Positions 1-64,000 of a stretch of 64,000 nt of DNA are shown one piece after another. Source of the stretch: Bacillota bacterium. GTDB lineage: Bacteria > Bacillota > SHA-98 > UBA4971. A model generated the notes under the pieces. The model did no database searches, was not told the DNA's origin, and saw only the letters and a list, made by a program, of their open reading frames with translations. Every line of letters starts with the position of its first letter. The stretch's first letter is position 1. Position numbers and translations under genes: made by a program. Where the stretch lies: contig JANLFY010000013.1 of assembly GCA_024653485.1 (NCBI GenBank), positions 1 through 64,000 on the forward strand. The letters are read 5' to 3'.

Positions 1-446
1 TTCTCAGTCCAGATGAATGTGTTTTGGGGTGACAAAATCACAGTCCGTTGACAGGTGTGCGCCTGTGGCTGGCTTACGCGCGTTCCTGGAGAACGCGAAG
101 ATGTCTTCAGTCGCCACGCGTGGCTTGCCCCGGCCGCCAAGAACCAGCGGTCTCGTCCCATCGCCCAGGCCGCGCACAGTCTTTCCCGCCGTGTCCGCAC
201 CCACCCCCTCTAGGTCGAAGGGGCTTTCCGCGCAAGCGCAGGGCACCGCCAAGACGCGGCGCCCTGCGAAGAGTGGCCTTACACCTCGTTCAACAGGGCC
301 CAGGAGCCCTCGTGATACCTCCTCGGGTCCCGTGTCACCGGCCAAGACCGTGGCCGTCCCCGCAGCCCCCACACCCCCCGCAGCCGCCGCCAAGCCGGCC
401 GCCCCGGCTGCCTCCGTGGCGGCCGCCGTGGCCGTCACTTCGGCCG
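1..446. other. Unassigned edge region, low-complexity GC-rich DNA
   Basis: No gene can be assigned with confidence. A minus-strand open frame of about 168 codons (4..510) overlaps the 3' end of the neighbouring oxidoreductase and contains an Ala/Gly-rich stretch. The part farther left (about 4..300) has a fairly protein-like composition but matches nothing I recognise. It could be the end of a gene cut off by the window edge or simply a long GC-rich open frame. Confidence 0.3.
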
Positions 447-2375
447 CTAGATCTCGTGGGCAACGCGCATGCCCTCGAAGACCGCGTGGGTTATGCGCCG
501 TGGTCTCCACGCGTCCCCGATGACGTAGTAGTCTATCCCGGCTCCCTCGAGCTGCTTGGCCAGTCCGTCCTCAGGCGAGGATCCCACCGAGATCACCACC
601 GAATCGAAGTCCGCAAGCGTCTCGGTTTTCCCGTCCTTCTCCACGGTGACGTCGCGTTCGCCTATTGAGGCCAGCTTCGCGCCGGTCACGATGTTGACAC
701 CCTTCCCCGCCAGGCGATCCAGCAGGAGCGCCCCCACGAGCGGCCCCACGTCGGACGCGACGCGCGGCAGCATTTCAATGATGGTGACCTCATGTCCTTT
801 CTCGGCCAGGAACTCAGAGGTCTCACACCCCACAAGTCCGCCTCCGATGACCGCGACCCTCCTCCCTACAGTAGCTTTGCCGCTCAGCACGTCCCAAGAC
901 ATGACCACGTTCGGCCGGTCCGCCCCGGGCGCAGCCACGCGCGCCGGGCGGGCGCCGGTCGCGATCACGACGACGTCAGGTTTCTCGGCGCGAATGGCAT
1001 CCAAGGTGGCCTCCTTGTTCAACCGGACGTCCACCTTGAGTCGGCCCATCTCTCTTGCGAGGAACTGCCTGAACGTGGCGATCTCCCCCTTCTCGGGCGT
1101 CGTTGCCGCCAGCGGGAGCTGGCCGCCAAGGCTCGACCCTTTCTCCCAGAGCGTGACTTGATGGCCCCGGAGTGCCGCCACGCGCGCGGCCTCCATGCCG
1201 GCGGGTCCGCCGCCGACCACTAGAACTTTTCGGGCGACTGGGGCCTTCGCCATGGCGAACGCCTCCTCGAAGCCCGCGCGGGCATTCACCGTGCATCCAA
1301 TGGGGTGGTCCTGGAACAGCTCGTCGATGCAGCCCTGGCAGCAAGCTATGCACCTTCGAAGTTCGTCCACGCGCCCTTCAGCTATCTTGCGAGGCGTCTC
1401 AGGATCCGTCAGAAGTTGCCGCCCCATGGCAACGAGATCGGCCTTGCCCTGGGCGATGAGCCCCTCCGCAACGTCCGGGTCGTTGATGCGGCCTACCGCT
1501 ATGACCGGGATCTTCACGACCGACTTTATCCCGCTCGCAAGATCCGCGAGGCACGCGTGAGGCATCGCCATGGGCTGGATGATCCACACCGCGGATTCGT
1601 ACACCCCCGCCGACACGTGCAACGCGTTGATGCCCTCACGCTCGAGACGCCTGGCGACCTCTCTCGTCTCGTCCAGGGTGAGCCCCCCCGCCACCTTCTC
1701 GTCGGCGCTCATACGGTAGATGACAGGGAAGTCGGGCCCCACCGCGCGCCGCACGGCGTGCACGACCTCAAGCGGGAAGCGCAGCCTGTTCTCGAGGGGC
1801 CCCCCGTACTCGTCCTTCCTCTTGTTGGCGTACGGGGACAGGAACTCATTGATGAGATAGCCGTGGGCACCGTGGATCTCCACGGCATCGAATCCCGCCG
1901 CTTTCGCGCGGCGCGCCGCCTCGCCGAAAGCCCGCACGATCATGTCGATCTCGTCCTTTGACATCTCCTTGGGCGTCTCGCCTTTCGTCGGGTCGGGCAC
2001 CGGCGACGGCGCCAGGAGTGGCTCGCCCGTGACGTCAGAGGTCGTCTGCCGACCGCCGTGGTAAAGTTGGACGGCGATCTTCGCGCCGTGAGCGTGGACG
2101 ACGTCAACGAGGCTGCGCAGTCCCGGGATGAGCTTGTCCGAGTAGATACCGACTTCGTTTTGAAAACCCCTGCCGGACGGGTGAACGTACGAGGCCTCCA
2201 CGATGATGAGGCCGACCCCTCCCCTCGCCCGTTCCGCGTGGTAAGCCCGCAGCCTGCCGGTGATCGAGCCGTCCTCGAACGCGTAGTTCGTGACCATGGG
2301 TGGCATGACGATCCTGTTGCGAAGCTCCATGTTCCCTATCCTCATAGGGCTTGTGAGATGAGGAAACCCTGCCAT
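447..2375 (-). CDS. NADH:flavin oxidoreductase / enoate reductase (2,4-dienoyl-CoA reductase type)
   Basis: A 642-residue flavo-iron-sulfur enzyme of the old-yellow-enzyme/2,4-dienoyl-CoA reductase family, likely cytosolic and reducing activated C=C bonds with NAD(P)H. The N-terminal half is the FMN TIM barrel (MELRNRIVMPPM near the start, HGAHGYLINEFLSPYANKR in the middle). Next comes the cysteine cluster CIACCQGC...GC that holds a [4Fe-4S] centre. The C-terminal half has two dinucleotide-binding motifs, VLVVGGGPAGMEAA and VAVIGGGLVGCETSEFL, for FAD and NAD(P). Length is normal for the family. The frame is open to 2420, but the ATG at 2375 is preceded by AAGGGAG and begins with the usual MAGFPHLTSP, so I chose it. 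It is the last gene of the leftward redox island. The physiological substrate is unknown. Confidence 0.9.
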   Translation of the reverse strand: MAGFPHLTSPMRIGNMELRNRIVMPPMVTNYAFEDGSITGRLRAYHAERARGGVGLIIVEASYVHPSGRGFQNEVGIYSDKLIPGLRSLVDVVHAHGAKIAVQLYHGGRQTTSDVTGEPLLAPSPVPDPTKGETPKEMSKDEIDMIVRAFGEAARRAKAAGFDAVEIHGAHGYLINEFLSPYANKRKDEYGGPLENRLRFPLEVVHAVRRAVGPDFPVIYRMSADEKVAGGLTLDETREVARRLEREGINALHVSAGVYESAVWIIQPMAMPHACLADLASGIKSVVKIPVIAVGRINDPDVAEGLIAQGKADLVAMGRQLLTDPETPRKIAEGRVDELRRCIACCQGCIDELFQDHPIGCTVNARAGFEEAFAMAKAPVARKVLVVGGGPAGMEAARVAALRGHQVTLWEKGSSLGGQLPLAATTPEKGEIATFRQFLAREMGRLKVDVRLNKEATLDAIRAEKPDVVVIATGARPARVAAPGADRPNVVMSWDVLSGKATVGRRVAVIGGGLVGCETSEFLAEKGHEVTIIEMLPRVASDVGPLVGALLLDRLAGKGVNIVTGAKLASIGERDVTVEKDGKTETLADFDSVVISVGSSPEDGLAKQLEGAGIDYYVIGDAWRPRRITHAVFEGMRVAHEI

Positions 2376-2781
2376 GCAGCACTCGCTCCCTTCCTTGGTG
2401 GTTCTGTAGGTCAGCGCCATGGGGCGCGCCCAGGATCAGTCTTGCCAATGTGCGGGAGCGTATGCTGATGGCAGGGTCAGGCGCCTCCACGAGGCATCGA
2501 GCACGTGGCAAGGGCAGAAGGTTGGGCGACTCACCGCTCGAGCTCGCCCTGCCGCCCGGGCGGGCTGCGCGGTCTGGACAGTCCGCAGTCTGTCCGACTG
2601 ACGTTCCAGAGCTCAGAGCCCGGGACCCTGAGCTCTGGGTTCACTCGGGTCTGGGCTCGCGGTGGGCCCGGACTCAACGCCGTCCCCAAGCGGGGCGCCT
2701 TAACGAAGTGTCGGGAGCTTTTCTGCACCCTCACGGGAGCTTTCGACCTGGCTCAAGCATTCGTGCTGCTCGCTGGGACGT
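2376..2781. other. Intergenic, no gene seen
   Basis: About 400 bp between the flavin oxidoreductase and the ferredoxin. Open frames here are short and of biased composition. I see no convincing promoter, RNA or terminator. Confidence 0.4.
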
Positions 2782-3189
2782 CTAGCCATGGATGAGCCTG
2801 GGCAAGCACCGGACGCACACCCAAAGGCTGTCGCCCTTGAAGCGGCACGGCATGAGCACCTCAGCGCCCTCGCCCGCCCCGCACAGGAAGCAGCGTTGGG
2901 TGATTTGAGCTTTTGGTTGGCCCGTAGCAGCCGCACGCTCCTCCGCACGCTCCGCCGCGCGTTCCCTCGCGGCTTCCTCCGAGAACTCCGGCGCCTCTCT
3001 CTCTTCGATGGAAAGCGCACCGGTGGGGCACACCGCGAGGCAGAATCCCGCGCCGTCGCATAGCTCTTCGCGGACCACCTTCGCCTTGCCGTCCACGATC
3101 TCGATAGCGCCTTCCGCGCACGGCGTCACGCAAAGGCCGCACCCGTTGCATTTCTCCTCGTTTATCTTCACTATCTTCCTTACAGCCAT
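2782..3189 (-). CDS. 2x[4Fe-4S] ferredoxin with C-terminal zinc-ribbon-like tail
   Basis: A 135-residue electron carrier. The N-terminal 60 residues hold two cluster motifs, CNGCGLCVTPC and CDGAGFCLAVCP; the second is of the form CxxxxxCxxxC rather than the classical CxxCxxC. An acidic/basic helical stretch follows, and the C-terminus has CFLCGAG...C...CVRC, two Cys pairs that look like a zinc ribbon or a further metal site. The start is the ATG at 3189, directly preceded by GGGAGGACG; an earlier in-frame start at 3225 lacks this. It sits 165 bp downstream of the CooS homologue, so it is a plausible electron partner for that enzyme (inference). Confidence 0.88.
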   Translation of the reverse strand: MAVRKIVKINEEKCNGCGLCVTPCAEGAIEIVDGKAKVVREELCDGAGFCLAVCPTGALSIEEREAPEFSEEAARERAAERAEERAAATGQPKAQITQRCFLCGAGEGAEVLMPCRFKGDSLWVCVRCLPRLIHG

Positions 3190-3354
3190 GCATCGTCCTC
3201 CCTTGAACTCAACCTTCGAACTCAACCTTGCACTCTCCTGTCAGTGCCGCGGTCTCACCGCGGGACCGAGTCTCCCAACAGACGCCCTTAGTGCCCGCCG
3301 GGCATCCGCGGTCACCCAGAGCCGGATGCCCAGCAAGCAAGAGCAGACGTCAAG

Positions 3355-5223
3355 TCAGATGCCGAGCGCCCGCCGCTTGCCGGCGATATGCCTCTCGATT
3401 CCGTCCACCGCGGCCACGGGGTCTGTCTCAACGGCGAGCTTGCCGCCGGTCAGGCCCTCCACGTCGCGGGTAAGGAGGTTCACCACGTCGGTAGCCCCGG
3501 TCACCGGCGGAACCGGCGAAACGTGCGTATACAGCCCCAGGGCGACCGCGGAGAACGCGTCGATCACGGCCTTCTGCTCCATGTACTCGGGCGCCGTAAC
3601 AGCGACGGGCAACGCCGCCGTGTCGACGCCAAGCGCGCCGGCCACTGCGCCGACGAGGAGCGCGAGCCGTCCAGTGTCAGTGCACGTGCCGAAGCTAAGC
3701 ACAGGCGGGAGGCCAAGCGCCTTGCACACGGCCTTGAGACGGTCCCCCGCCCACTCTTGCGCCTCCAGTGAGTTCAACCCGGCCACTTGGCAGGCCGCGT
3801 TGCCACATCCCGCCGACAGCACGAGGAAGTTTCGGCGGATGAGCTCCTTGGCCACTGCCACTGTCATGGTGTCCTGGCCGCCTCCCTTAAGGGTGGTGCA
3901 GCTCACGAGAGCCACGACTCCGGCTATGTCGCCCTTCTTGATGACCTCGAGGAGCGGCTCGAGCGTGCCACCGAGGGCGCCTAGCACCGCCTCTGTCGAG
4001 AAGCCCGTCAGGATCTTAGTGCGCCCCAGGTCGCGCGCCGCTCGTCCGGCGGCCTTCCGGCGCTTGAAGTTCTCTATGGCGATGCCGACGATCTCCAGGG
4101 CCTGCTCCCGCACTCTCTCGGGATCATACACGATGCGTTTCTCGACGCCGGGCACGCCTATGAGCCGGGATACCGCGACTAGAGTCGCGCCGTACTTCTC
4201 GGCGATCGAAGCGAGGGACGGCAGCGAGCAGTTCATGTCCATTGCGAATACGTCGACCGCGCCAGTAGCGAGCACGAACTCCTGATTCAGCCAGTTTCCC
4301 GTGAGGCCCGCGAAGACATCGTCGCACGAGAGGCGCTGCATCATCTCCTGGCCGGTCTCGATTGACCCCGCGATACGAAGGCCCTTCGCTCCCGCCTCCC
4401 GAGCGCGTCGCTGCACGTCCTCCGAGCGAGCTGCCTCGACCAGCGCCATCCCCACGAAAGGCTCGTGGCCGTTGGGAAGTATGTTGACGTAGTCCGGGTC
4501 GAGAATCCCGAGGTCCACGTAGGCTTCGTGAGGTGCGGGTGTGCCGAAAAGGGCGTCCTGGACGATCTCGAGAGGGACGAGCGCGCCGTAGCAGCTTGCC
4601 ACGCCGAGGCGCAGGGCTGTCTTGGCGAGGGACACATAATCGCCGTCGATATTGGTCATCGCCCGTGCAGTGGAGTCCACTAGCTCGCTGATCGGCCCGC
4701 CGGGGAACACGCCGAGCTCGCGCCACACCTTTTTTCGCGTCTCTGGTGCAAACGCCGCGACTGCCACCGACTCTTCGGCGCTGTCCTGATAGAGCGCTGC
4801 GAGCATGGCGTCTGCCGTCGCTTTCTCGTAGCCCGCGTTCCCCGGTGCCACGCCGAGCGCCCGTGCGAGGAGGTCGAGTTTTGCCCTGTCGCGGATCTCG
4901 AAGGGCGTCTTGCCAAGCGCCGTAGCTTTGAGCGTCTTGGCTACCTCGCGCGCATGGAACGAGTAGGCAGCTACCCCCATGTTCGCCCTGTGAACCATGT
5001 TTCGCATCACCATGCCGTTGCCGTCGATCCCGCACGCGCCCCTGTCGGCCTTCTTCGTGATACGGCACGGCCCCATGGAGCACAGCTGACACGTGATGCC
5101 TTGATCGCAGAACGTACAACGCAGTCCCTGCGCTTCGAATCGTTCGACCACGCTCGTGACTCCGGCTCCCTGCATCTCCTCATGCATCTCCCGAATGGAC
5201 TCGTGCTCGCTTACGGGTTCCAC
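3355..5223 (-). CDS. cooS: Carbon-monoxide-dehydrogenase-family catalytic subunit (CooS type) with altered active-site ligand
   Basis: A 622-residue CooS homologue; canonical members oxidise CO at a Ni-Fe-S C-cluster. The N-terminus has the B-cluster cysteines Cys45, Cys48, Cys53 and Cys64 within CQLCSMGPCRI...CG. A CxxC pair (Cys36, Cys39) lies where the D-cluster normally sits, and the usual second D-cluster Cys is a Thr. Expected C-cluster ligands are present at His253 (NGHEP), Cys332 (NCSLPSL), Cys442 (SCTTLKGG), Cys473 (AGCGNAAC) and Cys514 (GTCTD). The ligand normally found in the CCTGNE motif is replaced: the motif reads SIETGQE, with Glu289 in place of Cys. Start is GTG at 5223 after AAGGGGAGGAGAG; the frame is open to 5307. 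It follows an Rrf2 regulator by 154 bp. No cooC or ACS genes are nearby. The reaction may not be CO oxidation. Confidence 0.88.
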   Translation of the reverse strand: MEPVSEHESIREMHEEMQGAGVTSVVERFEAQGLRCTFCDQGITCQLCSMGPCRITKKADRGACGIDGNGMVMRNMVHRANMGVAAYSFHAREVAKTLKATALGKTPFEIRDRAKLDLLARALGVAPGNAGYEKATADAMLAALYQDSAEESVAVAAFAPETRKKVWRELGVFPGGPISELVDSTARAMTNIDGDYVSLAKTALRLGVASCYGALVPLEIVQDALFGTPAPHEAYVDLGILDPDYVNILPNGHEPFVGMALVEAARSEDVQRRAREAGAKGLRIAGSIETGQEMMQRLSCDDVFAGLTGNWLNQEFVLATGAVDVFAMDMNCSLPSLASIAEKYGATLVAVSRLIGVPGVEKRIVYDPERVREQALEIVGIAIENFKRRKAAGRAARDLGRTKILTGFSTEAVLGALGGTLEPLLEVIKKGDIAGVVALVSCTTLKGGGQDTMTVAVAKELIRRNFLVLSAGCGNAACQVAGLNSLEAQEWAGDRLKAVCKALGLPPVLSFGTCTDTGRLALLVGAVAGALGVDTAALPVAVTAPEYMEQKAVIDAFSAVALGLYTHVSPVPPVTGATDVVNLLTRDVEGLTGGKLAVETDPVAAVDGIERHIAGKRRALGI

Positions 5224-5377
5224 TGTTTCTCTCCTCCCCTTATCTTGATTCTGATTGGGTTCTCGATCACGCGCAGTTCCCGCAAATCCGCTTTCCCGCC
5301 ACGGCACGTTCGCGTGGTGGCACCTGGCTACAACAGCCCCCTCCGCACGTGGCGCCTTGGGATCTACTGCGTCGCCA

Positions 5378-5797
5378 TCATTCCGGTTTCTGCTGCTGCT
5401 CGGCGAGGGACTTCAGAGTCAGGTTCTCAAGGAACGACACGAACTTCTCCTGGACCCCGACCCAGCTTTGCCTCAGGCGACAGACTTCCCATCGGTCGCA
5501 CGCATCGCGCCCGAGAAGACAGCGGTTGACCGCCACTCTTCCCTGGATGGCCTCTACTATCTCGAGGGCAGTGATTTCCGACGGATCGTGCGCAAGCGAG
5601 AAGCCGCCGCGGGGACCTCGGTGAGAGACGACTATGTCCGACACTGCCAGCCTCTGAAAGATCTTGCGGAGGAACCCTTCAGGAATGCCCTCGGCGCGAG
5701 CGACTCTCTCCACCGAGAACACCGTGCCGTCAGGGTAGCTCGCCATATGCGACAGCGCGCGCAATGCGTAGTCGGTGTTTCTCTTGATGAACTCCAT
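5378..5797 (-). CDS. Rrf2/IscR-family transcriptional regulator
   Basis: A 139-residue winged-helix regulator of the Rrf2 family, begun at the ATG 5797 (MEFIKRNTDYALRAL, the usual Rrf2 N-terminus). The winged helix covers about residues 8-75, with RGPRGGFSL as the wing. Three cysteines, Cys93, Cys100 and Cys106, lie in the loop where IscR-type proteins bind an Fe-S cluster, so it is probably a cluster-sensing regulator. Its promoter at 5901-5929 contains an IscR-like inverted repeat, suggesting autoregulation. It is upstream of, and co-oriented with, the CooS homologue, and likely controls it. Confidence 0.9.
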   Translation of the reverse strand: MEFIKRNTDYALRALSHMASYPDGTVFSVERVARAEGIPEGFLRKIFQRLAVSDIVVSHRGPRGGFSLAHDPSEITALEIVEAIQGRVAVNRCLLGRDACDRWEVCRLRQSWVGVQEKFVSFLENLTLKSLAEQQQKPE

Positions 5798-5894
5798 ATC
5801 AGGTCGCAAGCTCCTTTCGGGGAAGTCTCTGCTGAAGCCTCGCCTCCGACCTCTCCCCCTCTCAGAGATCAGGTCGGGACAGTCAGGTCATTAC

Positions 5895-5929
5895 AGGACT
5901 ATTTTAGTCCTATATATTCCGCGTGTCAA
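5895..5929 (-). promoter_or_regulatory. Sigma-A promoter with IscR/Rrf2-type operator upstream of the rrf2-cooS genes
   Basis: Read on the minus strand, TTGACA (5924-5929) and TAAAAT (5901-5906) are separated by exactly 17 bp. The -10 box lies inside a 7-3-7 inverted repeat, AGGACTA-aaa-TAGTCCT (5895-5911). Its core, GACTAAAATAGTC, fits the published IscR type-1 pattern GACTRWWWYAGTC. Bound protein would block the -10 element, so repression by the Rrf2 protein just downstream is the simplest reading. Confidence 0.8.
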
Positions 5930-6143
5930 TAGCGATGTACCGCCCACGTATCAACGAGGTAACGGGCACGCGATCGCTCAGCCGGGTCAGATGGGAGCTC
6001 AGGTTAGGAGCTTGGGCAGCAGGCGAGGCGCGAGGGCAAGAGAAACTGATGTAGTGCTTTGACGTGGTTCTAAGCCGGCATGACGTGACCCATGCCGACC
6101 TCGAACTTGTGCACGTGGAGAGCCCTAAGAGGCGCTTGCCTGA

Positions 6144-6995
6144 TCACCGCGAGCACGGGCAAAATCTTTCGTAGCCCATGAGCTTCGCCGGCCCAGCCGC
6201 GGTCACGCCGTAGAAAATGATCGGCTTGCCATGCAAAGCTGACAGGATGCTTTCGCCGGTCCCGTTCGCGAGGACTGTCCCTGTGGAAAGGACGAGGTCG
6301 GCCCAAGCGACGACCTCCGCGTTGCGCTCGGCGCTCTCGATCATCAATCCCTGGCGGGTCGTTCCGATGTTCGTCGGGTCCATGTCTGTGACCCGAACCT
6401 GAAAGCGGTCGTCCCCTGCCAGGGCGCTTACGATCGCAGGCTGAAGGCCGATGACGGCCACGCGGGGGCGGCTACCGCGGAGCGCGACCAGCCGAGCCTG
6501 TCGGGGTAGGGCCGTACGAGTCGGCCGGGCGTTCCTCTCGCTCGCCCCTTCCCCAGCCCTGTCCCCGCTCGCAAGATGCCCGCTCGTAAGGCGCTCCACG
6601 TGCTCCAGCAGGAGCCGCGCGCACTCTTCGGGCTCGGTGTCGCGGCAGTGGACAGTGTGGTCGACCAGACCGAGGCTGCGCATTACGGCGTTGCAGGTGG
6701 CCACGAACACCGCGCGCTCGTAGTTCGTGCGCAGCGGGAGCGCGATGACATCTGCGAGCCTACCACGAAACGGCGCGGGCATATCAGTGTACGCCTGGCC
6801 GCAGCTCGCTCGGAAATGCGCCTGGATCATGACTTCCTTGCCCTTGAGCAGCGGGAAGTCGCGCCTGGTCGGCGCGCCGATGGCCTCCTCCGGCGCGAGC
6901 GGCCGCGCGGTGACTACCTCAACTGCGTCGTCCGCCAAGCCGGTAGACCGGGTCAGCTCTCTGAGCCTCTCTCTGCAAAGGTCAAGGATCTCCAT
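6144..6995 (-). CDS. DUF364-type putative metal-chelation protein
   Basis: A 283-residue protein resembling the DUF364 family (Rossmann-like, proposed heavy-metal chelation). The N-terminal part contains KGKEVMIQAHFRASCGQAYTD. The C-terminal Rossmann-like part has RPRVAVIGLQPAIVSALAG, TDMDPTNIGT and ADLVLSTGTVLANGT, and it ends GYERFCPCSR as is usual for the family. Residues of about 140-165 form a low-complexity insert. It is 39 bp downstream of the modA-like gene and co-oriented, so a role in molybdate or tungstate handling is likely, but its biochemical function is not known. Confidence 0.72.
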   Translation of the reverse strand: MEILDLCRERLRELTRSTGLADDAVEVVTARPLAPEEAIGAPTRRDFPLLKGKEVMIQAHFRASCGQAYTDMPAPFRGRLADVIALPLRTNYERAVFVATCNAVMRSLGLVDHTVHCRDTEPEECARLLLEHVERLTSGHLASGDRAGEGASERNARPTRTALPRQARLVALRGSRPRVAVIGLQPAIVSALAGDDRFQVRVTDMDPTNIGTTRQGLMIESAERNAEVVAWADLVLSTGTVLANGTGESILSALHGKPIIFYGVTAAGPAKLMGYERFCPCSR

Positions 6996-7034
6996 CTCGA
7001 GTCGTCCTCCTTTGTCCGACGCGTAGCACGCCGC

Positions 7035-7811
7035 TCACTCCCCAGGAGTGCCAAATCCGCACTGGCTGAGCGCCTTCCTCGCCTCCAGGGAACGCAGGTA
7101 GTCGAGGAACCTCTTCGCCTCATTCTCGTGCCGCGTCCCTTTCACCATGGCCGCTTCGAACACCACCTTCTCGTGGGACTCAGCCGGTGCCTTGGCGACC
7201 GCTTTGGCCTTCGTCGACTTGTGCAGAGTGCTTCCGAACACGAACCCGGCATCCGCGTCTCCCATTTCCACGTACATGAGGACCTGCTGCACGGTCCTCG
7301 CGAACACGAGCCGTTTGGCGAGCAGCTTGTCTAGCCCCATGTGCTGCAGGACCTGCGTGGCGTACGTTCCCGCCGGCACGATCCGAGGATCGCCGATCGC
7401 GATCCTCTCAACGGACGGGCTCGCCAGCCACTTCCACGGGTCACCCTCCACTCTCGTGCCGGCGGGCACCGCTAGGACGATCTCGTCATGCGCGATAGCG
7501 AACCGCGTCTCCTGGGCGATGAACCCGTCTTGCTCGAGCGCGTCCATCTGGCCCCCGCCTGCGGGAAACACCACCGCGTCGACCGGGGCGCCTTGCTTCA
7601 CTTGAGCAGCTATCGCCCCCGCGCTCGCGAACGTAAACGACACTGAGACGTCGGGGTTTGTCGATTCGAACGATCCTTTAATGAGCTGCAAGGCGTCTAG
7701 CAGCCCAGCGCCAGCGCCGACGACGATCTCTCTTCGGGCGGCATCCCCGACCCCTGCGACAGCGCCCAGGAACACCGCCACGGCAACGCAAGACACCAAG
7801 ATTGGCCTCAT
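7035..7811 (-). CDS. modA: Molybdate/tungstate ABC transporter substrate-binding protein
   Basis: A 258-residue extracytoplasmic binding protein of the ModA family. The N-terminus from the ATG at 7811 is a typical signal peptide (MRPILVSCVAVAVFLGAVAG), without an obvious lipobox. The mature part has VVGAGAGLLDALQLIKGSFE, a variant of the ModA opening AAASL..A, followed by TFASAGAIAAQVKQGAPVDAV, PAGTYATQVL and DADAGFVFGST, all oxyanion-pocket regions of the family. The start is supported by GGAGG 9 bp upstream; the longer frame to 7886 is non-coding in look. Last transport gene of the modB-modC-modA order. Confidence 0.9.
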   Translation of the reverse strand: MRPILVSCVAVAVFLGAVAGVGDAARREIVVGAGAGLLDALQLIKGSFESTNPDVSVSFTFASAGAIAAQVKQGAPVDAVVFPAGGGQMDALEQDGFIAQETRFAIAHDEIVLAVPAGTRVEGDPWKWLASPSVERIAIGDPRIVPAGTYATQVLQHMGLDKLLAKRLVFARTVQQVLMYVEMGDADAGFVFGSTLHKSTKAKAVAKAPAESHEKVVFEAAMVKGTRHENEAKRFLDYLRSLEARKALSQCGFGTPGE

Positions 7812-7904
7812 TCCCGTCCGACCTCCACCGATCCAGCGTATGTGGCATGGCCGGCGGGTCGACTCCGACCCGAACATCTCCGGCACATGCCGCGGCGAAT
7901 GGAC

Positions 7905-8591
7905 TCATACTTGGGAGGAGCTGACACCGGACTCAAGGCTCTGCTTCCCACGATTTAGATAGAGTATCGCGTCGCCCAGCCTCTCGGCCTCCTCGCGATC
8001 GTGGGTCACGAGCACGAACGGGACCGCCCACCGGCGCTGCAGCGCAAGGAGCTCATTCTGGACGGCAACCCGCGTCTCCTCGTCCAGCGCGTTCCACGGC
8101 TCGTCGAGAAGGAGCACCTCCGGCTCGGTCATGAGGGCACGAGCGAGCGAGACCCGCTGCTGTTCGCCTCCGGATAGCTGACACGGGTACCTGTCCTGCA
8201 GGTGCACTATGCGGAGCATCTCCAATACGTCCAGGACCGTCATGCGGAAGCCGCGCCCGCGCTTGCAGCGTCCTCCGATGCCGTACATGACGTTTTGCTT
8301 GACCGTCATGTGGGGAAAGAGAGCGTAGTCCTGAAAAACGTATCCCACGCGCCTGCGCTGCGGGGGCACGTCTATCCCGCGCCCGGAGCAGTACAAGACT
8401 CTGCCGCCGAGCTCAATGATCCCCGTGTCCGGCCTCTGCAGCCCGGCAATGCAATCGAGCACGGTGGTCTTCCCTGCGCCCGACGGTCCAAAGATGACGA
8501 TGATGCCCGACTGCCACGAAAACGATACCTCGAGAGTGAAGTCAGGGAGCCGTTTCGCTATCTCCACCTTGAGAGGACCCATCGCTCTCAC
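7905..8591 (-). CDS. modC: Molybdate ABC transporter ATP-binding protein (short form)
   Basis: A 228-residue ABC ATPase. Walker A is GPSGAGKTT, the Q-loop lies in GYVFQDYALFPHMTV, the signature is LSGGEQQRVSLARAL and Walker B is EVLLLDEPWNALDEE, with HDREEAERLGD as the switch histidine. Canonical ModC is about 350 residues with a C-terminal Mop domain. This protein ends after the ATPase core, so molybdate feedback on the transporter through a Mop domain is absent. Start is GTG 8591 or the ATG at 8582. It lies between modB and modA. Confidence 0.88.
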   Translation of the reverse strand: MRAMGPLKVEIAKRLPDFTLEVSFSWQSGIIVIFGPSGAGKTTVLDCIAGLQRPDTGIIELGGRVLYCSGRGIDVPPQRRRVGYVFQDYALFPHMTVKQNVMYGIGGRCKRGRGFRMTVLDVLEMLRIVHLQDRYPCQLSGGEQQRVSLARALMTEPEVLLLDEPWNALDEETRVAVQNELLALQRRWAVPFVLVTHDREEAERLGDAILYLNRGKQSLESGVSSSQV

Positions 8592-8648
8592 GCACCGCCC
8601 CGCCCACCTGAATCGCGCACCGCCTCGCTCCCCAATCCCGCCCGCCGC

Positions 8649-9341
8649 TCAGCTCCTTCGAGCCCGCCGGAATCTGCCGGCCTGTCTCTCCGACCACACT
8701 CTGCTCAGATACGTGGCACCGAACCCTAACGAAAGCATGACCGCCACGAGCAGGCTCGCAGACCGCATGTCCCCCGACTCGGTCGCCACGTAGATCGCCG
8801 TTGGCATGGTCAGGGTGCGTCCCGGAATCGACCCCGCCACCATGAGAGTGGCCCCGAACTCTCCGAGGGCTCGCATGAACGCAAGAAGAGCGCCTGCCAC
8901 GAAACTCGGCCACGCGAGAGGCAAGGTGATCGTGAAGAACACCCTCGCCTCCGAAGCCCCCAGCGTGCGCCCGGCTTTCTCGAGAGACTCATCGATGGAA
9001 TCGAGCCCCGCCCTGAGCGTGCCGTACATTAGCGGGAAGGCAACGACCGCCGATGCGATGACAGCCGCCCACCACGTGAAAACCACGCGGATTCCCAGGA
9101 AAGCTTCGAGAAACCTTCCCACGGGCCCGTTCTTCCCCAACAGCATCAGGAGGACGAACCCTGTGACTGTGGGAGGCACGACCATGGGCAGCGTGAGCAG
9201 CGTGTCGAGGAGCAGCTTCCCCGCGAACGAGAACCTTCTCATCGCCCAACTGGCGATCGTCGCGACGCACGCTACCACCAGGGTCGCGACCACGGCGACC
9301 CGCACTGAAAGCAACATCGGGCTGACCCAGTCCACGGGCAT
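8649..9341 (-). CDS. modB: Molybdate ABC transporter permease
   Basis: A 230-residue inner-membrane permease with about five to six hydrophobic segments (for example SVRVAVVATLVVACVATIAS and PTVTGFVLLMLLG). The EAA coupling loop is present as SIDESLEKAGRTLGASEARVF, and the typical ModB stretch ALGEFGATLMVAGSIPGRT follows. It is the first gene of the modBCA set and follows the molybdopterin-binding gene by about 50 bp. Confidence 0.92.
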   Translation of the reverse strand: MPVDWVSPMLLSVRVAVVATLVVACVATIASWAMRRFSFAGKLLLDTLLTLPMVVPPTVTGFVLLMLLGKNGPVGRFLEAFLGIRVVFTWWAAVIASAVVAFPLMYGTLRAGLDSIDESLEKAGRTLGASEARVFFTITLPLAWPSFVAGALLAFMRALGEFGATLMVAGSIPGRTLTMPTAIYVATESGDMRSASLLVAVMLSLGFGATYLSRVWSERQAGRFRRARRS

Positions 9342-9391
9342 TCCGACTCATACCCCCGCGCGTCTCACTCGTCCTACCGCAGCGCGCTCGC

Positions 9392-10414
9392 CTAGGCTCC
9401 CCTTCCGAAAGGACACCGCGGAAACGAACAGGTCTTGCACCCAAGGCAAAGTCCACCATGTCCGTACTCGGCTACGTCAGCGGGGCTCAAGGTCTCGCCA
9501 GCAAGGAGCCGGGCCAGCAGGAGATCGAAGAACGCCCGCGGGCGCGCCAAGATGCCGGCAGGCACTCCGACAACGGGAGTCGTGCCGTGGTAGGCAAGGA
9601 GCGTCATGGCTCCGGGCGACACGGGCGCCCCGTAGAACGCGACACGCGCCCCGGCAAGCTCGATAGCCCGCGAAGTGCAGTCATCGGGAGACATGCCCCC
9701 GGTCACGAGGACCATGTCCACCTCGCGCCCGATCATCGCCAGAACGGCTCGCGCAATTCCGTCTGCGTCGTCGGGCACGACCACCGATTCCGCAACCGTG
9801 CTCCCATACTCCGCAAGCCTGTCTCGGACAAGGGGAGTAAACGCGTCCTTCACCCGGCCCTCATAGACTTCGCGTCCCGTCACGACCACACCCGCGCTGA
9901 CGGTCCTGAAGGGAACGACTCTGATGATCGGGTCATTCGCCACGACGCCGGCCGCACGCGCGAGGCGCTCCCTCTCGACGACGAGCCCCCTCACCTTGAC
10001 CTTTGCAACCAGGTCCCCAGGCGACACGATTGAGTTGGTGTGCCTGGTCGCGATGAGGAGCTCGCCGATCGCGTTCACGGCAATCAGCCGCCGTGCATCC
10101 ACCTTGAGAAGACCCTTCAGGGTGGCGCGCACGTCCGCCCACGCCTCTCCGGGCATCTCCACAGTCGTCCCGTCGCCCGAGATCGTTGACGCCAAGCATC
10201 GGGCCGCATCATCCTCGTGCACTTCGTCCTTCTCCAACTCCAGGACGTACACGGCGCATTTGCCGACGCGCCTGAGCGTCGGGATGTCCTCAGGCAAGAC
10301 TCGGTGGCCTCGCCTCAAGACCGCCCCTTTGCGCTGACCGGGGACTATCTCCGTGATGTCGTACGCGAGAGTCAGCCCGACGGCGTCTTCTATCCGCACC
10401 TCACGTGATTTCAC
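9392..10414 (-). CDS. Molybdopterin-binding protein (MoaB/Mog-like domain)
   Basis: A 340-residue protein with a C-terminal molybdopterin-binding domain: VVTGREVYEGRVKD, DMVLVTGGMSPDDCTSRAI and VVGVPAGILARPRAFFDLLL. The N-terminus (VRIEDAVGLTLAYDITEIVPG) resembles the MoeA-like opening of this stand-alone family. The C-terminus ends in a Cys-rich tail (CLGCKTCSFPRCPFG) that could bind metal. Start is GTG at 10414 with GAGG upstream; the open frame to 10453 adds nothing conserved. Position ahead of modBCA fits a role in Mo/W cofactor assembly or in sensing cofactor supply for the aldehyde oxidoreductase nearby. Confidence 0.85.
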   Translation of the reverse strand: MKSREVRIEDAVGLTLAYDITEIVPGQRKGAVLRRGHRVLPEDIPTLRRVGKCAVYVLELEKDEVHEDDAARCLASTISGDGTTVEMPGEAWADVRATLKGLLKVDARRLIAVNAIGELLIATRHTNSIVSPGDLVAKVKVRGLVVERERLARAAGVVANDPIIRVVPFRTVSAGVVVTGREVYEGRVKDAFTPLVRDRLAEYGSTVAESVVVPDDADGIARAVLAMIGREVDMVLVTGGMSPDDCTSRAIELAGARVAFYGAPVSPGAMTLLAYHGTTPVVGVPAGILARPRAFFDLLLARLLAGETLSPADVAEYGHGGLCLGCKTCSFPRCPFGRGA

Positions 10415-10629
10415 GCCGCACCTCGTCCTCTTGCCAGTCGCGCGTGCCCCCAAGCGGCTCGTGCCTGGCGTGCGTAGCTGGAACCCGCAGTCGAGTAAAA
10501 GCGAGCGAACGAACGAGCGAACGAGCGAACACGTCGTTCACTACCAGTTTCGACATACGCGCAGAAGATCCTGCGCCGGAAGCCTGCTTCGGCAGACGAC
10601 GCGCAGGGGAAGCCCAGGAAACGTCGGCA

Positions 10630-11598
10630 TTAGTGCATGGTCAGAGTCCCCAGGCGGCGGCACCGACGCTCCACGAGGCCGAATGCCCAGAGGCCCAGCA
10701 CTACCATGACTCCCATGAATCCGATGAGGATCGCCTGTTCCACCCGGATGGGTAGGAGCGTGCGGGTGCCGAGGAGGATGCCCCTCACCGCATCATAGCC
10801 GTACGTGAGAGGAATGGCCATGGCTATCACAAGGAGGAACCTGGGGAATGCCACTACCGGCACCGTGCTGCCGCTCAAGAGGTTTACGAGGTAGCTTGAT
10901 ATGTCGATCATCGTGTAGGCATCGCGCATGAGCAAGACGAGACCCGCGAAGGCGAACCCGAAGCCGTAGATGCCGACTACCATGGGAATGGCAGTGAGCA
11001 CCGCAGGAATGATGTCCCGCCCGAGGTCGAAGCGGAACATGAACCGCATGACCACCATCAAGAAGCAGGACTCGCACGTCACGCTCACGAGGCTGAATGC
11101 GGTGCGTCCGACGAGTTGAACCGCTCTTGGCACCGGCGCCAGCCAGTTCGACTCGAGCACCCCGGCGGTCATTTCGTTCTTGAGGGTCGTGCCGATGCTC
11201 CAGAACACCGCGCTCACGTAGGAGGACATTATGCCTCCCAGTATCACGAAGGCCATGAAGTCCGAAGTTCCGGTGAACGCCTCGAACCCGGCAGCCTTTC
11301 CATCCTCAACGAAACTGAGCCCCATGAAGTAGACCGGGGTGAACCAGATGAAAGGCTGCATGAGCCAGAACACGGCGTTCATGGGGTAACGCCAGTATAT
11401 GAGCCAGTCACGACGGAATATGGCGGCGATAGCCCAGATCGCTTGGCGAACTCGGTAGGCGGCCTCGGCGTTATCAGAGGCTCGCGCACCGTACGTGCGC
11501 ACGCTCCCACGCCCATTTACGCTCGACGAAAGGTCCAGCGGCGCCTCGCCCTTGGCCCTCGCCGGCGTCTCGGCTGCTCCGTTCGTTGGAACTTCCAT
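10630..11598 (-). CDS. ABC-2 type transporter permease (second permease of an exporter)
   Basis: A 322-residue membrane protein with about six transmembrane segments beginning at IFRRDWLIYWRYPMNAVFW, typical of the DrrB/NodJ-like ABC-2 permease family. The middle contains GVLESNWLAPVPRA, the conserved cytoplasmic loop of this family, and the hydrophobic C-terminus ends with a short tail. The first 50 residues are low complexity. The ATG at 11598 is my choice; a TTG at 11628 is possible. It lies in an operon with a second permease and an ATPase upstream. Substrate unknown; lipids, drugs or polymers are typical for this class. Confidence 0.85.
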   Translation of the reverse strand: MEVPTNGAAETPARAKGEAPLDLSSSVNGRGSVRTYGARASDNAEAAYRVRQAIWAIAAIFRRDWLIYWRYPMNAVFWLMQPFIWFTPVYFMGLSFVEDGKAAGFEAFTGTSDFMAFVILGGIMSSYVSAVFWSIGTTLKNEMTAGVLESNWLAPVPRAVQLVGRTAFSLVSVTCESCFLMVVMRFMFRFDLGRDIIPAVLTAIPMVVGIYGFGFAFAGLVLLMRDAYTMIDISSYLVNLLSGSTVPVVAFPRFLLVIAMAIPLTYGYDAVRGILLGTRTLLPIRVEQAILIGFMGVMVVLGLWAFGLVERRCRRLGTLTMH

Positions 11599-11852
11599 GT
11601 GCACAGTACCACCCTTCACCTGGACCAAGTCGAGGTTCTAGATGTGCTTCATCAGGATCAGGCCAGCCAGCTTGGTGCCGGCTTCGTGCCGCTCGCGCCA
11701 CCTCTTCCCGGCGTCACCGGCGCCGAAGCGACCCGCGCTGCTTCTCATCAGCGCGAAAGCAAGCTAGCGCGAGAGCGAGCCAACGCGAAAGCGACCCAAC
11801 GCCAAGGCAAGCCAACGCCAACGCCAACGCGGGCTGCGCAGCCTCTCAGTAG

Positions 11853-12917
11853 TCAGTAGTGCGAGAGCGTTCCGCGCCGCCTGGCCTGCCGCTCCGTGTA
11901 TATGAAAGCAGCGACGCCCAACGCCAGGAAGATGCACCCGTAGGCAAAGAGGACCACAAGATCCCGATAGATCGCGCCGACACTCACCTTCCCGAGCGCG
12001 GCCGTCCTCACGGCGTCTATCGCGTAAGTCAGCGGGAGCGCGGATGCTACTGCTCGCATCCACCCGGGAAGCACCGCGAGAGGAAAGCTCACCCCGCAGA
12101 AGATGAGGAAGGCACCTCGAACGACATTGACCATCGCGGAAACGTCCTTCGCCCATACCACGACGCTCGCGAAGAGCAAGCCTAGCCCGTACACGCACGG
12201 AATGACCGCCGCCACTGAAATGGCGATGACCCAGGGTGAACCGGTGATCCGCACACCCAGCAGGAACCTGAACTCCAGGATGGCTACGCTCATCATCACG
12301 AGCCCTACGAGAATGCTCAGGAGCTGTGATCCCAGGAGGTGCGAGATGCGCGGAGCCGGCGTCATCCAGTTGCTCTCGAGAGTCCCCCTCGTCTGCTCGT
12401 TTCGGAGGAATGTCCCCGAGTCCCAAAGAGCTGCGTTGACCCACAGCCAGATGACGGTGCCTATCGCCACGTAACCCGTGTAATCGATCGTCCCGGTGAG
12501 CCGCGCAAAGACAGCAAGACTTTCCCCGCTCGGGCCGGACAGCGCCTTGCCTCCGAAGGCGAACGAAAGGGGCAGCAGGATCGGCCATACAAGCATGGAC
12601 AGGATCCAGCTCGGGTAGCGCCTTATGATGAGCCACTCCTTGCGGGCGATGGCCAGGATGGCCATGCCCCAGGTCGGTCCGGCCGGCATGGCAGGCGCCC
12701 ATCCCGGCTGTCCCGCGCCGTGCTCTTGGCGGGATCCGATGGGGGAGCCCGCGGTAGCGCTCATGCCAGATCCCGTGCCCGCGCTGGAGCGCGTGACCAT
12801 GCTAGAGCCCGTGACCACGCTGGAGCCGGCGCGCCTGCTGGAGCCCGTACCGAAGGACTCTGTTCTGGGCGCTGGAGTGTTGGCGTCCGTACTGATCCCC
12901 CCTCTTGCAGCGCTCAC
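11853..12917 (-). CDS. ABC-2 type transporter permease (first permease)
   Basis: About 354 residues. The real membrane protein starts near GMAILAIARKEWLIIRRYPSW, and the preceding roughly 85 residues are Ser/Thr/Gly-rich low complexity with repeats at the DNA level, so the true start may be well downstream of 12917. Six hydrophobic segments and the loop GTLESNWMTPAPRISHLL match the ABC-2 permease family and resemble the loop in the neighbouring permease, indicating that the two are paralogues forming a heterodimer. Confidence 0.82.
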   Translation of the reverse strand: MSAARGGISTDANTPAPRTESFGTGSSRRAGSSVVTGSSMVTRSSAGTGSGMSATAGSPIGSRQEHGAGQPGWAPAMPAGPTWGMAILAIARKEWLIIRRYPSWILSMLVWPILLPLSFAFGGKALSGPSGESLAVFARLTGTIDYTGYVAIGTVIWLWVNAALWDSGTFLRNEQTRGTLESNWMTPAPRISHLLGSQLLSILVGLVMMSVAILEFRFLLGVRITGSPWVIAISVAAVIPCVYGLGLLFASVVVWAKDVSAMVNVVRGAFLIFCGVSFPLAVLPGWMRAVASALPLTYAIDAVRTAALGKVSVGAIYRDLVVLFAYGCIFLALGVAAFIYTERQARRRGTLSHY

Positions 12918-13004
12918 GACCGTTCAAGGGCGCTCGAGGCCGCTCTATGCAGCCCGAGGCTGAGGCTGCCCACGACCGCTCGAGGGCGCTCACGACACAA
13001 CCGC

Positions 13005-14192
13005 TCATGACCTAAGGCCCTTGCCGGTCAGCTTAAGGAACACGTCCTCCAGGGTCGGCTCCGCCGCTTGTACCCTGCGGATCCTGGCCCCAGAGCGCGC
13101 GACGACGGAGATGATCTCAGCAAGGACCGAAGGTCCGTTGTCCGTCACAATCCCTACTTGCCAGGTCTCTTGTTCCTCAGCGTGACTCGCCGTGACGCCC
13201 GCAACCCCCTGAATCGCCCTCACGCCCCGGTCAGCGTCCTCGTTCCAGTCGCTCACCTCGAGCCGAAGGCCTCTGCCCTCCCCCAAGGAGTCCTTGAGTC
13301 TCCTGGGACTATCGAGCGCAATGATGCTTCCCTCGTCTATGATGGCTACCCTATCGCAGAGCTGGTCGGCTTCTTCCATGTAGTGGGTCGTGAGAAGGAT
13401 GGTTCGGCCTTCGGCGCGAAGATCGCGTATTAGCGCCCGGATGGAGCGCGCTGCCGCGGGGTCGAGCCCGATGGTCGGTTCATCGAGGAGGAGGATGGGC
13501 TGATCGGCGAGCAGCGCCTTTCCAAGCGCAAGCCGTTGTTTCATCCCGGACGAGTAAGTCTCGACGAGCTGGTCCGCCTTATAGGCCAGGCCGAGCCTCT
13601 CAAGGGTAGCCGACGCCCGGGCCTTCTGCTCCCGGCGTGACAGCCCGTACAGGGCTGCAAAGTACTCGAGATTCTCGCGGCCCGTGAGTTTCCAGTATGT
13701 GCTCCGCTCGCCCGTGAGAACCGCGCCCAGGCAGCGTCGCACCATGGCAGCTTCGCGAACTGTGTCGTAGCCATTCACGAGCGCCCTCCCGCTCGTAGGC
13801 TCGAGGAGCGTGCAGAGCATCCGGATGGTCGTGGTCTTGCCCGCGCCATTCGGGCCGAGGAGCCCGAATATCTCGCCTCGCTCTACGACGAACGACACAT
13901 CGCGCACGGCGACGACGGTCTCCTCGGCGTTGTCGGTGTTATTGGTCCGTTCGCGACCGCTGCCCAACGCCTCCGCATCACCGTGTCGGTGGCGCCCGTT
14001 CCATCCGCCGCGCTCATCGCACCGGTTGCGCTGGTCACGCCCACTGCATACGTCGCTCGGATTCCTGGGGACCCCTTCGCGCCGGCGCCGCCAGCGGGTC
14101 CAAAGCGCCACGCCTTTCCGGCGCTTCGGGAACTCCTTGCGGAGGTGTATCGCCTCCACCGCAAACACTGACCCACTCAGTCCTACGGCCAC
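13005..14192 (-). CDS. ABC transporter ATP-binding protein (drug/antibiotic exporter type)
   Basis: A protein of about 395 residues energising the two downstream permeases. Walker A is GPNGAGKTT, the signature is YSSGMKQRLALGKAL, Walker B is ILLLDEPTIGLD and the switch is TTHYMEEADQLCDR. The C-terminal domain carries the usual LEDVFLKLTGKGL. An insertion of about 65 residues rich in Arg/Gly/Asn separates the first strand (VEAIHLRKEFP) from VRDVSFVVERGE. The frame is open to an ATG at 14279, but that lies only about 5 bp after the predicted transcription start. The GTG at 14192, with GGAGG 10 bp upstream, is preferred. Confidence 0.88.
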   Translation of the reverse strand: MAVGLSGSVFAVEAIHLRKEFPKRRKGVALWTRWRRRREGVPRNPSDVCSGRDQRNRCDERGGWNGRHRHGDAEALGSGRERTNNTDNAEETVVAVRDVSFVVERGEIFGLLGPNGAGKTTTIRMLCTLLEPTSGRALVNGYDTVREAAMVRRCLGAVLTGERSTYWKLTGRENLEYFAALYGLSRREQKARASATLERLGLAYKADQLVETYSSGMKQRLALGKALLADQPILLLDEPTIGLDPAAARSIRALIRDLRAEGRTILLTTHYMEEADQLCDRVAIIDEGSIIALDSPRRLKDSLGEGRGLRLEVSDWNEDADRGVRAIQGVAGVTASHAEEQETWQVGIVTDNGPSVLAEIISVVARSGARIRRVQAAEPTLEDVFLKLTGKGLRS

Positions 14193-14290
14193 TCTCCTAT
14201 CGCCTCCGAGGGACAACCTCGATCGACCGATACAGGACCTACCTTTCTCGGAACACCAAGCGGCGTCGCCAATCGGCATTGCCGGAATTG

Positions 14291-14319
14291 ATCATAATCC
14301 CCGTGGCGAATAATGTCAA
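14291..14319 (-). promoter_or_regulatory. Promoter of the ABC exporter operon
   Basis: On the minus strand, TTGACA (14314-14319) and TATGAT (14291-14296) are separated by exactly 17 bp, in a locally AT-rich patch (14280-14370). Transcription would begin near 14284 and run into the ABC ATPase gene. AT-rich near-repeats (ATCATAAT, AACATTATTAAT) around it could be regulator sites but are not assigned. Confidence 0.7.
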
Positions 14320-14369
14320 TGCACGGATCAACATTATTAATCTAGGCATTGATGTTTGTAATATGATCG

Positions 14370-14813
14370 TCCGTGCCGCTCGTTCATCGTCTCAAGACGT
14401 CGTAGGAGCGTTCGGCAGTGTGGAAACGGGAAGAAACGGAATCACGCGGGGCGATGGCAGCACACGCTTCACCGCGGGCATGAGTGACCGGCTCAACGGG
14501 TGGTACATTTGGGATCAGCAGCGTGCAGGTCTTGCCCACAAGCCATGTCCCGCACGGACAGCTATCTTCTTGTCGGGACCCAACATGTGAAGCGTTGTCG
14601 CGTTCTGGGCGTGCTCCAGTTGCGCGCGCCGCGCGAATGGCACGTCAGTTGCAAGGTCATTGGCTTGGAGATGCATCGCACACGTCGGGCGACGTGTTTC
14701 ACGAATGCTGGGCCCAAGTCTGCCGCATTGAGGTGGCACTGTCGCAGGCATGGCCGGCGGGCTCAGTTTTGAGCCAGCACATCCGAGTCTGATGGGAGGG
14801 TGCGTGAGGGGAA
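14370..14813. other. Intergenic upstream of glycosyltransferase
   Basis: About 440 bp with no recognisable gene. Several short plus-strand frames exist but have no family resemblance or good ribosome binding site. The promoter of the plus-strand glycosyltransferase must lie here, but I cannot place it. Confidence 0.4.
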
Positions 14814-16820
14814 TTGGCTTCTCATAAAGTGCTCGTCGGGAGCCCGGTGAATCAGAAACCTGCCATCCTGACCGAGTTCCTCAGGTCGCTGGCCGAGCTG
14901 TACATCTCAGGCATGTCACTTGATTTCGCCTTCGTCGATGATAACCAGAATCCAGACTCATCCGCGATGCTTGCTGGGTTCCGCCGGGACGGCAGCCGAG
15001 TTTTCATCTTGGAGAGCTCAGCTGGTACAGCCGAGGCACGTGGAGGGGAATATGTCTGTGATGACCAGACCCACCGATGGAGCGAAGACCTCGTGTGGAG
15101 GGTCGCGGCGCACAAGGATCGCATGATTCGGCTCGCTCTTGAGAGCGACTATGACTACCTCTTCCTGGTGGACTCGGACCTCGTTCTCCACCCAGATACC
15201 GTTCGACACCTCATCACGTGCGGGAAACCGATTGTCTCAGAGGTGTTTTGGACACAGTGGCAACCTGACTCGTCTCCCCTGCCCCAGGTCTGGCTCCGAG
15301 ATCAATACACTCTGTTCGAACACGCTCGCGGGGAACGCGTTCCCGAGGAAGAGGCCCAGGCCAGGATTCAGGCGTTCTTGGAGTGCCTGAAGACGCCCGG
15401 ATTGTACGAAGTGGGCGGACTGGGCGCGTGCACACTGATATCGAGAGAGGCTCTTCAGAAAGGCGTCTCATTCAGGGAAGTCCCCAACGTGTCTTTCTGG
15501 GGAGAGGATAGACACTTCTGCATACGAGCGAGCGCGCTTGGGTTGAGGCTCTATGTCGACACGTGCTATCCTGCCTATCATGTCTATAGGGAGTCCGACC
15601 TCGAACTCGTCAAGAGCTATAGAGAGGCCCATCGCGCCACAGAGCCGGCTCCTGTTCATGAAGCTGCCGTGGCGTTGCTGAAATCTCATGAGATACGCGG
15701 AGAAGTGAGCAGGATCCTCTCTGTCACGAAGAGTGCGGTCGAACGGTTCTGGAGTTTTGATTTCAGGAAGCCGAGACCTGACGAAGGCATCGAGCTTCTT
15801 GACCCTGAGTACCGCTCCCACATCTTGAGAGGTCTTGGAAGCGAGCTGAGAAGCTCCTTGGAATCCCGGCTCATCTCGAAGACCGAGGTATTGAGCTCCA
15901 CCTTGGCTGCGATAGACTCCGAGGCAACCGAGGCCCTTGTGACCGGTCGGGCCTTGACCCACGGGGTCGAGCAAGACAAGTACTTCCGTGAGTTGTATGA
16001 CTGCCGGATCCTCGTAACCAGACCTGAACGGGAAACGAAGTGGCTAGTGAGAGGGGTCGAGTTCACGAGAGCACCCGAGCGTGACTTGCCGGACTTTGTG
16101 CGGAATAGGGTCACGAAGTATCATGGGAACAAGCTCACCCTATCTATGCTAGTTCGAAACGAAGCGGACAGGTACCTCCGGAGAGTACTCGAACACGCCG
16201 CGCAGTACGTTGATGCCGCCGTGATCCTCGACGACGCTAGCGAGGACCAGACTGTCGAAGTGTGCAAGCGGGCGCTGAGCAGCATTCCCGCGACGATCGT
16301 CTCGAACGCAAAGCCCGGTTTTCACAACGAGGTTGAGCTGAGGCGGCAACAGTGGGAGCTCACGGTGAGCACCGACCCGGATTGGATCCTGATACTGGAC
16401 GCAGACGAAATGCTCGAGGACAGGGCCAGGTCCGCCATCCGCGACCTCATCGACCAGCCGTTCTACGACCATTACTCGTTCCGGCTATACGATTTCTGGG
16501 ACACGACGCACTATCGTGAGGATCGATACTGGCAGGCTCACAAGACGTACAGGATCTTCCTCGTTCGGTACCAACCTGAGTTCAGGTATACGTGGCAAGA
16601 GACCCCGCTGCACTGTGGTCGGCTTCCAAACAACATCGGGCTGTTGCCAGGCGCACGCTCGGACTTGCGGGTAAAGCACTTCGGCTGGGTTTCGCCCGCT
16701 GACAGGGAGGCAAAGTACAGGAGGTACAAGACACTCGATCCAGACGGGAGGTACGGCATCCGACAACAGTATGAGTCCATCATGGATCCTAAACCCAACT
16801 TGGTCGAGTGGGTCGAATAG
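14814..16820 (+). CDS. Two-domain glycosyltransferase (GT2-like, tandem)
   Basis: A 668-residue soluble protein with two GT-A-like domains. The N-terminal domain (about residues 5-260) begins KVLVGSPVNQKPAILTEFL and has FVDDNQNPDS and YLFLVDSDLVLHP, the latter a DxD-type metal site. The C-terminal domain (about 440-668) starts KLTLSMLVRNEADRYLRRVL and has AVILDDASEDQTVEV and WILILDADEMLED, standard GT2 motifs. About 170 residues of helical linker join them. No membrane segments are seen. Start is TTG at 14814 after GTGAGGGG. It is an isolated plus-strand gene ending 9 bp before the convergent aldehyde oxidoreductase. Acceptor and sugar are unknown. Confidence 0.85.
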   Translation: MASHKVLVGSPVNQKPAILTEFLRSLAELYISGMSLDFAFVDDNQNPDSSAMLAGFRRDGSRVFILESSAGTAEARGGEYVCDDQTHRWSEDLVWRVAAHKDRMIRLALESDYDYLFLVDSDLVLHPDTVRHLITCGKPIVSEVFWTQWQPDSSPLPQVWLRDQYTLFEHARGERVPEEEAQARIQAFLECLKTPGLYEVGGLGACTLISREALQKGVSFREVPNVSFWGEDRHFCIRASALGLRLYVDTCYPAYHVYRESDLELVKSYREAHRATEPAPVHEAAVALLKSHEIRGEVSRILSVTKSAVERFWSFDFRKPRPDEGIELLDPEYRSHILRGLGSELRSSLESRLISKTEVLSSTLAAIDSEATEALVTGRALTHGVEQDKYFRELYDCRILVTRPERETKWLVRGVEFTRAPERDLPDFVRNRVTKYHGNKLTLSMLVRNEADRYLRRVLEHAAQYVDAAVILDDASEDQTVEVCKRALSSIPATIVSNAKPGFHNEVELRRQQWELTVSTDPDWILILDADEMLEDRARSAIRDLIDQPFYDHYSFRLYDFWDTTHYREDRYWQAHKTYRIFLVRYQPEFRYTWQETPLHCGRLPNNIGLLPGARSDLRVKHFGWVSPADREAKYRRYKTLDPDGRYGIRQQYESIMDPKPNLVEWVE

Positions 16821-16829
16821 AAGTCAGGC

Positions 16830-18680
16830 CTAGTCGTCGACGCCGATTTCCGCCCTGACGCTGCAGGCGGCCTTCCGGAGATAGGGCTCGTCGAGCACGC
16901 CGACGGGGCTCGGCGTCTCGAAGATGCGCCCCGGCATGCGGAGGGCGTCGAACGAGAACCCCTCGCGCAACTTGAACGCGTACTTGCGCCTGTGTATTTC
17001 AGTGCCTGTCCTCTGGAGATCCTCGGGACCGCACTCGAACCCGGCGACGCGCAGGGCAGCGGCGGTCGTGTCAGGTGTGTATATGCCACGGGCGAAGAAA
17101 CACACGACGAGGCTGGACAGGACCTGCCTCCAGCGCTCCTCCTTCAGGATCTCGCGCGCAAGCTCGTCCGGGCCGATCCGCTTCTTCACCAGCACCTTCT
17201 GGTCCACACTGTAACCAGCGCTGTCCAGGTGGCTGTGGCGTGCGCCCACGAGGAACCCGAGGTGCGCCCCTGGACCCGTGTGATAACCCGGCATCTCGTT
17301 GCCTCCGAAGGCAAGGGCGAAATCCTGGCCGCCATACGCTGACGCAGCGTGTTCGACGCCGTGTGCGAGCGCCCTGTAGAACTCGTTCGGTTGCTCTACT
17401 ATCCGCCTCACCGCCTCGAGATAGGCACGATAGTCACCCCAGGCAAGCCGCAGGCCGCCCGCCGCATCCTCGGACACGAGGCCGCGCTCCTGTGCTTCCG
17501 TCGCCCACGCCAGCACCACTCCACAGCTCATTGCGTCGAGCCCGTAAACCTCGATGCGGTCGATGAGCTTCAGGAGACCCTCGGGGTCAGAGCCACCGAG
17601 CATCGAGCCGAGCGAGTAGATGAGCTCGTAGTCGTACGAGATCATGCTGGTCTTGTAGAAGTACGGCTCCTTCTCGTCAGGCTCACGCAAGGCCGCGATG
17701 TGAATGCACCCTACCGGACAGTGGGAGCAGGCAAGACGGCGTCCCAGGTAACGTTCGGCCAGCGCCTCTCCGGAGATACGGTCGGCTCCCTCGAACCTCG
17801 CGTCCTTCAGGTTCCGCGTCGGCAGGCCGCCGAGGGCGTTCAGCGGCAGGACGTTCTCGGGCGTCCCGAGGTCGTGGTATTTCTTCATGACGGGCGAGGC
17901 GACGGCCTCCTGGTATATCTCGTCGTACACGCGTCGGTATTCCGCCGATCCGCCGCGGCCCACCACCCCGCCCTCGCCCTCGGCTCCGCCCCTAGGTTTG
18001 ATGCCTGTCGCGCCCGTGCGCTCGCCGCTCCTTGCCCCTGCTATGGGCAGCGAGTGTCTGCCCGACACCACGACCGCCTTCAGCTTCTTGCTGCCGAAAA
18101 CCGCGCCTAGCCCTAGCCTGCCGAAGTGTCTGTAGCTCTCGGTGGCGACGCAGGCATACGGTATCAGCTTCTCGCCGGCCGTGCCGATACGCATGATCGT
18201 GCGCAGCCCGGCCGCGGGCTCGCTCTCCCGAATGATGCGACCGACGGTAAAGCTGTTCCTCATGCCCCAAAGCGTGCGGGCGTCTCGGAAATGGACGTCG
18301 CCGCCATGAATGGCCACATAGCCCGGGAGATCGTTCGCGCCGCGGATGACGACCGCTCCGTAGCCGGCCGTCCTGATGGCGACGGCGCTTCGCCCGCCGG
18401 CATGGCTCTCGCCGAGATTGCCAGTGTGCGGCGACTTGAACATGGCCACGGTCTTCGAAGCCAGAGGAAACAACCCTGTGAGCGGCCCCACTGCGAACAC
18501 AATGGGGTTTTCAGGGGAAAGCGGATCGGCGCCATTGGGACACTCTTCGTGCAGAAGTTCGATGGCTACGCCCGCCCCGCCCAAGTGGCGGTCGAAGAGG
18601 TCCTCCCGACGCTCAACCCAGTGCCGCTTCCTCGAAAGATCTATGTAGAGGACGTTCGCCAAAGGATCGGCCTTAATCAC
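16830..18680 (-). CDS. aor: Aldehyde:ferredoxin oxidoreductase (tungsten/molybdopterin)
   Basis: A 616-residue member of the AOR family, which oxidises aldehydes to acids (or reduces acids) with ferredoxin at a bis-pterin W or Mo site. The N-terminus reads VLYIDLSRKRHWVERRED. The pterin region contains NPIVFAVGPLTGLFP, SHAGGRSAVAIRTAGYGAVVIRG and GRLGLGAVFGSKKLKAVVV. The [4Fe-4S] site is CSHCPVGC with a later Cys in GLDAMSCGVV. Residues of about 205-235 are a Gly-rich insertion absent from typical members. Start is GTG at 18680, overlapping the ferredoxin stop by 8 bp with AAAGGGG upstream, so the two are translationally coupled. The modBCA genes may supply its metal. Confidence 0.92.
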   Translation of the reverse strand: MIKADPLANVLYIDLSRKRHWVERREDLFDRHLGGAGVAIELLHEECPNGADPLSPENPIVFAVGPLTGLFPLASKTVAMFKSPHTGNLGESHAGGRSAVAIRTAGYGAVVIRGANDLPGYVAIHGGDVHFRDARTLWGMRNSFTVGRIIRESEPAAGLRTIMRIGTAGEKLIPYACVATESYRHFGRLGLGAVFGSKKLKAVVVSGRHSLPIAGARSGERTGATGIKPRGGAEGEGGVVGRGGSAEYRRVYDEIYQEAVASPVMKKYHDLGTPENVLPLNALGGLPTRNLKDARFEGADRISGEALAERYLGRRLACSHCPVGCIHIAALREPDEKEPYFYKTSMISYDYELIYSLGSMLGGSDPEGLLKLIDRIEVYGLDAMSCGVVLAWATEAQERGLVSEDAAGGLRLAWGDYRAYLEAVRRIVEQPNEFYRALAHGVEHAASAYGGQDFALAFGGNEMPGYHTGPGAHLGFLVGARHSHLDSAGYSVDQKVLVKKRIGPDELAREILKEERWRQVLSSLVVCFFARGIYTPDTTAAALRVAGFECGPEDLQRTGTEIHRRKYAFKLREGFSFDALRMPGRIFETPSPVGVLDEPYLRKAACSVRAEIGVDD

Positions 18681-19251
18681 ATACCCCAACCCCTTTCGCG
18701 TCCGGGGTCCCCTTCCTTGCTTCGCGGGCAGCCTCGTCCGATGGCCCATGAGCAGCGTCGTCCGAAGGCTCGCAAGAAGCCTCGCCCGACAGGCCGTAAG
18801 CGACCCCACCTGCTGGCGTGCGAGCAACCCCGCGAGTCGTCGCACCTTCAGCCGTCTGGGCCCGTTCCACGCTCAGCACACCATGTGGACAGAACTTCGC
18901 GCAGTACCCGCAGTGGACGCATATCATGGGCTTGGCGGTTTCGTCGTCCCAGAAGACCGCGCCGACTATGCAGGCGTCCCGGCAATGACCGCATCCTATG
19001 CACCGCGCCTCATCCAGTCGCACGCCTCCACTGTCACGGACACGGAGCGCGCCCACGGGGCACACCCTTGCGCAGGGCGGGTCGTCGCAAGCCCTGCACA
19101 CTACGACCGTGAACCCCCGCTCCATGCCTCCGATGGACCTCACCCCGATGCAAGCGCGGGCAAGGCCTCCCTCTCCCAGCCGCCGTGCGCAGGCGAACAT
19201 GCAACTTTGGCAGCCGACACACCTCTCCGTATCGACCACAGACAATCTCAT
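18673..19251 (-). CDS. Multi-[4Fe-4S] ferredoxin partner of the aldehyde oxidoreductase (HycB/DmsB-like)
   Basis: A 192-residue iron-sulfur protein beginning at the ATG 19251 (MRLSVVDTERCVGCQSCMFAC). Four cluster motifs are seen: CVGCQSCMFAC, CRACDDPPCARVC, CIGCGHCRDAC and CVHCGYCAKFC. This is the arrangement of four-cluster electron-transfer subunits. The C-terminal 60 residues are low complexity. It overlaps the aldehyde oxidoreductase start by 8 bp, so it is that enzyme's direct electron acceptor. Confidence 0.9.
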   Translation of the reverse strand: MRLSVVDTERCVGCQSCMFACARRLGEGGLARACIGVRSIGGMERGFTVVVCRACDDPPCARVCPVGALRVRDSGGVRLDEARCIGCGHCRDACIVGAVFWDDETAKPMICVHCGYCAKFCPHGVLSVERAQTAEGATTRGVARTPAGGVAYGLSGEASCEPSDDAAHGPSDEAAREARKGTPDAKGVGVCD

Positions 19252-19933
19252 GAACCATCCGCACCCTTCCAAGGGGAACCGCTCGCGGTACCTAATGGGA
19301 GCCGCTTGCGGTACGCATAGGGGCACGTTTCTACATGCATACCCTGCTATCCTCCTCTCTGCCACACATTCCAGCACATATCGGAAGTACACACTCAGGC
19401 ACTCCGGCCCATTTGCTTCGCTTCGACCGTAAACCCCGCCCAAAGGGGTGGTCGTGTGTGGTCGGCCTCCCCCGTCAGCCTTTGCACTGCATCTGCCCGG
19501 CCTCGGTCCCACTGGCGCGCGACTTTGAAGTCGGCAATCGTGCATATGTAACAAGCCGTGTGCCGCCCCTCCAGCGCCATGCTCGGCCGCACCAGGTGGC
19601 TGAGTGCACGCGGCTGGGGCAAGAGGCGCCTCCACAGAGGTGAGAGGCTCAACCCTCGCCACGAGAGCATCTCTCACAGCGCCCTGACAGCCTCGCCCGC
19701 CCTTGGGTGCGCCGACGCACGCGAGAGGCCAGCTTGGTCGGCCGCCTCCATGATCACCGCCTCCGCGATGATTACGTGGCCATTTCGGGCAAGCCTCGAA
19801 CACTGCGAAAACACATTGGACTTGACGGTAGGAATTCGCAGCAGAATGGCAGAAAGGGCATAAGTGGTGAAACAAGCGGCGGGCGGCGAGCCGTGAGGGT
19901 GGCGCCACCGGGTCAACACGGAGGGGAGAACGC
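19252..19933. other. Intergenic, no gene assigned
   Basis: About 680 bp between the ferredoxin and the CsaA-like gene. Two minus-strand frames (19395..19670 and 19674..19919) are open but I do not recognise them and they lack clear ribosome binding sites. The promoters of the diverging genes should lie here. Confidence 0.4.
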
Positions 19934-20272
19934 ATGGGCCAGATAACGTACGATGACTTTGACAAGGTTGAGATGCGCGTGGGTAGGATAGTGAAGGCGG
20001 AACGGTTCCCCAAGGCGAGGAAGCCCGCCTACAAGCTGCTGATAGACTTCGGAGAACACGGAATCAGGCGATCAAGCGCGCAGGTCACGAAGCTCTACTC
20101 GCCCGACGAGCTTGTGGGCAGACTGGTTATTGCCGTCACGAATTTCCCTCCGCGCCAGATCGCAGATTTCCTGTCGGAGGTGCTCGTCCTCGGGGTCGCC
20201 GTCAGTGACGCGAGCGAGGTCGCGCTCATTCAGCCAGACCGGGAGGTTCCTTTGGGGCGACGAGTCTTCTGA
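19934..20272 (+). CDS. csaA: CsaA-like tRNA-binding domain protein
   Basis: A 112-residue single-domain OB-fold protein of the CsaA/Trbp111 family, which binds tRNA structurally and has been called a secretion chaperone in Bacillus. Conserved features are the opening FDKVEMRVGRIVKAERFPKARKPAYKL, the SSAQVTKLYSPDELVGRLVIAVTNFPP core, and the C-terminal VLVLGVAV. Length is exact for the family. GGAGGGG precedes the ATG at 19934. It is monocistronic on the plus strand. Confidence 0.92.
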   Translation: MGQITYDDFDKVEMRVGRIVKAERFPKARKPAYKLLIDFGEHGIRRSSAQVTKLYSPDELVGRLVIAVTNFPPRQIADFLSEVLVLGVAVSDASEVALIQPDREVPLGRRVF

Positions 20273-20841
20273 CGACACGGCGTCACGCCGGCTCGCGCCT
20301 TGCGGAGAGATTTCGCTCGAGGCGACCTTGACACGGCACATGAGTCTTTATACACTTACGGTAATAACTCGGAGCCAGAGTGATCCCCGGGCTTATTGCA
20401 GGCAACGGCAGAGAACAGTGATTGGGTGCCGGACCCCTGGAAGTAGACAGCAGAGGGCAGAACGCAGATGGCCGGCAAGTCGCGATGGTTGGTGAGTCGG
20501 TGAGTCGCACCTGTCGGATCACGAGCCGCGCTAGCTCGGACCTCGACACGTGCATTTGTCCTCGCTAGCCCGACTGTAGACAGGAGGAAGACCGACCAAG
20601 CCAAACGGGACCGCACGAGCAAATCCACCCGCGCCACATAGCGTGCGCCGACCCACGCGCGCCACACAGCGCTCGCTGACCCACTCGCACCGAGCCGTGT
20701 CAGCCGACAAGAAGCGTGGTGTCTCGTCCTCGCGTTCCCGAAACCTTGGTGACCACTCTATGGCTCTCGTCAGTCAAGGAGCGGCAAGGCTCCTGCCTGC
20801 CGAGGCGCTGACACGACGTGTCCGCATGAGGTGATGTCTTG
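20273..20841. other. Intergenic, no gene seen
   Basis: About 570 bp between csaA and the aminotransferase. There is no recognisable gene, RNA or clear promoter. The segment after 20640 contains GC-rich near-repeats of GCGCCACA. Confidence 0.4.
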
Positions 20842-21795
20842 ATGGCATGGGTGGAAGGTAGTTACATCTGGTTCGATGGTGACTTCGTCAAGTGGGAGGA
20901 CGCGAAGATCCACGTCCTGAGCCACGTCGTGCACTATGGTTCGGGAGTCTTCGAAGGAATCAGGGCTTACAAGACGCCTGCCGGAACAGCCGTCTTCCGC
21001 TTGGGCGACCACGTGGCACGGTTGTATGATTCCGCGAAGATATACCGCATGGACATCCCTTACTCACAGGACGAGATTGCCCGGGCGATAATCGAGACCG
21101 TCAGGCGGAACGGCTTCGATTCGTGCTACATTAGGCCGTTGGTGTTCAGAGGATATCACGAGCTGGGTCTCAACCCACTTCGCGTCCCCGTGCAGACCAT
21201 GATCGCCGTCTGGGGATGGGGCTCCTATCTTGCAGCGGGCGCGGGCGCCGACGGCGTGGACGTGGTTGTGTCTTCATGGAACCGCCTTGCTCCGAACACC
21301 CTGCCTCCACTGGCCAAGGCGTGCGGCAACTACATCAACTCCCAGCTGATGAAGATGCAGGCCGTGGTAGACGGGTACCACGAGGCGATCGCAGTCGGGA
21401 CCGACGGCCTCTTGTCAGAGGCTACCGGCGAAAACCTCTTCGTGGTGCGCGGTGGAACAATATACACCCCTCAGCTCGCCTCGTCCATACTCAACGGCAT
21501 AACCAGGAACACCATCCTGACGCTCGCGCGCGACCTCGGAATTCCGGCCGTGGAACAGCCGCTGCCGAGGGAGATTCTGTACGTTGCGGACGAGGTGTTC
21601 CTCACAGGAACCGCTGCGGAGATAACTCCCGTGCGCTCCGTGGACAGAATCCCTGTAGGGAATGGCGAGATGGGCCCGATCACCCGCAGGCTCAAGGACG
21701 CCTTCTTCGCCATCATCGGCGGGAAGGCTCCCGATTCGCACTCGTGGCTCACTCCTGTACGGGATGCCGGCGGCCCTGGCCGCTTCGCAAGCTGA
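20842..21795 (+). CDS. ilvE: Branched-chain amino acid aminotransferase
   Basis: A 317-residue PLP fold-type IV aminotransferase that interconverts Leu, Ile and Val with their 2-oxo acids. Typical motifs are HVVHYGSGVFEGIRAYKT near the start, the PLP lysine region PPLAKACGNYINSQLMKMQA, the cofactor-binding GLLSEATGENLFVVRGG, and the C-terminal DEVFLTGTAAEITPVRSVD. The ATG at 20842, preceded by GAGGTGAT, is preferred to the TTG one codon earlier. It stands alone and converges with feoB. Confidence 0.95.
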   Translation: MAWVEGSYIWFDGDFVKWEDAKIHVLSHVVHYGSGVFEGIRAYKTPAGTAVFRLGDHVARLYDSAKIYRMDIPYSQDEIARAIIETVRRNGFDSCYIRPLVFRGYHELGLNPLRVPVQTMIAVWGWGSYLAAGAGADGVDVVVSSWNRLAPNTLPPLAKACGNYINSQLMKMQAVVDGYHEAIAVGTDGLLSEATGENLFVVRGGTIYTPQLASSILNGITRNTILTLARDLGIPAVEQPLPREILYVADEVFLTGTAAEITPVRSVDRIPVGNGEMGPITRRLKDAFFAIIGGKAPDSHSWLTPVRDAGGPGRFAS

Positions 21796-21835
21796 ACACG
21801 AGGTCGAGGCCACGGCTCACTCCCACTCCTCAAGC

Positions 21836-21920
21836 TCGAGGGCTCAAGCGTTCAAGGGCTCGAGGACTCGAGGGTTAAAGGGCTCGAGGGTTCAAGGGTT
21901 CAATCTTTCAATCTTTCAAG
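21836..21920. repeat. 8-bp tandem repeat (TCRAGGGY), about 10.6 copies
   Basis: From 21836 the sequence reads in 8-bp steps (TCGAGGGC, TCAAGCGT, TCAAGGGC, TCGAGGAC, TCGAGGGT and so on, ending with two TCAATCTT units). It fills the space between the convergent ilvE and feoB genes and reaches the feoB stop codon. It is probably a slippage-generated minisatellite. Confidence 0.85.
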
Positions 21921-24201
21921 CATTGGCCTCGGCTCGGGCGCGACGCCTAAGGAGCCAGGCCACTATTACCAAGACCGAAACCGCCGCGAGCACGAGAACG
22001 GCGGAGACCGCCCCCGACAGGACGAGGTTCAGCGCGGTGCCGGCCCCAAGCGCCGCCACAACCATGATGGCCGCGGCTCTTGCCATGTCTGCCGTCCCAA
22101 GCTCCCTAAGGAGCACGACGAATGTCGCTGCGCACGGGAAGAAAGCCGTTAGCACGACGCTCGCCACCGCAAGCTGGCGGGCGCTCATGCCGAGCGTCCC
22201 GAGCATGCCCACGGCCACGTCCTTCCTGAGGAATCCCATGAGCACGGCAACGGCTGCCTCCGGCGGGAGGCCCAGCAGCCCGCTCAAGACCGGCGCGAGA
22301 AGCCTTGTGGAAGCTTCCATGAGCCCGGATGTGTGCAGCAAGTTCACGATGATGACGCCCAGCAGCACATAGGGCACGGCGTCGGCAAGGAAGATCCGCA
22401 CACGCATCCAGATCTTCTTTGCGAGCCCCCGCAAGTAGGGGAATCGATACGGGGGGATCTCGATGAGCAGGGGCGGGCTCTGACCAGGCAGCGCCGAGTT
22501 GAGCACCAGCCCGAGCGAAAGCCACAGCACGAACAGGGTTCCGTAGATGTACGCAAGGTACGAGCCGCCATGTCTTCCGACGAGCCCCACGATCATCGCG
22601 CTCTGGGCCATGCAAGGCACGCCAATGGACAGCGTCGTCGCGGCTATGAATTTCTCCCGTCTGCTCTCAAGGACGCGCGTGGCCAAGACTGCAGGGACGT
22701 TGCATCCCAAGCCCAAGATCGTGGGAACGACCGCATAACCGTGCATGCCCAAAACGTGCATGAGACTGTCCAATAGCACCGCCAGGCGCGGGAGGTATCC
22801 GACATCTTCCAGGATGCTCAACGCCACGTAGAACGCCAGCACGTATGGGAGCACCATCGCGATCGGCACGTACAGCCCTGTTGTAAGAAGGCCTAGGGAT
22901 TCCACGAAGTCAACTCGTCCGTCGACGAGGTGGCCGATGAGCAAACCTCTGACAAACCCAGCGGGACTCAGCATGGCATCGAGCTTCATGACAAGAGGTC
23001 TTACCAGGCTCTCGAAGACCGGATCGAACACGTACGAGATCAGGCCCTCTCCGATCAAGCGGATGACCACGAACGAGAGAGACAGCACCGCCACCGCCAT
23101 GATAATCCCGCTGACCGGCCTCATGCTGGTGTCCTCGAGGATGTCGCGCACAGAGTGGTGCCGATGAGCGATGGATTGCACCTCTCGGGTGATGCGGCCA
23201 ACCTCAGCCCAGCGTTCGTCGGTCGTCAGCGTATCGCTCGCGCGCTCGGCAGACGCAGGACCGCCGGCTCGCGCTGGCGTGTGGCCCGCCGGCTGTCCCG
23301 GCGAATGCAACGATTGCGCGGCAGGCCCGGCAAAGGACGCGCGTCCGGCAAGGGACGTGTGTCCGGCAAGGCACGCGTGCCCGGAGGTGTAGACGGATGT
23401 GTAGCGGCGCGGGACGATTACTCTGCCTCTCCCCATCGTAGCGCCGCTCGCGTCTTTGCCCACCGCGGCGCCCGCAATGCTCGTGGCGCCAGCCTTAGCT
23501 CCAAGGCCCGCGTCTGCGGTCGCGCCACCTTCTGTGCCGACTCCCGCAGCTGAAGCTCTATCGTCCGAACGCACCCGCTCACGCGCTCCTGCGCCAGCCG
23601 TCGGCCGAACCCCCGCACCCACGCCCTTGTCCCCGACTTCAGCTGCCATTCCTTCGGCGGGCCCGACTCGTTTCCTGACCTGCGGTCCGGGTCCGGAGCG
23701 ACCGGAGCGGCGCGCCCCCTCCTCGCCGATTCTATCGAGCAGCACGTCCACGCCCTCTCCCGTCAGGGCCACCGTCGGAACGACGGGCACTCCGAGGAAG
23801 GCTTGCAGCTTGTCCACATCGATGGAGATTCCCTCATGCCGTGCTTCGTCCCACAAGTTGAGCGCTACGACCAGCGGAACCTCCCTCTCAAGCAGCTCGA
23901 GGGTCAAGTGGAGGTTGCGCTCCAGGTGAGTTGCGTCGACCACGTTCACGACGACATCTCCATCCTCGAGGCTGTCCAGCAGGGTGACCGCCACCTCCTC
24001 GGCCTTGCATGTAGGCTCAAGGCTGTATGTCCCCGGGACGTCGATGACTTCCGCCTTCTCGCCGCTCCTCAGACGTGTCACGCCCTTCATGAATTCGACG
24101 GTGGTGCCGGGATAGTTGGACGTAATCACCTGAGTGCCTGTGAGGCGCGAGAAGACAACGCTCTTGCCTACGTTCGGGTTGCCCATCAGGAGGATCTTCA
24201 T
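21916..24201 (-). CDS. feoB: Ferrous iron transporter FeoB
   Basis: A 761-residue Fe(II) transporter. The N-terminal G domain has G1 GNPNVGKS (residues 7-14), NYPGTT as the G2 region, G3 DVPGTYSL and NLWD as G4. From about residue 165 to 330 a long Ala/Gly/Arg-rich low-complexity insertion replaces the usual short helical linker. The membrane core follows with the Gate motifs, for example LGLGCNVPAVLATRVLESRREKF and ARQLAVASVVLTAFFPCAATFVVLLRELG. The ATG overlaps the FeoA stop codon (ATGA), so translation is coupled. Expression should be iron-repressed through the Fur box at 24900. Confidence 0.95.
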   Translation of the reverse strand: MKILLMGNPNVGKSVVFSRLTGTQVITSNYPGTTVEFMKGVTRLRSGEKAEVIDVPGTYSLEPTCKAEEVAVTLLDSLEDGDVVVNVVDATHLERNLHLTLELLEREVPLVVALNLWDEARHEGISIDVDKLQAFLGVPVVPTVALTGEGVDVLLDRIGEEGARRSGRSGPGPQVRKRVGPAEGMAAEVGDKGVGAGVRPTAGAGARERVRSDDRASAAGVGTEGGATADAGLGAKAGATSIAGAAVGKDASGATMGRGRVIVPRRYTSVYTSGHACLAGHTSLAGRASFAGPAAQSLHSPGQPAGHTPARAGGPASAERASDTLTTDERWAEVGRITREVQSIAHRHHSVRDILEDTSMRPVSGIIMAVAVLSLSFVVIRLIGEGLISYVFDPVFESLVRPLVMKLDAMLSPAGFVRGLLIGHLVDGRVDFVESLGLLTTGLYVPIAMVLPYVLAFYVALSILEDVGYLPRLAVLLDSLMHVLGMHGYAVVPTILGLGCNVPAVLATRVLESRREKFIAATTLSIGVPCMAQSAMIVGLVGRHGGSYLAYIYGTLFVLWLSLGLVLNSALPGQSPPLLIEIPPYRFPYLRGLAKKIWMRVRIFLADAVPYVLLGVIIVNLLHTSGLMEASTRLLAPVLSGLLGLPPEAAVAVLMGFLRKDVAVGMLGTLGMSARQLAVASVVLTAFFPCAATFVVLLRELGTADMARAAAIMVVAALGAGTALNLVLSGAVSAVLVLAAVSVLVIVAWLLRRRARAEANA

Positions 24202-24758
24202 GCACCTTCACCCCCTGGCCTCAGTGCGGCCTTCGCGTCTCTCGCCATTGCGCGCACTCCGCTGCTGCTGCTGGCTCCGTGCTCTTCGTCTGTGCTCTTC
24301 GGTAGGGCGGCGCGCTTGCCTTGGCGCGCTTGCTCGCGGGAGCCACATCCTCGTGGGAGGGATCCGCACCCATTGGAGTCGGGTGCGCGCCCGCCTTGAC
24401 GGTCCTGGAGAGGATGGCTGCCTTGACTGGCCTGGCTGGATTGGTTGGCGTTGTGGCTGGATTGGTTGGCGTCGTCGGTCCCGCCGGCCCCGCTGCCCTC
24501 GCCGGCCCTATCGATCGGCCTGACCAGCACCTTGCTTGCCATGCCGTACCCCATCGCCACCTTTGTGTCGTGGACTTCTACGGTGACCGGCCCACGCAGG
24601 AACAGCGAACTTACCTTCCGAAGCTCAGCCCCCTGTCTGATACCCAATGCCTCGAGACGCGCCACCAAGCCGTGCCCTCCGAGGATCTCCACGACTTGGA
24701 CTGTCTCACCTGCGCGTGCGTTCACTAGAGAAATCAGCCGTGTGTTTCCTCCCACCAC
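24198..24758 (-). CDS. feoA: FeoA-domain protein with long low-complexity C-terminus
   Basis: The FeoA SH3-like domain is clear: LISLVNARAGETVQVVEILGG, then VARLEALGIRQGAELRKVSS, RGPVTVEVHDTKVAMGYGMASKVLV. FeoA proteins are usually 75-90 residues; here about 100 further residues of Ser/Gly/Asn/Gln-rich sequence follow. The frame is open up to a TTG at 24896, but that segment is made of 11-bp tandem repeats, which cannot keep a reading frame and so look like leader. The GTG at 24758 is a plausible but unproven start. It overlaps feoB by 4 bp. Confidence 0.85.
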   Translation of the reverse strand: MVGGNTRLISLVNARAGETVQVVEILGGHGLVARLEALGIRQGAELRKVSSLFLRGPVTVEVHDTKVAMGYGMASKVLVRPIDRAGEGSGAGGTDDANQSSHNANQSSQASQGSHPLQDRQGGRAPDSNGCGSLPRGCGSREQARQGKRAALPKSTDEEHGASSSSGVRAMARDAKAALRPGGEGA

Positions 24759-24791
24759 TTCTGGTCCCCCACTCCCTGCTTCTTTCTCGGC

Positions 24792-24868
24792 GCTTTCAAT
24801 GCGTGTCCAGCGCGTGTCCAGCGCATGTCCAATGTATGTCCAGTGCGCGTTCAATGCGCGTTCAATCT
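24792..24868. repeat. 11-bp tandem repeat, 7 copies, in the feoA leader
   Basis: Seven consecutive 11-bp units of the type GYGTYCARYGC (for example GTGTCCAGCGC twice in a row at 24803 and 24814) lie between the feo promoter and the FeoA domain. The period is not a multiple of three, which argues that this part is untranslated. Confidence 0.88.
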
Positions 24869-24899
24869 TGCACCCAGTCACTGATCCTGTTGACAAGAC

Positions 24900-24948
24900 T
24901 GAGAATCATTCTCACTTCCATTCTACGAGCTCACGCCTTGCCTGTCAA
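24900..24948 (-). promoter_or_regulatory. feoAB promoter with perfect Fur box
   Basis: On the minus strand, TTGACA (24943-24948), a 17-bp spacer and TAGAAT (24920-24925) form a strong sigma-A promoter. The expected start point falls in a perfect 7-1-7 inverted repeat, TGAGAATcATTCTCA (24900-24914), which matches the Bacillus Fur box form TGATAATnATTATCA at 13 of 15 positions. Iron-loaded Fur would block initiation, consistent with feoAB downstream. Confidence 0.9.
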
Positions 24949-25031
24949 CAGGGGAAATGACGTCGTTCACCGTGAGTGGCACCGGTCTCTCGTCATCGGC
25001 ATCGCCGAGGCCTCGCCGTCACTTGGCTAGT

Positions 25032-26057
25032 TCAGTCGCGCCGCGCATCCATGCTCACGAGGGTTTTCGCGCCACCGCCTGAGGGGCCGGAGGACAGCAC
25101 AGAGGGCAGACGGTCCAGGGGAACGATCCTCTCCACTAACGGCTCGACGTCTACCGCGCCGTGCGCGAGGAGAGATATAGCCCTTGAGAAGGTAAACGGG
25201 TTGACGTAAGACCCTTGGAGTCGGAGTTCCTTCTTGTAGATAGTGAATGGACTTATCGTCATTCTCGCGCTCTCCGGAGCAACGCCGAAGAGCAACACGC
25301 AGCCGCCTCTAGCGGCGATCCGAACGGCCGCCTCAACGGTCTCCGGTCGTCCGACCGCCTCAATCACCACGTCAGCGCCGGCAGGCGCCACCACGCGCAC
25401 CTGCTCTTCCAGGTCCGATGACACGGGATCAACGGTGAGGGTCGCACCAAACTCCAGCGCAAGCTCCCTCTTTCGCGGCGCAGGCTCGCTCACGATGAGA
25501 GTCGTCGCTCCGCTCCTCTTGGCGAGCTGAAGAAGGATGAGTCCGATGGTGCCTCCGCCAAGCACTACTACGGTGTGGCCCGGCATTATGCCGGCCAGGT
25601 CGATGCCATGGACACAGCATGCTACGGGCTCCACAAACGCTCCCTGGACCGCTGACATGTGGGCTGGGATGACGTGACATTGCGCGATGGGAGCGATGGA
25701 ATACTCTGAGAACCCCCCATCCACGGTGACGCCTAGCGCCTCCAAGGACTCACAGAGGTGGACCTTGCCCAGCCCGCAATGGTGGCACCGCCCGCAAGCC
25801 ATGTTCGGGTCAACCGCCACCCTGTCGCCGGGCTCCAGGCCCGCGACTCCCGTGCCCAGAGCGACCACCGTTCCGCAATACTCGTGCCCGAGGATGACGG
25901 GCGGCCTCGCCGGCGCCTCGCCTCGGAATATGTGGAAATCCGTGCCGCACACCCCGCACGCCTCCACGCGAACCAGGACCTCACCCGGCCCCGGCGAGGG
26001 AACATCGCGCAGCTCGAGGTCAATCTGTCCCGGCCCCCGGAACACGGCAGCCGACAT
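25032..26057 (-). CDS. Zinc-dependent alcohol/polyol dehydrogenase (MDR family)
   Basis: A protein of about 341 residues of the medium-chain dehydrogenase family (sorbitol/threonine dehydrogenase-like). Catalytic zinc ligands are in VCGTDFH and GHEYCG. The structural zinc site is CGRCHHCGLGKVHLC, and the NAD-binding motif is VVVLGGGTIGLILLQLAKR. The natural start is uncertain; ATGs at 26057, 26078 and 26114 are all in frame, and family similarity begins at MSAAVFRGPG (26057). It is the last gene of the LacI-controlled sugar operon and should oxidise a polyol or sugar acid. Confidence 0.88.
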   Translation of the reverse strand: MSAAVFRGPGQIDLELRDVPSPGPGEVLVRVEACGVCGTDFHIFRGEAPARPPVILGHEYCGTVVALGTGVAGLEPGDRVAVDPNMACGRCHHCGLGKVHLCESLEALGVTVDGGFSEYSIAPIAQCHVIPAHMSAVQGAFVEPVACCVHGIDLAGIMPGHTVVVLGGGTIGLILLQLAKRSGATTLIVSEPAPRKRELALEFGATLTVDPVSSDLEEQVRVVAPAGADVVIEAVGRPETVEAAVRIAARGGCVLLFGVAPESARMTISPFTIYKKELRLQGSYVNPFTFSRAISLLAHGAVDVEPLVERIVPLDRLPSVLSSGPSGGGAKTLVSMDARRD

Positions 26058-26320
26058 CTTGCCGAAAGTTCCGTACATCTCAATCACGTCCTTCAAGTTC
26101 TTCAATGCGGTCATCTCACGCGCTCGCGAGATCGACACGCTCACTTACGAGACGCCCATCGGCTACGCTCCTAGCGACGGTAGCGCGGGCTCATTCATGC
26201 ATTCATGCAATTCTGCCTTTCTACTGCCTTTGAGAACTGAGAACGGCTCGTTCATTCGTCCAAGGCGCTCGCAACATAGGCTCGCCCATTCATTCAACGA
26301 GAGCGCTGAAAGCCGCCCTC

Positions 26321-27562
26321 TCACTCATCCAAAGCGTTCGTCGGCACATTGCGACCGGCGCGCTCATTCGACACGTTTGCGAGGAACGTCCGCACCTCAT
26401 CCATCGTAGGAAGTGCCGGAATGGCGCCCAGCTTCGTGGTGCACAGTGCACCCACCGCATTCGCGAGCGTGAGCGCCCGGCGCCATTGGGCCTCGCAAAA
26501 CATACGGAGCGACACTCCGGATGTGGGCGTCATCATCGCCCTCTCTGTCTTTGTCTTATCGATGCCTCCGCGACCGCCGCTGCTCGCAACGCCACGCGAG
26601 ACCGGCTCAGCGTCGCCGACAACCTCGGCGACGCCCTGTCTCGGGGTCACGCCCTCTCTCGGGGCGACGCCGGCGCTCGCAGCCTGCGCCCCCACGATCG
26701 AGGTCGCGGCGGCAGCCTCATCCACGAGACCCACCAAGAGGCCGGCGACGAAGGCATCGCCTGCGCCGGTCGTGTCCACCGTTCGGACGTCAAACCCCGG
26801 GACTTCTAGCCACAAGCCGCCACATTCGGAGCGGCCCGAAGGGCCACCGACGGCGAGCGCGCACCCGAGCCGCCCGCGCGTCACAACTATGGCGCACTCT
26901 GCCGGCACGGCGCGACGCAGCCTTCGAACGCCGTCGGCCACGTCATCCGCGCCCGTGAGAAAGGCCAGCTCTTCTTCGCTGACCTTGATGAGGTCAGCCC
27001 AACGGGCGGCAGCGAGAATGGTTGCGCGCGCCTCGTCCGGCGTGGGCCACAACGGGAGCCGCAGGTTGGGATCGTAAGACACCAACGCTCCGGAAGCTCG
27101 AGCCGCTTCCACAGCAGCCAGCGTCGCCGAGCGCGAGGGTTCCGTTATGAGTGAGATGGATCCGTGATGGAACACCCTAGCCTCTCGAATGACGCTCGCG
27201 TCGACCTCGCCGGGATCGAGAAGCATGTCGGCGCTGGGATGCCTGTAGAACATGAACTCGCGCTCTCCGTCAGGCCGAAGCGAAACGAAGGCCAGCATGG
27301 TTCTGGCCTTGTCCTCGTACCTCACTCCACGTGTGTCGACGCCTTCCCTAGCGAGGGTTTCACCCAAGAAGAGGCCGAAATCATCCCTGCCAACCTTGCC
27401 GATGAAGCCAGACGTGCGGCCGAGCCGCCTCACTCCGACCGCGACGTTCGCCGGGGCGCCTCCCGGAGCCTTCGTGAACGCCGGCGCGTCCTTGATAGAC
27501 GTCCCGGTCGTGACCGAAACGAAGTCTATGAGAAGCTCTCCCATCGTTACTACGTCGATCAA
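26321..27562 (-). CDS. PfkB-family carbohydrate kinase (fructokinase-like) with internal insertion
   Basis: A 413-residue ribokinase/PfkB kinase. The N-terminus (IDVVTMGELLIDF), the sugar motif GGAPANVAVGVRRLG and the ATP/catalytic motif DTTGAGDAFVAGLL are intact. Between about residues 285 and 350 there is a Gly/Val/Pro-rich insertion placed just after the catalytic helix, and the normal C-terminal helix (RRALTLANAVGALCTTKLGAIPALP) resumes afterwards. Start is likely the TTG at 27562 (GGGGAG upstream). It lies between the two dehydrogenases of the operon, so it phosphorylates the keto-sugar they produce (inference). Confidence 0.88.
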   Translation of the reverse strand: MIDVVTMGELLIDFVSVTTGTSIKDAPAFTKAPGGAPANVAVGVRRLGRTSGFIGKVGRDDFGLFLGETLAREGVDTRGVRYEDKARTMLAFVSLRPDGEREFMFYRHPSADMLLDPGEVDASVIREARVFHHGSISLITEPSRSATLAAVEAARASGALVSYDPNLRLPLWPTPDEARATILAAARWADLIKVSEEELAFLTGADDVADGVRRLRRAVPAECAIVVTRGRLGCALAVGGPSGRSECGGLWLEVPGFDVRTVDTTGAGDAFVAGLLVGLVDEAAAATSIVGAQAASAGVAPREGVTPRQGVAEVVGDAEPVSRGVASSGGRGGIDKTKTERAMMTPTSGVSLRMFCEAQWRRALTLANAVGALCTTKLGAIPALPTMDEVRTFLANVSNERAGRNVPTNALDE

Positions 27563-27592
27563 CGCATCATCTACTCCCCCAAACAACGCGAG

Positions 27593-27608
27593 CGGCCCGG
27601 CCGGGCCG
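27593..27608. promoter_or_regulatory. Intercistronic GC palindrome
   Basis: A perfect 16-bp palindrome, CGGCCCGGCCGGGCCG, lies between the kinase and the upstream dehydrogenase genes. In RNA it would form a stem that may stabilise or separate the messages. It lacks a U tract and is not a standard terminator. Confidence 0.5.
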
Positions 27609-27653
27609 GGTGCCGCGTGGCACTCGTGTCTCGGTCGTGTCTCGACAGCCGCG

Positions 27654-28883
27654 CTAGATCGTGATCAGCACCTTCATCGCACCACTTGCTGGGTCGGACG
27701 CTGTCTCGAACGCCCGCTGCGCCTCCTCGAAGCGGAACCTATGGGTCACAAGAGGAGCCACGCGCACGAGCCCCTCCCCGACAAGCCTTGCCGCCTCGGA
27801 GAAGTCATCAAGGGTGTACATTAGACTGCCTACTAGCTCGATCTCCCTGTCCTGGACCAAGCCCATGGGAACCGGCACTTCCTCTTCGAAGACCCCCACC
27901 ACGATCGCTCTCGTGCCCTTCCGGTTAGCGAGGATGGCTTGACGCACCGTGGAACCGATGCCGACGCACTCGAACGAGAGATCGACGCCGTCGCGTCCGA
28001 ACTGCTCGTGAATCCTTGTCACAGGGTCAACCTCGCGCACGTCTATCGTGTGGTCCGCGCCCAGCTTGCGGGCGAGCTCGAGACGCCGTTCGTTTACATC
28101 GGTGACTATGACCTCGCGCGCCCCGTATGCCTTGAGCACCTGGACGACGGCAAGCCCTATAGTGCCGCTGCCCAGCACCAACACGCGCGCGCCGCCCACA
28201 CCGGCACCGGCCCGCCTCACCGCGTGGACGCCCACGGCGACTGGTTCTATCATTGCCCCGTCCTCGAACGAAAGCCCCTCCGGCAGGGGCACCAGGAAAT
28301 CGGCCGGAACGCGCGCGAACTCCGCTAACGCACCGTCAGCCTGGCACCCTATTACGCGCAGGGAAGCGCAGATGTTGTACCTGCCGTGCCTACAGTTATA
28401 GCACGTGCCACACACGAGCGACGGCAGTCCGGTCACGGGCCTACCAATGAGCTTTCTAGCGGCTTCGGCTGACGCCGCTGACGCGTTCACGCTGCCCGCT
28501 GCTGACCTATCCGCGGCCTGGTCGGCCGCCTCCTGCGCGGCCTCCCTCTGCTCGGTCGCCTTCTGAGCAGCCGCCTGCCGATCAGCCGCCTTCAGCGCAT
28601 CCGCCTCGACGATCTCTGTTATTATCCCTGTCGCCGTCGCCTTTCGCGCGCCCAACTCCGCGCCACGTCCGATAGGGCCGACGTCCCGGACAATGCCCGA
28701 GAACTCATGCCCTGGCACTATCGGACACGAGATAAACGGGTGCTTGCCACGGAAAGCGTGAACGTCGGACCCACACACTCCGACGACCTTCACCTCGACG
28801 AGCGCCTCGCCCTCGCCCGGCGCCGGTGCCGGGACGTCCTCAAGACGCAGGCTCCCAGGCCTAACCATGTTCATTCGCTTCAT
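27654..28883 (-). CDS. Zinc-dependent alcohol/polyol dehydrogenase with internal Ala-rich insertion
   Basis: A protein of about 409 residues of the medium-chain dehydrogenase family. Catalytic zinc residues are in VCGSDVH and GHEFSG, the structural zinc site is CGTCYNCRHGRYNIC and the nucleotide fold is VLVLGSGTIGLAVVQVLKAYG. A 60-residue Ala/Gln/Glu-rich insertion, probably helical, sits between GHEFSGIVRDVG and the structural-zinc lobe. The ATG at 28883 has GAGGAGG upstream; an in-frame start at 28922 would overlap the permease stop by 4 bp. It belongs to the sugar operon. Confidence 0.88.
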   Translation of the reverse strand: MKRMNMVRPGSLRLEDVPAPAPGEGEALVEVKVVGVCGSDVHAFRGKHPFISCPIVPGHEFSGIVRDVGPIGRGAELGARKATATGIITEIVEADALKAADRQAAAQKATEQREAAQEAADQAADRSAAGSVNASAASAEAARKLIGRPVTGLPSLVCGTCYNCRHGRYNICASLRVIGCQADGALAEFARVPADFLVPLPEGLSFEDGAMIEPVAVGVHAVRRAGAGVGGARVLVLGSGTIGLAVVQVLKAYGAREVIVTDVNERRLELARKLGADHTIDVREVDPVTRIHEQFGRDGVDLSFECVGIGSTVRQAILANRKGTRAIVVGVFEEEVPVPMGLVQDREIELVGSLMYTLDDFSEAARLVGEGLVRVAPLVTHRFRFEEAQRAFETASDPASGAMKVLITI

Positions 28884-28918
28884 GTCCCTGACACTCCTCC
28901 TCATCGGAGACTCACTCT

Positions 28919-29773
28919 TCACGCCTTAAGGGCCCCTCCTGTGAGGCCAGCGATGAACTGCTTCTGAGCTCCAAGGAAGATCAATATTATCGGCAAGGTA
29001 GATAGGAAAGCGCCTGCCATCAACATCCCATACTGAAGGTTCCACGGGTCCGCGTAAAGTGTCGCGAGTCCGAGAGGAAGAGTCATCATCTCCCGCGACT
29101 TGAGCATGATAAGCGGCCAGAAGTACCCGCTCCACGAGTTCAGCCACAGATAGATCCCTAGGACCCCGAGACCCGGTCTCGCAAGCGGCAGTCCGATTCG
29201 AAGATAGATTTCAAATTCGGAACAACCATCTATCCTCGCCGCCTCCAGGAGCTCCCGTGGCAAGGTGGACGCGATGTACTGCTTCATCAAGAAGATGCCG
29301 AAGACGTTCATGGAATACGGCAGGACAAGCGAGGAATAGGTATCGATCATCCTAGCGGAGACCATGAGCCTGAAAACGGGTATTATCGTGACGATTTCTG
29401 GAATGGCCACGGAGACAAGCACGGTCCAGAACAGAAGCGTCTTGCCTCTGAACTCATACACTGCGAAGGCAAAGCCGGCAAGGGAACAGATGACCAGGCC
29501 GAGGGCCAACGAAAGGACGCTCACCGTGCCGCTATTGACGAGCCACCGCACGAAGTGCGTCTCCCTGAAGAGCTTCACGTAGTTGGCCATGGTCGCGCTC
29601 GCCGGAAACAGAGACGGCTTTGGGTTGAAAAACTCCCCCATGTCCTTGAGCGAGCTCACGAGCATCCAATAAAACGGCAGTAGGATCACTATAGCCATCG
29701 TCAGCATTACAAGGTGCATGAATAGCAGGGCACAAAGGCCTCTCCCACGTTTCCCGATGATCATCTTAGGCAT
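28919..29773 (-). CDS. Sugar ABC transporter permease (MalG type)
   Basis: A 284-residue permease of the carbohydrate uptake-1 family with six hydrophobic segments. The EAA loop reads ELLEAARIDGCSEFEIYLRIGLPLARPGLG, and the C-terminus ends FIAGLTGGALKA as is usual for MalG-type subunits. It overlaps the upstream permease by 8 bp, which implies coupling. No ATPase gene is in this operon, so a shared MsmK-like ATPase elsewhere would be needed. Confidence 0.92.
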   Translation of the reverse strand: MPKMIIGKRGRGLCALLFMHLVMLTMAIVILLPFYWMLVSSLKDMGEFFNPKPSLFPASATMANYVKLFRETHFVRWLVNSGTVSVLSLALGLVICSLAGFAFAVYEFRGKTLLFWTVLVSVAIPEIVTIIPVFRLMVSARMIDTYSSLVLPYSMNVFGIFLMKQYIASTLPRELLEAARIDGCSEFEIYLRIGLPLARPGLGVLGIYLWLNSWSGYFWPLIMLKSREMMTLPLGLATLYADPWNLQYGMLMAGAFLSTLPIILIFLGAQKQFIAGLTGGALKA

Positions 29774-30650
29774 CTCTCTCTCCCAGTCTCTTTACGTACA
29801 GCACGGACGCGCCCATCATCAGAAGGGTCATCATGTATGATATGGCGCAGCCTCTGCCCAGATTGCCCTCGAGGAAGCTGGTCTGGTAGAGGTAGATCTG
29901 AAGCATGAGCGTCGCATCGGCCGGGCCACCTTGAGTGAGAATCCAGGGCTCGTCGAAGATCTGGAACGACAGTATCGTGGACATGATGAGAACGAATAGC
30001 AGCATCGGCTTGAGGAGGGGCAATGATATGCGAGTAAACACTGTCCAGGCGGAAGCCCCGTCAACCTTCGCCGCTTCGTATACGTCCTTCGGGATGCTGG
30101 CCAACCCTGCGAGGAAGTACGCGCAATAGTATCCCGTACCCCTCCATACTCTCATCAGTATGATGGCCCACATCGCAAGGGATGCGTTGCTGAGCCACCG
30201 GACTCTGAGCCCGATTCCCAGGTACTGCAATAAGACGGCCAGCAGCCCCGAGCCCCTTGCCAAGATTAGGTCGAAGACCATGGCAACTACCGGTAGGGAC
30301 ATGGTTATGGGCATGAAGTAGGCTGAGCGGTAGAACCCCTTGCCCTTGAGAAGCGATGAATCCAATGACACAGCCAGCAAGAGTGCGAGGGTAATCATGA
30401 TTGCATTGTAGACGACCACGAAGTACAAGGTGTTATACGTCGCAGTCCAAAACCGGCCGTCTTTGAAGACTCGCAAGTAGTTCTGGAAGCCAACGAACAC
30501 AGCTTCGTTCATGCCGCTCCATTTCGTGAAGCTGACGACAAGCGACCAAACTATAGGCCCCACGCGGAACGCCAGAAAGAACACGAGAAACGGAAGGAGA
30601 AACACGTACGGTGCAAGGCGTTTGTCGATAGTCAAGGACACTTGCTTCAT
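29766..30650 (-). CDS. Sugar ABC transporter permease (MalF type)
   Basis: A 294-residue permease with six membrane segments, opening RLAPYVFLLPFLVFFLAFRVGP. It carries the EAA motif VYEAAKVDGASAWTVFTRISLPLLKPM and the MalF-type ending NLGRGCAISYMMTLLMMG. GGAGGC precedes the ATG at 30650. It forms the membrane heterodimer with the next gene. Confidence 0.92.
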   Translation of the reverse strand: MKQVSLTIDKRLAPYVFLLPFLVFFLAFRVGPIVWSLVVSFTKWSGMNEAVFVGFQNYLRVFKDGRFWTATYNTLYFVVVYNAIMITLALLLAVSLDSSLLKGKGFYRSAYFMPITMSLPVVAMVFDLILARGSGLLAVLLQYLGIGLRVRWLSNASLAMWAIILMRVWRGTGYYCAYFLAGLASIPKDVYEAAKVDGASAWTVFTRISLPLLKPMLLFVLIMSTILSFQIFDEPWILTQGGPADATLMLQIYLYQTSFLEGNLGRGCAISYMMTLLMMGASVLYVKRLGERDA

Positions 30651-30665
30651 CAGAGCTGCCTCCGC

Positions 30666-30697
30666 CGGATGGCCCCGGCCCGGGCCGGGGCCATCCG
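30666..30697. promoter_or_regulatory. 32-bp perfect palindrome between binding protein and permease genes
   Basis: Positions 30666-30697 are self-complementary over all 32 bp (arms CGGATGGCCCCGGCCC and its complement). In RNA this gives a very stable stem directly after the binding-protein gene. Such elements downstream of malE-type genes are known to raise the level of the binding-protein message over that of the permeases. Confidence 0.8.
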
Positions 30698-30796
30698 CAC
30701 TCGTTGCTAATCGCGGCCCTAGAGGATAACTCTACTGCACCTGCTCATACTCATTCAACCGCTATACTCATACAGCCGTTCATTTCACCCATGGGC

Positions 30797-32044
30797 CTAG
30801 CGGTTCGTCTCATCTATGAGCTCGGCCTCTATTGCTGCCCTGGCTGCTGCCGGGGTCACCTTTCCGGCGAACATCAGGTCGAGCTGCTTGCCGATGATCC
30901 TCTCCGTGATGGCCCAGTCGAAGTAGTAGAAGGGTTTCACCGGATTGATCATCTTGTAGACGTTGTCGCCGCCGTAGTAGGGATCCCCGAGCGAATAATG
31001 GTTGTCTTTGTAGGCCGGTGAGTATGCGGGCACGGCGTTCCATGTCTTGCTCGCCCAAACCTGCCCCTGCACCGTGCCTGCCACCCACTTGGCGAAGGTC
31101 AGCGCGGCATCCCTCACCTTTGACTGCTTGGGAACGGCCAGTACCGTTCCGCCCCATATGCCCGTGGTCTGCTCTTTCTTGTCCGACCATCTCGGGAAGG
31201 GCATCACGCCCCAATTCCCTGACAGCTCGGGCATGTACTGCCGGATGTTCGCTCCCTCGGCGACGTTCATCGGCCAGCACGCAAACTGGCCCGCTTTGAA
31301 CGCACCCCAGAACTCAGGCGTGAAGAAGGTGATGCCCTCTGCGAAGCCGTTCTTGTATAGGTCGTTGAGCCACTGCAGGGTATACTCTAGCTCCTTGTTG
31401 TTCCTGATGACCTTGCCCTCTTGGGTATAGATGTTCCCTCCGCGGGAGTGCAGGTACATCACGAGCGCATTCGCGCCCCACCCGCCGGCCGGATAGAACA
31501 AGGGCATCATGGTTACACCGTTCTTCTTCAGAACCGCGGCTGCCTTGGCGAAGTCGTCCCACGTGGCAAACGGCGCTTCTATCCCATACTTCTTGAAGAT
31601 GTCCCTCCGGTACCAAATCACCGCGGGGCTAACATCCGCCGGAAGTCCGTACATCCTTGAATTGTAGCTTACCGCTTCTATCAGGTTCGACGGATAGCCA
31701 TCCTTTATGTCTTTGACTGCGTCGGTCACGTCCACGAGTTTGCCGGTGGTCGAGAAGAGGCTGAAGTGCCTCGCCATGAGCTGTATGACGTCGGGCGCTC
31801 CCGTGCCAGAGGAGAGTGCTACGAGGAACTTGTTCTGCGCGTCATAGGCCCCCATCTTCACGTGCTCCACCTGAATGTTCGGGTGAAGTCGATTGAACTC
31901 CTCAACCAACGCCTCGTTGCTGAGCCACGTCCAAAACGTCACCTTTACCTTCTCTTGGGCTTGAGCGAACGACACTGAAGACAAGAGCACGAGGACAACC
32001 AGACTAAGCAACAGCGTTCGCGCACTCCCGTTCATTTTCGACAT
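30797..32044 (-). CDS. Sugar ABC transporter substrate-binding protein
   Basis: A 415-residue extracytoplasmic solute-binding protein (family 1). The ATG at 32044, with AAAGGGAGGCGA upstream, gives a signal peptide (TLLLSLVVLVLLSSVSFAQA) and a mature start VKVTFWTWLSNEALVEEFNRLHP. Typical regions include DVIQLMARHFSLF, MYGLPADVSPAVIWYRRDIFKKYG and TGIWGGTVLAVPKQSK. The open frame extends to 32359 but the extra part is not protein-like. No Cys lipobox is seen after the signal peptide. Partner of the two permeases. Confidence 0.92.
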   Translation of the reverse strand: MSKMNGSARTLLLSLVVLVLLSSVSFAQAQEKVKVTFWTWLSNEALVEEFNRLHPNIQVEHVKMGAYDAQNKFLVALSSGTGAPDVIQLMARHFSLFSTTGKLVDVTDAVKDIKDGYPSNLIEAVSYNSRMYGLPADVSPAVIWYRRDIFKKYGIEAPFATWDDFAKAAAVLKKNGVTMMPLFYPAGGWGANALVMYLHSRGGNIYTQEGKVIRNNKELEYTLQWLNDLYKNGFAEGITFFTPEFWGAFKAGQFACWPMNVAEGANIRQYMPELSGNWGVMPFPRWSDKKEQTTGIWGGTVLAVPKQSKVRDAALTFAKWVAGTVQGQVWASKTWNAVPAYSPAYKDNHYSLGDPYYGGDNVYKMINPVKPFYYFDWAITERIIGKQLDLMFAGKVTPAAARAAIEAELIDETNR

Positions 32045-32387
32045 CGTAACTCGCCTCCCTTTCTTCGTCTTCGTTCTCCATATTGCCTGTTGCTGTGTAA
32101 TTCTAGATGCTCTGCGCGCCCAGCACGGCATTTCCTGAGTTCCCTGCGTTCCCTGTGCGGCGCCCCCTGCGTGTCCCGCGCGGCGATCCCCGCATTCCTC
32201 GGGCAGTGGTCCCCGAGTTCCTGCCGCGATGTAGCGTGACCTCGCCGAGCGAGCCTCCGACGTCCCGCCCGCTTTCGTCAACTCCATCGCTTTCATCAAC
32301 TCCATGGGGGGGTTATCGACTTCGCCCACTGGACACCGGACATACTGGACACCGGACACTGATGGGACGACCCGGACGACCAGTTGA

Positions 32388-33761
32388 TCAGCCCAGGTAT
32401 ACTCCTTGTTCTCTCAGGAGATCCCGAAGCCTGGAGACGTCCACCCGGCGCGGGACGACTCCTGACTTGACCGCCAAAGCGGCCGCCGTGCCTGCCGCCT
32501 GTCCCGTTCCTATGCAGCACGGCATCACCCGGAACGCTGACGAGGCCTCAGAGGTGGCAGAGATCGGCCGTCCCGCTACCAGGAGATTCTCGACCGAAAG
32601 AGGCACGAGAGACCTGTACGGAATGCCGTACCACCTACCGCTGATGACCGTGTATTCGCCACTCTCGGCATCCTTGGAATGGATGTCCACGGAATTGGAA
32701 GCAAGCAGGATGCTGTCGTCGAACATCCGACAACCCAGCACGTCTTCCTTCGTGACGACGTACTCCCCGACAATATGTCTCGTTTCTCGTATCCCAACCA
32801 CAGCCGCGGTGTCCATGAACCGCGCGCGTTCACATCCCGGTATTCGGGACTTTATGAACTCGAAGACCTTCCTAGCCTGCCTTCTGCCCTCTATCTCCGC
32901 CCTCGTCACATCTCGGGCGTTAGTCCCGTCGATGTTGAGTATCCTAGTCGTGTTGACCCTCCACTCCCCCGGATTGGGCGTCTCGTACATGTTGATCTCG
33001 CCCCGGGGGACGTCCCACTCACCTCTCTCTCGAGCCTCTTCGACGAGCCAGCTAAAGGGGCCATGGAATGGTTTTCCAACGAGAGTTCGATTCTCCTCAA
33101 TGTACGCCTTGACTTTCTCGGAATCCACGTTGCAGATCCTGAAGAACATGGTCGCCGGCTGCATCCCGTGATCGCTCTGCCTGCCCAGGACGGTGGGAGC
33201 CCCAGACCACTCCGCCACGTCCGCATCCCCCGAACAATCAACGATGACGGCTGCCTCTATCGCCTGGAGACCTGACTTGTTGGCAGCCACGACACCGGTC
33301 ACTCGATCTCCCTCTTTGATGACGTCCAGGCACTGAGTGTGAAGAAGCAGCTCCACGCCTGATTCGAGAACCATCTCAGTGGCAACGAGTTTGAGCCATT
33401 CGGGGTCGAAGGGAGTGACGTGGTCGTGCCCGGGGATGATGAAAGCACAGTAGGACGTGCCGCGGCGAACCTTCGAGGGATGAATGGCGCCCCCTCGCTC
33501 CTCGAGTCGCCTGACCAGTTCCTCGAAAACACCCCTGATTATCTGCGTGTCCCCTGTAGCGTCGAAGCTCGTCATGAACGGGCCCACCAGTCCTACAGTC
33601 GCCATGCCTCCAATGCATCCATGCTTCTCGATGAGCATGGTCTTGGCTCCGTTCCGGCTCGCGGCAATCGCTGCAGCAAAACCAGATGGTCCACCGCCGA
33701 CTACTAGAACATCGACCTCTTGTCCAACCGGGATCGTCTTGTTGAACGAATACGTGCGCAT
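32388..33761 (-). CDS. FAD-dependent oxidoreductase (PF12831-like)
   Basis: A 457-residue flavoprotein. The FAD-binding motif is at the N-terminus (VDVLVVGGGPSGFAAAIAASRNGAKTMLIEK), followed by GCIGGMATVGLVGPF, a hallmark of this FAD-dependent oxidoreductase family. Further conserved segments are AAVIVDCSGDADVAEWSGAP, VVGIRETRHIVGEYV and PISATSEASSAFRVMPCCIGTGQAAGTAAALA. The start at 33761 has GGAGGGG upstream; the upstream frame to 34076 is made of 38-bp repeats and is not coding. It is cotranscribed with sugar transport genes and may oxidise the imported compound. Confidence 0.88.
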   Translation of the reverse strand: MRTYSFNKTIPVGQEVDVLVVGGGPSGFAAAIAASRNGAKTMLIEKHGCIGGMATVGLVGPFMTSFDATGDTQIIRGVFEELVRRLEERGGAIHPSKVRRGTSYCAFIIPGHDHVTPFDPEWLKLVATEMVLESGVELLLHTQCLDVIKEGDRVTGVVAANKSGLQAIEAAVIVDCSGDADVAEWSGAPTVLGRQSDHGMQPATMFFRICNVDSEKVKAYIEENRTLVGKPFHGPFSWLVEEARERGEWDVPRGEINMYETPNPGEWRVNTTRILNIDGTNARDVTRAEIEGRRQARKVFEFIKSRIPGCERARFMDTAAVVGIRETRHIVGEYVVTKEDVLGCRMFDDSILLASNSVDIHSKDAESGEYTVISGRWYGIPYRSLVPLSVENLLVAGRPISATSEASSAFRVMPCCIGTGQAAGTAAALAVKSGVVPRRVDVSRLRDLLREQGVYLG

Positions 33762-33852
33762 TCTCTGCCCCTCCAAGAGTCCTCCAAGAGTCGGAAGCAC
33801 AACTCGTGTCGCCCGTGTGTCGTCGCAGAGCGCGTCGCCACGCGTGTCGCTT

Positions 33853-34042
33853 GCGCGTCCTCGGCGGCCGTGCAGCTGGGCGCGCTGTCTGCGCACCCAA
33901 GGTTGCGGTGCCGCCGGGAGCATTGCTTGCGTACCCACGGTGGCTGTGCCGCCAGGTGCGCTGCCCGCGCACCCAAGGTTGCCGCGCCGCCCTGCGCGTT
34001 GCTTGCGCACCCACGGTAACGGTGCGGCCAGGCGCGCGTTTA
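33853..34042. repeat. 38-bp imperfect tandem repeat, 5 copies
   Basis: Five 38-bp units start at 33853, 33891, 33929, 33967 and 34005; units 2-5 open with GCGYACCCAMGG and units 2-4 end CKY. The period is not a multiple of three, so it is unlikely to be coding. It lies between lacI and the FAD oxidoreductase, in the operon leader. Confidence 0.88.
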
Positions 34043-34480
34043 CCGCGCATCCTCGGCGCATCCTCCGGGATCGCACCGCCGCCTGTGAGACTTATGCACA
34101 GCAGCGCGTGACCGAACCGCGAGACCTGGTCAACTACCACCCCCTCCGTCACCGCCGACTCCTCTGCCAACTCCTCTGCCGACTCCTCCTGCGCTGCCTC
34201 CAAGGCGGTCCGCCGGACGGTCTACACCACGGTCTACGAGCCCGGTCCGCTATCGCGCTGACCGCCTCGCGCGCACGACGACTTCTTTACACGGCCGCCT
34301 CGCGCGCTCCACAGATCTGCCCGGCCGGCAAGCGTCATGCATGACAGCTCGCGTGGCTGCCTGGCGTGCCAGGCCGCGCAACTTCGAACGTTCGTTCACC
34401 CCCGGGACGATGAGCGTGAACGATCGGCATGAACCTAGTTGCGTGCGTGCGTTCGTGAGCTTCTGCGTCCACTGCCGCGT
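34043..34480. other. Intergenic, GC-rich, no gene seen
   Basis: About 440 bp between the 38-bp repeat array and lacI. It has short repetitive runs (for example CTCCTCTGCC repeats near 34155) and no recognisable gene. Confidence 0.4.
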
Positions 34481-35521
34481 CTATCGCCCCGGGGGAATGC
34501 TTGGTTTCAGACTTGCCCCGCACGACTCTCTCACTATGAGCTGCGGCTTGAGGCGGACCACTACCGGCCGACTCTCACTCGCGGTTCGTTCGCTCAGACG
34601 TTTGAAAAGCCTTTTCGCGGCGCGCACGCCAATCTCGTAAGTCGGCTGCGCGACCACGGTCAGCGGCGGGTCGATGATCGGCGTGGACTCGAATTCGTCG
34701 AAGCCAACCACCGCCATTTGGTCGGGCACTTTGATCCCCGCTTCGCGCAGCGCAAGCATTGCGCCGATGGTGAGCAGGTTGTTGCTGGTGAAGACGGCTG
34801 TTGGCCTTACGCCGGGCGGCAGAGACAAGAGCGCTTGGGTCTGCCGCCTCCCGCCTTCGATTCGCGAGTTCCCGCGTGCGATGACTCGTTCGTCTGGCTC
34901 TATCCCGAAATCCGCAAGCGCCTTTCGGTAGCCTTCTTCGCGCTCCTGAGACGTTGAGACGCTCTCAAGCCCAGTGATGATGCCCACGCGCCGGTGACCG
35001 AGGCGGAGCAGGTGCGAAGTAGCAAGGTACGCCCCGGCTACGTTGTCTATGAGCACAGCGTCGACCTTCATCCCGGGGAGGTGGCGGTCTATGAAGACCA
35101 CGGGGATTCCGTGGCGCCCGAACGCCTCCACGCTTGCTTGAGCGTTCCCTGTCGGCGCCATTATGACACCGTCAATCCGGTTGCCTATTAGGACCTCCAC
35201 GTAGGAACGCTCTTTCTCGGGGTCTTCATCGGTGTTGCAGAGAAGGAGATTCAGGCCGCCTTCCTTGACCACGTCCTCAACGCCACGGACCAGCGACGTG
35301 AAGAACGGGTTGGAGATGTCGGAAATCATGAGCGCGATCATGAAGCTCCGGTTCTGCCTGAATGAGCGCGCAAGGTTGTTCGGGCGGTAGTTGAGCTCCG
35401 CCATTGCCCGCTTCACGCGCTCCTTGAGCTCCTCCGCAACGAATCCGGATTCATTGATGACCCTGGAGACCGTGGCGGTCGACACTCCGGCCAGCCGCGC
35501 CACCTCGCGGATGTTGGCCAT
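34481..35521 (-). CDS. LacI-family transcriptional regulator
   Basis: A 346-residue repressor. The N-terminal helix-turn-helix and hinge are canonical: NIREVARLAGVSTATVSRVINES, then ELNYRPNNLARSF. The periplasmic-binding-like effector domain has IALMISDISNPFFTSLVRG, GVIMAPTGN, VLIDNVAGAYLATSHLLRLGHRRVGII and MAVVGFDEFE. It reads with the downstream FAD oxidoreductase, sugar transporter, dehydrogenase and kinase genes and should control them. A 36-bp palindrome 169 bp upstream of the ATG is the likely operator. Confidence 0.93.
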   Translation of the reverse strand: MANIREVARLAGVSTATVSRVINESGFVAEELKERVKRAMAELNYRPNNLARSFRQNRSFMIALMISDISNPFFTSLVRGVEDVVKEGGLNLLLCNTDEDPEKERSYVEVLIGNRIDGVIMAPTGNAQASVEAFGRHGIPVVFIDRHLPGMKVDAVLIDNVAGAYLATSHLLRLGHRRVGIITGLESVSTSQEREEGYRKALADFGIEPDERVIARGNSRIEGGRRQTQALLSLPPGVRPTAVFTSNNLLTIGAMLALREAGIKVPDQMAVVGFDEFESTPIIDPPLTVVAQPTYEIGVRAAKRLFKRLSERTASESRPVVVRLKPQLIVRESCGASLKPSIPPGR

Positions 35522-35689
35522 CACACCACCCCTCGGTGCAGTCCGTCTGCCATTAATCCATGTGCCGCCGATGGACGGCTCTCGATGAGCTGCTGTCGAT
35601 GAACGGCTGTTCCGGTCTGCTGGTCCGCGAATTCATCAATCCGTCTGCCGTCCGCCCCTCTGTCCGTCCAGAAAGATTCCTTCCATCGA

Positions 35690-35725
35690 GATACCGGTTA
35701 CGTAACCGGTTACGTAACCGGTATC
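35690..35725. promoter_or_regulatory. 36-bp perfect palindrome, probable LacI-family tandem operator
   Basis: The 36 bp are perfectly self-complementary and consist of two overlapping copies of the 18-bp palindrome ACCGGTTACGTAACCGGT. The CG-centred AACCGGTT core is the form LacI-family proteins usually bind. It lies upstream of lacI, so it should mediate autoregulation and control of the operon. A single TTACGTAAC match also occurs at 36726-36734. Confidence 0.82.
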
Positions 35726-36100
35726 TTCTCCTTCGACACGTTTGGCAGATCTCCTTCACGCCAAAGATCTTTTTTCGAATGTCACACATCGCGGTGGGCA
35801 GTCGCGCAATGATAGGAAGCCGGCTAGCGGAAACACATACGGGAAGAGTCAAGACGGAGAAGAGGAACCGGGAGGCAGGATAGAGGGGCCGGAGCGGGAG
35901 GCAACGTGAAGACCCGCAGCTAAGATGCGGCGCGAGAAAACGAAGCGGCGCGAAACGGAGGCGAGGCGATGGAATGGGAAGCTAAAGCGGCGAGGCAAAG
36001 AGGTGAAGCGGATGGGTAAGTCGGAAAGCTGAGGCGACGAGAACGGGCGGTCACCACTTGAGCGGTCGCCACTTGGCCGGATCGTCACGACACCGACCCA
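35726..36100. other. Intergenic, no gene seen
   Basis: About 370 bp with purine-rich runs (GGGAGG, GAAGCGG) and no recognisable gene. The promoter read toward lacI should be here but no clear -35/-10 pair stands out. Confidence 0.35.
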
Positions 36101-36340
36101 TCACACGGTAGAGTTAGCGAGGGTTACAACCATCGCCACTTCCTTGCCATGGCCGCACGCCCGCTCGAACATTGACCGAAGGGCGTGCCAAACCTCGTCC
36201 TCGCTTCCAGATATCCTCGTGCTCAGCGGCCCTACGTCGTAGGATAGCCCTCCTGCTGCAAGGGCAGTCAGAGACGCGTTGATGATGTCATCGGATCGTG
36301 GAGTCTCCATGGGATATAGTGATACCTCGGCTGTGATCAT
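36101..36340 (-). CDS. YkoF/MTH1187-like thiamine-binding-type small protein
   Basis: A 79-residue protein from the ATG at 36340 with GGGAGGT upstream. The sequence MITAEVSLYPMET...AGGLSYDVGPLSTRISG followed by an amphipathic helix (EVWHALRSMFERACGHGKEVAMVVTL) matches the small ferredoxin-like fold of the YkoF/DUF77-like family. Members of that family bind hydroxymethylpyrimidine or thiamine. The open frame runs further upstream through GC repeats but those are not coding. No thiamine genes are nearby, so the role here is unclear. Confidence 0.75.
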   Translation of the reverse strand: MITAEVSLYPMETPRSDDIINASLTALAAGGLSYDVGPLSTRISGSEDEVWHALRSMFERACGHGKEVAMVVTLANSTV

Positions 36341-36360
36341 GTCGGTACCTCCCATCCGAG

Positions 36361-36680
36361 CTCTGCTGCTGCGAAGCGCTGCGGCAGCGGGTGCAACGCG
36401 CCGCGGCAGTGGCCCCAACGCGCCGCGGCAGTGGCCCCAAAGCGCCGCAGCGACGGCCGCAGAGTGCCGCCGTAGCGGCTGTAAAGCGCCGAAGCGGCGG
36501 CCGGCCGCACTGTGCAACTGCGAAAGCTTGAGGCGCCTGAAGCTGCTGTTCCGCAGCTTTGCCTCTGCGGGGCTTCGCTCCTCCGGAGGTTCGCTTCTCC
36601 CGAACTTCGCTTCTCCGGGGCTTCGCTGCTGCGGAGCTTCGCTGCTGTGGAGCTTCGTCGTTCAGGGCCTTCGTTCAGAG
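36361..36680. repeat. GC-rich imperfect tandem repeats (two blocks)
   Basis: The first block (about 36400-36500) repeats variants of GCGCCGCGGCAGTGGCCC, with two near-identical units side by side. The second block (about 36570-36665) repeats variants of CTTCGCTKCTSCGGAG with a period of about 16-18 bp. Both are upstream of the YkoF-like gene. They read open in several frames, but the composition is that of slippage repeats rather than protein. Confidence 0.7.
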
Positions 36681-37312
36681 TCTTGCCAGAGGCCCGCCAG
36701 AGTATTCGCCCGGACCGTTTCCCACTTACGTAACCCGCGTCCTTGCGCCTCATCCCGCCTCGTGCCCAGCCTCGTCAGCGCGCATGCGCCACGCACACGG
36801 AGCTCAACACGGAGCTCACATGAAGCTCGCCTGCAGACCGCCAACACGAGCCTCGACTCGGGCAGCAGGCGCGCACACGCGCGACGGACCAGGGCTGGGC
36901 GACAGCTACGCACAGGGCTGCGCGCATGGCTGCGCAGGGTTGCGGGCACGGCCACGCAGGATCGCGCGGACGGATGCACGCAGACTCACCTCGCTCACTG
37001 GCGCCCGCGCACGCTAGTGCCAGCTCACGCGAGCCCTCGCGCACGCAAGCACCGGGAAGCACCCGCTCACATGGATGTCCGCCCCGCGCACATGAGTGTC
37101 CGCGCAGTCCGACTCTCGTTGTGACGGGGACTTGACGAGACGACGAACTACAGACAACAAACAGAGGGTAGACAAAGAAGGAGAGCGGCGGCGCACGGTG
37201 AAGACCTGAAAGCGGCATCCACGGAATGATGACGGAATGATGAAATCGAGGGTCTGGAAGTCGACGCACCACGGGTGGACAGGCTGAAAAGACCGAAAGG
37301 AGAAGGCTGAAG
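36681..37312. other. Intergenic, low-complexity, no gene seen
   Basis: About 630 bp before the aldo/keto reductase. The stretch 36780-37090 alternates short GC-rich words (GCGCAC, GCTCAC, CTCGCGCACGC) and gives open frames on both strands without any family resemblance. Confidence 0.4.
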
Positions 37313-38545
37313 GTGCAGTACAGGAAGTTCGGACGTCACGGCTTCTCCGTTTCCGCACTGGGATTCGGGTGCATGAGGTTTCCCGTCGAGAGCGTCGAGA
37401 GCGTGGAGACGGCCTCGGACGGGTCGGAGACCGGCACCGCTCCTCGGATCAATGAGGATGAGGCCATCGCCATGCTCCGATACGCAATCAGCCAAGGCGT
37501 CAACTACATAGATACCGCCTACAGGTACCACGAGGGCCAGTCGGAAGTCCTCGTCGGCAAGGCGCTGTCCGGAGGGCTCCGAAAGACGGTGAGGCTCGCC
37601 ACCAAGTCCCCGGTTTGGCTGTGCAAGGACCATGGCGACTTCGACCGTTACCTCGATGAGCAGCTTGCCAAGCTGGACACGGACTACATCGATTTCTACT
37701 TGCTCCACTCCCTCTCCAAAGAGACGTGGTCAAAGGCGAAAGACTTGGGAGTCATGGCCTTCCTCGATCGCGCGCTCGCAGACGGACGCGTCAAGTACGC
37801 TGGCTTCTCCTTCCACGACAGTCTTGCGCTCTTCAAGGAGATCGTCGACTCCTACGACTGGAGCCTCGCGCAGATTCACTACAATTACGTAGACGACAAT
37901 TACCAGGCCGGGACAGAGGGCATGGAATACGCCGCGTCGAAAGGCCTCGCCGTCATCGTGATGGAGCCTCTTCGAGGCGGCAGGCTGACGAAGGTGGTCC
38001 CGGAGGACGTCAAAGCCGTGTGGGACGCGGCTCCTGTGAGGCGGACTCCAGCGGAGTGGGGGCTTCGGTGGGTCTGGAACCATCCCGAAGTGACTGTCAT
38101 CCTCAGCGGCATGAGCACCATGGATCAGGTCAGGGAGAACGTCCGCATCGCCGAGGATGCCTTCCCGAACTCGCTCACAGAGGCGGAGCTCGATCTCATC
38201 GCGAAGGTGCGGGCAATCTACAAGAAGAGAATCAGGGTCAGCTGCAGCGAGTGCCGCTACTGCATGCCATGCCCCAATAGCGTGCACATACCCGACATTC
38301 TCTCACTGTACAACGATGCGTTCATGTACGGCACCCTGAGCGACTCGCTGAGAATGTACGATACTCTGAAGAAGGCAGGATGCGACGCTTCAGCGTGCGT
38401 CGAGTGCGGGGCGTGCGAAGAGGTGTGCCCTCAACATCTCGGGATTCCGCAACATCTCAAGGAGATCCACCGGTTCTTCACAAGTGGAGGGGCAGGTCAA
38501 GACGCCGGAGGAAACGAGAGGTTGGGCACGTTGGGCACAAGGTAA
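37313..38545 (+). CDS. Aldo/keto reductase with C-terminal [4Fe-4S] domain
   Basis: A 410-residue protein. Residues 1-300 are the aldo/keto reductase barrel, with GFGCMRFPVE, YIDTAYRYHEGQSEVLVGKAL and DYIDFYLLHSL; catalytic Asp, Tyr, Lys and His positions appear kept. The C-terminal 100 residues carry two cysteine groups, CSECRYCMPC and CDASACVECGACEEVC, which bind iron-sulfur clusters and are typical of the anaerobe-specific YhdN/ferredoxin-fused reductases. Start is GTG 37313 after AAAGGAG. A single-gene unit on the plus strand; the substrate is unknown. Confidence 0.92.
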   Translation: MQYRKFGRHGFSVSALGFGCMRFPVESVESVETASDGSETGTAPRINEDEAIAMLRYAISQGVNYIDTAYRYHEGQSEVLVGKALSGGLRKTVRLATKSPVWLCKDHGDFDRYLDEQLAKLDTDYIDFYLLHSLSKETWSKAKDLGVMAFLDRALADGRVKYAGFSFHDSLALFKEIVDSYDWSLAQIHYNYVDDNYQAGTEGMEYAASKGLAVIVMEPLRGGRLTKVVPEDVKAVWDAAPVRRTPAEWGLRWVWNHPEVTVILSGMSTMDQVRENVRIAEDAFPNSLTEAELDLIAKVRAIYKKRIRVSCSECRYCMPCPNSVHIPDILSLYNDAFMYGTLSDSLRMYDTLKKAGCDASACVECGACEEVCPQHLGIPQHLKEIHRFFTSGGAGQDAGGNERLGTLGTR

Positions 38546-38822
38546 GGCACAGGCCGGAGCGGAGCACGGGCCGGGACGCAAGCGAAGGTTCGCACAGAGG
38601 CTCGGGTCGAAGTTTAGGGGCCGAGGCCAGAGAAGGGCGAGCGGAGACAGTGACGGGGTCGTTCTCGGGACAATCGAGGACGAAGCCGGAATAGGAACGG
38701 TCCGGAGACGCCGGGGCAAGGGCCATGTGCACAGGCCCACGCTCTTGCCCCTTTCCTTCAAATCATGCCAGGGCACGCGGGTCGGAGCCTCCAAGCGACC
38801 GGCACGCCGCCGCGTCGTCCGC

Positions 38823-40442
38823 TCACGACCGACGGCGTGCCCGCGACCGCACGTGTTCAGTATTCCAGTGCGGCACGTTGTTCAGCTCGGCGGATACGGA
38901 TGAGCCCGTTAATGCGGCCGGCCAGATCCGCCGCGGACGGGGCCAAACCCGCAACCCCGTCCTACGAGAGACTTCCCTCCACATCCAGGAACAGGTCCGC
39001 GAGGCCCTGGGTGATCGGGCACCCCCTTTCCGGGCGATGACGTTGCAGCCTCGAGAAGGAACGCGTCTGGACTCGAACCTCAACAGAACGTCCTCTCCGA
39101 CGTGCATAGCGAGCTCGTTCCCCTCTTCCTCGGTCAGGTACACCGATGGGATGTCGAAATCGCCGTCCTCGAAGATGGGGAACGGATAAAGACCGCCCGC
39201 CAGCGCGGGATTCCTTGACGTCGCAGAGATGATTGCGGCGGGGCGTCCCTGCTCGAGGAGACGAATGATCCTTTGGTGGTCATCCGGGTTATAGAAGGGA
39301 AAGTTCTTGGGCATCAGTGGCTCCTTGGCAAGTTCGGAACGAAGGAGGACTATGTTGCCGGTGATGTGCGCGTCCTCCAGTTCGTCCATGGTGGTCGCGC
39401 AAACCAGCGGCGCGGTCACGTCACACGGGAGCGAGTAGGGGCTGACGAACGCCCGGAACGCGCGCTCCCGTGACGCCGCGCCTGCCGCGCCTGCCCCGCC
39501 CGCAGTTCCTGCAGCTCCTGCCCCGCCGGCCCCATCTGCCCCGCCTGTCCCACCTGCCCCGCCTGTCCCGCCTGCCGCTCCTGCCGTGCCTCCCATCTGC
39601 AACGTTACGTCTCCGTGTTCCCAATCGATGCAGTTGAATTCGGGAGTCTCGGTCTCGAAGCCAAGAGAAGCCAACTCGTCCCCGGTGTCGCAAGACGTGC
39701 CCTCCAACCTCTCGAGCCTGGCGATCATCTCCTTCGCACACTCCTCGATCTCCCGGGTCTTTGAGAGCCAGCGGTCTGTCGAATGGAAGACGTCCTCTTC
39801 ATCCGGAGGGACACTGTCCAGAACCTCAACGAGCCGCTCTCGCTGTCCCGTGTCCAACCGTCGCAGCATGCGAAGGATGGACATCATGCTGTATCTGGCG
39901 CGACGCAGCGCCCGGATGACCAGCAGACGGTCCGACTCCATCCTGCCGTAGAGTCGGTACCCGCTCGTGGCATCGCGCGGGATCCGGATGAGGCCGTTTC
40001 GCTCCCAGTTTCTGAGCTCATCAGCGGTCACACCCAGCAGCCGAGCCGCCTGCGCGATGCGCAGTGGACGCGGCAGGGTCTCCGCAGGGAGAGCCCCTCG
40101 TGCCCACCGCTGGAGGTATTGAGCTGCCGCTTCAGCCCGGCTCCGTTCGGCTCTCACCAATTCCAGATGAATCCGAGCTTGTTCCACTGCCTTCCGTCCG
40201 TCCCCGGCTGCCGCAAACCTGATCGCAGCCAGGGCGCGCCTGCGGATCTCTCCGCCAAGCCAGGTGCTCCGTAAGGCGGTCCGGACCAAGAGCACCTGTG
40301 CCAAATGGTCCGGGGAGTACATGCGATAACCGTTAGCGCTTCTCGGCACCGGCGGAAGGAAGCCGAGCTCTTCGTACAACCGAACCGTGTTGACGTGAAT
40401 CCCCGCAGCTTTGGCGATGTCAGATGTCCTTAGGGGTCTCAT
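38823..40442 (-). CDS. Double MerR regulator fused to a truncated M28-peptidase-like domain
   Basis: A 539-residue open frame. Residues 1-70 are one MerR helix-turn-helix (TSDIAKAAGIHVNTVRLYEELGF) and residues about 125-195 a second (IAQAARLLGVTADELRNWERNGL), each followed by helices; such tandem-MerR regulators are known. From about residue 250 the sequence becomes like M28 aminopeptidases (ETPEFNCIDWEHGDVTLQ, then SLPCDVTAPLVCATTMDELEDA, KNFPFYNPDDHQRII and GCNVIARKGG), interrupted by a 40-residue Gly/Ala run. This is the region that precedes and contains the PA-type insert. The zinc-ligand catalytic half that should follow GCNVIARKGG is missing, and the last 65 residues are out-of-frame-looking Arg/Ser/Trp-rich sequence. 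It may be a decayed fusion or a regulator that recruited a sensor domain. Confidence 0.75.
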   Translation of the reverse strand: MRPLRTSDIAKAAGIHVNTVRLYEELGFLPPVPRSANGYRMYSPDHLAQVLLVRTALRSTWLGGEIRRRALAAIRFAAAGDGRKAVEQARIHLELVRAERSRAEAAAQYLQRWARGALPAETLPRPLRIAQAARLLGVTADELRNWERNGLIRIPRDATSGYRLYGRMESDRLLVIRALRRARYSMMSILRMLRRLDTGQRERLVEVLDSVPPDEEDVFHSTDRWLSKTREIEECAKEMIARLERLEGTSCDTGDELASLGFETETPEFNCIDWEHGDVTLQMGGTAGAAGGTGGAGGTGGADGAGGAGAAGTAGGAGAAGAASRERAFRAFVSPYSLPCDVTAPLVCATTMDELEDAHITGNIVLLRSELAKEPLMPKNFPFYNPDDHQRIIRLLEQGRPAAIISATSRNPALAGGLYPFPIFEDGDFDIPSVYLTEEEGNELAMHVGEDVLLRFESRRVPSRGCNVIARKGGARSPRASRTCSWMWREVSRRTGLRVWPRPRRIWPAALTGSSVSAELNNVPHWNTEHVRSRARRRS

Positions 40443-40573
40443 CGATCTGAACCTAACACCAATCGTCTACGCGGTGTCTCGTGTGCCCTGCAAGGCTTGA
40501 GCGCATGTCCGGTGTCGCGCGAACGCTGAGCGATGTCCGGTCTTGCGCTGACGCTAGGCTGGGGAGGGCAGCA

Positions 40574-40756
40574 GGGGACCGGGTGTGGTATCCCCTCGTC
40601 CACTCCTCGTAATACCCCTCGATACTCCTAATGTCCAGCTCATCTGCGATGTCGTTTATGAGGAGCGCCGTGTGCCCCCCCGGTAAGCCAATCGCGCAAA
40701 CGAGGAGGTAACAGCAGCACCTGATCCTGGTCGTGACGCCGACATATCTTGATCAT
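40574..40756 (-). pseudogene. Frameshifted N-terminal remnant of an IS1182-like transposase
   Basis: Read leftward from the ATG at 40756, the sequence gives RRHDQDQVLLLPPRLRDWL. After a run of seven G it shifts frame to HTALLINDIADELDIRSIEG, then YYEEWTRGY. Together this is the conserved N-terminus of IS1182/IS4-type transposases (DQDQ..LLPP.L.DWLP..H....I.D.V.ELDL). One G too many in the G7 run breaks the frame. Similarity stops near 40574, so only about 60 residues remain. It sits just outside the leader-distal end of the CRISPR array. Confidence 0.75.
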
Positions 40757-40869
40757 GCGAGGACTACTCGACCCCGACGCTCAACCTCCTGTACCCTCCC
40801 CACCTTCCCCGCCAATACTCGCACAGGCTCCTCGAGGACCTCGCAAGGGTTGTCGAGCGAGGCATCCAC

Positions 40870-43800
40870 CTCTGAGTTCTCTCGTCATCGAGTCAAGCGG
40901 TGCAACGCCACTACCAAATGGCGCATTAAGCCAACGGACGCGATGCTTTCAGTCCTCTCGTCATCGAGTCAAGCGGTGCAACATAGCGTGTCGAGTGCGG
41001 CTCTCGGGCGAGGTATTGGAGCTTTCAGTCCTCTCGTCATCGAGTCAAGCGGTGCAACTTTAAGGCGCCACATGCGACATTGGAACGTCTACGCTTTCAG
41101 TCCTCTCGTCATCGAGTCAAGCGGTGCAACCAGAGCAAATCGCAGATAACCAGACAGAGTTTGAGCTGCTTTCAGTCCTCTCGTCATCGAGTCAAGCGGT
41201 GCAACGCCGTCTCGTCGGACGCCTTCACTGGACCGGCCCCGACTTTCAGTCCTCTCGTCATCGAGTCAAGCGGTGCAACGATGGGGGTTTTGTACCTGCC
41301 GATCCTGCACTGTTCACTTTCAGTCCTCTCGTCATCGAGTCAAGCGGTGCAACGACGTGGGGCGGCAAGCGGTCTATCAAACGATCCGCGACTTTCAGTC
41401 CTCTCGTCATCGAGTCAAGCGGTGCAACTGACGGGAGGCAAACTCTAACACCAGGGAGGGTAAATCTTTCAGTCCTCTCGTCATCGAGTCAAGCGGTGCA
41501 ACCGGGCGCGGCAGAGTTTTGCAAGAAGGCCCGCGAAAACTTTCAGTCCTCTCGTCATCGAGTCAAGCGGTGCAACGGGCGCGGCGACGCGGCGGGCGAG
41601 GACAAGCCTTGGCCTTTCAGTCCTCTCGTCATCGAGTCAAGCGGTGCAACCACACATGGAACCGCACATCCGGGAGCGTTGGTGCAAGCTTTCAGTCCTC
41701 TCGTCATCGAGTCAAGCGGTGCAACACAAGAGAATTCCGGTTCTGCTCCAAACCCCGGCGGCTTTCAGTCCTCTCGTCATCGAGTCAAGCGGTGCAACTG
41801 GGAGCGGCGCCTGAGGAAGCGGGGTGTCGCGTGACTTTCAGTCCTCTCGTCATCGAGTCAAGCGGTGCAACCAGGCAGTCATACGACAAAGTCTGGCCGA
41901 CTACTCAATCTTTCAGTCCTCTCGTCATCGAGTCAAGCGGTGCAACCGCCCTGCTTAGGGACCTGGTGTTGCTGAACGAAGACCTTTCAGTCCTCTCGTC
42001 ATCGAGTCAAGCGGTGCAACCCCTTTGAAGAGTTCGTCGATGTTAAGGAGAGCCAGCCAGCTTTCAGTCCTCTCGTCATCGAGTCAAGCGGTGGAACGTC
42101 CGGTGAATCACGTACCGGGCATCCACAAGGTCGGCTTTCAGTCCTCTCGTCATCGAGTCAAGCGGTGCAACCTCATGGATGAGATCAGAACCAGGGTGCC
42201 GGGTGTTGCTTTCAGTCCTCTCGTCATCGAGTCAAGCGGTGCAACCACCTGGGCTTCCAGCGTCTTGAGATCACAGTTGGACTTTCAGTCCTCTCGTCAT
42301 CGAGTCAAGCGGTGCAACGAACTACTGAGGCGGTGAGCCGATGACCAACCAAGAGACTTTCAGTCCTCTCGTCATCGAGTCAAGCGGTGCAACTGGCCGA
42401 AAGCAGGGTGACGAGATGGCGCGCTACACAACTTTCAGTCCTCTCGTCATCGAGTCAAGCGGTGCAACGGCGACGTGTCAGTATCATCACACCAGATCCC
42501 GGCGCTCTTTCAGTCCTCTCGTCATCGAGTCAAGCGGTGCAACAGGACCGCGAAAGACGTGTTCCCGGTCCAGAAGAGCCGCTTTCAGTCCTCTCGTCAT
42601 CGAGTCAAGCGGTGCAACCATAAGCGGCCCGTATACGCAGGGTCAACTCCTCCCTTTCAGTCCTCTCGTCATCGAGTCAAGCGGTGCAACCAGACCGGGG
42701 AGAGGGTGCTTTCGAGGCGGCAGAATACTTTCAGTCCTCTCGTCATCGAGTCAAGCGGTGCAACCGCGGCTCTCGACACGAGCGTCGAGGCCAACCGCGC
42801 TTTCAGTCCTCTCGTCATCGAGTCAAGCGGTGCAACCGTAGGCGAACTTCGCGAAAAGGGAATTCGCCTGCGCCTTTCAGTCCTCTCGTCATCGAGTCAA
42901 GCGGTGCAACCGAGATTGGTTGCCATATTCCGGTCGCCCTCCTTCCAGCTTTCAGTCCTCTCGTCATCGAGTCAAGCGGTGCAACTAGCGGCACCGGCCT
43001 CCTACCGGCACTATCCCACACGCTTTCAGTCCTCTCGTCATCGAGTCAAGCGGTGCAACCCGTTGGAACCGCCAAGACCGAGCCAGGGGTCGGATACTCT
43101 TTCAGTCCTCTCGTCATCGAGTCAAGCGGTGCAACGAGTGTCTTGATGACCCGCGCGATTGGGACAACCTCCTTTCAGTCCTCTCGTCATCGAGTCAAGC
43201 GGTGCAACATGGCCCAATCACGATTTGCCTGGGCTTTGTCTTTGACTTTCAGTCCTCTCGTCATCGAGTCAAGCGGTGCAACCGCGAGGGTCAGCGGCAA
43301 GGCCTCCAGCTCGTTGTCCTTTCAGTCCTCTCGTCATCGAGTCAAGCGGTGCAACGTCACATCGCCGCCGTATTGGGGACTCAGGGTGTATGGCTTTCAG
43401 TCCTCTCGTCATCGAGTCAAGCGGTGCAACCTCGCCCGGCTAGGACAAGATATACCAGACGAAATCGTCTTTCAGTCCTCTCGTCATCGAGTCAAGCGGT
43501 GCAACCTGAGAATGGGGCCGCGAAGCGCGAGTTTCTTTGCTTTCAGTCCTCTCGTCATCGAGTCAAGCGGTGCAACCACGATTCGCTCGTCCGAGTAGAG
43601 ATCCCGCTTGCCGCTTTCAGTCCTCTCGTCATCGAGTCAAGCGGTGCAACGGCAGGCAGCTCTGTTCTGGATGTAGGGGCCGGGCTGACTTTCAGTCCTC
43701 TCGTCATCGAGTCAAGTGGTGCAACTCCTGCGCGATGAGGAGATGGACGCAGCCGCGAAGGCTTTCAGTCCTCTCGTCATCGAGTCAAGTGGTGCAACCT

Positions 43801-44247
43801 GGTGCGCATTGAGAGTTTGTACGCCTTTGTTGCGCCTTTCAGTCCTCTCGTCATCGAGTCAAGTGGTGCAACTCCCGAGACTTCAAGCGCGACGTGAAGG
43901 CCGTAGCGCCTTTCAGTCCTCTCGTCATCGAGTCAAGTGGTGCAACTGGATGAGGCGGGCTCGGTGATGGCGACGGAGATCTTGCTTTCAGTCCTCTCGT
44001 CATCGAGTCAAGTGGTGCAACTGTGTCCACTCCTTGTCCGATGGCTTTGCGGCTTGACACTTTCAGTCCTCTCGTCATCGAGTCAAGTGGTGCAACGCTT
44101 TGGCTCGCCCTTGGAAACGTATCTGCGAATTTACCCTTTCAGTCCTCTCGTCATCGAGTCAAGTGGTGCAACGGCTTGGAGCGTTGCCGCATCCTCGAGC
44201 TGCCTCTTTGCTTTCAGTCCTCTCGTCATCGAGTCAAGTGGTGCAAC
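40870..44247 (-). CRISPR. CRISPR array, 46 repeats of 37 bp and 45 spacers
   Basis: A 37-bp direct repeat, in the crRNA sense beginning GTTGCACCGCTTGAC and ending GGACTGAAAG, recurs 46 times; spacers are 34-40 bp and all different. The 3' end ACTGAAAG resembles the ATTGAAAC handle of Cas6-processed type I/III repeats, so transcription should run right to left. This is supported by the last repeat on the left (40870-40906), which is degenerate at its 3' end as expected for the leader-distal repeat. Repeats 39-46 (43689 to 44247), nearest the presumed leader, all carry one base change. Repeat 17 (42061) has a different single change (GGTGGAAC). Only cas6 lies nearby. Confidence 0.98.
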
Positions 44248-44600
44248 GACCCCAGCGCGTTGCTGTACCCCGCGTCGTTACTGAGTTTTGCGTCCATCGA
44301 TACACTGGCGATCACCTCGTCCATGTTAAAATCGGTTCTCTGTATGAAAACCCCGGGGATTTTAACATTACGGTTCAGGGGCGCCTTTCGTTGTCCCGCA
44401 AGGGTTCAGGGCTGTTGTTCCATGCATTACCAGGAACATTCAGATGAACATTTCACGCAAGAACCCGGGGATTTGAGAGACAAGTTTTGGCATCCGCCTG
44501 GCTTGCTCGGTTTGTTGCTGATATTCTTTCTTGCACAGAGTTTTTCCTGCAAAGCCGGTGCCTCACAGGAACGCACCCCGAAACTCGGGCTGCTCTCCCG
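44248..44600 (-). promoter_or_regulatory. Presumed CRISPR leader with inverted repeat
   Basis: This flank adjoins the eight variant repeats and is locally AT-richer than the rest of the window, as expected for a leader. It contains a perfect 11-bp inverted repeat, ATGTTAAAATC (44323-44333) and GATTTTAACAT (44358-44368), around a GC-palindrome CCCCGGGG. A near copy of the latter (CCCGGGGATTT) recurs at about 44465. I cannot point to the promoter itself. Confidence 0.55.
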
Positions 44601-45091
44601 ATTGCGGGCCAGATGCTATAATCCTTCGGCTGCGTGCCGTACTGGTCGGCCGATGGGCGCGGCACGGGCAGCCTCTAAGCCGAGGGGTCAGGCGCCTCGT
44701 ACGCACCTGCCCTCGCATGGCCGACATATGGGTTAGCGCCGGCAGCTTCTGGAACGGAGTTCCGACGCCGTCGCATTAGAACGCGTGAAGGCCAGTAGGT
44801 GGCTGTCCGTTGTCTGGCCACGTCGCTACATCGCCCGCGAAAGGGAGCTGACGGCTGCCGTCACGGTCTTCTTCACTGAATAGGCCTGCGGTCACCTCAC
44901 GACACCCCGCGCAACCGATTGGACTACAAATGCCGATGCGGCAGCGCAGCAGGATGCCGAGGTCGGATCATCAGAGGTCGGCCCGCAGAAGGGATGTGGC
45001 CGCATGGACGGAATGCTCTGCAACACCGGAGTGCGCCCACTAGGGGGCCCCAGATACTGATCAACGGACCGATGCCCCTGAAGGTCCGTCG
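44601..45091. other. Intergenic between leader and cas6, no gene seen
   Basis: About 490 bp. No other cas gene, RNA or mobile-element fragment is recognisable in any frame. Confidence 0.4.
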
Positions 45092-46408
45092 TCATCTGCC
45101 GTTTGCCCGCTTGCAGCCAGGCTGCAGGCTGATTAGCCCCAGCCCAAACGTGCACCCCTTCCCGACGTGAATGTATTCTCCGAGGATCAGCCAGGGCAGA
45201 AAGAACTCAGCGAGGTCTGCGTCACAGAATTCGTAAGTCGCGGTGCCCACGAGTCCGCCCAGCTTCATCCGAGTATCCTGGCGGCTCGAGTACCTCTCCC
45301 AATCCACCCACCGCGCATCTTGTGCTGCCAGCTCAACAAGCTCTGCCCGCGCGATGAACCCACGGAAGTCCATGTCAAGCCGCGTTCCGTGGTGGAAGTA
45401 CAACAGAGATGACGCTCGTCGGAGCAAGCTGCGCATCAAGACATGGAACTCGGGTCGGTCCTCGAGGCCACCCTGAAACTTGAGGCGTGTCATTGTACGA
45501 AACACCACGGTTACGCGTGGGGGAGCGCAGGAGGGATCGGACTCGCAAGAGCCACGAGACTCGGCGGCGGCCGGGCAAGCAGAAGTCCCGCCGAGGACGG
45601 GAGAAGCGGACTCAGAGTCGGAGACGACCATGGGTCCAGAGGTGGTCGACGGTCGTCCGCCTTCCGGCCCCCGGTCAGATGCCTGACGAAGCCGTCTAGA
45701 GATGCCTCTCGCCGTCTCCACGATGTCGGCCCATGTGACAGCCGCGTCTCGCATATACACCTTGTTGGCCTTTCCGTCAAACACGAGGGCACGGGGATCG
45801 CTGTTGTCACTGTGTCCCGCACCATCCGTACCACAAGCACGGTTGTCTTCCTTGGCACAACTTGTGTCGTGGGCAGCGATAGGCCCAGAAGCTGAACCAC
45901 CTGGCTGGAAGCGACGCTCATCGCCGCCGGACTTATCTTGGCTGTGGGGCACCCCCACCGAAGCGTAGACGTTTCTCAAGCGAAACCTTCCACGTCCACG
46001 GCCGATCCCCATTCTCCCGAACTCCTGGAACGCAGCGATGAAGTATGGCAGAAACTCGATCCCCCGCCCTACGAGGACTAACCCCACCGAAAGCTGGTCC
46101 CCCGGCCCGAACTCGCGCTCTTCCGTGAGAGGCGGTTCGAGCACGAAGGGATGGGGCACGTGCTCGAACTTGGCCAACGCTTCCGACCCGTCCATGGGCA
46201 TGGTCTCGAAGACGTATGCGTATGGGCAAGGGGCCTTCAGGACGCAGTCGCGACAGTCTGCTCTGCCGGCGGAGCAGGCAATCCTCCTGAAGGCCGTCCC
46301 GAAGCCGCCCCTGAGTGTGGACCCCTTATAAGGCGGCAGGAAGAGGTTGTCCACGGCTTCCAGGATGAATTCATAGCGGGCAAGGCGAAACTCCTCGACG
46401 CCCTTCAC
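45092..46408 (-). CDS. cas6: CRISPR pre-crRNA endoribonuclease Cas6
   Basis: A 438-residue Cas6 of the RAMP superfamily, which cuts the CRISPR transcript within repeats. The N-terminal ferredoxin-like fold has LPPYKGSTLRGGFGTAFRRI and a Cys group (CSAGRADCRDCVLKAPC). It then has HPFVLEPPL and GRMGIGRGRGRFRL. The C-terminal fold has TRLKFQGGLEDRPEFHVLMRSLLRR, DTRMKLGG and the glycine-rich GEYIHVGKGCTFGLGLI. About 100 residues between the two folds are low complexity. Start is GTG 46408 with AAGGGGGC upstream; a longer frame to 46654 exists. No cas1, cas2 or effector genes are in the window. Confidence 0.88.
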   Translation of the reverse strand: MKGVEEFRLARYEFILEAVDNLFLPPYKGSTLRGGFGTAFRRIACSAGRADCRDCVLKAPCPYAYVFETMPMDGSEALAKFEHVPHPFVLEPPLTEEREFGPGDQLSVGLVLVGRGIEFLPYFIAAFQEFGRMGIGRGRGRFRLRNVYASVGVPHSQDKSGGDERRFQPGGSASGPIAAHDTSCAKEDNRACGTDGAGHSDNSDPRALVFDGKANKVYMRDAAVTWADIVETARGISRRLRQASDRGPEGGRPSTTSGPMVVSDSESASPVLGGTSACPAAAESRGSCESDPSCAPPRVTVVFRTMTRLKFQGGLEDRPEFHVLMRSLLRRASSLLYFHHGTRLDMDFRGFIARAELVELAAQDARWVDWERYSSRQDTRMKLGGLVGTATYEFCDADLAEFFLPWLILGEYIHVGKGCTFGLGLISLQPGCKRANGR

Positions 46409-46654
46409 CTGGGCGCCCCCTTTGCGTGTCTGTGTGGACGCTTCTGTGTAGACGATCAAGCTCGAAACTGCACAAGCGCAGCCCACCATCACGGACCGGA
46501 CATTCCGTGCATGCATGCGCACTGACTGCCGGCGAGGCGGTTCCTCAACCTCGGAGTGTCCTGCGCACAGCTCATTTAGAGCTTCCCGTTCGCGGATCGC
46601 GCTGGCGCAGCCACCTAGCTTCGCGGGCCACGCCTGCAATTTGTCGTGCGGCAC

Positions 46655-47200
46655 TAGTGCGGATGTGAGAGAAGCAAAGGCTCACGTCAGTGCGACATAC
46701 TCGCGATTCATATTGCGGCGGCCATCGAGCGGGTATTGACACGTGCCGACGTATCCGCGGGAATGAGCTGTTTCTTGCGACGCCTGCGTGCGCCGGTTGC
46801 ACACTTCGACACGATGTCTACGGTTCCTGCCTGTTCCGACCGCCAGCATTCGGAGATCGACACGATTTCGCCGCTGAAACGTTGAGGAAGCTGGGCGAGC
46901 TCGCGAGCAGTCTCGCTAGCTAGACCGTCCGCCGCCAGCTACAGTGCAAAGGCGCTCGCGGTGTTTGAGGGCGTTGTTGCTCACACGAGGGGTACTGCGG
47001 AGATCCGGCTACGGGCTTCGCGGCCGGGTCCGGCGGAGCAGCGTCTGCTCGGAGCGCTGCCATTGAGTGGAACGCCAGGAGTGCAACGCCAGCACCGAGA
47101 GGCTGCTGAAAACCCGAAGATGAGCTGCGCACTCTTGCGTACCGAGTCCCATGAGGGCACACGTGCCGAGTGGCACAAGGTCCGTAGTGGGGGCTGATGG
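46655..47200. other. Intergenic, no gene assigned
   Basis: About 550 bp upstream of cas6. A plus-strand frame at 46690..46923 has several cysteines but I do not recognise it. No Cas effector remnants are seen. Confidence 0.4.
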
Positions 47201-47797
47201 TCACGGAAAGACAATGTCTACACTCAAGCTAAACCCAGGCAGGATAGGACTTATCAGCGCCGAACCAGGACCGTACACGCCCGCGGTTGGCAAGTCCCCG
47301 CTTGTGAGCGTCGCGACCTCAATGCTTCGGCTCTCGGGGTCCGCCAGCCATAGCTCGCGTATCCCGAATCGCCCGTACGTCTGGCGTTTGATTCCGCGGT
47401 CCCATCCGACTGTTCCAGGCGAGAGAACCTCCACCACAAGGTCGGGAGGGCCCAAGATGTGTGCAGCTTTGACGATTTCGATGCGATCCTTCGACACGTA
47501 AAGGAGGTCCGGCTGCACCACGTCATGTTCGCTGAGAACGACATCAAGGGGTGCAAAGTACACCTTGCCGAGCCCGCGGTCCTCTATCCACTCCACGAGG
47601 GCCCTATAGAGGCGCTTCGCGATCTCCTGATGAACCACGCTCGGCGATGGTACCACCCTGAGCGCACCCCCGATCAGCTCGTACCGCTGCTGCCCGGGTG
47701 GAATCTCGCAATAGTCAGAGTATGTAAGGCGTAGAGAAGGCGCAACGGGCGAAACATAGTCCACCGCGACCTCCCGTACGTTATCCGGTTTCGCCAC
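47201..47797 (-). CDS. Uma2-family (DUF820) PD-(D/E)XK nuclease-like protein
   Basis: A 198-residue protein of the Uma2/DUF820 family, which has a restriction-endonuclease-like fold and is often found in many copies in filamentous or mobile-element-rich genomes. Conserved parts are LTYSDYCEIP...YELIGGALRVVPSPSVVHQEI, then DVVLSEHDVVQPDLLYVSKDR and PPDLVVEVLSPGT, in which D(V)VQPDL and VVEVLSP are the metal-site strands. The GTG at 47797 has GGAGGGG 7 bp upstream, so it is chosen over the earlier ATG at 47860. Function in vivo is unknown. Confidence 0.88.
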   Translation of the reverse strand: MAKPDNVREVAVDYVSPVAPSLRLTYSDYCEIPPGQQRYELIGGALRVVPSPSVVHQEIAKRLYRALVEWIEDRGLGKVYFAPLDVVLSEHDVVQPDLLYVSKDRIEIVKAAHILGPPDLVVEVLSPGTVGWDRGIKRQTYGRFGIRELWLADPESRSIEVATLTSGDLPTAGVYGPGSALISPILPGFSLSVDIVFP

Positions 47798-47860
47798 GCT
47801 TTCCCCTCCAGACGAACCTGATGGTATGGCGTCGGCCTGGTCCCGGCTTGATTGTATCAT

Positions 47861-48321
47861 GCCGGCACTTGCGCCGCCATCCCCCGTTGTGGTGAGGTGC
47901 GTGTCAAGACCAGTGGGGCAGTCTTCCCCTTGATTTGAGGTTTACATTCTTGTTGAAAACCTTGTCACACGACACGAAGGCCGCGGCTTGCGTAGCCCTA
48001 TCGTAGGGCGCCTCGACGGTGCAGGCTATGTAGAGTAGCCTGCTTGCGGTCTCGGCGCTGCGGTCTTGGCGCGCCGCAATCCTTCAGGTATCGATGGCCA
48101 AGCTACGTACAACGCGTGCCAGCCAGAATGACCCAGAGGGGGCATTGCTCTTGGACGCATGTGCGTCACGGGCGCCGACTTTGACGCTGGGACCCCATCT
48201 ACACCACTTGCAGGGTCACGACGCCTCCGAGCTCCACCCGACTGTCCAGTCGGAGCGTAGGGTTCCCCCTGTCCCGCCCCGCGGACGAGACCGAGACGCG
48301 TCGCGCTTCCATAGTTGCCGA
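47861..48321. other. Intergenic, no gene assigned
   Basis: About 460 bp between the Uma2 gene and the GH13 gene. A minus-strand open frame crosses it but has no recognisable features. The short stretch 47900-47985 is less GC-rich than its surroundings and could be the relic of an inserted element, but nothing diagnostic is seen. Confidence 0.35.
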
Positions 48322-49836
48322 CTATGCAGTAAGAACTAGGCACGTCCCCGAGGGAGGCAGGACAAGACGGGCGCGGCTGGAGTCGATTCTGCACTCGTGC
48401 CCGGGCACGGGGCTGTGCCAGGTTTCGAGAGGTCGAAAACACATCATGTCGGGCAGGCGCACCTCGAGCCTCTCCTGTTGAAATCCTGCGTTCAGCGCGA
48501 CCAGCACAGCGTCCTCTTGCCACCTGCGCACGAACACAAGCACACGGCCACTGACGATCAGAAGACGGAAGTCCCCGCGCCTGAGGGCTGGGTGCTGATG
48601 CCTCGCGCGCATGAGAGCACGGCACGATTCGTAGATGTGCATGTTCCATTTGTCCCGCGACCAAGGCATCGCGCCGCGGCACCCGGGGTCGTTGCCGCCC
48701 GTGAGGCCGATCTCGTCGCCATAGTACAGCATCGGCACCCCCACATCAGTGAGCAGAAGGGCCAGGGCCTGCACTGCTTTCCCTACCTGCCCTCTGCACA
48801 CGGTGAGAAGGCGCGGCGTGTCATGGCTCCCGAGGAGGTTCACCATGGTTTCGCTTGCCGCCCCGTAAGCTCGTCGCAGCGAGTAGAGCTCGCGGACGAA
48901 AGTCCGGGCGTCGACGCACTGCGTGACGAGGAACCTCAGAACGATGTCGCGCCACCGATAGTTCATCGCTGAGTCAAACTGGTCCCCGCGCAGCCACGGC
49001 GCAGCGTCCCCCCAGAGCTCGCCGAACAGGAACGCCTCGGGCTTCAGGCTCTTCACCGCCGCGCGAAAGGACCGCCAGAACGAATGGGGGATCTCCCAGG
49101 GCATGTCCAGGCGCCAGCCATCGATATCGGCAGTTCTGAGCCAATGTACTCCCACGCGGCAAAGAAAGTCCTGCACCTCAGGGTCCTCCGCGTTGAGCTT
49201 GGGCATCGAGGCAAGGCCGCCGCATGCGCGGTAATTGGGCCGAGGTCTCCGCCTTACCGGGAAACCATCTATCTTGAACCAGCGCCTGTATGGCGACGCT
49301 TCGCCCCTTGCAAGGACGTCCTGGAACGCCGGGTGTCCGTCTCCTACGTGAGCGAACACGGCATCGAGAATGAGGCGCATCCCGCGGGCGTGCAGGCGGC
49401 GGGCAAGGTCTGCCAAGACAGCGTCGGTTCCGAAGGCAGGGTCAACGCGGAAGTGGTCGACCGTGTCATACTTGTGATTGGACGGAGCGGCGAATACCGG
49501 CGTTAGATAGAGGCAGGTGACGCCGAGGTCGTCCAGGTAGTCCAGGCGGTCGATTATCCCCTGAAGATCGCCGCCATAGAAATTCCCGCGGCTCGGGAGA
49601 CCGGTCCAGGAACACGCGTTGCCGGGGTCGTTAATCGGATCGCCGTTGCTGAAGCGCTCAGGGAACACCTCATAAATGATGGAGTCTTTCACCCAGTCTG
49701 GTGCGCGATCACAGGCTTGGTCTCGCGTTTCGCCAGGCGCCCAGACGAGCGGGCGGTCTCCCTCGCGGTCTGGTGCGTGATCTGACGCGCCGTCTGGCTC
49801 TGGCACAGAACTGATGAACTGCAGACGATTGCTCAT
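48322..49836 (-). CDS. GH13 alpha-amylase-family glycosidase (cyclomaltodextrinase/neopullulanase-like)
   Basis: A 504-residue alpha-glucan hydrolase. After a low-complexity N-terminus (about 1-45) the barrel begins WVKDSIIYEVFPERFSNGD. Conserved GH13 regions are DAVFAHVGDGH (region I), GWRLDMPWEI with the nucleophile Asp (II), LFGELWGD with the acid/base Glu (III) and LLGSHDTPR with the transition-state Asp (IV). It lacks the N-terminal CBM34 domain of full neopullulanases and has no signal peptide, so it is probably a cytosolic maltodextrin-degrading enzyme. AAGGAG precedes the ATG at 49836. It is next to a broken sugar permease gene. Confidence 0.92.
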   Translation of the reverse strand: MSNRLQFISSVPEPDGASDHAPDREGDRPLVWAPGETRDQACDRAPDWVKDSIIYEVFPERFSNGDPINDPGNACSWTGLPSRGNFYGGDLQGIIDRLDYLDDLGVTCLYLTPVFAAPSNHKYDTVDHFRVDPAFGTDAVLADLARRLHARGMRLILDAVFAHVGDGHPAFQDVLARGEASPYRRWFKIDGFPVRRRPRPNYRACGGLASMPKLNAEDPEVQDFLCRVGVHWLRTADIDGWRLDMPWEIPHSFWRSFRAAVKSLKPEAFLFGELWGDAAPWLRGDQFDSAMNYRWRDIVLRFLVTQCVDARTFVRELYSLRRAYGAASETMVNLLGSHDTPRLLTVCRGQVGKAVQALALLLTDVGVPMLYYGDEIGLTGGNDPGCRGAMPWSRDKWNMHIYESCRALMRARHQHPALRRGDFRLLIVSGRVLVFVRRWQEDAVLVALNAGFQQERLEVRLPDMMCFRPLETWHSPVPGHECRIDSSRARLVLPPSGTCLVLTA

Positions 49837-49849
49837 CCAACTACTCCTT

Positions 49850-50125
49850 CTACCCTTTCAGCCCCGATGTGGCCATTCCCTTGACGAGGTGCGATTGAGC
49901 AAGCATGAACAAGAGAATCGCCGGGATCGTGCTCGTGACGACACCCGCCATGAGCTTGACCCACTGCGTCCCGTATTTGCCCATGAAGACCTGCAGACCA
50001 ACCTGAATGGTATACATTTCCGGAGACCGGCTGACGATCATCGGCCACAGGAAGTCGTTCCACGAGAACAGGAACGCGAACACCGCGAGTGTAGCTACAA
50101 CAGGTCGTGAGAGCGGCAAGACCAC
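49850..50125 (-). pseudogene. C-terminal fragment of a MalG-type sugar ABC permease
   Basis: Only the last 91 codons remain: LPLSRPVVATLAVFAFLFSWNDFLWPMIV, then GVVTSTIPAILLFMLAQSHLVKGMATSGLKG, the clear C-terminus of a MalG-like permease. The N-terminal two thirds, including most membrane segments and the EAA helix, are missing. The sequence to the right is the upstream region of the divergent sugar kinase. The fragment ends 14 bp before the GH13 gene, so a maltodextrin uptake operon has been cut by a deletion or insertion whose edge is near 50125. Confidence 0.85.
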
Positions 50126-50199
50126 CCTCCAACTTCGGAACTCTTGCTTGGTGGACTTGGCGCGGATAGACTAGAATGTACATGAAGGAGGTCCACGGA

Positions 50200-51888
50200 A
50201 TGGCCAGTTCTTCCAGGTACAGCAAGCCCTACCTACTTGGGATCGACGTCGGGACAACGCACATCAAGGCCGTGGTGTTCGATGAGGCTGGCGTGGAAGC
50301 GGCGAGATGTTCGACCGACACACCCTCTCTGCCGGGGAACGGCTCCGGTCACGTGGTATGGGATCCGGAAGCCATTTGGGAAGCGGTCGCCTCTGTCACA
50401 CGCAGAGCGCTCAAGACGCTCGGGTCAGAGGCGCAGGAGATGGCCCGAAGCGGCGAGGCCCAACCCCGTCCCCCCCAGGACCCTTCATGTCGGACTTCAT
50501 CCTCTGGAGTGCGCCCCGAGATCGTCGGCGTCGCCGTTGCGAGCGTCGGGGAATCGGGAGTTCCGCTCGACCGCGAAGGCCGCCCGCTCTATCCGATTAT
50601 CGCCTGGTTCGACCCGCGAACGGCGCCCCAGGCAGCATGGTGGGCTCGGGAGATCGGCCAGGAACGCACGCGCGCTATCACTGGACTGTCAGTCAAGTCC
50701 ATATACTCGGCCCTCAAGATCCTTTGGCTCTTCGAGAACGTGAGTGGGCTCAGGGAAGCGATCGACGCATGGTTGCCGGTGTCGAGCTACGTGGCGTATA
50801 GGCTGACCGGAGGAACCGGAGGCGTCGGCAGCGCCGCCGGCGCCACCGGCCGTCCCGCCGACAGGGAACGCGTCCGCCCCTCGGACTACTTGGTGGACTT
50901 CTCGCAGGCCTCGCGGACCCTCCTCTTCGACCAGACGAAGCTCGATTGGTCGTGCGACCTGGCCGAAGCGGCGGGAATCCCCGCGCGTATATTGCCGCGC
51001 GCCGTCCCCAGCGGCACCCCGGCAGGCTACGTCAGCCGCGAGACCGCTCTTGCCACAGGTCTCCCCGCTGGCGTGCCGGTGTTCATGGGCGGTCACGACC
51101 ACGTGTGTGGAGCGCTCGCGGTCGGCGCCACGAGGCCCGGCATCCTCCTGGACTCGTGCGGCACAGCCGAGAGCATCCTCACGTCTTGCCCGGACGCGTC
51201 GGTCCTTCGGACGGTCTGCGGGAACGGCTTTTCCCTGGGTCACCACGTGGTCGAGGGCATGCGCTATGCCATGGGCGGCCTGCTCGCGTCGGGCGGAGCC
51301 GTAGAGTGGTTCATGCGCGAGTTCCTCGAACCCGAGCCCGGCGCGTCGTATGAGCGCCTCACGGAGCTTGCGCGCCGTTCCGAGCCGGGCGCGGGCGGGG
51401 TTGTGTTCGTCCCACGCCTTCTCGGAAGCGGGCCCCCGACCCGCGACGAGCGGGCGACCGGAGCCTTCGCGCGACTGAGGCCGGGCGCGACGCGAGCGGA
51501 CTTCGCGAGGTCAGTGTTCGAAGGCCTCAGTTTCGAGCTCCGGACAGCCATCAAGGCAATGGAGGCCGCCCTCGGCACCCCGGTATCGAGCGTGGTCGCC
51601 ACGGGCGGCGGCGTGAGGAACGATCTCTGGCTTGCCATCAAAGCGAGCGTCCTTGGCATGCCTATCGAGGTGCCCGAGGTAACCGAGGCTGCGGCGCTTG
51701 GGGCCGCGCTCCTCGCGGGCATCGGGTGTGGGATGTACCGGGACGTAGGCGACGCGCTCGCGCGAACCCTCCGTATCGCTCGCCGGGCGGAGCCCGACGA
51801 ATCTCTGCGCGAACTGTACGAAGACGCCTACTCCATCTACTGCTCGGTCAGCGACGCGCTGCATCGCGTGGACGCGGCGCTTCGGTAG
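50200..51888 (+). CDS. FGGY-family carbohydrate kinase (xylulokinase-like)
   Basis: A 562-residue sugar kinase of the FGGY family. The N-terminal ATPase fold starts LGIDVGTTHIKAVVFDEAG, the sugar-binding region is AVASVGESGVPLDREGRPLYPIIAWFDPR, and the C-terminal signature region has GGHDHVCGALAVGATRPG and GGGVRNDLWLAIKASVLGMPIEVPE. Two low-complexity inserts lie at about residues 85-105 and 205-225. The ATG at 50200 with AAGGAGG 7 bp upstream is preferred to the one at 50176. Its stop codon directly abuts the stop codon of convergent carB. The exact sugar cannot be inferred. Confidence 0.9.
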   Translation: MASSSRYSKPYLLGIDVGTTHIKAVVFDEAGVEAARCSTDTPSLPGNGSGHVVWDPEAIWEAVASVTRRALKTLGSEAQEMARSGEAQPRPPQDPSCRTSSSGVRPEIVGVAVASVGESGVPLDREGRPLYPIIAWFDPRTAPQAAWWAREIGQERTRAITGLSVKSIYSALKILWLFENVSGLREAIDAWLPVSSYVAYRLTGGTGGVGSAAGATGRPADRERVRPSDYLVDFSQASRTLLFDQTKLDWSCDLAEAAGIPARILPRAVPSGTPAGYVSRETALATGLPAGVPVFMGGHDHVCGALAVGATRPGILLDSCGTAESILTSCPDASVLRTVCGNGFSLGHHVVEGMRYAMGGLLASGGAVEWFMREFLEPEPGASYERLTELARRSEPGAGGVVFVPRLLGSGPPTRDERATGAFARLRPGATRADFARSVFEGLSFELRTAIKAMEAALGTPVSSVVATGGGVRNDLWLAIKASVLGMPIEVPEVTEAAALGAALLAGIGCGMYRDVGDALARTLRIARRAEPDESLRELYEDAYSIYCSVSDALHRVDAALR

Positions 51889-54800
51889 TCAGCTCGCCGC
51901 GTGCCGCTCCGCATGGGGCCCCGCATGGTGCTCGTGGTGCTCTTGAAGGCTCTTCGCCTGCAGCGACCGAGCCTGCAGGGCTTTGATCCCTTCCACCGCC
52001 GCACGGGCAGCACGGACGGTTGTGATGACCGGCACGCCACGCCTCAGCGCCTCCAGCCTCACATAGTACTCCTCACACGCGGGACCGCGTGCGGACGGCG
52101 TGTTGATGAGGAGGTTCACCTGTCCCCTCCTAATGCACTCAACCGCGGCTGAGGCGCCGCCACCGACGCCGCGTCCGGACTCGCTCGCGGCAGAGTCTCC
52201 TCCACCGCCTTCGCCGCCTTCGACCCTGCCGGTGCCCCCGCCCCCGCCAGCGCGCTCCATTGCCTCGTCTCCGGCGCATCCGGCGCATTCGGCGAGCTCG
52301 ACCGCGATTCCCAAGCTGCGGAGGTACTCCGCGGTCGCTCCATACGAGACCAGCGTGAATCCCAGCGCCGCAAGCTCCCGAGCCACGGGCGCAACAGAGG
52401 CCCGCTCCCACTCGGAGGCAACCACGAGCACGGTGCCGGCCTTGGGCAGCGGCGTCCCCGCCGCCAACTCCGCCTTGGCGAAGGCCGCACCGAACGTCTC
52501 GTCTATTCCCATGACCTCGCCCGTGGAGCGCATTTCCGGGCCGAGCACAATGTCTGTCCCGGGGAACTTGGCGAACGGGAAGACCGCCTCTTTGACCGCC
52601 ACGTGCCTGGGCATAGGATCGCTGACGAGACCGAGCTCGCGGAGGGTCCTCCCGACCATGACCCGCGTGGCGATCCTGGCAAGAGGCACGCCCACCGCCT
52701 TGCTGACGAACGGGACTGTGCGCGAAGCTCTGGGATTCGCCTCCAGGACGTAAACCGTGCCGTCCTTCACCGCGAACTGGACGTTCATAAGCCCCACCAC
52801 GCCCAGAGCGCGAGCGAGCGACCTGGTCTGCCGCTTGATCTCGTCAACACATCCTGGAGAAAGGCCTAGTGGCGGGATGGAACAAGCGCTGTCCCCGGAA
52901 TGGATCCCGGCGTGTTCGATGTGCTCCATGACGCCCCCGATGACCACCTCATCGCCGTCGCATACCGCGTCCACGTCCACCTCGGTGGCTCCCGCGAGGA
53001 AGCTGTCTATCAGGATCACCTGGCCGGGTGCGACTTCCATGGCACGCTCGACGTAGCTCTTGAGGGAAGCGTCGTCTCTCACTACCTCCATGGCCGCGCC
53101 GCCCAGGACGTACGATGGACGGACCAGGACCGGGTAACCCAGCGACCGCGCCACATCGAGCGCGTCGCCGACCGTCCTCGCCACGCCGTGAAGGGGCTGC
53201 TTCAGGCCTAGCTCGTCTGCGAGCTTCGAGAACTTCTCTCGATCCTCCGCCAAGTCGATGCTCCGCGGGGATGTCCCCAAGATCCTGAGCCCAGCGTTTT
53301 CGAGCGCCGACGCCAGCTTGAGCGGGGTCTGTCCGCCGAACTGGACTATGACTCCCCAGGGACGCTCCTCATCCGCGATGTTCAGAACGTCTTCCAACGT
53401 GAGCGGCTCGAAATACAGTCGGTCAGAGATGTCGTAGTCGGTGCTCACAGTCTCAGGATTGCAGTTGACCATGATGACCTCGTAGCCCTCTTGCTTGAGG
53501 GCGAAGGCCGCCTGCACGCAGCAGTAGTCGAACTCAATGCCCTGGCCTATCCTGTTGGGTCCGCTTCCGAGGACCATGACTTTCGGCCGACCCGAGGGCC
53601 TCGCCTCGTCCTCCGTCTCATAAGTGGAGTAGTAATACGGCGTGCGCGCTTCGAACTCCGCCGCGCACGTGTCCACCAGCTTGAAGACGGGACGGATGTC
53701 GTGCTCGAGCCTGTACCGCCTTACGTCGAGCTCGCAAGATCCCGTGAAGGTGGCGAGCTGCTGGTCTGAGAAGCCGCACCGTTTCGCCCGCCGCACGAGA
53801 TCAGGGCCAAGGGCGTCGAGCGCGCCCCCTTCCGCGCGTGCCTTGATCTCCTCCTCAACCTCTGCTATCTCCTTGAGATGCCAGAGGAACCACCTGTCAA
53901 TGCGCGTCAGACTGTACACTTCCTCGATGTCCATCCCCATGCGGAGGGCACGGTACACGTCGAAGATTCTATCGGGGCCCAACACCGCGAGCCTCGAGCG
54001 AAGTTCCGAAAGCCCGTCCTCCTGGTCACACCTGCCGCCCGCGTCACACCGGCCGCCCGCCCGCTGCCCGCGGGGTGCCCCGGTGATGACGCCCGGCGCG
54101 TCGGGATCGCGCCCGTCGGCGGCGTTGAGGCCAAGCGTGGCGCTGCCCTGGTCGAGCGAGCGAATGGCTTTCTGTAATGCCTCCTTGAAGGTCCGGCCGA
54201 TGGCCATGACCTCCCCCACCGACTTCATCTGCGTCGTGAGCGTGCTGTCCCCACCTGGGAACTTGGCGAAGTCCCAGCGGGGGATCTTGACGACACAGTA
54301 GTCTATGGCAGGCTCGAAGGACGCGGGAGTCTCGCGTGTTATGTCGTTCGCTAGCTCATCCAGTGTATAGCCAACGGCGAGCTTGGCGGCGATCTTGGCT
54401 ATGGGGAAGCCCGTGGCCTTCGAAGCGAGCGCGGACGATCTCGACACGCGCGGGTTCATCTCGACTACAACCATGCGTCCGTCCTCGGGACGCACGGCGA
54501 ACTGAATGTTGGAGCCTCCCGTTTGGACTCCTATCTCGCGGATGACGGCGATGGCAGCGCTGCGCATGGCCTGGTATTCGACGTCCGTGAGCGTCTGGGC
54601 CGGCGCGACCGTGATGCTGTCTCCCGTGTGGACGCCCATCGGGTCGAGGTTCTCGATGGAGCAGACGATGACCACGTTGTCGGCGCCGTCCCTCATGACC
54701 TCGAGCTCGTATTCTTTCCAGCCAATCGCCGACTCCTCCACCAGCACCTCATGCACGGGGCTGAGGCTTGTTCCCGTGCTCACGACCTCCGCTAGCTCCC

Positions 54801-55356
54801 TGGCGTTGCGCGCCACACCGCCGCCCGCTCCACCCAGCGTGAACGAAGGACGAACCACAATGGGGTACCCCACGGCCATGGCGAACTCCAGGGCCTCCTC
54901 AACCGAACGCACGCGTCGGCTGCGCAGCACGTCCAGGCCGATGCGGGACATGGCCGACTTGAAGAGCTCCCTGTCCTCGGCCTTCCGAATCGCTTCGAAA
55001 CCCGCCCCGATGAGCTCGATCCCGTGCTTTTCAAGGATGCCGTGTTCATGGAGCTCCACTGCGAGGTTGAGGCCGGTCTGGCCGCCTAGGGTTGGGAGGA
55101 TCGCTGAAGGCCGCTCACGCTCGATGATCCGCTCGAGGACCTCGAAGCAAAGGGGTTCCACGTATGTCCTGTCAGCCATCTCGGGGTCTGTCATGATCGT
55201 AGCGGGATTGCTGTTCACGAGGATCACTCTATAGCCTTCCTCTTTCAGCGCTTTACACGCCTGCGAACCCGAGTAGTCGAACTCACACGCCTGGCCTATG
55301 ACTATCGGACCCGACCCGATGATGAGGATGCTTTCGAGGTCTCGTCTCTTTGGCAT
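51889..55356 (-). CDS. carB: Carbamoyl-phosphate synthase large subunit
   Basis: A 1155-residue large subunit that makes carbamoyl phosphate from bicarbonate, ATP and glutamine-derived ammonia. Both ATP-grasp halves are present: [22 protein letters not shown] and [19 protein letters not shown] open them, and GGSNIQFAV and [12 protein letters not shown] lie inside them. The length exceeds the usual 1060-1080 residues because of two low-complexity insertions, one in the linker at about 430-450 and one Gly/Glu/Ser-rich in the C-terminal allosteric domain at about 1050-1095. The catalytic domains look intact. carA is 150 bp upstream. Confidence 0.97.
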
Positions 55357-55509
55357 CTGCCTGCGCCCTCCTTCCGTCTCGCGTACCTTGGTTCGTCAAG
55401 TCCCTCTACGTGCTGCGCGCCTCACCCGTGGCTCATCGCGCCGCCGCGACCGCCGCGACCGCAGGAGACCGCTCGAGACCACCAGAGACCGCAAGAGACC
55501 GCGGGTCGC

Positions 55510-56736
55510 CTACGCGGCTCCTCGACCGCCAGACGCACCGGGCATACCCACCGTAGCCTGTCGTCCGCCTGCATCCTTTCCGGCCATCATGTGAACGAAC
55601 CTCTCGAACAGGTACCGCGAGTCGTGGGGACCGGGGGACGCTTCCGGGTGGTACTGTACGGAGAAGCACATGAGGCCGGGCACCTCCATTCCCTCGACGG
55701 TGCCGTCGTTGAGGTTCACGTGGGTGACGCGGAACGTGTCCATTACGTCGCGCGGCACGGCCCCGGGCGATCCTGGCTCGAGCGGCGCCGTCCCAGGAGG
55801 CGTCCGGTCCGCGTGGCGGGACGACACCGATTCGACCGCGTCGACGCACACGCAGAAGCCGTGGTTCTGAGAGGTGATCTCCACCCTTCCTGTGTGGAGG
55901 TTCTTTACCGGGTGATTCGCGCCTCGATGCCCGAACTTCAGCTTGAAAGTGGATAGGCCGAGCGCGAGGCCGAGGATCTGGTGACCAAGGCATATACCGA
56001 AGACGGGCTTGCGGCCTATGAGTCTCCCTACCTCCCTCACCACCCCAGGCACGCCTGCGGGGTCGCCCGGCCCGTTCGAAAGGAACACGCCGTCCGGATC
56101 CTTCGCCAGTACTTCCTTAGCTGGGGTGTAGGCCGGCACCACTGTGACCTGACACCCCGCCTCCTCGAGCATCCTCAGGATGCTGCGCTTGATCCCGAAG
56201 TCGAACGCGACCACGCGCCACTCGCCCGAAGCATTCCAAGTGTACTCCTGGGCACAGGTGACGCGCCTCACCATGTCCTGTCCCACGAGACCGGGGTGGG
56301 CGCGGACCTTGCGAAGCAGGCTCTCACGGTCGAGGTCCGTGGTCGATACCACCCCGCGCATCGCTCCCGCTTCCCGCACGTGTCTCGTGAGAGCGCGGGT
56401 GTCCACGTCCTCTATCCCCAGCACTCCGTTGGTGTCCAGGTAATCGACTAAGGTGCGGGTCGCCCTCCAGTTGCTCGGAAAGCGGCTGTACTCTCGGACT
56501 ATGACCGCCTCGACCTGCGGACGCGCGGACTCTGAGTCCGCCTCGTTTGCACCGTAGTTGCCGATGAGAGGGTACGTGAAGGTGACTATCTGTCCTTTGT
56601 AGGACGGGTCGGTGATGATCTCCTGATACCCGGACATACTTGTATTGAAAACTACCTCACCGTACGCTTCCCCGCTCCCCGCAAACGCCTTTCCCTCCAG
56701 CCAGAATCCGTCCTCCAACACCAGCAGCGCTTTCAT
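55510..56736 (-). CDS. carA: Carbamoyl-phosphate synthase small (glutaminase) subunit
   Basis: A 408-residue subunit that hydrolyses glutamine for carB. The N-terminal domain has [18 protein letters not shown] and [20 protein letters not shown]. The class-I amidotransferase triad is visible: Cys in [16 protein letters not shown] and His/Glu in [16 protein letters not shown] short Pro/Gly-rich insert ([19 protein letters not shown]) lies before the final helix. The ATG at 56736 with GGGAGGAG upstream is the true start; the open frame extends to 56850. The transcript likely starts near 57060, giving a long leader. Confidence 0.97.
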
Positions 56737-57033
56737 GCAGCTCCTCCCGTCCACACCACACCGAAACACACACCGATCGAACGCCGCCAGCACCGCTCGC
56801 GGCGCCGGCATCGCTCGCGGCGCCCGCGCCGCACACCGCGGGTCGCGCATCCCGCCGTCAGCATTACAGATAGACGCCGCACGCCGACGCGCCCCGCGCC
56901 CAGCTGCCTCGCCTTTCCATCCCGCTCAGCCATGGTCGGAATAGCGCCCTCATGTCGGCGCGCTTCGTTGTTCGGGTCACCTCACACCTGGGTTCCCCGA
57001 ATCACGGGAAAGAGCGACGCACAAGTCAGCTGG

Positions 57034-57094
57034 TGCATATTTATGCATCTCATGCTTCTTATTGCTATTATAAGCAGACGGGTGGTAAAGTCAA
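57034..57094 (-). promoter_or_regulatory. carAB promoter with ARG-box-like inverted repeat
   Basis: On the minus strand, TTGACT (57089-57094), a 16-bp spacer and TATAAT (57067-57072) form a promoter. About 20 bp after the -10 box is TGCATAaaTATGCA (57034-57047), an inverted repeat close to the ARG boxes bound by ArgR/AhrC. This would tie carAB to arginine supply. The carA start lies about 300 bp further, so the leader could also hold a pyrimidine attenuator, which I could not identify. Confidence 0.75.
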
Positions 57095-57278
57095 GGGCGT
57101 GCATACACTTTTGTTTGGGATGCGCGGGGCGCGAACGCGTCCGTCGCCGCCCGCGGACGCGAGCCTGAGCGTACGCGCCGCGCGGAGGCACGTGGGAGAA
57201 CGTGCGCGTCCGGGGGAAGCCATGGCGCCTGCGAGACAGGAAGAATGCCCGCCGGGCGATGCCTGCCGTGCGCGGCGC

Positions 57279-59063
57279 CTACCAGGCTACCGCCGCCCCG
57301 TCCTTGCGAGGCTCCGAGCCACATATGAACACGCCGGAGTCGGGATCCCGCCAGATGATCTGTCCCCCGCCGAAGCCTGCGGGCTCCTCGTCCACGCGGA
57401 CCTGGTGGCCCCGCCGGGCGAGATCCTCCGCGACTTCCCGACCTATCGCGGGCTCGACGGCGACTTCGCTCCCTTTGAGCACGCGGACCCTTGGCGCGTC
57501 AAGCGCGGCCTGGGGATTCATCGCGTGGTCGATGAGGCCCAGAATGACCTGGACATGTCCCTGGGGTTGCATGTCGCCGCCCATGACGCCGAACGCGGCG
57601 AGCGGCACGCCGTCACGGGTGATGAACGCAGGGATGATGGTGTGATACGGTCGTTTGCCTGGAGCGAGGCGGTTGGGGTGGCCTTCCTCGAGGGTGAACC
57701 CGCAACCGCGGTTCTGCATGGATATGCCGGTCCCCGGGATGACGATGCCGGAACCGAAGCCCATGTAGTTGGACTGGATGTACGAGACCATCATGCCGGA
57801 CGCGTCGGCGGTACAGAGGTACACGGTGTCCCCGTCGAAAGGACGATGGCCTCGCAACTGCGGCCGTTCGCTGATGCGGGAGTCGCAAGTAGCCCGGCCG
57901 CCCGGAGCGGTGGCGGTCGAGGACGCGTGAACGGGGGAGACATGGGCGCAGCAGGAAACGTCCTCACGAGAGGAGGCCTCATGAGAGGAGGCACGGCCCT
58001 CGCGCGACGCGCCCTCGTTTGGGTGACCGGGGGCAGGTTCCGCCACGGCTTTGTCCATTTGTATTAGCTCTCTCCGGCGAGCGAGATACGCCGGGTCCAG
58101 CATCATCTCGGGGGTGATCCTCATGGATATGGGATCCGCAACGAAGGAGTACGCGTCTGCGAACGCCAGCTTCAGTCCTTCTATCGCGAGGTGCAGCTCG
58201 TCGGCGGACGCACGGCCCCTAGACGGCATGTCGAAGCCTTCCAGTATCCCGAGGGTGATGAGCGCCACTATGCCCTGGCCGTTCGGAGGGATCTCCCATA
58301 TGTCGTAACCCCGGTAGGTTACGTGGATCGGATCCACCCATCGAGGCTCGTGAGAGGCTAGGTCTTCTCTCGACAGATAACCACCGGTAGCCTCCGCGTG
58401 GCGCGCGATCCTTTCCGCAATCTCACCACGGTAGAAGGCTTCTCCATTCGAGTCCCCGATGAGCCTCAGGGTCGCCGCCTGGTCGGGGAGACGGAACACC
58501 TCTCCGGGCAGCGGCGCCCTCCCGCCGGGCAGAAATGCCCGGCGAAACTCCTCGAACTCGCCCAGCCGCCGCTCGGCCGCCTTCCAGTAGCCCGCGATGA
58601 TGGGCGGAATCGGATGCCCTTCCTCTGCGTACCGTGCCGCCGGAGCAACGAGCCTCGAGAGCGGCATCGTCCCGAAGCTCTTCGCAAGCTCGACCCAAGC
58701 GGAGACCGCGCCCGGGGTGGTGACGGGAAGCCATCCCGTCGTGGGAACACGGTGAAGGCCGAGGCTCTCGAAGACCCGGACATCCAAAGCCTTGGGGCAG
58801 CGTCCGGATGCGTTCAAACCGTGAAGGCGCTTTCCGTCCCACACGATGGCGAAAGCGTCGCCGCCGATGCCGTTGGAAGTCGGCTCGAGCACCGTAAGGG
58901 CGGCGGCGGTCGCGACTGCCGCGTCCGCCGCGTTACCGCCCTCGCGCAGTATGTCCAGCCCGACCTGGGCAGCGAGCGGGTGGCTCGTGGCCACCGCCCC
59001 CCGGCGCCCCATCACCGGGCTGCGCCGTGACGCGAAAGGCTGGCTGTAATCGAAGGCCCTCAT
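57279..59063 (-). CDS. ggt: Gamma-glutamyltransferase
   Basis: A 594-residue member of the Ntn-hydrolase GGT family, which transfers or hydrolyses gamma-glutamyl groups. The N-terminal part has GAVATSHPLAAQVGLDILREGGNAADAAVATAAAL and EPTSNGIGGDAFAIV. The expected self-cleavage site and Thr nucleophile lie at GDTVYLCTADASGMMVSYIQS, and the downstream small-subunit region has MGGDMQPQGHVQVILGLIDHAMNPQ. A 45-residue Ser/Arg/Ala-rich insertion precedes the processing site. No signal peptide is seen, so it is probably cytosolic, as in YwrD-like or CapD-like relatives. ATG 59063 has GGGGAGGCG upstream. Confidence 0.92.
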   Translation of the reverse strand: MRAFDYSQPFASRRSPVMGRRGAVATSHPLAAQVGLDILREGGNAADAAVATAAALTVLEPTSNGIGGDAFAIVWDGKRLHGLNASGRCPKALDVRVFESLGLHRVPTTGWLPVTTPGAVSAWVELAKSFGTMPLSRLVAPAARYAEEGHPIPPIIAGYWKAAERRLGEFEEFRRAFLPGGRAPLPGEVFRLPDQAATLRLIGDSNGEAFYRGEIAERIARHAEATGGYLSREDLASHEPRWVDPIHVTYRGYDIWEIPPNGQGIVALITLGILEGFDMPSRGRASADELHLAIEGLKLAFADAYSFVADPISMRITPEMMLDPAYLARRRELIQMDKAVAEPAPGHPNEGASREGRASSHEASSREDVSCCAHVSPVHASSTATAPGGRATCDSRISERPQLRGHRPFDGDTVYLCTADASGMMVSYIQSNYMGFGSGIVIPGTGISMQNRGCGFTLEEGHPNRLAPGKRPYHTIIPAFITRDGVPLAAFGVMGGDMQPQGHVQVILGLIDHAMNPQAALDAPRVRVLKGSEVAVEPAIGREVAEDLARRGHQVRVDEEPAGFGGGQIIWRDPDSGVFICGSEPRKDGAAVAW

Positions 59064-59183
59064 CCGCAAAGCGCCTCCCCGACCGCCGGCACCTCAGGCG
59101 CCTTCCCGCAGGCGCTTTCCCGCGCACTACACTCAACGCCCAACGTCGACCGCCGCCGGCGACACCCGCCGGTGGCGGCATGA

Positions 59184-60131
59184 CTATGCCTGGGTCTGCT
59201 CATGATCCGCAAGCCCGTGATGCGCAAGCCTGTCGAACAGCCGCAGAATCTCCATGGGCAGCGGGAAGATAACGGTGGAGTTTCGCTCCACGGCGATTTC
59301 AGACAGAGTCTGCAGATAGCGGAGCTGGATGGCCGAGGGCTGCGTAGCGATGACGCGCGCCGCCGCGGCCAGCTTCTCCGAAGCTTGATACTCGCCGTCC
59401 GCGGCTATGACCTTCGCCCGCCGCTCGCGCTCCGCCTCGGCCTGCTTGGCCATAGCCCGCTTCATGGTCTCAGGCAGCTCCACTGCCTTGATCTCCACGG
59501 CCGTGACTTTCACGCCCCACGGGTCCGTCGCCTCATCGAGGAGCCTTTGGAGCGTGGTGTTGAGCTCGCTGCGCTTCGAGAGCATCTCGTCGAGCTCATG
59601 CTGCCCGAGCACAGACCGCAGGATGGTCTGCCCGAGAAGCGTGGTGCTCTTCACGAAGTCCGCCACCTTCACGACGGCGAGCACCGGATCGAAGACGTTG
59701 AAGTATACGACGGCGTCCACCATGACCGGAACGTTGTCGCGCGTGATGATCTCCTGTTTAGGCACGTCGATCGTAAAGGTGCGGAGGTCGATCTTCCTCA
59801 CCTGGTCGATGCCGAACGGGAAGATCACGTTTACGCCGGGCTTCAGCACTCCCACCTGCCGCCCGAACCTGAACAGCACGCCGCGCTGGTATTCCGTGAT
59901 TATCCTCACCATGCTCGGCAGGAACACCAGCGGGATGAGTATGTACAGCGCGAAGGCGAAGCCCGTCACGAGGCGTACGCCAAAGTATCCCCACACAAGG
60001 CCCGTGAGGACCAAGAACACGAACACCGTCGTTGCCCTGGTGAAGAGGGCGAGACCGGCCCACAAGACCCACCATGCAAGCACTGCCCACAAGACCACCC
60101 GAAACACGCTTACCACCACGTCGGGCATCAT
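59184..60131 (-). CDS. SPFH/Band-7 membrane protein (slipin)
   Basis: A 315-residue stomatin-like protein. Two or three hydrophobic segments (about 5-65) anchor it, followed by the SPFH domain from IITEYQRGVLFRFGR to KAVELPETMKRAMAKQAEAERERRAKVIAADGEYQASEKL, a highly conserved slipin core. The C-terminal helix is typical. Slipins organise membrane microdomains and often pair with an NfeD protease, but no nfeD is nearby. AAGGAGG precedes the ATG at 60131. Confidence 0.93.
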   Translation of the reverse strand: MMPDVVVSVFRVVLWAVLAWWVLWAGLALFTRATTVFVFLVLTGLVWGYFGVRLVTGFAFALYILIPLVFLPSMVRIITEYQRGVLFRFGRQVGVLKPGVNVIFPFGIDQVRKIDLRTFTIDVPKQEIITRDNVPVMVDAVVYFNVFDPVLAVVKVADFVKSTTLLGQTILRSVLGQHELDEMLSKRSELNTTLQRLLDEATDPWGVKVTAVEIKAVELPETMKRAMAKQAEAERERRAKVIAADGEYQASEKLAAAARVIATQPSAIQLRYLQTLSEIAVERNSTVIFPLPMEILRLFDRLAHHGLADHEQTQA

Positions 60132-60469
60132 CGCAACCGCCTCCTTCTCGTCTGCTCACTATATTCTCCCCCATTACGCAGTTTTCCTCTGATCTTCCCG
60201 TGTCATGGATGTTGTGGAGGCGGCTGTAACCCGTTCCTTTCCTCGTGTGTCCTCAGTGCGTCTCAGGCCCGCCTTGTAGCTCGCTGCGCCTCAGGCTCTC
60301 CTCATGCTTCGCCGCGCCTCAGGATCGGCGCATGGCTTCCCGCACCTCATGCTTGGCACACGGCCCGCCATCCCTCGGCAGCGGCGCTCGCCTCCCCGCC
60401 CCTCGCGCTCGACGGCTGGCATCGCCTCACGCTCGACGCCCAGCGTCCGCGACCCGACGAAAGAACGAG

Positions 60470-61417
60470 TCAGGGTCGGCTCAAGAGCGCCCGGAGGTTG
60501 CGGCTCAAAACCTCGTCCAAGCTCGCGAGCCCTGCCGCGCCGCACTTCGATTTGATGACATCCCAGACCGACCCGGAGCAGTCCTGGTCCGGAGCGCTGG
60601 CGGTGAGCAAGCCGGTCTCACTCTCGTCAAACGAAACAACCGGTGGCTCCACCTTGAGCCGGCCCGAGTTCTGCGGGCATACGTCCTGGCAGACCATACA
60701 CCCTATGACGCAGTTGTGAGCAGACGCCGGAAGCCAACCGGGCCATGGTCCGGGGCTCTCCGAATGCAGCGTCAAGCAGCGTTCCACATCGATCATGAAC
60801 GTGTCCTGCCTTATGGCACCGGTCGGACAAGCCGCGAGGCAGGCCGTGCAGCCGTCGCATTCCGCCGACGCCCTCGTGTGGTCGATCGTGGGGTCTGCGA
60901 GCGGCCCGAGCTCCGCGTCGGTGAGAAAGCCTACCAGCTGATGGTAGCTACCGAATCTGGGTGTGTACGTGATGTTGTTCCGACCGTAGGTCACGAGACC
61001 CAGCCTCGCGGCGAGAGCCTTGAGCGGCGCACCGAGGCTCACCGTGCGGACCTCGCCGCCAAGCGGACCCCCTTCAAGGTCGCGCCTGACATCCTCCTGC
61101 GTCTCCCTGTACCGCACATAAGTGGGGGGCACGATACCTTCGAGCGATCCGTCGGCTGTCCTAAACTCAACTCTGTGCGCCGGCCGGGGCACGACGACGA
61201 CCACAACCGTCTCCGCGTCCGGCAGGGCGCTGCCGCCAAGGTAGGTGAATGCGCGGAGGTTCTGCTCGTATACTGACTCGCTGATCTCTCCCGCCTGTCG
61301 CCGTCGTTCGAAATCCCGTCGCACTTCGTTCACGACCCGGGCATCGCTCCACGTGATGAGGTAGCCGCGCTCGTCCGCCCATTTCTTCAGGCCGCCCTCG
61401 ATAGAAGAGTCGTTCAT
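60470..61417 (-). CDS. QueG-like [4Fe-4S] protein (epoxyqueuosine-reductase family)
   Basis: A 315-residue iron-sulfur protein. The C-terminal half carries two motifs, CDGCTACLAACPTGAI and CVIGCMVCQDVCPQN, the double [4Fe-4S] arrangement of the epoxyqueuosine reductase family. The N-terminal part is less similar to true QueG, so it may be a relative of unknown function rather than the tRNA enzyme. The ATG at 61417 has AAGGAGG upstream. The frame stays open to 61780, and a promoter at about 61945-61975 faces this way, so a longer N-terminus or a leader peptide is possible. Confidence 0.82.
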   Translation of the reverse strand: MNDSSIEGGLKKWADERGYLITWSDARVVNEVRRDFERRRQAGEISESVYEQNLRAFTYLGGSALPDAETVVVVVVPRPAHRVEFRTADGSLEGIVPPTYVRYRETQEDVRRDLEGGPLGGEVRTVSLGAPLKALAARLGLVTYGRNNITYTPRFGSYHQLVGFLTDAELGPLADPTIDHTRASAECDGCTACLAACPTGAIRQDTFMIDVERCLTLHSESPGPWPGWLPASAHNCVIGCMVCQDVCPQNSGRLKVEPPVVSFDESETGLLTASAPDQDCSGSVWDVIKSKCGAAGLASLDEVLSRNLRALLSRP

Positions 61418-61911
61418 GCTCAACCGGCCTCCTTGTGTAATACATGTGTCACGGCTGTCTTGGCCGCCGTGGAGCCCCGCGGCGGATCCGTCCCGACCCG
61501 GCAGCGGATCCATGCCGGACGCGCGGCATCGCCCTCCTCTTTCGTGCCTGGGAAGTGGCTTGACCGCCCTGACCAGGGTCTCCACAGCGCGGCGTGCCCG
61601 GCCAGGCGCTGAAGCGCCGGAATCGCGTCGTTCGCCCGCGCACTCGCGCGAGTGCCCCCTCATCGCCTCGGCCTCCTTCGCCAGGTCACTGTATCGGAGG
61701 AGCCTCGATGCGACGTTCGAGTCAAAGCCTGCTATGAACAACGCGCTATCCACGGTCGTGCCCACTCTCTCTCGCACCATCCCTCCCTCGCCTCCTCTCA
61801 GCAGACGGTCGACCTCATCGCTCGTCGCGACAAGCCTCTCTTCCGCGTTCCGCTCTCACCTCGGTTCCACGCGGGCGCCCGCAAGGCACCGGCCACTCGA
61901 CACCATGCTCG

Positions 61912-61990
61912 TAACCGGCTATAATATTCACGTCAGTTAGAGCATACCATCACCGGTATAACCTGTCAAGTGGCTCTAACCGGTTATAAC
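61912..61990. promoter_or_regulatory. Divergent promoters with three operator-like repeats
   Basis: On the plus strand, TCGACA (61897-61902) and TATAAT (61920-61925) are 17 bp apart and drive the CGNR gene. On the minus strand, TTGACA (61964-61969) and TATGCT (61941-61946) are 17 bp apart and point toward the QueG-like gene. Three copies of a motif near TAACCGGTTATAA occur: 61912-61924, 61952-61963 (one base shorter) and 61977-61990. Two of the copies overlap core promoter elements, so one regulator, plausibly the CGNR protein, may control both directions. Confidence 0.72.
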
Positions 61991-62014
61991 AGATCGCGAA
62001 AGGAGGGATTCGTA

Positions 62015-62665
62015 GTGACTGACGGAGAGGCAACATGGGCAGGCAATCTCGACCTGATAGGAGAAAGGCTCTGCCTTGACTTCGCGAACACGGTCGACTG
62101 GCATGCAAGCGACCATCCCAAGGAATGGCTCACCTCCTACGCTGACCTCTTGGCGTGGAGCCGGCACGCCCGGGCACTGACTGAAGCTCAAGCTCAGATC
62201 CTCGCCCGCGCGGCGGAGAGTCGACAGGATGAAGCCGCATCGGTCTTGGAAAGGGCGGTCACTCTGCGAGAAGCAGTGTACCGTATTTTCTCGGCTATCG
62301 CGGCCGGAAGGGAGCCCAGCGCCGCGGACCTTGACGTGCTGAACATAGAGCTCGCCCAGGCTCTCACCCACCTGCAGATTACCCCCACAGACCGGGGATT
62401 TGCCCAGACGTGGACAGGCAAGGACGAGCTAGACCAGATGCTCTGGCCCATAGTGTGGTCGGCGGCCGAGCTTCTGACTTCGGATCAGGATCTCGAGCGA
62501 GTGAGGGAGTGTCCCGGAGATGGCTGCGGGTGGCTCTTCCTCGACACGAGCCGGAACAGGACACGAAAGTGGTGTTCCATGGACAGCTGCGGAAACCGTG
62601 CCAAGGCGAGACGACACTATCGAAAGACTCGACAGCGTGACGCCGACAATACGCGCGTTTCCTGA
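62015..62665 (+). CDS. CGNR zinc-finger / ABATE-domain transcriptional regulator
   Basis: A 216-residue regulator. The N-terminal ABATE domain begins GERLCLDFANTVDWHASDHPKEWL, the standard opening of the family, and the C-terminal zinc finger is CPGDGCGWLFLDTSRNRTRKWCSMDSCGNRAKARRHY, with the CGNR signature. Start is GTG 62015 after AAAGGAGG. It is next to operator-like repeats in its own promoter, which suggests autoregulation. Effector unknown. Confidence 0.92.
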   Translation: MTDGEATWAGNLDLIGERLCLDFANTVDWHASDHPKEWLTSYADLLAWSRHARALTEAQAQILARAAESRQDEAASVLERAVTLREAVYRIFSAIAAGREPSAADLDVLNIELAQALTHLQITPTDRGFAQTWTGKDELDQMLWPIVWSAAELLTSDQDLERVRECPGDGCGWLFLDTSRNRTRKWCSMDSCGNRAKARRHYRKTRQRDADNTRVS

Positions 62666-62710
62666 AGAATTGGGCCCGCATCACACCTGGACAACCTGGA
62701 GGTACGCGCC

Positions 62711-63109
62711 ATGATCTTCGAATTTGAGGAAGGAGAGGGGAGGAACACGTTCTTTCGTAGGGTCTACGATGTGGTTGCCCAGATTCCCCCGGGCAAAGTA
62801 GCCACCTACGGCCAGATCGCTGCCTGGTTGGAGTCGCCGCGGGGCGCCCGAACGGTGGGCTGGGCCCTGTGGGAGGCCCCGCCGCACCTGGGCCTGCCGT
62901 GCCACCGAGTGGTGACTAAGTGCGGCGCCATGGCGCCGCCCCACGTCTTCGGAGGCGAAGGCAGGCAGCGGGCCATGTTGGAGGCAGAAGGCGTCTCGTT
63001 CAAGGATAATGGGTGCGTGGACATGACCAAGCATATGGTGGAGGGCCCAGCCTTCTCCTCCCTTCCCTCCCCTGCCCCGCGTCGCCGCATGGGAAAGCCC
63101 CGTCGTTGA
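62711..63109 (+). CDS. MGMT-family DNA methyltransferase-like protein
   Basis: A 132-residue protein with the C-terminal domain of O6-alkylguanine-DNA alkyltransferases: RRVYDVVAQIPPGKVATYGQIAAWL and GWALWEAPPHLGLPCHRVV. The active-site Cys of PCHRV is present, so unlike the ATL proteins (PWHRV) it may still transfer alkyl groups. The N-terminal domain of full Ogt/Ada is absent. GGAGG lies close upstream of the ATG at 62711. The last 25 residues are Pro/Arg-rich and may not be native. It follows the CGNR gene by 45 bp. Confidence 0.88.
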   Translation: MIFEFEEGEGRNTFFRRVYDVVAQIPPGKVATYGQIAAWLESPRGARTVGWALWEAPPHLGLPCHRVVTKCGAMAPPHVFGGEGRQRAMLEAEGVSFKDNGCVDMTKHMVEGPAFSSLPSPAPRRRMGKPRR

Positions 63110-63286
63110 GACAAGGAACCTCTCGCTTTCCCGAACCCCGCTAGCAACGTGATTGCCCTCAACTTACATACCAATCTCCCGGCAGAATCGTGTGCTTCTG
63201 GCCCTTGAAGCAATTGCCCGCGCGCCGGGATAATGTGCGCGGGCTGATCGCGCAGCAGACGACGGCAGCAGACGACGGGACTGTGT

Positions 63287-63735
63287 GTGCTCCACCTCGT
63301 CGAGCCCACCGAAGGAGACATAAGGATCAGACACGGCCAGCGATGGGTGTCTGTCAACCGGCGCACCATCGCGAGCCTGCGACGGGAGATGCAAGTGATC
63401 TTCCAGGACCCCTACTCTTCGCTAAGCCCGAGAATGAGGGTCGCCGATATCATCGCGGAGCCTCTGGAAGCTCACGGGGTCCGCAGCAGGTCCGAGCGTT
63501 ACGACCGGGTCGAGGCGCTCCTCTTGGCGGTAGGAATGGACTCCAGTCACATGAAGCGGTTTCCTCACGAGTTCAGTGGCGGACAGAGACAGAGGATAGG
63601 AATCGCCCGGGCGCTCGCTCTGAATCCCTCGCTCATAGGTATCTCTTCATCGCGCACGATCTGTCAGTCGTGCAGCACGTCAGCGACAGGGTGGCTGTGA
63701 TGTACCTGGGCAAGATCGTGGAGACAGCCGACGTG
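63287..63735 (+). pseudogene. Broken oligopeptide ABC transporter ATPase (OppF/DppF-like)
   Basis: An ABC ATPase fragment: [11 protein letters not shown], the Q-loop [20 protein letters not shown], then the signature [26 protein letters not shown]. The Walker A motif upstream is gone. The Walker B segment that should follow is deleted: the reading frame jumps at about 63639 and resumes one frame over as [28 protein letters not shown], ending near ADVEELF. Similarity to the family stops there. The remains lack both nucleotide-binding loops, so the gene is dead. Confidence 0.85.
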
Positions 63736-63744
63736 GAAGAACTC

Positions 63745-63963
63745 TTCGCATTCGGTCGCGATTTCGCGACCAATAGGAATCAGGGGCACAACGCCGGGAT
63801 CCAGATCCCCTACGGGGAGGATCGTCAGACAATCGTAGAGGAGCCTCTGAAGCCAGCCTTCCTCCAATCGGCGCTCTGTAAACGGAATCCTTTCGAGTGG
63901 CATGGCCTCCCCAGAGGTTTGAACCAACACCGGGCCGCAGTCGCGTCGTTGGGACACGCTCAT
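63745..63963 (-). pseudogene. N-terminal fragment of a DUF4268-like/endonuclease-like protein
   Basis: On the minus strand, [24 protein letters not shown] followed by [25 protein letters not shown] looks like the N-terminus of a family of restriction-like proteins whose members open with a WLQ.LL...P.LLP...I.P....LIP..RE pattern. It begins near 63906 (MPLERIPF) or 63963 and breaks off at about 63745, where the sequence becomes the tail of the convergent ABC ATPase fragment. I am unsure of the family name. It could be a partial gene joined to foreign DNA. Confidence 0.5.
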
Positions 63964-64000
63964 GCATTCCTCCGTTCAACACGGCTCGTACGGATCTCGG

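Follow-up and report, generated by a model that had tools for sequence, protein, structure and literature searches.

A CooS-V type enzyme with a predicted hybrid cluster in a Bacillota operon with the regulator subfamily and ferredoxin type of class III HCP genes

Results

The gene run and its promoter

The window, which is the whole stretch of 64,000 nucleotides analysed here (contig JANLFY010000013.1 of a Bacillota bacterium), carries on a single strand the gene order Rrf2 regulator, CooS-V and ferredoxin, with a flavoenzyme last (Table 1). The sequence GGGGAGGAG lies directly 5' of the GTG start of the cooS-V gene, and this ribosome-binding site was rated good. Ahead of the Rrf2 gene stands a promoter whose -10 box falls within the predicted palindromic operator GGACTAAAATAGTCC. 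The operator has no second site in the 3.0 Mb genome at up to two mismatches, and it is kept in relatives of the class, with one base changed in some. Such a layout suggests an autoregulated repressor. The Rrf2 gene lies directly upstream of CooS-V in all eight loci of the class that were fetched; the ferredoxin is retained in most of these, and the flavoenzyme mainly within the genus. Further upstream, at 7035-10453, the window holds a molybdate transporter run (modA, modC, modB) and a gene for a molybdopterin-binding domain protein. This run is shared with one relative (G002) but with no other, and is therefore probably unrelated to the cooS-V operon.

Table 1 Features of the cooS-V operon and residues of its enzyme, in window coordinates
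Feature	Position	Strand	Remarks
OYE/FadH-type Fe-S flavoenzyme (NAD(P)H oxidoreductase)	447..2420	-	End of the same gene run
Ferredoxin, FrdX-type 2[4Fe-4S] N-terminal domain and C-terminal CxxC...CxxC module	2782..3189	-	ATG at 3187-3189; directly downstream of cooS-V
CooS-V type hybrid-cluster enzyme (clade D, structural group D-1)	3355..5223	-	622 aa, GTG start; from homology, alignment, tree and model fold
Glu549 codon	3577..3579	-	CooS-V Glu556, HCP Glu494; invariant in alignments A1 and A2; role from PMC9311411
Cys514 codon	3682..3684	-	Equivalent to Cys521, which bears the persulfide in oxidised CooS-V
Cys473 codon, cluster ligand	3805..3807	-	From alignment
Cys442 codon, cluster ligand	3898..3900	-	From alignment
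Cys332 codon, cluster ligand	4228..4230	-	From alignment
Glu289 codon	4357..4359	-	CTC on the + strand, read as GAG; at the Cys295 position of CODH-II; Glu295 of CooS-V
His253 codon, cluster ligand	4465..4467	-	Invariant in alignments A1 and A2
Cys36-x2-Cys39 motif, type III D-cluster (subunit-bridging cluster)	5107..5118	-	From alignment; type III according to PMC6344411
Rrf2-family regulator, Cys triad C-x6-C-x5-C	5378..5797	-	Directly upstream of cooS-V
Predicted palindromic operator GGACTAAAATAGTCC	5896..5910	-	Conserved in relatives
Sigma-A type promoter TTGACA-N17-TAAAAT	5901..5929	-	-10 box within the predicted operator; upstream of the Rrf2 gene

The metal site and the D-cluster

The original prediction, made from the letters alone, placed a glutamate where canonical CooS proteins have a C-cluster cysteine. 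Alignment with CODHs of solved structure agrees: the segment GSIETGQE lines up with GMCCTGNE or GICCTGNE of the CODHs and with GSIESGQE of CooS-V from C. hydrogenoformans, so that Glu289, and not a cysteine, occupies the ligand position. A glutamate is found there in more than 110 of 126 aligned homologues, nearly all of which had been picked for closeness to the query, and the substitution is a clade trait, not a product of chance. The five other ligands that had been named (His253, Cys332, Cys442, Cys473 and Cys514) are likewise retained, although the list lacked a seventh residue, Glu549. By homology to CooS-V, the hybrid-cluster residue set of one His, two Glu and four Cys is complete in the window protein, which may therefore work like HCP without being HCP. 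The set of one His and five Cys that holds the C-cluster of Ni,Fe-CODHs is, by contrast, broken by the glutamate at the Cys295 position. Their acid-base pair, His93 and Lys563, survives only in part, with the Lys retained as Lys551 and the His replaced by Tyr87; in the alignment, Glu549 stands two residues ahead of Lys551.

Two further features were correctly read but had been taken for oddities. The distance from Glu289 to Cys332 is 43 residues, as against 38 in three true CODHs, and the D-cluster position has Cys36-x2-Cys39 with Thr44. Because C. hydrogenoformans CooS-V has the same spacing of 43 and the same CxxC D-cluster, these are traits of the clade, and on the alignment we rejected both the spacing and the D-cluster Thr as marks of novelty.

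The residue pattern of the window protein matches exactly that of structural group D-1 of clade D, which Inoue et al. (2019, PMC6344411) defined by a type III D-cluster, Glu for the first C-cluster Cys, Tyr for the acid-base His, a retained Lys, and a Glu two residues before this Lys. As a side observation, a gene of the Alkanophagales (L107:10001-11851) combines the Glu ligand with a type II D-cluster that lacks Cys39, and thereby departs from the correlation reported between Cys295Glu and Gly41Cys. In another genome (locus L126 on G005:C78, about 6200-7600), residues 345-609 of a CooS-V are fused straight to the end of a ferredoxin and the first half is gone, through either a deletion or an assembly error.

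Family placement and structure

The window protein scores 482 bits against the Pfam Prismane/CODH family and 772 bits against the NCBIfam CODH equivalog TIGR01702 (cut-off 478), so that automatic annotation would name it a CODH; annotation based on this model credits genomes with a CO metabolism that they lack. It lies outside the HCP family (TIGR01703, NF003658), reaching 37.3 bits against a TIGR01703 cut-off of 360.8. Its closest sequence in the PDB is CooS-V (7B7Q), at 709 bits and about 53-55% identity to the C. hydrogenoformans protein, while true CODHs score at most 404 bits. In a quick tree made from 67 proteins, for which HCP served as outgroup, all 51 proteins with Glu289, the window protein included, fall on one branch (SH-aLRT 92), within which the window protein and its class relatives make up one subclade and C. 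hydrogenoformans CooS-V lies in the other. An AlphaFold2 model built from 43 D-1 sequences (pLDDT 92.7, pTM 0.92) matched CooS-V in a fold search with a TM score of 0.98 at 1.3-1.4 Å, compared with 0.94-0.95 at 1.7-2.1 Å for true CODHs. The window protein and C. hydrogenoformans CooS-V (PDB 7B7Q, 7B9A) have the same fold and the same seven cluster residues, and differ in their sub-branch of the Glu clade.

What is known of CooS-V comes from Jeoung et al. (2022, PMC9311411), who found a nickel-free cluster of the Fe/S/O hybrid type, [4Fe-3S]/[4Fe-2S-S-2O]. The enzyme neither oxidises CO nor reduces CO2, and it reduces hydroxylamine slowly, at about 20 per M per s with an artificial donor and not a natural ferredoxin. 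The NO reductase activity of the purified C. hydrogenoformans protein was not above background, and compared with HCP the protein has redox potentials that are lower by about 300 mV. In the same study, the C295E variant of CODH-II lost both nickel and CO oxidation. With this solved homologue as a guide, it is safe to infer that the window protein should, with near certainty, carry a nickel-free cluster of the CooS-V type. The original prediction had proposed just such a non-nickel hybrid cluster, which fits the PDB match, the fold and the Glu289 clade alike. We conclude that the window protein is almost certainly a hybrid-cluster enzyme and not a CODH.

Prismane-family and ACS genes across genomes

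The gene at 3355-5223 is the only prismane-family gene of its genome, which is 98.9% complete. Its orthologue (82-91% identity) is also the sole prismane, CODH or HCP member in four relatives (G002, G013, G014 and G016), and a profile search for ACS (PF03598) found none in any of these five genomes; the remark that no acs gene is adjacent thus extends to the whole genome. A search with the HCP model found no match in the window genome, G002, G004 or G013. Other relatives in the class (G001, G004, G005 and G015) have ACS and CODH as well, and the sister genus (G006, G008, G009 and G010) lacks CooS-V but has a class I HCP. A general mutual exclusion of CooS-V and HCP was rejected: many Bacillota carry an HCP together with a D-1 gene, so that exclusivity holds only in the class of the window. 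C. hydrogenoformans itself has four true CODHs and an HCP besides CooS-V, none of which occurs in the window genome. CooS-V-type genes have been stated to occur only alongside other CODH genes (PMC9311411); contrary to this statement, the genomes with a lone CooS-V indicate that it can be the sole member of the family. Outside subscription papers, we found no report of genomes with CooS-V alone.

This gene content also bears on whether the window protein might be a genuine Ni,Fe-CODH that tolerates the glutamate and oxidises CO. TIGR01702 would have it so, and Inoue et al. (PMC6344411) cite one genetic hint of a D-1 protein in CO oxidation. Set against these are a genome without ACS or any other CODH, the replacement of the acid-base His by Tyr87, the inactive and nickel-free state of a CooS-V with the identical ligand set, and the fate of nickel and CO oxidation in CODH-II C295E. 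We give this reading almost no credence; the only 'CODH' of the window genome is very probably not a real one.

A regulator and operator common to CooS-V and class III HCP genes

The original prediction had overlooked the regulator, operator and ferredoxin, which point to an HCP-like role. The Cys triad of the Rrf2 protein is likely an Fe-S sensor, judging from its sequence. None of the curated models scored the protein above its cut-off (IscR 71 of 208 bits, NsrR 63 of 182, SUF regulator 82 of 111), and on these scores we rejected its identity as NsrR or IscR.

An exact search of 399 genomes of the phylum for the promoter-operator pattern TTGACA-N13-GGAnTAnnnTAnTCC returned 13 matches, against 2 for a control with the pattern reversed. 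Six of the 13 lie ahead of Rrf2-CooS-V and five ahead of Rrf2-HCP, where a class III HCP gene comes after an Rrf2 40-49% identical to that of the window; one is a stray, and one (in G302) reaches a contig edge with no readable gene and was therefore counted for neither side. Conversely, the same genomes were searched with the window Rrf2 as query, and its best 28 matches were set apart by a gap in score, 112 versus 93 bits. The neighbour is CooS-V for 9 of these 28, a class III HCP for 13, FrdX for 2 and neither kind for 4. The same Rrf2 subfamily thus stands beside class III HCP in 13 further genomes of the Bacillota, where the promoter-operator is usually the same as well. In another phylum, Zipacnadia, four loci have the order Rrf2-FrdX-CooS-V with TTGACA-N17 and TGGAnTAnnnTAnTCCA. 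A tree that also took in other Rrf2 proteins places the 28 and the four Zipacnadia members in one group (support 89/96), and in it both CooS-V-linked sets sit among the HCP-linked ones. By sequence clade, Cys triad and common operator, the window Rrf2 belongs to this HCP-linked subfamily. Class I HCP genes were rejected as sharing it, their Rrf2 proteins being on other branches.

It could be argued that Rrf2 and FrdX are incidental neighbours that say nothing about the role of the enzyme, as adjacency can be inherited, the eight loci of the class represent one lineage, and other D-1 lineages show varying neighbours. The same Rrf2 subfamily and operator, however, are found next to CooS-V genes of two phyla and next to HCP genes of several further families, and a hybrid-cluster gene or FrdX is missing from the vicinity in only 4 of the 28 cases, which leaves this reading very improbable.

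Some loci of the Rrf2 subfamily differ in arrangement. One of the two cases with an adjoining FrdX (L213 on G121:C5) has FrdX-Rrf2 ahead of a short remnant of HCP and an apparent intron-type reverse transcriptase, as if an hcp gene had been interrupted. Three loci of one genus (L203, L204 and L209, family f30) have the Rrf2 subfamily and the palindrome without an adjacent HCP, and their neighbours read like genes of the NADPH-FMN reductase and nitroreductase families.

The ferredoxin partner and related operons

FrdX is a ferredoxin that occurs with hcp (PMC1274295), and in the genomes studied here it was identified by operon position. The N-terminal domain of the window ferredoxin is 53-68% identical to FrdX proteins beside CooS-V or HCP, and at most about 37% identical to other ferredoxins of the loci. 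The C-terminal domain of about 150 residues found in FrdX of HCP operons is missing; in its place is a short CxxC...CxxC module that is common to Thermoleophilia ferredoxins adjoining CooS-V. The order Rrf2-FrdX-HCP of two genomes (G064 and G128) mirrors the Rrf2-FrdX-CooS-V of Zipacnadia, and in two others (G104 and G049) FrdX stands beside a CRP/FNR regulator and HCP. FrdX adjoins CooS-V in Zipacnadia, in Nitrospirota (with a CRP/FNR gene, L058) and in Methanoperedens. In C. difficile, NO raises hcp and frdX about 200-fold and each knock-down is NO-sensitive (PMC12915319); the regulator of that FrdX-HCP operon is HcpR.

We class the window operon as a variant hcp operon. It has in common with the class III HCP operons of the phylum the Rrf2 subfamily, the promoter-operator, an FrdX-type ferredoxin and homologous active-site residues, and differs in that its enzyme is of the CooS type with B and D clusters, and not an HCP. 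No Rrf2-FrdX operon has been described for C. hydrogenoformans CooS-V, and the neighbours reported for group D-1 are COG1063, HypA and HypB (PMC6344411), whereas the window has Rrf2 with its operator, an FrdX-type ferredoxin and no second CODH. Clade C cooS genes resemble the window in that Rrf2 precedes cooS and Fe-S or flavin partners lie nearby, clade C also having ferredoxin and FNOR (PMC3082573, PMC6344411), but unlike the window protein they keep every C-cluster cysteine. In the locus of L020, a gene whose acid-base positions hold a clade-C-like Tyr and Gln, the Rrf2 falls in another branch than that of the window.

Proposed role

An altered metal site, an HCP-type switch and an electron-carrier gene together suggest that CooS-V probably does the job of HCP. 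We infer the repressor mechanism, signal, substrate and electron route of the operon as follows. A dimer with the CODH fold would build a nickel-free Fe/S/O cluster on His253, Glu289, Cys332, Cys442, Cys473, Cys514 and Glu549, and would not oxidise CO. The Rrf2 repressor of the operon, with an Fe-S cluster on its Cys triad, would occupy the palindrome over the -10 box until NO or a similar oxidant harmed the sensor cluster and lifted repression. The FrdX-type ferredoxin would then pass electrons to the hybrid cluster, which would reduce NO, hydroxylamine or related nitrogen species. In the class of the window, CooS-V would in this way take the place held elsewhere by class III HCP behind the same regulator.

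As an overall explanation, a nickel-free hybrid-cluster CooS-V that is repressed by Rrf2, fed by an FrdX-type ferredoxin and active on nitrogen species is the best we have, and we hold it with moderate confidence. That CooS-V fills the role of HCP in nitrogen stress, as a reductive defence against NO or hydroxylamine, we likewise consider reasonably probable. The balance tips slightly towards a wider claim, that in this class and in Zipacnadia CooS-V is a stand-in for HCP at the hcp position behind an Fe-S-sensing Rrf2 and an FrdX-type ferredoxin; clade D would then amount to a second hybrid-cluster defence against reactive nitrogen, with an evolutionary origin of its own, and one present even where there is no real CODH. 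The substrate of CooS-V may nonetheless differ from that of HCP, given its lack of NO reductase activity, its weak turnover of hydroxylamine and its lower potentials.

The slow turnover of CooS-V and the redox-dependent opening of its channel could also suit a redox or NO sensor, or a regulatory protein with little catalysis, whose switch would be the morphing cluster and the redox-gated channel, and redox sensing has been proposed for clade D (PMC13056359). We regard this as very unlikely: the operon supplies a dedicated ferredoxin, the B and D clusters give the enzyme a full electron chain, and a second sensor would be redundant beside the separate Rrf2 sensor.

At the level of the enzyme, the idea of a hybrid-cluster CooS is not new, since group D-1 has been defined (PMC6344411) and CooS-V solved and assayed (PMC9311411); the Glu substitution, the proposal of a stress role, and the presence of Rrf2 ahead of cooS in clade C (PMC3082573) are also already known, and a recent survey (PMC13056359, 2026) notes that experimental proof of the role of clade D is missing. 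In the literature outside subscription papers, we found neither Rrf2, operator and FrdX beside D-1 genes nor the sharing of regulator and operator between CooS-V and class III HCP. The common regulator, operator and ferredoxin family give clade D a concrete hypothesis of nitrosative stress and a candidate native electron donor.

Neighbours of CooS-V genes in other lineages

Neighbours vary in the other D-1 lineages, and many CooS-V genes have no conserved ones. The survey cited above found no clear pattern for either clade D or class III HCP, with conserved neighbours lacking in 64% of the former and 75% of the latter. An octaheme cytochrome of the HAO family (8 CxxCH) comes next after several CooS-V genes of Methanosarcinales and Methanoperedens; such cytochromes matched HAO-like structures at E values of 3e-35 and 5e-26. 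One archaeal run (L060) comprises a rubrerythrin, a flavodiiron protein, a ferredoxin-thioredoxin reductase beta subunit, CooS-V and the octaheme cytochrome. Its flavodiiron protein matches 1YCF, a chain deposited as a nitric oxide reductase, at an E value of 2e-137, and this is the single case of an NO reductase homologue beside an archaeal CooS-V.

These neighbours bear on whether the hybrid-cluster enzyme might instead have another reductase job, for instance on peroxide, S-nitrosothiol, a sulfur oxyanion or another low-potential acceptor, with Rrf2 answering general redox or Fe-S stress and not NO. The rubrerythrin of the archaeal run would suit such a job, as would the very negative potentials of CooS-V and its lack of measurable NO reduction; iron, thiols and redox state are also among the signals that Rrf2 proteins sense, and both the ferredoxin and the OYE-type flavoenzyme of the window run are generic redox proteins. 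The HAO-family and NO reductase neighbours in archaea argue the other way, and the regulator subfamily and FrdX are common to HCP, whose best supported role is defence against NO. We therefore see a different reductase job as possible but rather unlikely, and prefer the reduction of nitrogen species.

Two further arrangements were observed. Two Methanoperedens loci (L085 in BLZ2 and L088 in METP1) combine, within 10 kb, a clade D gene of the Cys type, a CooS-V of the Glu type and, between the two, FrdX; an octaheme cytochrome adjoins them, and L085 has an HPP-family membrane protein as well. Both genomes carry a second CooS-V copy elsewhere (L095 and L092). In six loci of Desulfurobacteriaceae (L066, L069, L074, L083, L086 and L098), CooS-V and a regulator of the CRP/FNR family are two genes apart, a placement reminiscent of HcpR beside hcp.

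Follow-up and report, generated by a model that had tools for sequence, protein, structure and literature searches.

A tandem MerR regulator joined in frame to the non-catalytic part of an M28 aminopeptidase, most likely through ordinary gene decay

Introduction

Regulators of the MerR family bind promoters with a long spacer and distort them. The closest described proteins to the one considered here carry two MerR units in a single chain of about 250 residues and are encoded beside an ABC transporter or M28 peptidase gene, for example WP_223617369.1 of Enterococcus faecium (L035). These known double-MerR regulators end after about 250 residues without an M28 part, whereas our protein continues into M28 sequence. 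On the peptidase side, the nearest systems are M28 aminopeptidases with a PA domain (L047-L126; solved examples are 2ek8, PaAP of P. aeruginosa and 3iib). The PA-like part of our protein is up to 64% identical to its relatives in this group, but the N-terminal 40 or so residues and the entire metal-binding core are missing. HspR of the fused homodimer type (NF047377) likewise has two MerR-type units per chain, but the match to this model, at 26.3 bits, stays far under its 300-bit cut-off. CA_C2195 of Clostridium acetobutylicum (DUF4910/DUF2172/HTH_47) also combines a metallopeptidase-like domain with a DNA-binding-type fold in one chain. It differs from our protein in its C-terminal winged helix, its retained peptidase-like domain, its more than 200 homologues and in not being a MerR protein (PMC4000134).

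Judged by title and abstract, literature searches brought up nothing relevant on a pair or fusion of double MerR and M28, which is no proof of its being undescribed; for tandem MerR proteins, titles and abstract beginnings likewise revealed nothing on the proteins discussed here. Against this background we analysed a window of 64,000 nucleotides at the start of contig JANLFY010000013.1 from a Bacillota draft genome, in which one open reading frame combines both families.

Architecture of the fused reading frame

The frame begins with an ATG and stays open over 539 codons. The initial annotation had placed it at 38823-40442, and this interval stands; the strand was found to be the minus strand (40442..38823). 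A double MerR regulator that runs without a stop into M28 sequence had been described there, and this picture is borne out by the single 539-residue frame, the two MerR domains and the M28 homology. Two features come in addition: the M28 part has also lost its N-terminal stretch of about 40 residues, and it is interrupted by a Gly/Ala-rich segment of about 43 residues.

The tandem MerR regulator occupies residues 1-250 (39693..40442, minus strand), with helix-turn-helix units at about residues 5-70 and 127-195. Both Pfam models for the MerR-type helix-turn-helix match in two stretches and pass their curated cut-offs, PF13411 with an E-value of 7e-26 (90.6 bits, cut-off 21.6) and PF00376 with 4.6e-24 (84.4 bits, cut-off 28.2). 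Identity amounts to 35% over residues 1-246 with the E. faecium protein and to as much as 56% with relatives from the phylum. The AlphaFold blocks of this region mostly have a pLDDT of 90 or more. The MerR part probably still folds, and it may still bind DNA.

All following parts lie on the same strand. The first junction, at residues 251-255 approximately (39678..39692), leads from the MerR end to about residue 41-43 of an M28 protein, as seen by comparison with the unfused remnants in a congeneric genome (G001, see below). It is followed by the M28 fragment that precedes the PA part (residues 255-284, 39591..39680), recognised in alignments with intact M28 proteins and with the G001 remnant. 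Then come the Gly/Ala-rich linker (residues 285-327, 39462..39590), the PA-like part (residues 328-474, 39021..39461) and a tail of residues 475-539 with the stop codon (38823..39020).

The aminopeptidase part and what it has lost

The similarity of residues 328-476 to M28 proteins reaches 63-64% identity, with E-values, relative to the candidate stretches searched, down to 3e-63. Although the Pfam PA model matches weakly (E 0.043, 14.4 bits against a cut-off of 23.9), homology and conserved columns identify the segment as the PA-like inserted part of the M28 subfamily, and at this level of similarity we regard the homology as true. The similarity had been proposed to extend to GCNVIARKGG, and it does end at this motif, at the point where the Peptidase_M28 domain of the intact relative L047 starts (its residue 211). 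According to the alignments and an AlphaFold model of the intact protein L049 (mean pLDDT 92.2, pTM 0.91), the window retains approximately residues 43-217 of 410, which comprise the PA-like part and also the strands before the metal-binding core; the core itself is absent.

This agrees with the earlier view that the catalytic half is missing: the Peptidase_M28 domain has no Pfam match anywhere in the 539 residues, and no catalytic sequence follows downstream. The metal-ligand residues of M28 presumably all belong to the sequence after the break. A catalytic half continuing downstream in another frame was considered and rejected, with no match in the tail region at an E-value of 0.01 or better; the lowest value, 0.019, belonged to L034, a protein with a C-terminus that itself looks frameshifted. 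Could an intact copy exist elsewhere in the genome? Although six Pfam M28 matches occur in this genome, only the window matches the M28 part at an E-value of 1e-6, so that the intact gene that had been suggested as a check was looked for and none of this subfamily was found. The peptidase has probably been lost.

Neighbourhoods of the two genes in other bacteria

The M28 part was found in 10 of 398 genomes of the phylum, the source genome included. In a collection of species genomes a pattern matched 390 stretches, of which 303 were confirmed; the best 80 (L047-L126) were retained. The closest relatives among these 80 show 60-64% identity and come mostly, but not only, from Chloroflexota; intact proteins typically have about 400 residues. 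We surveyed the surroundings of 91 M28 loci (L034 and L037-L126, the window's own copy left out). In at least 10 of them a double-MerR gene adjoins the M28 gene on the same strand, a lower bound since many loci have short flanks, with two weak partial MerR matches (L091, L096) not counted. The regulator lies upstream in six cases (L034, L043, L057, L063, L103, and L118 from Anaerovirgula multivorans) and downstream in four (L037, L039, L040, L110). The two genes are separated by 9-149 nt in eight loci and by 754 nt in L063, and in L057 they overlap, depending on the start chosen. None of the 91 loci has the two genes fused. The recurrence of a double-MerR regulator adjoining an M28 aminopeptidase in distant bacteria is a by-product of this analysis.

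Conversely, the window's MerR part was detected in 16 of 397 other genomes of the phylum, at 18 loci, whose neighbours were classed by eye and with one tblastn search for M28. An ABC transporter gene follows downstream in eight, an M28 gene lies alongside in four, and six have other or no clear neighbours. From these surroundings, the double-MerR family seems to be tied to one of two kinds of neighbour, an ABC transporter or an M28 gene.

Several individual loci deserve mention. In L179-L186, the eight of the 18 phylum loci just mentioned that were classed by eye, and in L035, members of the same double-MerR family stand directly upstream of genes for an ABC transporter ATPase and permease; L035 is an E. 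faecium plasmid on which this neighbour is annotated as an ABC transporter and which also carries poxtA. On an Enterococcus raffinosus plasmid (L034, 6867-8096) the M28 protein beside a double MerR aligns with its relatives up to about residue 300, and its C-terminus is then unlike them, as if frameshifted.

Remnants of the module in congeneric genomes

Among the five congeners compared, G001 alone has any remnant of the module; three others (G002-G004) show no match to the fusion protein and G005 matches the Gly-rich stretch only. In G001 the MerR end is followed by a stop codon and then, in the same frame, by the start of an M28 gene, whose sequence ends abruptly after DVTLQVG. Between the two points that meet in the window, G001 has approximately 201 nt, with the breakpoint uncertain by a few bases. 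As this distance is a multiple of three, a single deletion would yield the first junction. The M28 fragment at residues 255-284 shares 86% DNA identity with the G001 remnant over 95 bp. The order carB, amylase, module is common to the window and to the G001 contig C65, apart from an inversion of the module with respect to carB and amylase, so that the module is probably ancestral and has decayed differently in each.

Linker and tail

Most of the linker is an imperfect 9-bp tandem repeat (39475-39585, 12.3 copies). A second gene in the window provides a comparison. CarB (51889-55356, minus strand; L193-L196, L198 in the comparison) is normally well conserved, and its insertions differ in length and content in each congener compared; within the genus they measure up to about 50 residues and are partly of low complexity, one being a long repeat of the GDP/GEP type in G001. 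Gene-internal growth of low-complexity sequence may be a trait of the genus, and the linker would fit it. Since the CarB insertions resemble it, the linker is weak evidence either way and no sign of design.

The tail had been called non-native, and this description holds: no M28 protein or other relative was found for residues 475-539, and the GC content at the three codon positions (0.55/0.72/0.74) deviates from that of the PA part (0.63/0.44/0.76) and of five other genes in the window (0.58-0.68, 0.43-0.56 and 0.75-0.80). By composition the tail looks non-coding. Downstream of the junction an alternative frame appears protein-like, but it matches no Pfam family, and the idea that the tail copies another gene was rejected. 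Short DNA matches to this region, of 26 bp in G003 and 21 bp in G001, are read there in different contexts. A match in the source genome itself (contig C22, 6926-7111; 35% over residues 469-532, with two TAG codons inside) was judged to be noise, because the part covered is the tail and a renewed tblastn search there gave nothing better than an E-value of 0.36.

Conservation and predicted structure

Is the truncated M28 part decaying? When the window's M28 parts (residues 255-284 and the PA part) are aligned with 81 other M28 proteins, they contain 38 columns conserved to at least 90%. The window violates none of them, the other proteins 1.68 on average and 18 at most, and its terminal branch has median length (rank 41 of 82). 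This leaves two options, a recent truncation or continued constraint on the PA part. This pattern speaks against long neutral decay and against simply reading the locus as an old pseudogene. It is no proof of function, as a protein with several per cent of its residues changed would often pass: the probability of doing so, (1-q)^38, falls to 0.05 only at a q of about 7.6%. The G001 M28 remnant is itself truncated and leaves 57 codons for comparison with the window, too few for a rate estimate; synonymous differences affect 12 of these codons and nonsynonymous ones 9.

AlphaFold, run on 34 sequences including M28 relatives, predicts the MerR pair and the PA-like part with high confidence; the alignment contained these relatives, so that the predicted PA fold is informed by them. 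Residues 288-321 in the linker and 481-539 in the tail have a pLDDT below 50, and both regions are predicted to be disordered. Foldseek matches the PA-like part best to the M28 aminopeptidases 2ek8 (E 6.3e-10), PaAP and 3iib.

Origin of the fusion

Two origins had been put forward initially, a deletion fusion of neighbouring genes and the capture of a peptide-binding module as a sensor. The first is supported by the separate neighbours in other genomes and the unfused remnants in G001, and we consider it quite likely that a double-MerR regulator and an M28 aminopeptidase were joined in this way. For the second we found no positive support among the 91 unfused loci. Most likely the locus reflects ordinary gene decay and not a new kind of sensor. 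We infer the following course. A small in-frame deletion would have taken away the end of the regulator's coding sequence with the stop codon, and about 40 residues from the start of the enzyme; in a further event unrelated sequence would have taken the place of the catalytic half, and a GC-rich repeat would have expanded within the remaining M28 part. The product would probably be a MerR protein with an enzymatically dead PA-like passenger domain. We prefer a recent deletion fusion, after which the catalytic half was lost, as the most economical account of the observations. The odd architecture is then the expected outcome of a small deletion between neighbours, and a false lead is removed. 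Against it stand the undecayed M28 part, the open frame and the coincidence of the retained piece with a foldable domain, with which a random break need not coincide.

The locus could also be a pseudogene that is dead as a whole, MerR part included. That the MerR gene is merely a remnant in G001 as well would fit, and no sigma-70-like promoter was found in 38500-40900, a weak test in which shuffled sequences average 0.3. However, the MerR part breaks only 2 of 39 conserved columns (11 other sequences break 0-7) and its terminal branch is the shortest in the set, which makes a dead locus rather improbable. This estimate overlaps with that for the deletion fusion, since the locus can be both.

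Another explanation is a working single-chain regulator, in which the double MerR would sense a ligand or peptide through a PA-like domain taken from the enzyme that was once its target and held on a flexible linker, with the tail as a harmless extension. If functional, it would exemplify a regulator that gained a sensor from its target. The fully conserved M28 part, two confidently predicted folds with a disordered linker between them and a break near a domain boundary would suit such a protein. But the architecture was not found in a second lineage. The initial annotation had named uniqueness to this assembly, together with neutral codon substitution, as what would make the fusion a pseudogene, and no further instance indeed turned up in the 91 M28 loci, in the nine plasmid records with a match (none covering 80% of the query in one place) or in viral contigs. 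The tail looks non-coding, the linker resembles the CarB insertions, and the module is decayed in G001 and lacking in four more congeners. A function is also required, and only conservation and fold speak for one. We therefore consider this reading unlikely, and equally so its variant of a one-component regulator born from a collapsed two-gene unit.

Misassembly of the draft genome (41 contigs), with separate genes or a complete M28 in the real cell, would account for the uniqueness of the fusion. It would also fit the interval after the second junction, 38546-39020, for which neither the rest of the genome nor the five congeners gave a long match. It is unlikely, however, given a completeness of 98.93 and a contamination of 1.02 with no catalytic half of the subfamily having turned up elsewhere in the assembly, and given that the first junction, compared with G001, is a clean deletion that keeps the frame.

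Further observations at the locus

The remnant in G001 has itself entered a longer frame. A 369-residue ORF (L166, 11056-12165, minus strand) carries the last 40 or so MerR residues in frame after an unrelated protein with repeated, beta-rich-looking segments, a second, independent chimera from the same module. The wider locus also differs between genomes. Positions 37313-44247 of the window were compared with 1-9122 of L165 in G002; both contain an aldo-keto reductase gene and a CRISPR array of the same repeat. Between the reductase gene and the array, G002 has ORFs that we took by reading, with no family search, for cas3 and further cas genes. In the window the fusion occupies the corresponding interval, and a cas6-like ORF follows beyond the array.
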